Virus record (IMG/VR): IMGVR_UViG_3300050821_024088
Coordinates: 1 to 29,134 of that record
DNA: 29,134 bases
Source of the DNA: a virus
Strand: one strand, 5' to 3'
The translations under genes and the position numbers were made by a program. Position 1 is the stretch's first letter. Each line of letters starts with the position of its first letter. The notes beneath the pieces were generated by a model, which saw only the letters and a program-made list of their open reading frames with translations, was not told the DNA's origin and ran no database searches. Positions 1 to 29,134 of the stretch are shown here, in pieces.

Positions 1-225
1 CTATGCTTCGTTCAGGCCAGCGCCTCGCTCAGAGAGGAAGGCAATGCCTTTGCCAGTTATCCGATATGGGGAACCAGTTTGACCATCGTCTGCTTCCGCA
101 TAACCTTTGCGGATGAGCGTTGCCAAATCATCCGTCATTGAGTCCTGAAGATCGACTAAGGGCCGCGCATTATCGCCGATGTTGGACAGTAAGGAGATTT
201 GGTCACCGGACAGGTCATCGGGCAT
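1..225 (-). CDS. Small winged-helix-like protein, unknown function
   Basis: This 74-residue protein is the only convincing minus-strand gene and is divergent from everything downstream. Its C-terminal half has the pattern of a winged-helix DNA-binding domain: a helix ending in LIRKGYAEAD, a turn, then the strand and helix YRITGKGIAFL, which resembles the wing and last helix of MarR/PadR-type folds. It is short for a complete regulator. It could be a small phage repressor-like or accessory protein, or a host gene beside the phage. The ATG at 223-225 has only a weak purine-rich stretch upstream. The stop codon is the first base triplet of the window, so its downstream neighbour is unseen. The fold is inferred from pattern only. 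Confidence 0.5.
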   Translation of the reverse strand: MPDDLSGDQISLLSNIGDNARPLVDLQDSMTDDLATLIRKGYAEADDGQTGSPYRITGKGIAFLSERGAGLNEA

Positions 226-382
226 TGGATCTCGCTCTCAGGGGTTAAGGTCGCATCAGCATAGACATAGCGTTTGCATTGGGCTTGGGTTGCCAACAAA
301 GTGCAGATTATGTCTCACTTGCCTTCGATGCAGGAACAGAATAGAACCTTCGTAGTCTGCGGCGCTTCGCCATCTTGCATCT

Positions 383-700
383 TTGGTTCTTCGGTTCCCT
401 CGCTTGCTCTCCCGCCGCAACAACACAAAATCCCCATCTGAGATAGCGGCGGCGCGCACCGCCATCGCGCCTGCGCCAGTTGATCAACCACCCCATTACG
501 CCAGCTACAAGCCCCGCAAGCTAACCGCCGAACAACAGACGCGGCATGACCGGGTGTGCGAACTGTGGCGCAGCGGCAACGGTGTCAGAGAAATTATGCT
601 GGCCATGACTATGCCGAAAAGCACCGTCACATGGATCATCAACAAAAACGGCCTATGGGGCAAAGGCGGCCGAACGGCTAAATATCGGGGGAATGCATGA
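383..700 (+). CDS. Helix-turn-helix protein, start uncertain
   Basis: The frame encodes up to 105 residues. The C-terminal 55 look like a helix-turn-helix: RVCELWRSGNGVREIMLAM followed by PKSTVTWIINKNGLWGKGG, with the spacing of Hin/resolvase-like or GcrA-type domains. No ATG lies before that domain. The listed start is a TTG at 383, and another TTG lies at 404, so the true start is unclear and the gene could be 5'-truncated. The first 40 residues are basic and proline-rich and may not be translated. It overlaps the next gene by 4 bases (ATGA), which suggests co-translation with the nuclease-like pair. A DNA-binding role is inferred; the target is unknown. Confidence 0.5.
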   Translation: MVLRFPRLLSRRNNTKSPSEIAAARTAIAPAPVDQPPHYASYKPRKLTAEQQTRHDRVCELWRSGNGVREIMLAMTMPKSTVTWIINKNGLWGKGGRTAKYRGNA

Positions 701-1278
701 AGGCATCTGAAGCACAATGCGGAGCAGAACTATTCCAATTTCCAACCAACCAGGCGATCAATAGTCTTAGGGGTAACGTCCGTGAGAATAACAGGAACCT
801 GCGGCGCGGCGTAATATCTGAAATGGTTGCATGTGCTTGGCTTTCTGCACAAGGCTATGATGTTTTCAGAAACACATCACCATACGGGGACGCGGATATA
901 GTAATTCGTAATGGCTCTAAACTCACGGCAGTTGATGTAAAAACCGGCGTCAATGCTGATGGTCGTGGATACCTTCCTGGTAATCGACGAATGCAGGCTG
1001 CTCAGATCGCTTCTGGGGTAGAAATCCTTTATGTCTTTCCAGACGGACATTGCGCTTGGGGCCGAGCTATCGATCCGAAATACGGACAACCACCCGAAGA
1101 ACCAAGAAAGCGGATGAAAATAAAGGCGCAAGCGCCACCCCATCAAACGAAAACAGTGTGCATTCATTGTCGTGAACCATTCTCGCATGGGCGAAGAAAA
1201 AAGTTTTATTGCAGTGAATATTGTGGGTCGACGCATAGGCAGCGGCATGCTCGGCTCAGGAAGATGGCTGCATTATGA
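697..1278 (+). CDS. PD-(D/E)XK nuclease-like protein with C-terminal zinc finger, copy A
   Basis: This 193-residue protein carries the layout of a PD-(D/E)XK nuclease core. It has a helix with E42 (GVISE), a strand with D65 and D67 (GDADIVI), and a strand with D80 and K82 (AVDVKTG), followed by a core helix (QAAQIASGVEI). The order matches Holliday-junction-resolvase-like and restriction-endonuclease-like folds. A C-terminal module has CxxC (C155, C158) and CxxxC (C172, C176) pairs in a basic stretch, probably a zinc finger for DNA binding. The next gene is a diverged tandem paralogue, overlapping by 4 bases. GC counted over three sequence lines is near 48 percent, well below the structural genes. 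A nuclease fold is likely; activity and target are unknown. Confidence 0.7.
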   Translation: MKASEAQCGAELFQFPTNQAINSLRGNVRENNRNLRRGVISEMVACAWLSAQGYDVFRNTSPYGDADIVIRNGSKLTAVDVKTGVNADGRGYLPGNRRMQAAQIASGVEILYVFPDGHCAWGRAIDPKYGQPPEEPRKRMKIKAQAPPHQTKTVCIHCREPFSHGRRKKFYCSEYCGSTHRQRHARLRKMAAL

Positions 1279-1838
1279 GTACAAAGGGTTCGGCAGCGGT
1301 TCAGTTCTGTGAGCTATTTCAGGAACTAAAACAAGATGATAACGCCAATATCAGGTGCGGCCAGATCTCGGAACATGTGGCATGCGCTTGGTTCCTGTCA
1401 CAGGGATACGATGTATTCAAAAACATATCTCCTCATGGGGATGCCGATATTGTTGTGAGAAGGGACGGTAAGACGATCCCAGTAGATGTTAAAACCGCCA
1501 AACCAGATGGATCATTGTCGGCTCACCGGACAAAACAGGCTAAGCAGATAGCGGCCGGTGTCGAGATCGTTTATGTATTCCGCGATGGAAGATGCGAATG
1601 GGGGCGGGATGTAGACTCGGCATATGGTTGCCAGAGTGGTCGTATCCCTAAACCTCTTCCCGAGACGCCCATTATTGCAGGTATTGGGTGCGTTGGTTGC
1701 GACACGATGTTCGTTCCCACCGTCGCGCTGCGCCGCACACATAAGCAGAAATATTGCTCATACCTCTGCGCGCGAAGGACACGCGCGCGAAGATATCGCC
1801 GTCAACGCAAATTGCGGAGGGAAAATGCAGTTCAGTGA
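1275..1838 (+). CDS. PD-(D/E)XK nuclease-like protein with C-terminal zinc finger, copy B
   Basis: This 187-residue protein is a diverged tandem copy of its upstream neighbour. The core is conserved (E33 in QISEHVACAW, D56 and D58 in HGDADIVV, D71 and K73 in PVDVKT), as is the helix QIAAGVEIVYVF. The N-terminus, the linker after the core and the finger loops differ. The C-terminal cysteines are also retained (C139, C142, C161, C165), followed by a strongly basic tail. The start ATG overlaps the previous stop, and the end overlaps the next gene by 14 bases, so the three are probably co-translated. Keeping all predicted catalytic and metal residues in both copies argues that neither is a pseudogene. 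They could work as a heterodimer or recognise different sites; that is speculation. Confidence 0.7.
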   Translation: MSTKGSAAVQFCELFQELKQDDNANIRCGQISEHVACAWFLSQGYDVFKNISPHGDADIVVRRDGKTIPVDVKTAKPDGSLSAHRTKQAKQIAAGVEIVYVFRDGRCEWGRDVDSAYGCQSGRIPKPLPETPIIAGIGCVGCDTMFVPTVALRRTHKQKYCSYLCARRTRARRYRRQRKLRRENAVQ

Positions 1839-2487
1839 TGCGCCAAAATTCTTGCTGGAAAAGCGGGCGATCCCTAACAGGAAGGCAAGATCATCGTTGA
1901 AAACTGCGCGCAAACGAGCAAAAAAGGCTCATGGCAGATTTGACGGTGACACCGGCACTCCCGAAATGAAACAAAGGCAAAAGGTTGTGCTTGAGAATAG
2001 GGGATATTCTAGCACAGGATATGTGACCTCCGTCGGCGCGCGCGTCGAGGCCCAGCTGCCCCATGATCTCTATCGTATTCGTCGGCTGCTCGACCGCGAC
2101 AATGAATGGCGCAACCAGATTCTCTGGCAAGCCGCGGAACGTCTCAGGCAGGATTTCGAGGCATCCGGCCTGCAGGCCAAGATGTGCTCCAGCTTTGCGC
2201 CACGCGTCAGCGGCGGTGTGCAGCAATGGTCTGCCGACAAACAAGTCGACGCTCTGAAACGATACAAGAAGGCTGTTAACGCTGTAGGCGGTGATCTCGG
2301 CAGCGGCGCCGCACTGCGCTCCGCATTGTTCTACGTGGTCATTGAAGGCGTCCACGCAAGCGATTGGGCGCGTCGTAACGCAAAAACTCCGCAGGTTGGG
2401 ATTGAGATACTCCGATTGGCTCTCCTTGATCTGGCCCACCATTACGGGATCGCGAAAAAGGAAGATAGGAGCACAATACGCGCATGA
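1825..2487 (+). CDS. DUF6456-like protein, candidate late regulator
   Basis: The frame is open from 1624, but the ATG at 1825 is preferred. It has a strong GGAGGG ribosome binding site four bases upstream, and the earlier part lies inside the nuclease-like gene in another frame. The 220-residue product starts with a basic segment (KTARKRAKKAHGR). It then has a helical domain with ERLRQDFEASGLQ, a variable linker, VDALKRYKKAVNAVG, and an end resembling LRLALLDLAHHYG. That sequence of motifs is like DUF6456, a domain common in alphaproteobacteria, some members of which carry helix-turn-helix regions. In phages this position just before the late genes often holds a late regulator. The family match is from memory of the pattern; the regulatory role is inferred from position. 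Confidence 0.6.
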   Translation: MQFSDAPKFLLEKRAIPNRKARSSLKTARKRAKKAHGRFDGDTGTPEMKQRQKVVLENRGYSSTGYVTSVGARVEAQLPHDLYRIRRLLDRDNEWRNQILWQAAERLRQDFEASGLQAKMCSSFAPRVSGGVQQWSADKQVDALKRYKKAVNAVGGDLGSGAALRSALFYVVIEGVHASDWARRNAKTPQVGIEILRLALLDLAHHYGIAKKEDRSTIRA

Positions 2488-2705
2488 TTGGCTTTATCGG
2501 CATAAACCATTGGGACAAGGCGCTGCCTGTCACGACAGATACGATTGTCTGTGTTCGATTGAGGAATGGGACTTGCGCAGGACCAGCACGCGCCGAGGCA
2601 TTTGAATGGGAGTTCAGGCTAAACCAAGATGATGATGTGGTTGAATATCGCATTGCAGAAAATGAGGATCGAACGTGCCCGCGACAAAAAGTCCTTGACT
2701 GCTGA
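2484..2705 (+). CDS. Small hypothetical protein
   Basis: A 73-residue protein whose ATG overlaps the previous stop (ATGA), so it is probably translated by coupling to the DUF6456-like gene. The middle is beta-like with aromatic residues (EAFEWEFRLNQ) followed by an acidic patch. No family is recognised, and no signal peptide or membrane segment is visible. Its last codons overlap the -35 element of the promoter candidate beginning at 2695. Confidence 0.55.
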   Translation: MIGFIGINHWDKALPVTTDTIVCVRLRNGTCAGPARAEAFEWEFRLNQDDDVVEYRIAENEDRTCPRQKVLDC

Positions 2706-2722
2706 ATAACGCCGAGTATATA
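2695..2722 (+). promoter_or_regulatory. Candidate late promoter with GTATATAC palindrome
   Basis: TTGACT at 2695-2700 matches the sigma-70 -35 consensus at five of six positions. A 16-base spacer leads to TATATA at 2717-2722, which sits inside the perfect palindrome GTATATAC (2716-2723). The same 8-base palindrome recurs at 26978-26985 before the holin candidate. The expected start site, near 2730, lies just before the hairpin terminator at 2748-2776. The -10 match is only four of six and lacks the final T, so this stays a candidate. Confidence 0.42.
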
Positions 2723-2747
2723 CATTTCGATACGCTCCATAATTGTC

Positions 2748-2776
2748 GCCGCGTCCCAAATAGGTTCGCGGCTTTT
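2748..2776 (+). terminator. Hairpin terminator before the packaging genes
   Basis: GCCGCG (2748-2753) can pair perfectly with CGCGGC (2767-2772) across a 13-base loop. The stem is followed directly by TTTT (2773-2776). The stem is short but entirely G-C. It may end transcripts from the accessory genes. It also lies about 20-45 bases after the predicted start of the 2695 promoter, so it could instead act as a leader terminator. Confidence 0.5.
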
Positions 2777-2918
2777 CTATGTGCGGTCGGTGACACTAGC
2801 CGCGCGTGTGTTAACGGCGGCAGTTCGCGGCGGCTTCAATGGTTTCTCCGGCCTGCTGAGCGAATGGACAGTCTGGAAAGACGGACAAATTTCAATCACT
2901 TGGAACAATAGAACAGGA

Positions 2919-3287
2919 ATGCCGGAATTCGAAAAGGGACAGAGCGGTAATCCGGGTGGAAGGCCCAAGAGACAGCTTTTCACCGAGGCGCTTCGCATTC
3001 AGGCTCTGCGGCCGGTTGAGCTTGATGAGAGCGGCCAGCCAAAGCTACCTGAATTGCCTAATAACCCACGCCAGATCGATGTCATTGCAAATACATTGAT
3101 AGTTGAAGCCAGGACGGGCGAGAATCGCACGCAGGCCATCAAGGAAATTCGCGACACGCTGCAAGGCAAACCGGCTCAATCACTCGAACACAGCGGCATG
3201 ATCGCCAGCACCCATGAAGAGCTTCTGAAACAACTCGATAACGAGACTGATGACGCCGACGGAGAAAGCGATACGCCTCCGGCTTAA
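2919..3287 (+). CDS. DUF5681 protein, candidate small terminase subunit
   Basis: The frame is open from 2781, but the ATG at 2919 places the conserved motif at the N-terminus, as in the family: FEKGQSGNPGGRPKRQ at residues 4-19. This is the hallmark of DUF5681, a domain found in phage genomes next to the large terminase. The 122-residue product continues with helices and ends in an acidic tail (NETDDADGESD). Its position immediately before terL and the 38-base overlap with it make it the best candidate for the DNA-recognition (small) terminase subunit. That role is inferred from position, since no classical small-terminase motif is visible. A purine-rich ACAGGA precedes the start. About 215 bases upstream are non-coding and hold promoter and terminator signals. 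Confidence 0.7.
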   Translation: MPEFEKGQSGNPGGRPKRQLFTEALRIQALRPVELDESGQPKLPELPNNPRQIDVIANTLIVEARTGENRTQAIKEIRDTLQGKPAQSLEHSGMIASTHEELLKQLDNETDDADGESDTPPA

Positions 3288-4686
3288 AACGGACTTTCCG
3301 TATTACGCTCCGCGATGCCTCCGAATTCATACCAAGAGCGGCAGCATTGAGCCGTTCCGGCTGAACAAGCCGCAACGCTATTTACATGAAACACTCGAAG
3401 CGCAGCGCGCCGCGACCGGAAAGGTTCGCGCCCTCGTCCTGAAAGGCCGCCAGCAAGGGGTGTCCAGTTACACCGAAGGCCGCTTTTTCTGGCGTGTCAC
3501 GCACCGTCGTGGCGCAAGGGTTTTCATCCTTACCCACATGGATGACGCGACGAACAATTTGTTCGGTATGGCCAAGAGGTTTTATGAAAACTGCCCGGAA
3601 GTTGTAAGACCTTCGCTGGCGGCCTCGAACTCCAAGGAACTCATTTTCGACGGGCTTGATAGCAGCTACAAGGTCGGCACGGCTGGCAGCAAGGGCGTAG
3701 GGCGAAGCGATACCATCCAGCTTTTCCATGCCAGCGAGTCGGCCTACTGGCCTAATGCTCAAATGCACGTCGCTGGAGCTTTGCAGGCAGTTCCTGATGA
3801 GCCCGATACCGAAATTATCATTGAAAGCACATCCGCCGGTCGCACAGGCCTGTTTTACGAGATGTGCGCCGCGGCCATGCGAGCGGAGGGGGAATATATC
3901 CTCGTCTTCATTCCATGGTTCTGGCAGCGCGAGTATCGGAAGCCGGTTACTGATTCGTTTGAACTGACAAGTGACGAGAATTCCTACCAAAAGACCCATT
4001 TGCTTCACGTGGAGCAAATGGCCTGGCGCCGCGCCAAGATTGTCGAACTAAACGGCGTCCACAACTTCAGGCGGGAATATCCCGCTACACCGGAAGAGGC
4101 GTTCAGCGCCGAAGTGCCGGGTGCGCTCTGGAAGCGCGAGCAGATAGACAATTTGAGGGTTCTGGGCGGAATTCCCGAACTCAAGCGCATTGTGGTTGCT
4201 GTCGATCCATCAGGGGGCGACAAGGACAGAAACGATGAAGTCGGCATAATCGTCGCCGGCATCGATGCGCAGAAACACGGCTATGTGCTGGCCGATCACT
4301 CCGGGCGCTACAGCCCCGAGACCTGGGCCAGCAAAACGGTCGCGCTTTACCGCCAATTCAAGGCCGACCGGATAGTAGCTGAGGCGAATTTCGGCGGCCA
4401 GATGGTCGAAAGCACGATCCGCGTTGTCGACAGGAATGCACCGGTCAAGCTTGTTCACGCTTCGCGCGGCAAGCAGGCCCGTGCCGAGCCTGTCGCGGCC
4501 ATCTACGAATCAAATCGCGCGCACCATTGCGGGACCTTCGTCGGTCTCGAGGACGAGATGGTGACGTGGGTGCCATTGGTGTCAACGGACAGCCCCAACA
4601 GAATTGACGCAATGGTCTTTGCATTAACCGAGCTTATGATCGATTCCGGAGGCGCAGCCGTTCAAACCAAAATCACCGGGTTCTAG
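3250..4686 (+). CDS. terL: Terminase large subunit (packaging ATPase and nuclease)
   Basis: This 478-residue protein is the DNA-packaging motor. The ATPase domain has a Walker A-like LKGRQQGVSS (about residues 64-73), in which the usual GKS lysine is replaced as in many terminases of this type. It also has a Walker B region ending FHASESAYWP (about 159-168) and a coupling-like IESTSAG (191-197). The RNase H-like nuclease domain starts with VAVDPSGGDKDRND (D319), continues with RIVAEAN (E378) and ends with NRIDAMVFAL (D453), the expected three acidic positions. Length is normal for the family. The ATG lies inside the DUF5681 gene, overlapping by 38 bases. The stop touches the portal start codon with no gap. 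It acts at the portal vertex of the empty procapsid. Confidence 0.95.
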   Translation: MTPTEKAIRLRLKTDFPYYAPRCLRIHTKSGSIEPFRLNKPQRYLHETLEAQRAATGKVRALVLKGRQQGVSSYTEGRFFWRVTHRRGARVFILTHMDDATNNLFGMAKRFYENCPEVVRPSLAASNSKELIFDGLDSSYKVGTAGSKGVGRSDTIQLFHASESAYWPNAQMHVAGALQAVPDEPDTEIIIESTSAGRTGLFYEMCAAAMRAEGEYILVFIPWFWQREYRKPVTDSFELTSDENSYQKTHLLHVEQMAWRRAKIVELNGVHNFRREYPATPEEAFSAEVPGALWKREQIDNLRVLGGIPELKRIVVAVDPSGGDKDRNDEVGIIVAGIDAQKHGYVLADHSGRYSPETWASKTVALYRQFKADRIVAEANFGGQMVESTIRVVDRNAPVKLVHASRGKQARAEPVAAIYESNRAHHCGTFVGLEDEMVTWVPLVSTDSPNRIDAMVFALTELMIDSGGAAVQTKITGF

Positions 4687-6063
4687 ATGCCGATCGATAC
4701 AGTACACCCGGCCTATGCTCAGAACGTCGAGCGCTGGAACCGCTGTCGCGCCGCATACGAAGGCGAAGACGCTATAAAGCACGCGACTGTTCAATATCTA
4801 CCACGCCTGTCCGGGCAGGAGAACAACGACTACGCCGCCTATCTTATGCGCGCCCTCTACTACGAGGCCGTAAGCCGGACGGTGGACGGGTATGTGGGGG
4901 CCATTGTTCGCAAGGCACCGGTGCTTCAGTTGCCTGGCAGGATCGGGGATTTCGAACAGGATACGACGGCATCCGGTATTGGCCTCGTCGAGTTTATCAA
5001 AAAGCTCTGCTGCGAGAACCTGCTGGCAGGTCGCATGGGCATTCTGGTTGACTTTGATGAGACGGATGATCGCGCCTATCTAGCCGCATATACCTCCGAG
5101 AGCATCACGAATTGGGGCGACGGATTCGTCGTTCTCAAGGAAACAGCCTACGTTCCGACCGATGAGTTCGGTCAGAAGCAGATAGAGCAATATCGCGAGC
5201 TGCGGCTAAGCGAGGGGAGATACGTCGTCACTATCTGGCGCCGCCCGGAAACCGCTTCGGGCAGCCCGGCTGCCAGCTGGACAATTCACGAAACGATAGA
5301 GCCGAAGAAGAAAGGCATCCGGCTGAAGGAACTACCCTTCTTCTGGCTTTCCTGTTTCGGACGTTCGGAGAAGATCGAGAAGCCGCCGTTGCTTGGCCTG
5401 GTCAATGTGGCCTTGTCACATTACCGCACAAGCGCGGACCTCGAGCATGGCCGCCACTTCACCGGTTTGCCTACGCTATGGGTAAGTGGCATTTCGGATT
5501 CTAACGCGCAGATCAGGGTGGGCTCCCAGGCGGCAATCCTGCTCAGCGATCCGGCTTCTAAAGTTGGCTACGCCGAGTTTTCTGGACAAGGGCTGGGGTC
5601 ACTCGAACGGGCCCTCGAATCCAAAGAGCACATGATGGCCGTGCTGGGCGCCGCCGTGTTCGCAGATCCCAAGAAAGGCGTGGAAGCCGCCGAGACGGCG
5701 CGAATCCGTACAAGCGGCGAAACATCGCTGCTCACGGGCATCGTGAGTGCCGTCGAAGAAACACTCGAGGCGGCGCTGCGGGCAGCGGCCGACTGGATGA
5801 GCGTCAGCGGCGAAATCGACGTCGCGATCAACCGCGAGTTCATCGACACAGATATCGATCCGCAGCTTCTGGCGTCGCTGCTTAAATCCTATCAGTCGGG
5901 CGCGATCAGTCACCACACTTTCCTGTTCAATCTCCAGAAAGCAGAAAGACTCGCCCCCGATCGCTCGATTGAGGACGAGAAGAAGGCCGTCATTGCCGAC
6001 CAGGCGCGGGACGCACCTGGCACCGATGACGACCAACAGCAACCGAGCCCGCGCGGCGCGTAG
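4687..6063 (+). CDS. Portal protein, DUF4055 family
   Basis: This 458-residue protein matches the DUF4055 group of phage portal proteins. It has an N-terminal YEGEDAIKHATVQYLPRLSG, the helical YYEAVSRTVDGYVGAIVRKAP, the segment LLAGRMGILVDFDET, and a later ALESKEHMMAVLGAAVF. Portals form the dodecameric ring through which the terminase pumps DNA and to which the connector binds. The gene starts directly after the terL stop and is followed by the scaffold, the usual order. The C-terminal 30 residues are charged and glutamine-rich (TDDDQQQPSP) and likely disordered. The family call rests on recalled motif similarity plus gene order, which agree well. Confidence 0.88.
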   Translation: MPIDTVHPAYAQNVERWNRCRAAYEGEDAIKHATVQYLPRLSGQENNDYAAYLMRALYYEAVSRTVDGYVGAIVRKAPVLQLPGRIGDFEQDTTASGIGLVEFIKKLCCENLLAGRMGILVDFDETDDRAYLAAYTSESITNWGDGFVVLKETAYVPTDEFGQKQIEQYRELRLSEGRYVVTIWRRPETASGSPAASWTIHETIEPKKKGIRLKELPFFWLSCFGRSEKIEKPPLLGLVNVALSHYRTSADLEHGRHFTGLPTLWVSGISDSNAQIRVGSQAAILLSDPASKVGYAEFSGQGLGSLERALESKEHMMAVLGAAVFADPKKGVEAAETARIRTSGETSLLTGIVSAVEETLEAALRAAADWMSVSGEIDVAINREFIDTDIDPQLLASLLKSYQSGAISHHTFLFNLQKAERLAPDRSIEDEKKAVIADQARDAPGTDDDQQQPSPRGA

Positions 6064-6086
6064 GGCAGCTACCTGGGAGGTAGAAG

Positions 6087-6824
6087 ATGTCATTAAAGAC
6101 ACGTATTAAATCACTTGAAGAAGTTCCCGAAGCCGTCCGCGAGTTTTATACCGAACAGGACGGAGAGTTCTTCCTTCCCGTCGAAGGCATGGTGACCAAA
6201 GACAAGCTCGACGAGTTCCGTACCAACAATGTCGATCTGAAAAAGCAGCTGGAAACCCTGCAGGAAAGGTTCGATGGCGTCGACCCCGATGTGTTCCGCG
6301 AGCTCAGCGCAAAGGCGCAGAAGGAGCGCGACAAGAAGCTCATCGACTCGGGCAAGGTCGAAGAAATGGTCAACGAGCGCTTAAACGCCGCCAAGGCCGG
6401 TTTCGAAAAGGAACGCAAGGGCCTGGATGAATCCAACCGCAAGCTCACCATCCAGCTCGAGGGGTTATTGATCGACAATGCCGTTCGCGACGCATCTGCG
6501 AAATCGGGCGTCCGCACCGGTGCGGTTGATGATGTTCTCCTGCGCGCGCGCCAGGTATTCAAGATTATCGACGGCAAGGCCGTGGCCTACGAAGGCGATA
6601 AACAGATTTTCGGCACCACGGGCAATCCTATTACCGTGGCCGAGTTTATCGCCGACAAGCTCGCCCCCGCCGCGCCCCATTTATTCGAATCGAGCCAGGG
6701 AAGCGGCGCTCGCAAGGCCGACGGCAGTTCGATGGGGGCCAGCGGCAAGATCGGCCGCGACGACCAGAAGGCATTTCTAGACAACCTGGCAGATATTGCA
6801 GCCGGTAAGAAGCAAGTAGCCTAA
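6087..6824 (+). CDS. Scaffolding protein
   Basis: This 245-residue, highly charged helical protein lies between portal and coat, where scaffold genes sit. The N-terminal 40 residues (VPEAVREFYTEQDGEFFLPV) resemble the start of Gp20-type minor structural/scaffold proteins. Residues about 45-130 form a lysine/glutamate-rich coiled coil (NNVDLKKQLETLQERF, KAGFEKERKGLDESN). A C-terminal part with AVRDASAKSGVRTGAVDDVLLRA follows, and a glycine/serine linker precedes the basic end. Scaffolds direct coat assembly and leave the maturing head. A strong GGGAGG ribosome binding site stands at 6075-6080, fitting a protein needed in high copy number. Identification is from composition, motif and context. 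Confidence 0.85.
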   Translation: MSLKTRIKSLEEVPEAVREFYTEQDGEFFLPVEGMVTKDKLDEFRTNNVDLKKQLETLQERFDGVDPDVFRELSAKAQKERDKKLIDSGKVEEMVNERLNAAKAGFEKERKGLDESNRKLTIQLEGLLIDNAVRDASAKSGVRTGAVDDVLLRARQVFKIIDGKAVAYEGDKQIFGTTGNPITVAEFIADKLAPAAPHLFESSQGSGARKADGSSMGASGKIGRDDQKAFLDNLADIAAGKKQVA

Positions 6825-6836
6825 TTCGAAGATACG

Positions 6837-6923
6837 GCGCGTGGGACGCGCTGAGTAAGCTGGCGGGGCTGGCGATCAACGACAGACATCCATCCCTCAC
6901 AACCAGCAGCCGGCACGACCGGC
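6837..6923 (+). promoter_or_regulatory. Two hairpins in the coat gene leader
   Basis: The 113-base gap before the coat gene holds two inverted repeats. GCGCGT/ACGCGC lies at 6837-6842 and 6846-6851 with a 3-base loop. GCCGG/CCGGC lies at 6909-6913 and 6919-6923 with a 5-base loop, ending 14 bases before the coat ATG. Neither has a T-run, so they are not classical terminators. They may stabilise or gate the coat message, or be processing sites. No good Shine-Dalgarno sequence is visible before the coat start. Confidence 0.35.
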
Positions 6924-6937
6924 AGAAATGACTACCG

Positions 6938-8113
6938 ATGACCGTATCGAATACGCTCAGTTCCGTAATCCCAACCCTATTCGCACAAGGCCTTCAGGCG
7001 CTCCGCCACAACAGCGTCATGGCTCGTCTCGTTAACGCCGACTTTGGCACCGAGGTCAAGCAGAAGGGTGAGACCATTCAGGTCCCCGTTCCTTCAGTAA
7101 TGGCCGCAAGCGATGTGGTCCCGGGTGCCTTCGCTCCCGATCCCCAGAACGTGGCACCGAGCACGGCGCCGATTGCGCTGGACTTCTGGAAGGAAGCACC
7201 GTTCACGCTTTCCGAGAAGGAGTTGGCCCAGGTAATCGAAGGCGTCGTGCCGATCCAACTCTCGGCCGCCATCGAAGCCTTGGCGACCAACGTCAACAGC
7301 AATATCCTCGCTCTCTACAAGGGCGTCTATGGCTATGTCGGCACAGCCGGCACTACGCCATTCGCCTCTACCCTCACTGCTGCTACGTCGGCTCGCAAGG
7401 TGCTTGGCAATCAGCTCGCGCCAACAGGCAACCGCCGGGTTGTCCTCAATCCCGATGCGGAAGCCAATGCTCTTGGCCTTCCGGCGTTCAGCCAATACCT
7501 CCAATCGGCGGATCCGAATGTCATCCGCGAAGGCGATATCGGCCGCAAATTGGGCTTTGACTGGTACATGGACCAGCAGGTCCCGACCCAGACAGCCGGT
7601 ACGCTCACGGGTGCAGTCACGGCCAACGGCGCCCAATCGGCGGGAGCCGGTGCGGCGACTGTCAATGGTGCTCCGCAGGGCACCGTGTCGATCGCGACCC
7701 CCTCGGGCGGCGCTTTCGCGCCGAATGTCGGTGACATCATCACCTTCTCCGGCGATATCCAGACCTACAGCATAATCAGCGGCTCCGGTCTCGGGGCGTC
7801 TGCGACGGGCAATTTCACGATTAGCCCGGCCCTTCAAGTCGCCAAGTCTGGCGGCGAGACGGTCACCTTGGCGGCAAGCCATGTGGTGAACCTGGCCTTC
7901 CATCGTGATGCTTTCGCCTTCGCATCACGCCCACTGATGAACATGGAGCTGACCAAGTCGATGGACGACGAGTTCGTCGCCTCCGATCCTGTTTCCAAGA
8001 TAACGATGCGCCTGAGTTATCGCGAAGAGTTCCATCGCACGCGCTTCGCGTTCGACATCCTCTATGGCGTTGGCCTCATCCGTCCACAATTAGCCTGCCG
8101 TATCGCTGGTTAA
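6938..8113 (+). CDS. Major capsid protein, P22 coat family
   Basis: This 391-residue protein resembles P22 gp5-type coat proteins. The start MTVSNTLSSVIPTLFAQGL parallels the P22-group N-terminus. It is followed by ARLVNADFGTEVKQKGETI with PVPSV, the segment FTLSEKELAQVIEGVVPIQL, and NRRVVLNPDAEANALGL. A glycine/alanine/threonine-rich beta insert covers about residues 215-305, and a conserved-looking stretch LAFHRDAFAFASRPL follows. The coat forms the icosahedral shell with the HK97 fold. The neighbours (scaffold before, connectors after) fit. The start lacks a clear ribosome binding site, and the leader has two hairpins. A strong terminator follows 15 bases after the stop, so coat transcripts probably end there unless read through. 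Confidence 0.9.
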   Translation: MTVSNTLSSVIPTLFAQGLQALRHNSVMARLVNADFGTEVKQKGETIQVPVPSVMAASDVVPGAFAPDPQNVAPSTAPIALDFWKEAPFTLSEKELAQVIEGVVPIQLSAAIEALATNVNSNILALYKGVYGYVGTAGTTPFASTLTAATSARKVLGNQLAPTGNRRVVLNPDAEANALGLPAFSQYLQSADPNVIREGDIGRKLGFDWYMDQQVPTQTAGTLTGAVTANGAQSAGAGAATVNGAPQGTVSIATPSGGAFAPNVGDIITFSGDIQTYSIISGSGLGASATGNFTISPALQVAKSGGETVTLAASHVVNLAFHRDAFAFASRPLMNMELTKSMDDEFVASDPVSKITMRLSYREEFHRTRFAFDILYGVGLIRPQLACRIAG

Positions 8114-8127
8114 GAAACGAACAGACA

Positions 8128-8158
8128 GGGCGGGGATGGTATGATCCCCGCCCTTTTT
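8128..8158 (+). terminator. Strong intrinsic terminator after the coat gene
   Basis: A perfect 10-base-pair stem, GGGCGGGGAT (8128-8137) with ATCCCCGCCC (8144-8153), encloses a 6-base loop and is followed by TTTTT (8154-8158). It is an exemplary rho-independent terminator for the + strand. There is no A-run on the left, so it should work in one direction only. It lies inside the late gene block, between coat and connector genes. Confidence 0.9.
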
Positions 8159-8176
8159 CCTTCGAAAGGGACAATC

Positions 8177-8491
8177 ATGGCAGACCTCAAATCTATCCCT
8201 ACGGTGCGTGTAAAGGCCGATACCGAACAGGGCTTTGCACTCATCAATTGCAAAGACTTCGATCATGACGTTCACGAACTGCATGATAAGAAGGACAAAG
8301 CGTTGATTCCTCCGCGGCCGGAAAGAGTCGAGACGGCCGAAGCGGCAGATATCGAAGATCTGCGCCGGCAACTGGGCAGAGCCATGGACCGCGCCGCAGA
8401 AGCGGAGTCGGAGCGTGATGAGATGAAAGCTCGCGCCGAAGCCGCCGAAAAAGCTCTCTCGGAAGCGGGCAAGGCCAAGGCCGGCAAATAG
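8177..8491 (+). CDS. Small coiled-coil protein after the coat gene
   Basis: The 104-residue product is read from the ATG at 8177, preceded by GAAAGGG. The frame is open 12 codons further upstream, but that start lies in the terminator loop. The first 50 residues look beta-like (IPTVRVKADTEQGFALINC). Residues about 55-104 are a glutamate/alanine/arginine-rich coiled coil ending in lysine/alanine repeats. No family is recognised. Proteins at this position in other phages are often head decoration or head-completion accessories, so a virion or assembly role is plausible but unproven. Confidence 0.65.
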   Translation: MADLKSIPTVRVKADTEQGFALINCKDFDHDVHELHDKKDKALIPPRPERVETAEAADIEDLRRQLGRAMDRAAEAESERDEMKARAEAAEKALSEAGKAKAGK

Positions 8492-8497
8492 TCTTCG

Positions 8498-8860
8498 ATG
8501 TTCACGGATGCCCAACTTGTCGATATTCGTCGATTCTGTGGTTATCCTGCACATGCAAACTTTGGCTGGGTGTTCGAAGAAGACTACGCAACCCTCGAGC
8601 TACGCTTGCAGAATATGGATCCTGCGGAAGAGACGGTCGTCACCGGCAACTATCTTGTTCAACTTCCCCTGCTGGAGGCCGCGATAGACTCATCATCAGG
8701 CAACCTCGATACCGACGAAGCAGCCGTCTGGAAGCACAATAGGGATGAGGTCGCCGATCGGACTCAGCTTTACAATCAGAAGCGGCGGCAACTATGCGCC
8801 TTTATTGGCGTGAGACCGGGCAGAGGATTGCAGGAGGGCGGCTCGGTCGTCAGGACTTGA
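8498..8860 (+). CDS. Head-tail connector candidate
   Basis: A 120-residue protein of mostly helical character, starting six bases after the previous stop with no obvious ribosome binding site. It begins FTDAQLVDIRRFCGYPAH, contains a helix-rich middle (YLVQLPLLEAAIDSSS), and ends with a helix (QLYNQKRRQLCAFIGVRPG). Small helical proteins directly downstream of the coat are usually ring-forming adaptors between portal and tail. Position and size fit; no specific family is recognised from the sequence. Confidence 0.6.
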   Translation: MFTDAQLVDIRRFCGYPAHANFGWVFEEDYATLELRLQNMDPAEETVVTGNYLVQLPLLEAAIDSSSGNLDTDEAAVWKHNRDEVADRTQLYNQKRRQLCAFIGVRPGRGLQEGGSVVRT

Positions 8861-8869
8861 GGTTTCAAC

Positions 8870-9574
8870 ATGACCACTGCTGCTACGATCCAAGCCCGCG
8901 TGTATCGGGGCTACGGGATTGCAGCGCGGGTCATAGGCGATACCTATAAATTCTACCGCCCCGGCAATCCACCGCCGCCCATCGATCAAACGGATTTCGA
9001 TGTTGATGGCGCTACGTGGGATAGTCCCGGCATTAATTGGGACCAGATAGGCAATCTTCTGTTCGAGCTTCCGGTCAGCCTGAACGCCGAAGACATGAAT
9101 TACAGCCGGCCGAACAAGTACGGCAAAGCTACATGGTATGCGCTTGTCGATGGCACCGACCTTGAGGTCGGCGACTATTTCATCGGGCCACAGGGCATAT
9201 TCTTTATCGCGGCGCTTCAGCCGCTGCTGCCGATCTTCGTGGTCGAGTGCAACCGTGTGGTTTCGATCTATCGGCCGCAGGCGCAGAACGCATTTGGCCT
9301 TGGCGGTTATGGCGGCAACACGGCGGCGAACGAGACATTATTGGTGGCTGGAAGGCCATGCAGCATTTTGCAGGGCACGAAGGGCGAGAAATCAGATGGC
9401 AACTTGCCGTCCGACACGCGATCGCCGTGGTGGCAAATCCTTTTGCCCTACGCCGGCGTCGATCTGACCTACGATGACATCATCGTCGACGATCTTGGCC
9501 GTCGCTACGTGATTTCCTCACCAGAGTTAAGCGATCTCGGATGGCGGCTTACCGGTATGCCGGTGGTGCCATGA
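8870..9574 (+). CDS. Conserved phage structural protein, head-closure candidate
   Basis: A 234-residue protein rich in beta structure, with GAGG upstream of the ATG. It contains VYRGYGIAARVIGDTYKFYRP near the N-terminus, ELPVSLNAEDMNYSRPNKYG around residue 70, and FFIAALQPLLPIFVVECNR around 110. It ends with DDIIVDDLGRRYVISSPEL. I recall similar uncharacterised proteins in the head-tail junction segment of proteobacterial contractile phages, but I cannot name a family. Its place between the connector candidate and the tail sheath suggests a head-closure or neck role. It overlaps the next gene by 4 bases. Confidence 0.6.
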   Translation: MTTAATIQARVYRGYGIAARVIGDTYKFYRPGNPPPPIDQTDFDVDGATWDSPGINWDQIGNLLFELPVSLNAEDMNYSRPNKYGKATWYALVDGTDLEVGDYFIGPQGIFFIAALQPLLPIFVVECNRVVSIYRPQAQNAFGLGGYGGNTAANETLLVAGRPCSILQGTKGEKSDGNLPSDTRSPWWQILLPYAGVDLTYDDIIVDDLGRRYVISSPELSDLGWRLTGMPVVP

Positions 9575-10473
9575 GCGACATTTCAGACTTGGAGAATGTT
9601 CTCGCCAATGAGGTGACGAACATCGTCTATCCGCAGATGCGTTTCGACGCGGGCGGCGCGGCTTGGGACAAAACTGGCGTTTACGACACGCCTGCCTCAA
9701 CAGCTCCCGATGCGACTGGGAAGTCGCCGAGCGTTTCAGGAACGCCAATTGTAGTCTATCCGGGTTGGCCGTCATCGGACAACCTGGCCAAAGCGCTCGC
9801 TGCAGGCGTCACCCACATTACCGTTTTCCCGCAGGCCATGGAGCGCAACACCACGCGCTATCAGGAACGCGAGCTAATTGTCATGCCGCCGGCGCCGACA
9901 CTAACGCTGGCGATCAGTAAAGACTTGGGCTCAGTCACGGTCGGCGGGACGGTCTCTGCGCCCCAAAATCTGGCGTTGCGGGTCAATAACAAATTCTACA
10001 CCTACGCCGTCAACACTGGCGACACTCTGAACAGCATCTCAGCCGCCCTTGCGGCGGCCCTCGCGGTCGACGTGTCTGGAACCAGCGCCATGGGGCCCGT
10101 CATCACCCTCGGCCCGTCTGGACGCCTTCAGGCGGCGCGCGTGGGTGGTTTCGCCACCATTGCCCGTGAGGTCAAGCGGCAGGAACGGGTGATGTCGATC
10201 ATCACTTGGGCCAACTCGGCGCAGCTCCGCGACCAGATCGCGGGCGCAGTCGATGCATCGCTGGCAGATACGCGGTTTCTGGATATGCCGGACGGTTTCG
10301 GTGCCCGTCTCATTTATAAGAATTCCATGGTGATCGATGCGCAGCAAAAGGCTGGGCTCTACCGCCGTGATCTCAATTACACGGTCGAATATGCGACCAC
10401 GATTTCGAAGCAACGCGCCGCTGTCATCGCTCCTACCAACAATCTGAACGCAGAATTCGCCATCACCTATTGA
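9571..10473 (+). CDS. Neck or tail-completion candidate with LysM-like segment
   Basis: The start is set at the ATG at 9571, which overlaps the previous stop (ATGA); the frame is open slightly earlier. The 300-residue product begins MSDISDLENVLANEVTNIVYP. It has a middle resembling a LysM-like element (YTYAVNTGDTLNSISAALAA, about residues 150-170) and ends with a beta-rich domain (LNYTVEYATTISKQ). The layout is like uncharacterised proteins that precede the sheath in contractile phages. They are probably tail terminator or completion proteins. The function is inferred from position only. Confidence 0.6.
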   Translation: MSDISDLENVLANEVTNIVYPQMRFDAGGAAWDKTGVYDTPASTAPDATGKSPSVSGTPIVVYPGWPSSDNLAKALAAGVTHITVFPQAMERNTTRYQERELIVMPPAPTLTLAISKDLGSVTVGGTVSAPQNLALRVNNKFYTYAVNTGDTLNSISAALAAALAVDVSGTSAMGPVITLGPSGRLQAARVGGFATIAREVKRQERVMSIITWANSAQLRDQIAGAVDASLADTRFLDMPDGFGARLIYKNSMVIDAQQKAGLYRRDLNYTVEYATTISKQRAAVIAPTNNLNAEFAITY

Positions 10474-10481
10474 GGTTTCCA

Positions 10482-10700
10482 ATGCATCTCACTGTCGTAA
10501 GTCCCTTCAGCCGCGAAGAAAAAGACGCGGATGGCAAGGTTCTCACCACCATTTCCTATAACAAGGGCGACAAGATTGTTGATGCCGATGAGGTCAAGGA
10601 AGTCCTCGCTGGCGAAAATGCATCGCATGTCGTCAAAACCGCTGATGCCATGAACGGCTCAGTGCCGCAGCCGAAAACCGATCTCAGCAAACTGAATTAA
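10482..10700 (+). CDS. Small hypothetical protein before the sheath
   Basis: The 72-residue product is read from the ATG at 10482, with GAGG at 10472-10475; an earlier TTG in frame is less likely. It starts MHLTVVSPFSREEKDADG. It is beta-like, then has a short helix DADEVKEVLAGENASHVVK and a charged tail. Such a small protein between the completion gene and sheath is common in related tail clusters, but no family is recognised. The upstream GAGGTTTC block is nearly the same as that before the gene at 8870. Confidence 0.6.
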   Translation: MHLTVVSPFSREEKDADGKVLTTISYNKGDKIVDADEVKEVLAGENASHVVKTADAMNGSVPQPKTDLSKLN

Positions 10701-10712
10701 CCGGGAGCTTTC

Positions 10713-12248
10713 ATGCCCATTTTCAGCCTCGGCGCGCTTAACACGGCTGCGCTGGTGACGCCTGGCGTCTATGTCCAGAAGATCCCGCCCCGCACTCGCT
10801 TCATCAACGGCGTTCCGACCGATATCCTTGGTCTCGTTGGCGTTGGCTCATGGGGGCCCGTAAATTCTGCCGTCCTCGCGGCGGACGATACGTTCGGCAC
10901 CGTCACCTTCCGCAGCTATGATCTCGCGACGGCGCTTTCGATTTCCTCCCAGATCGGCGCCAATAATGTGCGCGCAGTGCGCGTAACGGACGGCACCGAT
11001 GTCGCCGCTACGGCAACTGTGCGCGACAGCAGCAATGCGACGGGCATCACCCTCACTGCGAGATATACCGGCATCATCGGCAACGGTCTTTCGACCATCA
11101 TGGCGAACGGCACAAAGCCGACAACCTATAAACTCACCATCAATCGTCCCGGATATACGTCGGAAGTATTCGACAATGTCGCCGGCAGCGGCGCAACGCT
11201 CTGGGCCAACTTCGTCGCCGCAATCAATAACGGCCAATTCGGTATCACCGGGCCATCCCAGCTCGTGGTCGCCACGATTGCATCTTCCACTACGGCACCG
11301 GCCTTGGAAAACCGCACATTCTCTGGCGGCACCGATGGAGCAGGAAGCGTCACCGACGCCACCATCGTCGGCACGGACGCTGTTGCCGCAGCTTCGCGCA
11401 CGGGCATGTATGCCCTGCGCGGCACTGGAGTTCAGGTTTGCAACCTCGTCGACGTCACTGCGAACAGCCAATGGGCCAATATCGCCGCTTTCGCCGATAG
11501 CGAGGGCGTCCTGATCGGAATTCAGGGTTCGGCCGGACAATCCTACTCCACCGTTTCCAGCAACCTCGCCAGCGCCGGTGTCGACACACCCTCCATCAAG
11601 GCGCTGGTCGGCGATTGGGTCTATTGGCAGGATAACGTCAATGGTATCACCCGCCTGATCGCACCCTGCACCTTCTGGGCTGGTGAGCAGGTCTCGCTCT
11701 CGCCCCAGCTCTCCACCCTGAACAAGCAGGTTCCGGGCGTCATCGGCACGCAGCGCGCGTTTGCCAATCAGCCCTATAGCTCGGGCGAAATCGGCGCCAT
11801 CGCTACCTCACGCCTCGATGTCATCGCCAATCCTTGCCCCGGCGGTAACTACTTCGGCTCACAGACCGGCCGCGTGGCATCCAGCGATCCGACGCGCAAC
11901 GGCGAAAACTACACCCGCATGACGAATTTCATTGCGGCCACGCTTGCCGGAGCCTTTGGCTATGTCATTGGCCAGCCGCAGACACAGGATTTGCGCCTGG
12001 AAACGGCGGCGGCAATCCGCAGCTTCCTGCAGGTGCTGGTTGACCAGAACATGATCGGCGATGTGAATGGTGGTCCGGCTTATTCCGTCGTGATAGACAA
12101 AACCAATAACCCGGACTCCCGCGTAGCACTCGGCTATATGCAGGCCGATGTGCAGGTCAAATATCTCAGCATCATCTGGTTCTTCCTCGTCAATCTCGAG
12201 GGCGGTCAAACCGTCACCGTCGTTCAAAAAGGTCAGCAAGCCGCTTGA
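10713..12248 (+). CDS. Contractile tail sheath protein
   Basis: This 511-residue protein is a myovirus sheath. Near the N-terminus, TPGVYVQKIPPRTRFINGV is the typical start of sheath proteins, followed by LVGVGSWGPVNSAVLA. The middle is an expanded beta-rich domain (about residues 95-250). The C-terminal third has the conserved core: YTRMTNFIAATLAGAFGYVI, the helix AAAIRSFLQVLVDQNMIG, and the final strand YLSIIWFFLVNLEGG, which in sheaths links neighbouring subunits. It polymerises around the tail tube and contracts on infection. A GGGAG ribosome binding site precedes the ATG. Tail tube and chaperone genes follow, as expected. Confidence 0.95.
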   Translation: MPIFSLGALNTAALVTPGVYVQKIPPRTRFINGVPTDILGLVGVGSWGPVNSAVLAADDTFGTVTFRSYDLATALSISSQIGANNVRAVRVTDGTDVAATATVRDSSNATGITLTARYTGIIGNGLSTIMANGTKPTTYKLTINRPGYTSEVFDNVAGSGATLWANFVAAINNGQFGITGPSQLVVATIASSTTAPALENRTFSGGTDGAGSVTDATIVGTDAVAAASRTGMYALRGTGVQVCNLVDVTANSQWANIAAFADSEGVLIGIQGSAGQSYSTVSSNLASAGVDTPSIKALVGDWVYWQDNVNGITRLIAPCTFWAGEQVSLSPQLSTLNKQVPGVIGTQRAFANQPYSSGEIGAIATSRLDVIANPCPGGNYFGSQTGRVASSDPTRNGENYTRMTNFIAATLAGAFGYVIGQPQTQDLRLETAAAIRSFLQVLVDQNMIGDVNGGPAYSVVIDKTNNPDSRVALGYMQADVQVKYLSIIWFFLVNLEGGQTVTVVQKGQQAA

Positions 12249-12269
12249 TTGCGGCAGAAAGCCTAGCTC

Positions 12270-12698
12270 ATGCCAATTGGTAAATTTACAACCGGCAAAG
12301 ACATATCGCTCGTCATCCAGACGCAGCAAGGCCCGTTGCAGATACAGCTCACGGATTTCACGGCTAACCCGAAGGTTGGCACGATTGAGTCCACCCAGAT
12401 CACAGGCCGCACGCTCAACGCCTATACTCCGCGCGGCTGGGAAATGTCGTTCAAGTTTGATCGCTTCGATAATACGGCAGATGATTTCTGGGCTGCATTC
12501 GAAGCCGCCTATTATGCCGGTGTCGACCAGCTTCCGGGCACCGTCTTCCAGACCATCAGGGAAGCCAATGGCAGCGTTTCCTCCTACCAATTCAACGGTG
12601 TCGTCATCAAGCTGGACAAGGCCGGTGACTATGCCGGTGACAAGAAAGTCGACCAAAGCTTCAGCGGCATGGCGACGGAACGCGTGAAGGTCACATGA
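12270..12698 (+). CDS. Tail tube protein
   Basis: This 142-residue protein directly follows the sheath gene and has the size and composition of the tail tube of contractile phages. It is mainly beta with IGKFTTGKDISLVIQT at the start, TESTQ-like polar turns, a central YTPRGWEMSFKFDRFDN, and a closing VIKLDKAGDYAGDKKVDQSF. The tube forms the inner channel for DNA passage and is the rigid core round which the sheath contracts. The ribosome binding site is weak (GGCAGAAAG region). It overlaps the chaperone gene by 4 bases. The call rests on gene order with supporting sequence features. Confidence 0.85.
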   Translation: MPIGKFTTGKDISLVIQTQQGPLQIQLTDFTANPKVGTIESTQITGRTLNAYTPRGWEMSFKFDRFDNTADDFWAAFEAAYYAGVDQLPGTVFQTIREANGSVSSYQFNGVVIKLDKAGDYAGDKKVDQSFSGMATERVKVT

Positions 12699-13045
12699 GC
12701 GATATAGCGCCGCAGGAACCGCAGACGGCAATCGTACAAGATGCGCGCGGCCGCAAGCTGGAATTCAAGAAGCTGAAACCTTTAGACCGCATGCGCCTGT
12801 TCGAATTGATCGGCGCCGATAATGCGATGAACACACCTTATCTCTCACTTTCGACCTATGCATTCTCTCTCGTCAAGATCGATGATGAGGAAATGCCCAC
12901 CCCGCGCACCCGCGTTGCGCTCGAAGGCGTCGTTAAGAAGCTCGATGAAGACGGCATGGATGCCGGCGCCAAGGCGTTTCTGCAATTACATCCCAATCTA
13001 TTCGCCGACCTGGAAACAACGAAGGTAGAACTAAAAAACGAGTAG
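12695..13045 (+). CDS. Tail assembly chaperone, zero-frame product
   Basis: A 116-residue, largely helical protein between tube and tape measure, the fixed place of tail assembly chaperones. It has an N-terminal FKKLKPLDRMRLFELIGADN, the middle LSTYAFSLVKIDDEEMP, and a helix with VVKKLDEDGMDAGAKAFLQ. Chaperones of this kind coat the tape measure before tube assembly and are absent from the virion. Just before the stop, the in-frame codons AAA AAC preceded by A form a classical slippery heptamer. The protein is therefore probably made in a short form and a longer -1 frameshifted form. Confidence 0.85.
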   Translation: MSDIAPQEPQTAIVQDARGRKLEFKKLKPLDRMRLFELIGADNAMNTPYLSLSTYAFSLVKIDDEEMPTPRTRVALEGVVKKLDEDGMDAGAKAFLQLHPNLFADLETTKVELKNE

Positions 13046-13212
13046 AGCATCCCGCGTTTAGAATGTGCCTTTGGCTCGTCAAAAACGGGGTGCCTTACGA
13101 TATCGCGACCAATCTTGATGATGACGATCTCCTCGCGCACGTAATCGTAATGGGCGAGTTTGAGGGCCAGCTTTGGTCTTGGTCGTCTATGGCTTGGGTG
13201 CCAAAGCGATGA
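12695..13212 (+). CDS. Tail assembly chaperone, predicted -1 frameshift fusion
   Basis: The coding path is 12695-13039, then 13039-13212 after slipping back one base, giving about 172 residues. The extension has no stop between the slip point and 13210. It reads RVEHPAFRMCLWLVKNGVPY, then IATNLDDDDLLAHVIVMGEF and a tryptophan-rich end. It looks like real protein and would otherwise be a 49-residue frame from the ATG at 13063 with no visible ribosome binding site. This mirrors the G and G-T products of lambda and the similar pair of P2-like phages (E and E'), in which the extension binds the tape measure. The overlap with the next gene (ATGA at 13209) fits a translated frame up to its stop. 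Confidence 0.8.
13033..13093 (+). promoter_or_regulatory. Programmed -1 frameshift site: slippery heptamer plus stem
   Basis: The heptamer A AAA AAC lies at 13033-13039 in exactly the X XXY YYZ register relative to the chaperone frame. After a 7-base spacer, GCATCCCG (13047-13054) can pair with CGGGGTGC (13086-13093), an 8-base-pair stem with one G-U pair and a 31-base loop. An alternative or pseudoknot pairing is possible between GAGC at 13045-13048 and GCTC at 13074-13077. The zero-frame stop lies within the spacer, at 13043-13045. Spacing and register match known frameshift signals. Confidence 0.8.
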
Positions 13213-13679
13213 AGGACTTTACCAGTTTCGCCGGGTTCGGAGCGCACCTCTTGGCGCTCGCGATCAAAGACACAATTCTTGAGCATGAAGCGCTTGAGAT
13301 GGCCTGCAAGGAAATCGAAGAAAAAGCTAAAGAGAAATTCGGCGAGTATCAGGCGGCTGCTGGCCCGTTCGCGGCATGGGCGCCGCTTGCGGCGACAACG
13401 ATCGATGACCGTATCGCCAAAGGCTATACACCTGACGATCCTCTGCTGAGAAGTGGGGAAACACGGGACTCAATTGAGCATAAGGTAGTCGGCCACGAAG
13501 GCCATGTCGGCTCCGACAGTGACGTCCTGCTTTTTCTGGAATTGGGAACATCGAAGATGCCCGCGCGCAGCACGCTTGGCGCGGCGGCATTCGAGCTCTC
13601 TCCGAAGATCGCAAGGGAGATTGGGATAGAATTTGGCGCTTACCTCGCGGGAGGCGGGAATAGGATTACGGTACGATGA
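13209..13679 (+). CDS. HK97 gp10-like tail completion protein
   Basis: The 156-residue product is read from the ATG at 13209, which overlaps the stop of the frameshifted chaperone. The C-terminal half has the HK97 gp10 family signature: a strand region VVGHEGHVGSDSDVLLFLEL, then GTSKMPARSTLGAAAFE. Members of this family take part in tail completion at the head-tail junction. The N-terminal part is helical (EHEALEMACKEIEEKAKEKF). Unusually it sits between chaperone and tape measure, not before the tail tube, so the tail module may have been rearranged. It overlaps the next gene by 4 bases. Confidence 0.75.
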   Translation: MKDFTSFAGFGAHLLALAIKDTILEHEALEMACKEIEEKAKEKFGEYQAAAGPFAAWAPLAATTIDDRIAKGYTPDDPLLRSGETRDSIEHKVVGHEGHVGSDSDVLLFLELGTSKMPARSTLGAAAFELSPKIAREIGIEFGAYLAGGGNRITVR

Positions 13680-15211
13680 CTGATGTCTACAAAATCGGCA
13701 TTACCGTTGCCCTGACGAACCTGATCGGTTCCGAGCTCACGCGCATCGCGAAAGAATTTGGCGTTGCCGACACCTCCGCTAAAGGTTTTGGCCTGGCGCT
13801 CGGCGGTGTGGCTATCGCCATGGCGGGCGTAACGGCGGCGATGGTCGCCGGTATCAACGAGGCCAGAAAGTTTCAGGTCGAAGTCGCAAAATTCCAAATG
13901 TTCGGGCTTGGCGACAAGCTGAACAACGATGCGGTAAAATTTGCAGAAAATATGAAGGCGGTTGGTACGTCCTCTACAGAGGCCATGAAGCTCATGGTCG
14001 AGGCGCAGGGCGTTTTCCGCGAATCCGGCCTAAATGATGAATCGGCATTACGCGGCGCCAAATTGGCAGCGCCCATGCTGGCAAAGATCGATTATATCGG
14101 CAAGTCGCTGGATGGCGAAAGTGCCAGTAAGATGCATACGTCGGCGCAGGCGATGCTGCGCTTCATCGATATGCAGGGCGGCCTGAACGATCCGGAACGC
14201 TTCAACCAGATAGCGAATGCCGGTTTCAAGGCCATCCGCTCCTCCGGTGGAAACATCGATTGGGAGCAATATCGGCAGTTCCGCGCGCGTGCGGCGTCTG
14301 CCGGCGCCAATCTCTCCGACGAAGCTTTGTTCGGCGAGATGGAACCGATCATTCAGGAATTGAAGGGCAGTACGGCGGGTTTCTCGCTGCGCACTGCCTA
14401 TAACCGGCTGAACGGCATCATTCGCTTGCCCAATCAAGCGGCGCATGAGCTGATTAAGATCGGTGCATGGGATCCAGGCCAGATCATATTCAATAATCAG
14501 GGCGGCATAAAAAGCTTTAAGGGCAATCCGCTTGTCGATAGCGACCTGTTTGCTAAAGACCCGATAGCCTATTACGAAAAGTACATCCTACCGTATTACA
14601 ATAAGCAGGGGTTATCATCGTCGGAACGAACGCGGGAAAACGCCCTGATCTTTGGCAGCACGGGCGGGAATCTTTTCAGCATTGTGGAACGCCAGAACGG
14701 GGCGATCCATCGCTCCGCTGATGCATGGAACAAGGCTATGGGTATCGACCAGTCCGTCGGCGTTGCAAAAGGCACGTTCGATGGCCAAACCGTGATCCTG
14801 CAGGCGCAGTGGAATACTCTGATGAAAGACCTCGGAGATAAGCTCCTTCCGACTGCAACGAAATGGTTGGAGCGGCTTAACGGGGTGCTCGGCGGCATTA
14901 TCGAATTCGTTGAGGCGCCGGCGGCGGGAAAATTGATGATGCTGGGTGGGGCGTTGCCCCAACAAAGCAATAGATCGTTCTCGTCGCTCTTTCATAGCTT
15001 TGGCTCAGGCTCGGGAGATGCTACGCCACCGTCATCATCTGGCGTGACCACACCTGTCACGGTCAACATGCACATCGATGGCGAAGTTGTTGCCCGGAAA
15101 ACGGCTAATGTCTTTCTGAACGGTATGTCACAGGCCCCGTCGACCGGAAATGATTATGATCTGAAGATGTCGCCTCTCATGCCGGGATATTCGGCCGCGC
15201 GCGGTTACTAA
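13676..15211 (+). CDS. Tape measure protein (short)
   Basis: This 511-residue protein follows the chaperone and has tape-measure features. The N-terminus is helical, followed by a hydrophobic glycine/alanine segment at about residues 37-60 (FGLALGGVAIAMAGVTAAMV). Long helical stretches with EARKFQVEVAKFQMF and AMKLMVEAQGVF come next. Near residue 380-420 there is DGQTVILQAQWNTLMKDLGD, a motif common near the end of phage tape measures, followed by helix PTATKWLERLNGVLGGI. The last 80 residues are serine/glycine-rich with a beta-like TPVTVNMHIDGEVVA. At the usual proportion of about 0.15 nm per residue the tail would be roughly 75 nm, short for a myovirus. It is ejected during infection. Confidence 0.85.
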   Translation: MTDVYKIGITVALTNLIGSELTRIAKEFGVADTSAKGFGLALGGVAIAMAGVTAAMVAGINEARKFQVEVAKFQMFGLGDKLNNDAVKFAENMKAVGTSSTEAMKLMVEAQGVFRESGLNDESALRGAKLAAPMLAKIDYIGKSLDGESASKMHTSAQAMLRFIDMQGGLNDPERFNQIANAGFKAIRSSGGNIDWEQYRQFRARAASAGANLSDEALFGEMEPIIQELKGSTAGFSLRTAYNRLNGIIRLPNQAAHELIKIGAWDPGQIIFNNQGGIKSFKGNPLVDSDLFAKDPIAYYEKYILPYYNKQGLSSSERTRENALIFGSTGGNLFSIVERQNGAIHRSADAWNKAMGIDQSVGVAKGTFDGQTVILQAQWNTLMKDLGDKLLPTATKWLERLNGVLGGIIEFVEAPAAGKLMMLGGALPQQSNRSFSSLFHSFGSGSGDATPPSSSGVTTPVTVNMHIDGEVVARKTANVFLNGMSQAPSTGNDYDLKMSPLMPGYSAARGY

Positions 15212-15978
15212 TGGCTGTCGTCCTCACCCTCGGTTCGACCGTCTTTCAAGACTTCGAGATACCGCAGGAAATGCCGTTCGGCGGCAGCCACATGCTGGTT
15301 GTCAAGAAGCTGGTTGGTGGTGACCGGGTTATCGATGCCATGGGCCGCGACGATGCTGAAAAGGCATGGTCGGGCAGGTTCCGGGGTTCTCAGGCGGAAG
15401 CCAAGGCCCGGACGCTGGATCAACTCAGGATCGGTGGCCAGCAACAGCTGCTGACATGGTCGTCGCTGCGCTATCTGGTGGTGATCGACAGGTTCGAAGC
15501 AAAGTTTCAACAGCCGTTCGAGATACCCTATTCGATCTCCTGCACGGTCATTCAGGACTTGTCGGCGCCGATACTGCCGGTGGCGCCAAGCGCGGATAGC
15601 CTGATTTTCGGTGACATCAGTTCGGCCGGCACGGTGGCGGGCTCGATCAATGTTTCCGAGATCGTGGCCGCTGTGGCAGGCGTTGCAAGTGCAGCTAATG
15701 CAGTAGCGAAATTCTCCGGCGCTTCACCATCGCAGGTTGCGAGCGTCCAGACCTCAATTCAGACCGCCCTTACGGCCACGGCCACCCAGCAGACCGTCCT
15801 CAATGCCGCTGTCGCCCCTTCGGGCAGCGTGGCAGGGGTGGTGGGCGGCGGCGCTCCGGCGGCGCTGGCAGCAAGCCTATCGGGGCAGTCGGCGGCTTTC
15901 GGGCAACTTGCTCAATTATACCAACTCCAAGGATTGCTCGGCCGCACGGCAGTCAATGTCAGTAACGCAGGTTCATGA
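15211..15978 (+). CDS. gpU-like tail protein with extended C-terminus
   Basis: This 255-residue protein lies where P2 gpU lies, between tape measure and the LysM-like gpX. The N-terminal 115 residues resemble gpU-type proteins: FQDFEIPQEMPFGGSH, a segment DAMGRDDAEKAWSGRFRG, then LLTWSSLRYLVVIDRFEAKF and a final strand YSISCTVIQD. The second half is alanine/serine/threonine-rich and helical (IVAAVAGVASAANAVAKF) with glycine turns. It makes the protein about 100 residues longer than P2 gpU. The role is likely in baseplate or tube-end assembly. Start and previous stop share a base (TAATG); the next gene overlaps by 4 bases. Confidence 0.7.
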   Translation: MAVVLTLGSTVFQDFEIPQEMPFGGSHMLVVKKLVGGDRVIDAMGRDDAEKAWSGRFRGSQAEAKARTLDQLRIGGQQQLLTWSSLRYLVVIDRFEAKFQQPFEIPYSISCTVIQDLSAPILPVAPSADSLIFGDISSAGTVAGSINVSEIVAAVAGVASAANAVAKFSGASPSQVASVQTSIQTALTATATQQTVLNAAVAPSGSVAGVVGGGAPAALAASLSGQSAAFGQLAQLYQLQGLLGRTAVNVSNAGS

Positions 15979-16181
15979 TGCGCCAGGTCACGGTCACGGG
16001 CGGTGACTTATTTCGTCTCGCTCTCCAATATCTTGGGGATGCCCAGCAATGGAACCGCATCGTTCAGGCCAATCTAAGCCCTGCTGGCGGGCCGCCGATG
16101 GATGTGGTTCTGACCGGCATCAACACGCTGAATATGCCGTCGGTCAATCCTGACGCTACTGGTGGAATTCTTGCCCTCTAG
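15975..16181 (+). CDS. gpX-like LysM tail protein
   Basis: This 68-residue protein has a LysM-like core: GGDLFRLALQYLGDAQQWNR then IVQANLSP. This matches small gpX proteins of P2-type tails, which sit in the baseplate hub region. It overlaps the neighbour upstream by 4 bases and the hub gene downstream by 20 bases. A second in-frame ATG directly follows the first, so the start could be 15975 or 15978. LysM domains often bind peptidoglycan; in tail hubs they mostly serve as structural connectors. Confidence 0.8.
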   Translation: MMRQVTVTGGDLFRLALQYLGDAQQWNRIVQANLSPAGGPPMDVVLTGINTLNMPSVNPDATGGILAL

Positions 16182-17274
16182 CGCTGAATTGCAGGGGCAG
16201 GGTAGCCGATTAAGAACGCCTTTCTTCAGCGTCGAGCTGAACCAATCGGATGTCATCACCGGCGTTGAAAGCTTTGAAGTCACGAATGCCAGCCATTTCG
16301 CGGCTGATACCTACAAGCTGAAAGCAGCGGTAGCAAAGCTTCCGCCCGGCCTCGGCCCCGCATACTGGAGCTCGTCAAGCGGCGATCAGCTGGAGATATT
16401 CGCCGGCTTCAAGGATCAAACCGGGCAGGGGACGCCAAAATCCCTCATCCTCGGCGTGGTCGATGATGTGGCCTATGATCCGGTAACGCAGACAATCGAG
16501 TTGTCCGGCCGCGATCTATCGTCCCGATTCATCGACGCGCGCACGGCAGAAGATTTCCAGCAGCAAACCGCAAGCGACGTCGCGAAGACATTGGCGGCGC
16601 GGCGAGGCTTGCAAGCGAACGCAGCTGCCACAACGGCCAAGATCGGCACCTATTACGAGCTTTACAACCTTCGCCTGACCAAAGAGCAGTGCGAATGGGA
16701 TCTGCTCAAGTTTCTGGCCGAGCAGGAAGGGTTCGACCTTTGGGTATCCGGCCAGACACTGAATTTTCAGCCGCCTGTGCCGCTCAACAGCGACACCTAC
16801 AACCTGATCTGGTCTGATCAAGGGCAAGGCAATCGAGTAGCAAATTTCGAGAGCCTGCAATGCCGCCGCAGTCAAACATTGGCGCAGGACGTGCTGGTCA
16901 AGGTCATCAGCTGGAACCAGGCACAGGGTGCTAATGTAACAGCGCAGGCTCACAGGACGCCGGCCAACAAGAATGAACGGGCTGGCGGCAAGGGACAGAT
17001 TTACACTTTCTATCCGCCGAACCTGAACAAGGTGCAGGCGCAGAAATTCGCCGACACCAAGGCCGAAGACATCACCAAGCATGAGCGCGTCATCACAGGC
17101 AGGATGCCGGGAGACAATCTCATGTCGAACCGCAGCCTCATCAAGCTCGTCGGGACGGGAACGGATTTCGATCAAGCCTATTTCGTTGATAGCGTGACGC
17201 GCCGCATGTCGGTTGGCGAAGGCTATGCAATGGAATTCAGGGCCAAGAACCATTCGACGCAATCGACTGTATGA
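16162..17274 (+). CDS. Baseplate hub protein, P2 gpD family
   Basis: This 370-residue protein corresponds to the late-control/gpD family, the trimeric hub homologous to T4 gp27. Diagnostic features are FFSVELNQSDVITGVESFEV near the N-terminus, LSGRDLSSRFIDART at about 113-127, and QWDLL-like CEWDLLKFLAEQEGFDLWV at about 174. A late beta domain follows (IYTFYPPNLNKVQAQKFADT) and then a C-terminal strand pair. The listed start is a GTG at 16162, inside gpX; a TTG at 16171 or 16189 is possible, and no start has a clear ribosome binding site. It overlaps the spike gene by 4 bases, which suggests coupled synthesis of hub and spike. Confidence 0.88.
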   Translation: MEFLPSSAELQGQGSRLRTPFFSVELNQSDVITGVESFEVTNASHFAADTYKLKAAVAKLPPGLGPAYWSSSSGDQLEIFAGFKDQTGQGTPKSLILGVVDDVAYDPVTQTIELSGRDLSSRFIDARTAEDFQQQTASDVAKTLAARRGLQANAAATTAKIGTYYELYNLRLTKEQCEWDLLKFLAEQEGFDLWVSGQTLNFQPPVPLNSDTYNLIWSDQGQGNRVANFESLQCRRSQTLAQDVLVKVISWNQAQGANVTAQAHRTPANKNERAGGKGQIYTFYPPNLNKVQAQKFADTKAEDITKHERVITGRMPGDNLMSNRSLIKLVGTGTDFDQAYFVDSVTRRMSVGEGYAMEFRAKNHSTQSTV

Positions 17275-17840
17275 GCTGGCTAAATCTTTTCCAAAACCAC
17301 ATAAAGCAGCAAGCGCAGCGAGCAACGGCTGATCTATCGATGCCGCGCGCAGCGATCGTGACGGGCAGCATCGATCCGGCACGGTATTCGGCACGGGTAC
17401 TATTACAGCCGGAAGGCACGTTAACCGGTTATCTGCCGATTGCATCGCAATGGGTCGGGAATGGATGGGGTTTGTTTGCTCTGCCATCACCGGGCGATGT
17501 GGTCGACATAATCTTTCAGCAAGGCGGCCATGGCGCCGGCGTCATCATCGGCAGGCAGTTCAACGCCAAGGCTCAGCCATTGCCGGCTCCGGTCGGCGAA
17601 TACTGGCTGGTTCATCAGACCGGTACGGCATTTAAGCTAACGAATGACGGCGGCGTTCTGATTTCAGCGGCTGGCGATCTCCGGATCGAGGCCAACAACA
17701 TCAAGATTCACGGGCGGCAGACTTTTGCCTTCGATGCCAACGGTCAGGGCCAGAAATGGAACGGCTCAACTGTTGAAAGCTGGCAGGACGATGATTCTAC
17801 TGGCGCGCATCACGATCATGCACCGCCGGAAACGCCTTAA
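17271..17840 (+). CDS. Baseplate spike protein, gpV family
   Basis: This 189-residue protein matches phage baseplate assembly protein V. An OB-like N-terminal domain contains PRAAIVTGSIDPARYSARV, LPIASQWVGNGWGLFALPSP and GDVVDIIFQQGG. A beta-helical stem is formed by short repeats (GVLISAAGDLRIEANNIKIH). The end is histidine-rich (GAHHDHAPPETP); spikes of this family often carry a metal-binding histidine tip of this kind. The trimer is the membrane-piercing tip at the tail end. Gene order hub-spike-wedge agrees. Confidence 0.92.
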   Translation: MSWLNLFQNHIKQQAQRATADLSMPRAAIVTGSIDPARYSARVLLQPEGTLTGYLPIASQWVGNGWGLFALPSPGDVVDIIFQQGGHGAGVIIGRQFNAKAQPLPAPVGEYWLVHQTGTAFKLTNDGGVLISAAGDLRIEANNIKIHGRQTFAFDANGQGQKWNGSTVESWQDDDSTGAHHDHAPPETP

Positions 17841-17849
17841 TGGGGATCA

Positions 17850-18230
17850 ATGTCGGAAATCTGGCACGCTTACGGAAATGATCTTCTGCCTAGCGCCAAT
17901 GGTGATTTGCTGACGGTCGATAGCGTTCTTGAAAGCGAACAGCGCGTTCTGCGCCGCCTGATGACAAACGCTGGCGATTATATCTGGCAACCAACTTATG
18001 GAGCGGGGCTTCCAGCAAAGATCGGTGATCCGTTCGATGTTGCGACCATCGAAAGCATCGTGCAGTCGCAGATGTATCTCGAAGATTCTGTCGTGCGCAC
18101 GCCGCCTCCTGATGTCGAAGTATCGTCGTTTCCGAACGGCATGTATGTCGACATTTCTTACACGGAAGCCGATAGCAATCAGGACGCCGTGCTGAGTTTT
18201 CCCGTAATGCCGGTTGCTGCGAATGGCTAG
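17850..18230 (+). CDS. Baseplate wedge protein, gpW/gp25-like
   Basis: A 126-residue protein in the place of P2 gpW, a homologue of T4 gp25. It has LTVDSVLESEQRVLRRLMTN near residue 20-40 and a GDYIWQPTYGAGLPAKIGDP segment. It ends with strands typical of the family (GMYVDISYTEA, AVLSFPVMP). The protein joins wedge to sheath at the start of sheath assembly. ATG follows a GGGATCAA stretch, a modest ribosome binding site. It overlaps gpJ by 8 bases. Confidence 0.82.
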   Translation: MSEIWHAYGNDLLPSANGDLLTVDSVLESEQRVLRRLMTNAGDYIWQPTYGAGLPAKIGDPFDVATIESIVQSQMYLEDSVVRTPPPDVEVSSFPNGMYVDISYTEADSNQDAVLSFPVMPVAANG

Positions 18231-19347
18231 CCTTCAAACCCTTGCTTTCACCGATATCGTCCGCGGCGCAGTTACCGCCATTCAGGCCAGCGCCACAAAG
18301 CTTCTGAATTTCACGACAGGCTCGGTTCTCCGTGCCATCGTGGAAGCGATTGCCGGCGTTACACTTTGGCTGCAAGGCCTCGTGGTTTACGGTCTGACCC
18401 TCACGCGCTTCGCCACAAGCGTCGGCGCCGATGCCGATAGTTGGGCGGCTGATTTCGCGTTTACTCGGGAAGGTGCCGTTCCCGCAACCGGCGTTGTGAC
18501 GTTCGGGCGCTTTACCACGACAACGCAATCCGTGATCCCGGCGGGATTGATTCTGCAAAGTGCCGATGGCACGCAAACATTTACGGTCAACGCAGACCCG
18601 ACAAACGGTGCATTCAGCCCGTCGCTCAACGGCTATGTGATGGCTCCGACTGTCGCAACGCTCAATGTGAGCGTCACGGCGTCAACACCGGGCAGCTCCG
18701 GAAACGTGCTGGCGAATACCATTACGTCGATGGGACAAGGTGTTCCGGGCGTCGATACGGTTACGAATGCCTCGGCCTTTACGAATGGCGTCAATGCCGA
18801 AAGCGATACCGCGTTTCGCGCCCGCTTCGTGCTGTATATCGCGGCGCTGTCGAAGGCGACCAAGGCAGCAATTGAATCCGCAATCGAAGATGTGCAGCAA
18901 GGCCTGCAGTTCTCGATCATTGAGAATGCGGATTACAACGGAGATTATGATCCGGGTGAGTTCTTCGTCGTAATTGACGATGGCTCCGGAACCCCGTCCA
19001 CTGGGCTGCAGAATGCTGTTGCGGCCGCAATCGAGCAGGTAAGGGCGCTCGGCATCCGCTTCGCCGTGTTCGCTCCTATCGTGACAACCGTCAACGTCAG
19101 CATGACGATTACGGAAGCCACTGGCCTCGATCATGGGACGGTCGTGGCCGCCGTTGGTGTTGCGCTTACGAATTTTGTGAATGGTCTCGGCCTCGGTAAT
19201 GGCCTGCCCTACAATCAGCTTGCTGCCGTGGCCTTCGGGGTTCCCGGCGTGATCAACGCTTCTGCAATCCTGCTCAATAGCACCACTGCCGATATAGCCG
19301 GTGAGCCTAAGGTCACGCTCAAGGCAGGAACCATCGCGGTGGCCTGA
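18223..19347 (+). CDS. Baseplate wedge protein J
   Basis: The ATG at 18223 gives 374 residues. The protein belongs to the gpJ/gp47-like wedge family. It begins LQTLAFTDIVRGAVTAIQAS, then TGSVLRAIVEAIAG, WLQGLVVYGLTL, and a threonine/valine-rich beta domain with STPGSSGNVLANTITSM. It then has NGVNAESDTAFRARFVLYI, the strong family signature, and PGEFFVVIDDGSG near residue 245. Position between gpW and gpI agrees. It forms the wedge arms that hold the hub and fibres. The start overlaps the previous gene by 8 bases. Confidence 0.9.
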   Translation: MASLQTLAFTDIVRGAVTAIQASATKLLNFTTGSVLRAIVEAIAGVTLWLQGLVVYGLTLTRFATSVGADADSWAADFAFTREGAVPATGVVTFGRFTTTTQSVIPAGLILQSADGTQTFTVNADPTNGAFSPSLNGYVMAPTVATLNVSVTASTPGSSGNVLANTITSMGQGVPGVDTVTNASAFTNGVNAESDTAFRARFVLYIAALSKATKAAIESAIEDVQQGLQFSIIENADYNGDYDPGEFFVVIDDGSGTPSTGLQNAVAAAIEQVRALGIRFAVFAPIVTTVNVSMTITEATGLDHGTVVAAVGVALTNFVNGLGLGNGLPYNQLAAVAFGVPGVINASAILLNSTTADIAGEPKVTLKAGTIAVA

Positions 19348-19349
19348 CC

Positions 19350-20006
19350 ATGACGGGTGACCAATCCGATCTGCTCAAGCGGATCAAGATGCTGCTCCCG
19401 TTCCGGTGGTTTCCAGACAGCACGCCGGTTCTGGATGCGTTGCTTTCAGGGCCTGCATGGGCGCTATCACAGGTTTACGCACTAATTCAATACGCGAAAC
19501 TGCAAACGCGCATTGCGACGGCGACTGATGGCTTTCTCGATCTGATCTCTTACGACTTCTTTGGGAACAATCTGCTGCGCCGCGCGCAGGAATTCGACGA
19601 TCCTTTCCGGGCACGCATTCTGGCGACGTTGTTTCGGCCCAAGGCGACACGCTACGGCATGATCGCCGTGCTGCAAGCCCTGACGGGCCGCACGCCGGTT
19701 ATCTTTGAGCCCGCCAACCCGATTGATACCGGGACATGGAATGGACGCCTTGCATGGAGCACGGCGGGCGCATGGGGTTCGCTGCGCTGGCGCGCACAGT
19801 CTTTCATCACAGCATTTCGCCCGAGCGGTTCCGGCATTCCCAACGTTGGCGGCTGGAATTCTTCATATGCTGGTTGGGGTGCGTCTTACTTTCCATGGTG
19901 CTCGCTCAAGCAAATTCAGGGCGCCGTCACGGACTCAGATATTTACGCCACGATCAGCGACACGAAGGCGGAAGGGACTATCGCCTGGGTACGCCTTCAA
20001 TCCTAA
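19350..20006 (+). CDS. gpI-like tail protein with tryptophan/glycine-rich C-terminus
   Basis: This 218-residue protein is placed where P2 gpI is, after gpJ and before the fibre. The N-terminal 110 residues are helical (DLLKRIKMLLPFRWFPDST, LQTRIATATDGFLDLISYDF, FRPKATRYGMIAVLQALTG). The C-terminal half differs from classical gpI: it is rich in tryptophan, glycine and serine (GTWNGRLAWSTAGAWGSL, VGGWNSSYAGWGASYFPW) and ends in a beta-like segment. It is likely the wedge-to-fibre adaptor. The gpI assignment rests mainly on order. Confidence 0.72.
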   Translation: MTGDQSDLLKRIKMLLPFRWFPDSTPVLDALLSGPAWALSQVYALIQYAKLQTRIATATDGFLDLISYDFFGNNLLRRAQEFDDPFRARILATLFRPKATRYGMIAVLQALTGRTPVIFEPANPIDTGTWNGRLAWSTAGAWGSLRWRAQSFITAFRPSGSGIPNVGGWNSSYAGWGASYFPWCSLKQIQGAVTDSDIYATISDTKAEGTIAWVRLQS

Positions 20007-20024
20007 AACTTCCAAGGAAACTGA

Positions 20025-21551
20025 ATGGATAGACCAATATCATACGTTGGCGCCATCGCGCTGATCGACGACTTTTTGCGTACAAACAAATATGCCATGA
20101 CGGCTATCGCCACGGCGATGAAAGCGATCATCGGCACTACCACGCTATTCGATGGCTTGGCTTGTACACCCACTGGCCCAGCATCGATGCAGGTGATCGT
20201 CGGCCCGGGCTCCGTCTATTCGCTCGTCAACCTCGATGCCACTGCCTATGGCGATCTTGGCTCGGATACGACGCACCAAATCGTTAAGCAAGGCCTGTCG
20301 CTCGATAACGTCACGCTTTCCCTCACTGCGCCCGGCACCACGGGCTTTTCGACGAATTATCTCATTCAGGCGGTCTACGAGGATTCGGATACGGATTCGA
20401 CGGTATTGCCGTATTTCAATGCTTCCAATCCCGCTGTTGCATGGAATGGCCCTGCCAATGCGGGAACGTCACAGAACACGACGCGCAAGGGCATCTGCAA
20501 TATCAGCCTGAAGGCTGGCACTGCGGCCACTACTGGAACTCAGACAACGCCTGCACCTGATGCGGGCCAGACTGGCCTTTGGTATGTGACGGTAGCCAAC
20601 GGCGCGACCTCGATTACCTCTGGCAATATTCATCTTTACTCCGGTTCGGCAGCCGCAACAGGGTCGGCCTCGAATTGGTCAGCTCCCTTCATCACCGAAA
20701 AGCTGATGGACAAGGTCAGCATCGCGACTGGCGATCTGCGCTGGGCGCCATTGGCGGGCGGCGGCGGTACAAGCCGAACGCTCTTGACCAACAATACGAA
20801 TTTCTACGTCGCTACCACAGGCAGTGACAGCAACCCCGGAACCTCCGGGTCGCCCTGGCTGACGCTTCAGCATGCCTATAACGTCATTGCCGGAACCATT
20901 GACCTGGCCGGGTTCACGGCCACGATTAACGTGGCTGACGGCAGCTATCCGGCGGGACTTAAAGCCACCATTCCACTCATTGGTGGTCAATTGCAGATCA
21001 CCGGCAACACGACCACGCCGACGAATTGCAATGTTGCATCGGCGGTCGCTGATGCAATTGGGGTCTTCGGCGAAGGCTGCCAGATATCGATCGCGGGATT
21101 CAGTCTCTCCACTTCCGGTTCGGGCGGCAATGGCCTTAACGCCTCGAACGGCGGCAGGATCGTCGTCAATGGAAACATGAATTATGCCGCCATGACTTCC
21201 GGTTCGGCCCAGATATTTGCCGGCTTTGGCGGGGAAATAGATGTCACGGCAAATTATTCGATAAGCGCAGGCGGCTTTACCCATGCATCATCCCAGAACA
21301 ACGGGATCATAAACCTTACAGGCGGCATAACGGCTACTCTCAGCGGGTCACCAGCATTCTCGCATGCATATTTCTGGACTCAGGTAGGCAGCTTGGTGTG
21401 GGCGGTCGGATACTCCGTATCTGGTGCTGGTTCTGGCCCGGCGTATCTCATTCAGGCGAATTCCGTTCTTCAGATGAACGGTGGCGGCTTTACCTTTAGC
21501 GGCGCAAGTGGCGGCACTGCGGACGGATCAACCTTCGGGCTCATCTTCTAA
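20025..21551 (+). CDS. Tail fibre protein with C-terminal beta-helix
   Basis: This 508-residue protein starts with MDRPISYVGAIALIDDFLRT, with an AAGGAA ribosome binding site upstream. The N-terminal 240 residues look like a baseplate-anchoring fibre domain. After a GGGG linker at about 246, the segment NFYVATTGSDSNPGTSG with PWLTLQHAYN (about residues 260-285) is the typical opening of DUF1565-like beta-helix domains. From there to the end, repeated short strands with glycine/serine turns (GGRIVVNGNMNY, GGFTHASSQNNGIINLTGG) suggest a parallel beta-helix. It occupies the position of P2 gpH. Likely roles are receptor binding or saccharide attachment; no catalytic residues can be named. Confidence 0.8.
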   Translation: MDRPISYVGAIALIDDFLRTNKYAMTAIATAMKAIIGTTTLFDGLACTPTGPASMQVIVGPGSVYSLVNLDATAYGDLGSDTTHQIVKQGLSLDNVTLSLTAPGTTGFSTNYLIQAVYEDSDTDSTVLPYFNASNPAVAWNGPANAGTSQNTTRKGICNISLKAGTAATTGTQTTPAPDAGQTGLWYVTVANGATSITSGNIHLYSGSAAATGSASNWSAPFITEKLMDKVSIATGDLRWAPLAGGGGTSRTLLTNNTNFYVATTGSDSNPGTSGSPWLTLQHAYNVIAGTIDLAGFTATINVADGSYPAGLKATIPLIGGQLQITGNTTTPTNCNVASAVADAIGVFGEGCQISIAGFSLSTSGSGGNGLNASNGGRIVVNGNMNYAAMTSGSAQIFAGFGGEIDVTANYSISAGGFTHASSQNNGIINLTGGITATLSGSPAFSHAYFWTQVGSLVWAVGYSVSGAGSGPAYLIQANSVLQMNGGGFTFSGASGGTADGSTFGLIF

Positions 21552-21566
21552 CCAGCAGAGGACTTT

Positions 21567-22040
21567 ATGGCAATCAATCACACAAAACTGCATTATGCAG
21601 GCATCGCGCTTGCGCTCGGACTTTCCTCAGCGGCGCTCATTCACCAGCCATCGCCGCAAGTTAGCGTCAACCATGAGGTGCAACGCCAAGGCCGTGCCGA
21701 TTGGCCCGCGCTTGGCCAGAAAAAAAATGAAGATTTGGCCGATGCCCTGAAAGCGATTGGCACTGGCAAGGTCACGATCTACTGCGGCCAGCCGCATTGC
21801 AATGAACTGAAGCTCGATCTCGATGATGCTTTGCAGCTCGCGGGCTGGCAAAGCGACTTCGAAGAACGCATGGTCGAGAGCGAGGCCGACAAGGGGATCT
21901 TCGTCGGCCCTCCCGGTGATGCCGCCAACAAAATGATCGAGGCGCTCGACAAGATCGGCCTCAAGGCTACGCCCGTGAACATCACGGACGAAAACAGCAA
22001 TGCCATTGACGGCGTCGGCATCATCATCGGTCGCCGCTAA
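21567..22040 (+). CDS. Membrane-anchored protein of unknown function
   Basis: A 157-residue protein with AGAGGA before its ATG. An N-terminal hydrophobic segment, about residues 10-26 (AGIALALGLSSAALIH), looks like a signal anchor, so the remaining 130 residues would face the periplasm. That part has VTIYCGQPHCNELKLDLDDA, LAGWQSDFEERMVE, GIFVGPPGDAANKMIEALD and a final DGVGIIIGRR, an alternating alpha-beta pattern of an independent domain with two cysteines. I recall similar uncharacterised proteins in alphaproteobacterial prophages, but no function. It sits between two fibre genes, where fibre chaperones or moron genes usually lie. Confidence 0.65.
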   Translation: MAINHTKLHYAGIALALGLSSAALIHQPSPQVSVNHEVQRQGRADWPALGQKKNEDLADALKAIGTGKVTIYCGQPHCNELKLDLDDALQLAGWQSDFEERMVESEADKGIFVGPPGDAANKMIEALDKIGLKATPVNITDENSNAIDGVGIIIGRR

Positions 22041-22065
22041 CCAACTCAACATCCGGGAAAATGAC

Positions 22066-25000
22066 ATGAAAAATATCAGAGCCTCGGTCGCTCTGTTCCT
22101 GTTGGCGGTTTTCCTTGCCGCCACGGCGCACGCCAACACCTCCAGCGTGAATCCGAACGTCCCGGCCCAGAATTCACCCCTCTCTTCATCTGTCCTTCGC
22201 GGTAATTTTGCCGCCACACAGAGCGATCTAAATACTCTCTTCGGCATTCTGAACCTGAACTCGAACGAGCTTCTTGGCACGATCAATGCCGGAAATGCGG
22301 GCCCGCTAATTTTGCCCCCATGCGCCGCGGGCGCCCTGTCATGGACGCCGGCTGTGGGCTTCGGCTGCAACGCCTTAGGCGGCGGCTCCGGAAGCAGCGC
22401 ACTATCGGCAATCACGGGAGCTGTGGCGAGCAATTCAATTGAGAACGGCGCCTTCACGCAAACATGGGCTTTTGACGCACTTACTACCCAGACAGCCATA
22501 GATGTAACCGGCACCGGCGTTACGACTGGCGCTCTGGTTAAGAGCGAAGCTACCAACCCGTCGGGTTCAGGCTATGCCGCCTTTTTCCGCAACACTAGCA
22601 CTGCGACGGGTTACGGGCTTTACGCCACGGAAGACGGTGCAGCGAATACCGGGTATGCGGGGTACTTCAACAACACGGCGACTGCAACAGGGTACGCGCT
22701 CTATGCGAACGGCACTGCGCAGATAAACGGCAGTCTGACGGTTACCGGCACATGCACAGGTTGCGGTAGTGGCAACCCCACCAGCCTAGCCGGGATCACC
22801 ACAGGATTCTCGGATGCAAACTACGGGACTGTCACTGCAGAAGGCAGCCCTCTTTACCGCAACAATGCAGGCGGTGTTTCAGGTCTTACGTACGATGCCT
22901 CCGTCAAAACAGCGCAGCGTTTCGAAGCGGCCAATATGCTTGCGCTTATTACCGAGCGCCGCGATGCCGATCCCTACATCAATGGTGCTGTTTGCAATGC
23001 TCAGGAAAGTGATGCGGCAGTTATGGCGGTTGGCTCTAACCAACTGTTCATAACCGGCCACACATTCACCAGTGCCGAAATCAACGAAGCGGTCGCGGTA
23101 AACGATACGCGTTCGAGCGGAGCATCGGGCACGGGTGAAACGACGATTACATCTATCGGGCCTAGTGGTGCTTATGCTGTTCTCGCAGCAAATTCTACCT
23201 ATGGCGTTGGAAACGGATTCGCGAAAGGTTGGGTAGTCTGGGGGCATGATGATAGCAACGCGATTCAAAATGCGGTTGTTAATGGCGTATTCTACGGCTC
23301 TCTCGTTCACATTCCGGATCACTGCTTGTTCCATGATATCGTCGTGCCAAGCGGCGCGCATATCGTTGGTAACGCTAAAGCGCGCCTTTACACGGGCTCG
23401 GGTGGATATAACGAAAACACCATCTATTCGCTACCAGTAGAATTTTATCTCGGCACAGGCTACGCCGATGGCAATTCGAAATATATGTGGGATGTGACGC
23501 ATAGTACCAACGTTGTGATCGAAGGCCTGGCTATGTTCGGCGCGGTATTCCCGTTCGGAAATGACTACGCCGGAAGCAATGGGGGACTTGCGAAGCGGGG
23601 CACGTTTATTGGCTCCGATACCGGAAACGTATTAGTCGGCCTGTCGGGTGGCTATGTGGACCAAATGGTTGTCGCAAACAATACATTCTCTAATTTGTGG
23701 AATGGTGTCGGCGGCCCTTATGCGAGCGCCAACAGCGGCTTCATGTCCGGGAAGGTTTTGCATAATGAATTTATCAATATGGGTTGGGGCATTAAAGGTA
23801 AGTGGGTAGATTTTAATTTTGACCAGGGCAACGTTTATACCGGCGGTTATGCGCACGGCGCGGTAGATATAGAACCGGGTTCCGCTGGCGGCAGTATCGA
23901 AGGTGGACGTGCCGAAGAAATCGCCGGTATCAATAACACTACATCGCAATCAGCCTTTTGGATTAACGGCGGCGTAGATATCCATATTAGTAACGTCGAA
24001 TGCCAATTTAATTACGGCGCGTGCTTACAAGTAAGCGGTCCATGGTCCGGAGTTTCGTGGTCCGGCGGGTTCATGGAAGGCGATGGCGTATCGCTGGCAT
24101 CGGCTCAACAGGCGCATGTCATTATGGATACTGTAAATGGTTCGGGTGGCGCATTAAATTTCGGTGGCTTAACTTTATCCAACGTTATTTTCTATAAGCA
24201 CAATTACAATGCGGGCGGCGACTCCAAATATATCGTCGCGGGTACGGCAAATCTAGCTGGCGCTACTGTTGATATCGAAGGCGGTTCTGCTTGCACCAAC
24301 GGATTCACAACTTCGCTATTTAGTTGGGCGGGTTCGGCACCCACGAATATCACAGTTAATACAGCCGATTGTCCAAAGACCCGCGCGGGGCAATCTGATT
24401 ACAGCATTGTCAACGGTCAGGTTGGCATTGGCACAGCGACGCCTACGGCAGGGGTCGCCCTCGACATGCTAAGCAATACTACGAGCGCAAATAGCAGCGT
24501 CGGTCTGCCAAAGCATTCCTCGGCGAACCGCCCAGGAACACCGGTCGCGGGCATGTTTGGATATAATAGCGACATTGGCGCGGTGGAAGTTTATGCCGGC
24601 TCGGCATGGAACCAACTCCCCTCGGTTACGACTGGAGCTGCGCAGCCTGGCTATGTGATGCAGTCGACCACGACTGGCACTGATGCCGCGCAATGGGTTC
24701 CTGCCACATCGGGGATTACGTGGCCGACTTCGGCATCGCTGGTGATCAGCAACGCGACGAGTTCACCAGCCGGCTTAGCGCCAGTGAATGGCGATTGCGT
24801 GGTTGGAAGCGCTGGTGCGTGGGTTGCTGGCTCGTGTTCGGGAACCGCAAGCATAAATCTCGGGAGCAGCACAACCGGAGCAAACCCGCAAATTACGGGT
24901 GATGCAACATCAGGTTTCTACACTCCCGCCGCGCAGCAAATTGGAATGGTCTTGGGGGGCAACGTAAGCGCTCTCTACGAGACGACTACAGGGGCAGTTA

Positions 25001-26079
25001 ATTATCCCGTCTTTTTATCGGAACCGACCGGCACCGCCGCCGTCTGGACCATTGGCGGCACAGATACAAATGGCACGGGCCTTGGTATAGCAATCAAAGC
25101 TCTCACGGCAACCGCCACGGGTATAGGTGGAGCAGTAGCGATTACCTCCGGAAACGGTTTGAATACGGGGGCAGGGGGCGCTGCTTCATTCACAGGCGGT
25201 GCAGGCGGCACTTCCGGCGCTGGTGGAGCATTAACGTTTACGGCAGGGAACGGCGGTGCATCAGCCGGTGCGGGCGGCGCTCTCTCCTTTACCTCGGGTA
25301 GCGGGCAGTGTAGCGGTTGTTCAGGCGGCGCTTTTACGATTGCTTCCGGTAACGCGAACAACGCCACCGGCCCTGCGGTTAATATCACCGCGGGATCGAC
25401 AACATCGGATCGCGTTGGCGGCTCGGTGAATATTACTGGCGGCATCGGCCCCGGTAATGCAAGTGCTGGCGGTGTCAATATAACAGGTGGCGCGAATACG
25501 GATGCTGCAGCGGCAAGTGCTTCCGGCGGACCGATTAGTATTACCGGCGGGAGCAATACAGCTAGTGCTAGTTTCACTAACGCGGGCGGAGGCGCTGTCA
25601 CGGTTCAAGGTGGCGGCTCCAATAACGGTGCGGGCGGTGCGGTTACCATCAAAGGCGCAAACGCCGCTGGAAGTGCAAATAATAATGGCGGTGCCGTCAC
25701 TATCCAGGCTGGCTCGAAGACAGGAACCGGGGCACAGGGCGTTGTTATCATTAATACGGCCGGCGCAACACTCGCAGCCGAATTCGATGGCAATCAACAT
25801 CGTTCATATGGCGGCGCTGCGCCAGCTATTTCGTCCTGCGGAACGAGCCCATCTGTAGATGCCCACGCGACCGATACGACCGGAACAGCGACGGTAGGAT
25901 CAGGTTCGCCGACATCATGCACGATAACATTCAACAAAGCATATGCGACGTGGAACCATTGCCGGATTACCCCACAGTCAGCCTTGGCATCGTTTGCATA
26001 TAGTTATAGCCTAAGCGCGATCACCATCAATGGAGCGGCGCTTTCGGGCCAGATAGATTGGACTTGCGATGGGCAATAA
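22066..26079 (+). CDS. Giant fibre/tailspike-like protein with signal peptide and beta-helix
   Basis: Read from the ATG at 22066 this is 1337 residues; the frame is open 22 codons upstream inside the previous gene. Residues 1-22 are a Sec-type signal peptide (MKNIRASVALFLLAVFLAAT, cleavage after AHA). Domains in order are: a fibre-like N-terminal region; repeats of the type YAAFFRNTSTATGYGLYA; and, from residue about 394, a right-handed beta-helix opening with DDSNAIQNAV, as in pectate-lyase-fold tailspikes. The helix runs to about 770. Next come HSSANRPGTPVAGMFGYNS, common in phage fibres, a glycine-rich repeat at about 1020-1232, and a C-terminal tip with paired cysteines (CGTSP, SCTITFNKAYATW, DWTCDG). 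The role is probably receptor binding or polysaccharide depolymerisation. A signal peptide is odd for a tail protein. Confidence 0.82.
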   Translation: MKNIRASVALFLLAVFLAATAHANTSSVNPNVPAQNSPLSSSVLRGNFAATQSDLNTLFGILNLNSNELLGTINAGNAGPLILPPCAAGALSWTPAVGFGCNALGGGSGSSALSAITGAVASNSIENGAFTQTWAFDALTTQTAIDVTGTGVTTGALVKSEATNPSGSGYAAFFRNTSTATGYGLYATEDGAANTGYAGYFNNTATATGYALYANGTAQINGSLTVTGTCTGCGSGNPTSLAGITTGFSDANYGTVTAEGSPLYRNNAGGVSGLTYDASVKTAQRFEAANMLALITERRDADPYINGAVCNAQESDAAVMAVGSNQLFITGHTFTSAEINEAVAVNDTRSSGASGTGETTITSIGPSGAYAVLAANSTYGVGNGFAKGWVVWGHDDSNAIQNAVVNGVFYGSLVHIPDHCLFHDIVVPSGAHIVGNAKARLYTGSGGYNENTIYSLPVEFYLGTGYADGNSKYMWDVTHSTNVVIEGLAMFGAVFPFGNDYAGSNGGLAKRGTFIGSDTGNVLVGLSGGYVDQMVVANNTFSNLWNGVGGPYASANSGFMSGKVLHNEFINMGWGIKGKWVDFNFDQGNVYTGGYAHGAVDIEPGSAGGSIEGGRAEEIAGINNTTSQSAFWINGGVDIHISNVECQFNYGACLQVSGPWSGVSWSGGFMEGDGVSLASAQQAHVIMDTVNGSGGALNFGGLTLSNVIFYKHNYNAGGDSKYIVAGTANLAGATVDIEGGSACTNGFTTSLFSWAGSAPTNITVNTADCPKTRAGQSDYSIVNGQVGIGTATPTAGVALDMLSNTTSANSSVGLPKHSSANRPGTPVAGMFGYNSDIGAVEVYAGSAWNQLPSVTTGAAQPGYVMQSTTTGTDAAQWVPATSGITWPTSASLVISNATSSPAGLAPVNGDCVVGSAGAWVAGSCSGTASINLGSSTTGANPQITGDATSGFYTPAAQQIGMVLGGNVSALYETTTGAVNYPVFLSEPTGTAAVWTIGGTDTNGTGLGIAIKALTATATGIGGAVAITSGNGLNTGAGGAASFTGGAGGTSGAGGALTFTAGNGGASAGAGGALSFTSGSGQCSGCSGGAFTIASGNANNATGPAVNITAGSTTSDRVGGSVNITGGIGPGNASAGGVNITGGANTDAAAASASGGPISITGGSNTASASFTNAGGGAVTVQGGGSNNGAGGAVTIKGANAAGSANNNGGAVTIQAGSKTGTGAQGVVIINTAGATLAAEFDGNQHRSYGGAAPAISSCGTSPSVDAHATDTTGTATVGSGSPTSCTITFNKAYATWNHCRITPQSALASFAYSYSLSAITINGAALSGQIDWTCDGQ
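25123..25764 (+). repeat. Glycine-rich degenerate coding repeat in the giant fibre
   Basis: About 215 residues are built of degenerate units of 12-20 residues around GGA(V/L/F)(T/S)(F/I)T.G, such as GAGGALTFTAGNGG, GGSVNITGGIGPG and GGAVTIQAGSKTG. Each unit is probably one or two strands of a repetitive beta shaft. The DNA units differ in synonymous positions, so this is an old repeat, not a recent tandem copy. Confidence 0.75.
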
Positions 26080-26080
26080 T

Positions 26081-26391
26081 ATGAGAAGACTGGCTATTTT
26101 ATTGGCACTGGTGGCATCACCCGCTTGGGCAATGCATACGGCAGACGTCGACAGCCAAGAGACAGATCGCGGATGGTCATTGTCGATCAATTTATCTTGG
26201 ATGGTGTTCCCAAAACCTTCCAATTCTTCGTCCATAAATGCGGCGTCGGCCGATCCGAGGCAAATTGCGCAACCAATCTCGTCGAGGCCAGGAAGGTGGC
26301 CGATGGTTTAGCCAATTGGGAGGAGAAGCGTGATCATCCGGTGAAGAAGGATCATCCAACGAGCTTCTTCAAAGAAGAACAGCCTGAATAA
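26081..26391 (+). pseudogene. Small secreted protein with apparent frameshift
   Basis: Two overlapping frames look like parts of one gene. The first starts at the ATG at 26081, just after the fibre stop. It encodes a good signal peptide (MRRLAILLALVASPAWA), then loses protein-like character after about residue 30 and ends at 26311. The second, one base back, is open across the region and encodes MVIVDQFILDGVPKTFQFF from an ATG at 26173, through HKCGVGRSEANCATNL and ending in a charged tail at 26391. This is the more convincing mature domain, with two cysteines. Joining them needs a one-base deletion in an ancestral gene, or a -1 shift; no slippery heptamer is visible in the overlap. Alternatively the second frame is a separate 72-residue cytoplasmic gene. 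Confidence 0.5.
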
Positions 26392-26524
26392 CAGGCCCCT
26401 CAGCGCCAAGCAGAAACAGCGCCGATATAGCGGCGAACGACAGAACTTGAGGCGTCATGCAGCACCCACCCTTCCGGCTCCGTGAGGTGGACAGTATTTC
26501 CGACATTCTAGCTCTGAGGCAACC

Positions 26525-26902
26525 ATGGCTATCCGACGCACATCTTGGCATATCGAAAAAGGCGTCTCGATCAGCCTGATTGTTTTTCTCATCATTCAGA
26601 CGCTATCCATCATCTGGTTCGCAGCCAAGCTCACCGGCCAAGTCGAGCAAAACACCTCCGATATTGCCATCATGAAGGCGGACGAGAAGGACCGCGAGAA
26701 AGCCCGCGCCGAGATGATCGCCAATCTGTCCGCCATTAATCAGGAATTGCGCGACATGCGTGAAATCATGATTCAGTCCGCGGGACGCACGACCCAACTG
26801 GTAATGCCGCCGGCGAACGGTGGACCTCCTCCGAACATAATTATGCAACAAGCACCAGCCCCGACACCGCAAGTGCAGGATCGGCTTTCAATGCCCAACT
26901 AA
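26525..26902 (+). CDS. Membrane protein with coiled coil, lysis-region
   Basis: A 125-residue protein with GAGG upstream of the ATG. Residues about 14-36 form one transmembrane segment (SISLIVFLIIQTLSIIWF). Then comes a coiled coil of about 55 residues (QVEQNTSDIAIMKADEKDRE, MIANLSAINQELRDMREIM) and a proline/glutamine-rich end. With the N-terminus inside, the coiled coil would reach into the periplasm. This is the plan of i-spanins and of XhlA-like lysis accessories. It lies at the head of the lysis region. It could be the i-spanin instead of the gene at 27722, or a separate lysis accessory. Confidence 0.65.
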   Translation: MAIRRTSWHIEKGVSISLIVFLIIQTLSIIWFAAKLTGQVEQNTSDIAIMKADEKDREKARAEMIANLSAINQELRDMREIMIQSAGRTTQLVMPPANGGPPPNIIMQQAPAPTPQVQDRLSMPN

Positions 26903-26941
26903 GAAACGATCTAAAGGCACAGGAAATGAAGCGCGCGAGCC

Positions 26942-26985
26942 GGTGAGTGCGGCGGTTGTACTCACCCCTCAAATGATGTATATAC
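26942..26985 (+). promoter_or_regulatory. Candidate lysis promoter with inverted repeat and GTATATAC
   Basis: A 7-base inverted repeat, GGTGAGT (26942-26948) with ACTCACC (26960-26966), overlaps a weak -35-like TTGTAC (26956-26961). TATATA follows at 26979-26984 after 17 bases, within the palindrome GTATATAC (26978-26985); TATACT at 26981-26986 is a second -10 choice. The inverted repeat has no T-run, so an operator or RNA hairpin is more likely than a terminator. The holin candidate starts 18 bases downstream. Confidence 0.38.
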
Positions 26986-27003
26986 TCTTTATACGAGGTT
27001 ACT

Positions 27004-27273
27004 ATGTACGACACTAAGACAATCGCATCCCTTATCATTACTGCTCTTGCGGCCGTCGGCGCAACGTATGGCAATTCTATTAGTCCGGAAGATCAAACCA
27101 GGCTAGCGATCGATCTGACTAACTTTGCGTCCGATCTCACCATCATCATGCCGGTTATCGCGGGCATCTTTCATCATCTTCATACCAAGAAACTTAACAG
27201 CGTCGTGAAAGACTTAAGCGGCGTCGTCGCCGCGGATAATCCCAACTCCACTCAAGCACAGAAAGCGAGTTAA
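27004..27273 (+). CDS. Holin candidate
   Basis: An 89-residue membrane protein with a good GAGG ribosome binding site at 26995-26998. It has two hydrophobic segments, about residues 7-23 (IASLIITALAAVGATYG) and 44-57 (LTIIMPVIAGIFHH). A polar loop separates them, and a charged tail of about 30 residues follows. Size, topology and place before the endolysin fit a class II-type holin, which forms the membrane holes that release the endolysin. No holin family is recognised by sequence, so the call is topological. It is the first gene after a promoter candidate, which could allow timing of lysis. Confidence 0.65.
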   Translation: MYDTKTIASLIITALAAVGATYGNSISPEDQTRLAIDLTNFASDLTIIMPVIAGIFHHLHTKKLNSVVKDLSGVVAADNPNSTQAQKAS

Positions 27274-27276
27274 GCC

Positions 27277-27720
27277 ATGTCCATTGAAAGTTATCTTGAA
27301 CGCGTCGCAGGTGGCCTTGAAAAGAAGGCCAAGAGCCTGTGGAACGCCATGACCAATTATGCCGACGAAGGCGTGCTCTACCTCAAAAACTTTTTCACTG
27401 TTCTGGTGCCGGAGGAAGTGGCCGCTATTGCTCCTTATGCCGAGGAAGCCCTTGGTGAGGCGGCTGACGCTGTTCCGGCTTTGGTCGAAGGCCTTATTGC
27501 CAGCGGCGGAAACGTAGCTGGTGCCTTGACATCATATGTGACGGCGCTGGCGCCGGTTGTATTGGCGACTGCTCAGAAGGCGGAAGCTGCAGGCCTCCAG
27601 GTAGCCGGCCACGCTGTCGTTACCGCCGTTCAAGGCGCTATCGCAAACATCGCTGCGAACCAAAACGCACCGGCCCCTATCGAACAGCAGTCTGCGTCTA
27701 CGCAAGCGGCGGCTGGGTAA
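27277..27720 (+). CDS. Alanine-rich helical protein, unknown function
   Basis: A 147-residue protein starting three bases after the holin candidate stop. It begins with a basic amphipathic segment (YLERVAGGLEKKAKSLWNAM) and an aromatic helix (VLYLKNFFTVLVPEEV). Long alanine/glycine/valine-rich helices follow (ALVEGLIASGGNVAGALTS, VVTAVQGAIANIAANQ), then a glutamine/proline-rich tail. The hydrophobicity is moderate and spread out, so it is more likely membrane-associated than a true multi-span protein. Its place between holin and spanin candidates suggests a part in lysis, but this cannot be proved here. Confidence 0.6.
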   Translation: MSIESYLERVAGGLEKKAKSLWNAMTNYADEGVLYLKNFFTVLVPEEVAAIAPYAEEALGEAADAVPALVEGLIASGGNVAGALTSYVTALAPVVLATAQKAEAAGLQVAGHAVVTAVQGAIANIAANQNAPAPIEQQSASTQAAAG

Positions 27721-27721
27721 C

Positions 27722-27919
27722 ATGGGCGTCATCTTCACCATCATCGAAGCCATTTGTTCGGCTTATGGATGGGTGAAGAATAAGACTTCTGATCTGTTGG
27801 GCAGATCCGAGCAAACGAATGATGATCTTGAAAAGCAAAATCAGTCGCTCGAAAGGCAGCTTGGTGATGCTGTCGATGCCATTCCTGCTGCTGACAAGCT
27901 GCGCGACAAGTCATTCTGA
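27722..27919 (+). CDS. Rz-like i-spanin candidate, overlapped by lipoprotein gene
   Basis: A 65-residue protein with a short N-terminal hydrophobic segment (GVIFTIIEAICSAYGWV), then a polar coiled-coil-like part (SEQTNDDLEKQNQSLERQL). Its 3' end overlaps, in the +1 frame, a lipoprotein gene starting at 27867. This nested arrangement is the hallmark of Rz/Rz1 spanin pairs, which fuse inner and outer membranes at the end of lysis. The hydrophobic segment is short and has one glutamate, and the protein is smaller than usual for Rz, so the call is moderate. Confidence 0.5.
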   Translation: MGVIFTIIEAICSAYGWVKNKTSDLLGRSEQTNDDLEKQNQSLERQLGDAVDAIPAADKLRDKSF

Positions 27920-28064
27920 TGGTTGCCCAATGATCAAAACTTATACGCCAGAGGAACAGGATAAGGCCTACGTCGAGCTGGCACATCTTTCCCCTGGCTC
28001 AGAAATCGGCGTGATGATCGATGACTATGCGTTGCTTCGTCAGGAGTCGCGCGATTGCAATTAG
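27867..28064 (+). CDS. Rz1-like outer-membrane lipoprotein (o-spanin candidate)
   Basis: The ATG at 27867, ten bases after GAAAGG, gives 65 residues. The N-terminus MLSMPFLLLTSC is a lipoprotein signal with lipobox LTSC, so C12 would be lipidated. The mature part of about 53 residues has CPMIKTYTPEEQDKAYVEL and then AHLSPGSEIGVMIDDYALL. This is a pattern I recall in small alphaproteobacterial phage lipoproteins located before endolysins. The frame is open from 27819, but the earlier starts would place charged residues before the signal. It overlaps the previous gene by 53 bases in another frame. Confidence 0.68.
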   Translation: MLSMPFLLLTSCATSHSDGCPMIKTYTPEEQDKAYVELAHLSPGSEIGVMIDDYALLRQESRDCN

Positions 28065-28076
28065 AGGAGGCCAATT

Positions 28077-28301
28077 ATGCTGCGTTGGTTTCTAAGCTTG
28101 ACCGGTGTTGAGAAAGCATTGGTTGTTTTATTTTTCGGCGCATGCATTACGCTCGCCGCTGCTGCTGCGCCCGGCGCGCGCTGGCCAAGAGATCCAAAAG
28201 AAATCGATAGCTATCCAGCAGATCCCAATAAGGACGCCATTCCGGAACCGCCGAACAGCATTCAGGTCGATGTCCCCTCTCATACACAGGGGAACCATTG
28301 A
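28077..28301 (+). CDS. Small single-span membrane protein
   Basis: A 74-residue protein with a very strong GAGGAGG ribosome binding site. Residues about 12-30 form a transmembrane segment (EKALVVLFFGACITLAAAAA). The remaining 43 residues are proline/aspartate-rich (PKEIDSYPADPNKDAIPEPP). The FGAC stretch is a poor lipobox and is followed by hydrophobic residues, so lipidation is unlikely. A role in lysis, for example as an antiholin or accessory spanin, is conceivable from context only. The stop overlaps the start of the next gene (TTGA). Confidence 0.55.
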   Translation: MLRWFLSLTGVEKALVVLFFGACITLAAAAAPGARWPRDPKEIDSYPADPNKDAIPEPPNSIQVDVPSHTQGNH

Positions 28302-28489
28302 GCGACTCGCTACATCGCACAATCACAAGACATTTGAGGGACGCCGGGTTTGAACTTGTCCGTCATCGCAAGCACGCCATGTGGAAGACGCCTGACGGAA
28401 AACGCGGCATAGCGGTAAGCAAGAACATCAGGGACAAGAATCTTGCCCGTTCTCTGCTCCGCAGCGTCGGTATCGAGGCTCGTCTTTGA
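28298..28489 (+). CDS. HicA-like small protein
   Basis: This 63-residue protein starts with TTG at 28298, overlapping the previous stop, with AGGGG upstream. It has the HicA/YcfA pattern: an N-terminal helix (HRTITRHLRDAGFELVR), a strand pair with H26 at the position of the HicA active histidine (RKHAMWKTPDGKRGIAV), and a C-terminal helix (ARSLLRSVGIEA). HicA toxins are small double-stranded-RNA-binding-fold RNases. The usual GSH motif is RKH here. No HicB antitoxin follows; the next gene does not resemble one. It may be a domesticated RNA-binding relative without toxin activity. Confidence 0.6.
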   Translation: MSDSLHRTITRHLRDAGFELVRHRKHAMWKTPDGKRGIAVSKNIRDKNLARSLLRSVGIEARL

Positions 28490-28719
28490 TGGGAACCGTC
28501 CATTGCCTTAGCCCAGATACTTTCGCGCCCATGCGGTTCGATATGACCGCTGATAAGATTAGAAGCGCGCGAGCCGACGCTGCTATGGCACAGCACCTCA
28601 AGCTTTGGGCGCAGACCGCCGAGCAATTGGCCCTTCGGGGAGAATTAGACCGTCCCACCCGCCTTAAGTTGATGCTGGCGATCGGCGCCGCTCTCGATCA
28701 TCCGCAGGTGACGGGGTAG
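28489..28719 (+). CDS. Small helical protein of unknown function
   Basis: A 76-residue protein whose ATG at 28489 overlaps the previous stop (TGATG). It has a helical centre (MTADKIRSARADAAMAQHLK then LWAQTAEQLAL) and a short C-terminal helix (PTRLKLMLAIGAALDHPQ). No membrane segment, signal or known motif is visible. It is translationally coupled to the HicA-like gene, so it may be its partner. It does not have the DNA-binding or RNase-H-like features of HicB. Confidence 0.5.
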   Translation: MGTVHCLSPDTFAPMRFDMTADKIRSARADAAMAQHLKLWAQTAEQLALRGELDRPTRLKLMLAIGAALDHPQVTG

Positions 28720-28720
28720 C

Positions 28721-29134
28721 GTGCCTGATAGCAGCCTCACTGATCTTGATCCGGATTTCCTGCCCATAGCCGAGCTGATTATGAGCGAGGCCAATGCGAC
28801 AATCTCACCCTCGAAAACCCGGATCATTATCACTTGGCGCAGCCCTCAGGATCAGCAAGCCGCTAAGGCAAACGGGGCGTCAAAGGCTGGCCCCGGTCAG
28901 TCTCCACATAACAATTGTATGCCCGATGGCGCGCCGGCAGCACGCGCATTTGATTTCGCGGTGTTCGATGAGGACGGCGCCTATGTGCAGGATGGCCGCG
29001 ACTCCCGCTATGCTTCCATCGGCCTGATTGCCGTGAAGCATGGGCAGATTTGGGGTGGCAACTGGACGCCAGAGACCGACGGCTGCATGCCTGACTTCGA
29101 TCATATTGAGATGTACAATTGGCGTTTCGAATGA
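28721..29134 (+). CDS. M15-family endopeptidase endolysin
   Basis: This 137-residue protein begins with GTG at 28721 behind a GGGG stretch and ends at the last base of the window. It belongs to the peptidase M15 group of phage L-alanyl-D-glutamate endopeptidases that cut the peptide stems of the cell wall. The zinc ligands are predicted as H63 (GQSPHNN), D78 (ARAFDFAVFD) and H128 (DFDHIEMYNW), with D125 as catalytic acid three residues before the last histidine. IGLIAVKHGQIWGGNW is the family's typical central strand-turn. The H63-D78 gap is longer than in the T5 enzyme and, with C66 and C122, may indicate an inserted loop. There is no signal peptide, so holin-dependent release is expected. 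Confidence 0.85.
   Translation: MPDSSLTDLDPDFLPIAELIMSEANATISPSKTRIIITWRSPQDQQAAKANGASKAGPGQSPHNNCMPDGAPAARAFDFAVFDEDGAYVQDGRDSRYASIGLIAVKHGQIWGGNWTPETDGCMPDFDHIEMYNWRFE

Follow-up and report, generated by a model that had tools for sequence, protein, structure and literature searches.

Tandem genes for predicted PD-(D/E)XK nucleases with zinc-finger-like tails in a viral DNA record

Near the start of the virus record IMGVR_UViG_3300050821_024088 (positions 1 to 29,134; this whole stretch of 29,134 bases is called the window below) two adjacent genes encode related nuclease-like proteins, here named A and B. The pair raises the questions of where it came from, why both copies are kept, and which DNA the proteins might cut. 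Profile matches in the window include genes for scaffold, major head, sheath, tape-measure and baseplate proteins, and these mark the record as a fragment of a contractile-tailed phage or prophage.

The locus as an accessory cassette

All features given here lie on the plus strand. Gene A (697..1278, 193 aa) and gene B (1275..1838, 187 aa), each encoding a predicted PD-(D/E)XK nuclease with a C-terminal zinc-finger-like tail, are complete ORFs, adjacent and overlapping as an initial annotation made from the DNA letters had read them. The overlap is of 4 bases, ATGA, and the genes are probably translationally coupled. Upstream is the gene of an HTH protein (383..700), whose stop overlaps the start of A. 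This protein has a match to a Sleeping Beauty-type HTH (E 3e-6, below the cut-off) and a relative in a kin contig, L040. Downstream follow a DUF6456 gene (1825..2487), a DUF5681 protein in the position of the terminase small subunit (2781..3287), the terminase large subunit (3250..4686) and the portal protein (4687..6063). Far beyond these, after the tail genes, an ORF of 1359 codons (22000-26079) differs from its neighbours in having a flat codon-position GC, with a GC3 of 0.55.

The GC content is 48.5% in A and 51.4% in B, compared to 59.0% in the whole portal gene and 56.3% in the window. The initial annotation was thus right in finding A and B lower, but it overstated the contrast by taking about 65% from a line of the portal gene, where single 60-base lines are higher than the gene as a whole. 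The contrast is stronger for GC3: most head and tail genes lie at 0.64-0.72, A at 0.40 and B at 0.50, and this low GC3 suggests that A and B are of foreign origin.

The terminase large subunit, used as the query for finding kin phages, is common to twenty contigs. Ten terminase-kin records were searched whole and contained neither A nor B, and kin have a DUF6456 gene without A/B before it. In L040 the HTH gene directly adjoins DUF6456 with no gene between them. The motif ATGAAGGCATC(T/C)GA found at the start of A (696..710) also begins the DUF6456 gene of L040, right after the HTH gene, with 14 of the 15 bases identical. Since kin lack A/B and the flanking genes are directly adjacent in L040, the pair is an accessory cassette, and the earlier proposal that these genes were acquired is borne out to the extent that they are accessory and probably foreign. 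The simplest reading is that the A-B cassette was inserted at the DUF6456 start. It is also possible that it was lost from L040 between two similar start sites, but such a loss would need repeating in other kin.

The same features bear on the idea of a selfish or homing-type cassette, in which A and B would be finger-targeted, sequence-specific endonucleases that spread by cutting genomes without them at the HTH-DUF6456 junction. The kin without the cassette, the empty L040 junction and the low GC3 speak for it, the best fold match (see below) is to the homing enzyme I-Ssp6803I, and the finger region weakly matches phage HNH endonucleases. However, the empty site comes from one kin contig only, no intron or intein is seen, homing does not need two copies, and in T7-like phages the relatives of the core keep a set place between primase-helicase and polymerase. 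Homing is regarded as unlikely.

Fold, active site and family of the two proteins

AlphaFold2 models were built from alignments of 49 and 40 sequences. The cores of A (residues 29-130; 781..1086) and B (residues 20-118; 1332..1628) are mostly modelled with pLDDT above 90, and the secondary-structure elements come in PD-(D/E)XK order. Foldseek gave I-Ssp6803I (2ost) and the archaeal resolvase Hjc (1gef) as the top matches for both proteins, with VIA Z scores of 10.3 and 9.4 for A and 10.1 and 10.0 for B, respectively. SPARDA nuclease domains and UPF0102 are also found among the structural matches (Foldseek, VIA-align). A profile search of the PDB sequences has UPF0102 (1e-4), 2ost (0.006) and 1gef (0.02) as its top three, while phmmer with B against the same sequences returned noise only. 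Both proteins display the alpha-beta core and the catalytic E...D...(D/E)xK that define the PD-(D/E)XK superfamily, and the predicted structures thus confirm this core fold, as the initial annotation had proposed.

The catalytic E-D-D-x-K set consists of E42, D67, D80 and K82 in A and of E33, D58, D71 and K73 in B. In B numbering, E33, D58 and D71 do not vary among 49 relatives, and the conservation of K73 is 90% or higher. Judged by these residues, the active sites of both copies look intact. All the catalytic residues named earlier are present, and this set is the part that stands; a further aspartate, D65 in A and D56 in B, is not conserved among the 49 relatives.

The core belongs to a known family. 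It is matched by phrog_5018 with E-values of 1.3e-9 (A) and 1.3e-12 (B) in PHROGs, where no curated cut-off is given. All nine members of set A2 match the same group, which carries no function annotation. In Pfam both proteins stay below the curated cut-offs. The pair scores 22.2 and 19.4 bits with UPF0102/YraN (PF02021; cut-off 23.6) and 14.8 and 17.7 bits with PDDEXK_5 (PF11645; cut-off 26.1), and neither A nor B matches Pfam Hjc (PF01870) at E 1. One relative reaches PDDEXK_5 at E 2.5e-9, and one matches Hjc at 0.029.

The family resembles archaeal Hjc, YraN/UPF0102 and I-Ssp6803I, and each comparison has its limits. I-Ssp6803I, the top structural match (Z about 10), shares the PD-(D/E)XK core, but the identity is about 15%, and A/B have no intron context and carry an added finger tail. 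Hjc has the same fold (Z 9.4-10.0) with acidic and lysine motifs in a like order, whereas A/B go unreported by the Pfam Hjc model and add both the finger tail and the tandem copies. YraN/UPF0102 (3fov) is the best Pfam and NCBIfam similarity, covering the core only, with scores below the curated cut-offs. Predictions by Feder and Bujnicki placed YraN- and AHJR-like nucleases, phage proteins included, in the PD-(D/E)XK superfamily (PMC1189080).

The nearest described member is gp36 of Synechococcus phage P60, which has the core, motifs and fold in common with A/B. It differs in being 99 aa long and fingerless, and the two P60 copies are dispersed, not in tandem. Among viral structures the closest match is to a P60 protein of the same length (UniProt 'Holliday junction resolvase', Q8W6V7), which is presumably gp36 itself. 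In the P60 record (AF338467.2, locus L009) the family members are located at 33062-33352 and 9609-9884, and T7 endonuclease I at 5559-5933.

The tails of A and B contain aligned CxxC...CxxxC cysteines, C155, C158, C172 and C176 in A (1159..1224) and C139, C142, C161 and C165 in B (1689..1769), in agreement with the cysteines noted earlier. In the AlphaFold models this region forms short strands followed by a long helix, and the Pfam matches are to treble-clef and zinc-finger types, all sub-threshold. The tails are best described as zinc-finger-like and treble-clef-like, and they are predicted to bind zinc. Membership of A/B in the HNH group was rejected, as the finger region alone matches HNH profiles, and weakly. 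The finger of lambda NinG/Rap (PF05766) is weakly similar to that of a relative, L012 (E 0.0014, below the cut-off), and Pfam searches did not find it in A or B.

A C-terminal CxxC...CxxxC finger is found in ten further relatives, all single-copy, the last pair being slightly altered in L142. Across nine aligned fingers, invariance is limited to the four cysteines and a single serine. Three other relatives (L004:7812-8384, L149:4734-5387 and L151:4860-5357) have the finger at the N-terminus, which is a swap of domain order within the family. The ten C-terminal and three N-terminal cases indicate that the finger recurs as a module in this family and is not confined to the window. In the literature searched, no paper on the recurrent finger fusion was found. 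The earlier view that no described family has this core-plus-finger layout could nevertheless not be upheld: the core is that of phrog_5018 and P60, and ten or more further phage contigs have the layout. The core is thus not new, and the unusual part is the finger-bearing tandem arrangement.

An old duplication kept as a pair

The cores of A and B are identical in 59 of 102 residues (58%; BLASTP, E 5e-39), while the DNA is 55% identical over aligned codons and the third codon positions 37%; dS was not computable by either method tried. The strong divergence claimed by the initial annotation thus applies to the DNA and not to the core protein. The two are reciprocal best matches at 58%, with other relatives at about 40% or less, and they cluster in the tree with support 99/90. 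One spurious row lies inside this cluster, next to B; it is a long-branch YraN-like sequence (L026) and was disregarded. Separate acquisition of A and B was rejected because the reciprocal matches are far above all others and the two group jointly in the tree. A duplication made by the assembly was likewise rejected, given that the DNA identity is just 55% over aligned codons. A and B are an old tandem duplication, the age following from the 37% identity at third codon positions, and the comparison of these two sequences suggests that constraint at the protein level has preserved both.

Constant co-occurrence of two copies finds no support in the family, since 26 of the 29 family-bearing records have one copy. 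The exceptions are L111, whose two copies are core-only and in tandem, and two records with a pair of dispersed copies, P60 and G428. The finger-bearing tandem pair was seen in the window alone. The L111 genes (215-520 and 507-827) overlap and are found in a T7-like contig, where the next gene resembles a Cas4-domain exonuclease of L016; as the tree does not place these copies as sisters, this pair arose differently.

The retention of both genes could be explained by an obligate A-B heterodimer, in which each subunit would recognise its own arm or half-site of a DNA target that is asymmetric. Known relatives with the PD-(D/E)XK fold act as dimers or tetramers, the gene overlap suggests coupled translation, and all catalytic and cysteine residues are kept in both proteins at a third-position identity of 37%. 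On the other hand, there are relatives that have this layout in a single copy, which means that the layout works as a homo-oligomer, and an obligate heterodimer is considered improbable. The same low weight is given to a more specific version, in which A and B would be the unlike halves of a dedicated heteromeric endonuclease, a split Hjc-like duplicate where each finger half reads a different arm of asymmetric branched DNA.

Genomic context and a possible role in branched-DNA processing

Relatives are numerous among viral contigs. A marine-type query gave at least 588 among the matches listed (600 candidate stretches), and a mixed query 231. Single-protein scans of viral contigs with A or B alone yielded no close relative, nor did a search of genome contigs with the A/B alignment. 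A wider alignment recovered two fingerless Rhizobium prophage-like loci from the genome contigs; 397 genomes of the order of Rhizobium added no further loci, and plasmids gave no match. In the T7-like phages examined the family member lies next to the primase-helicase and DNA polymerase genes or in between the two. Neighbours of the relatives comprise primase-helicase, DnaB, DNA polymerase, SSB or clamp loader, and other relatives are found beside terminase genes. In L016 (4027-4518) and L017 (4357-4848) the family member comes immediately after a protein that resembles, by eye, another type of PD-(D/E)XK nuclease, and two unlike nucleases thus seem to be adjacent.

The profiles of RusA, T7 endonuclease I and RuvC had no match in 25 of the 30 family-bearing records tested. 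Taken together, the fold, the conserved active site, the replication or terminase genes that neighbour the relatives and the missing profile matches in these 25 records speak for a branch-resolving role. The closest viral structure, the P60 'Holliday junction resolvase', agrees with this. That A and B process branched phage DNA (branches or junctions) before packaging is the most likely role and is given nearly an even chance. This proposal starts from what was computed for the pair, namely its fold, catalytic residues, homology, cassette structure and family distribution, and is predictive as to oligomer, substrate, cleavage and timing. Each protein would act as a dimer, either a homodimer or an A-B heterodimer. 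The finger and the basic C-terminal helix would bind the DNA, and the core would cut, in a metal-dependent way, the branched intermediates of replication and recombination, which would let the DNA be packaged.

The fold alone leaves the substrate unfixed, and the top structural match is a homing enzyme. For one recombinant UPF0102/Hjc homologue activity was not detected (PMC10140301), which makes the fold by itself weak evidence of substrate. Promiscuity on branched DNA is typical of viral resolvases (PMC3864405). Against a role as sole resolvase stand three finger-bearing phages (L012, L134 and L138) where RusA is found alongside the relatives. T7 endonuclease I accompanies core-only relatives in P60, L157 and L013, and a match in L016 is below the cut-off. 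Given such coexistence, the family cannot simply be equated with 'the' resolvase. The seven terminase-kin records tested had no match to RusA, T7 endonuclease I or RuvC besides having no A/B, and this indicates that the function is dispensable or supplied by the host. A good many of the records are fragments.

The presence of a dedicated resolvase beside some relatives, and the accessory, low-GC nature of the cassette, could instead fit proteins that degrade the DNA of the host or of rival phages, for takeover or exclusion. The relatives, however, belong to modules for replication and packaging, the window shows no partner for immunity or modification, and the PADLOC defence profiles gave no convincing match to A/B, with partial PDC-S01 and Cas4 matches only (E 0.0014 or weaker). 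Such an attack role is therefore judged quite doubtful. An origin of A/B from a defence system was tried as a separate candidate and is unsupported, the PADLOC matches being partial and weak.

At this locus a core of a known kind carries a finger fusion that recurs elsewhere, in a tandem arrangement that is rare. It connects the zinc-fingered versions of other phages with a large family of phage nucleases, present in hundreds of contigs, many of which are marine and T7-like. As a natural duplicate pair, A and B allow it to be asked whether such copies split the labour or form a heterodimer. If the family does resolve branched DNA, this would give a name to a gene found beside many phage primase-helicases.
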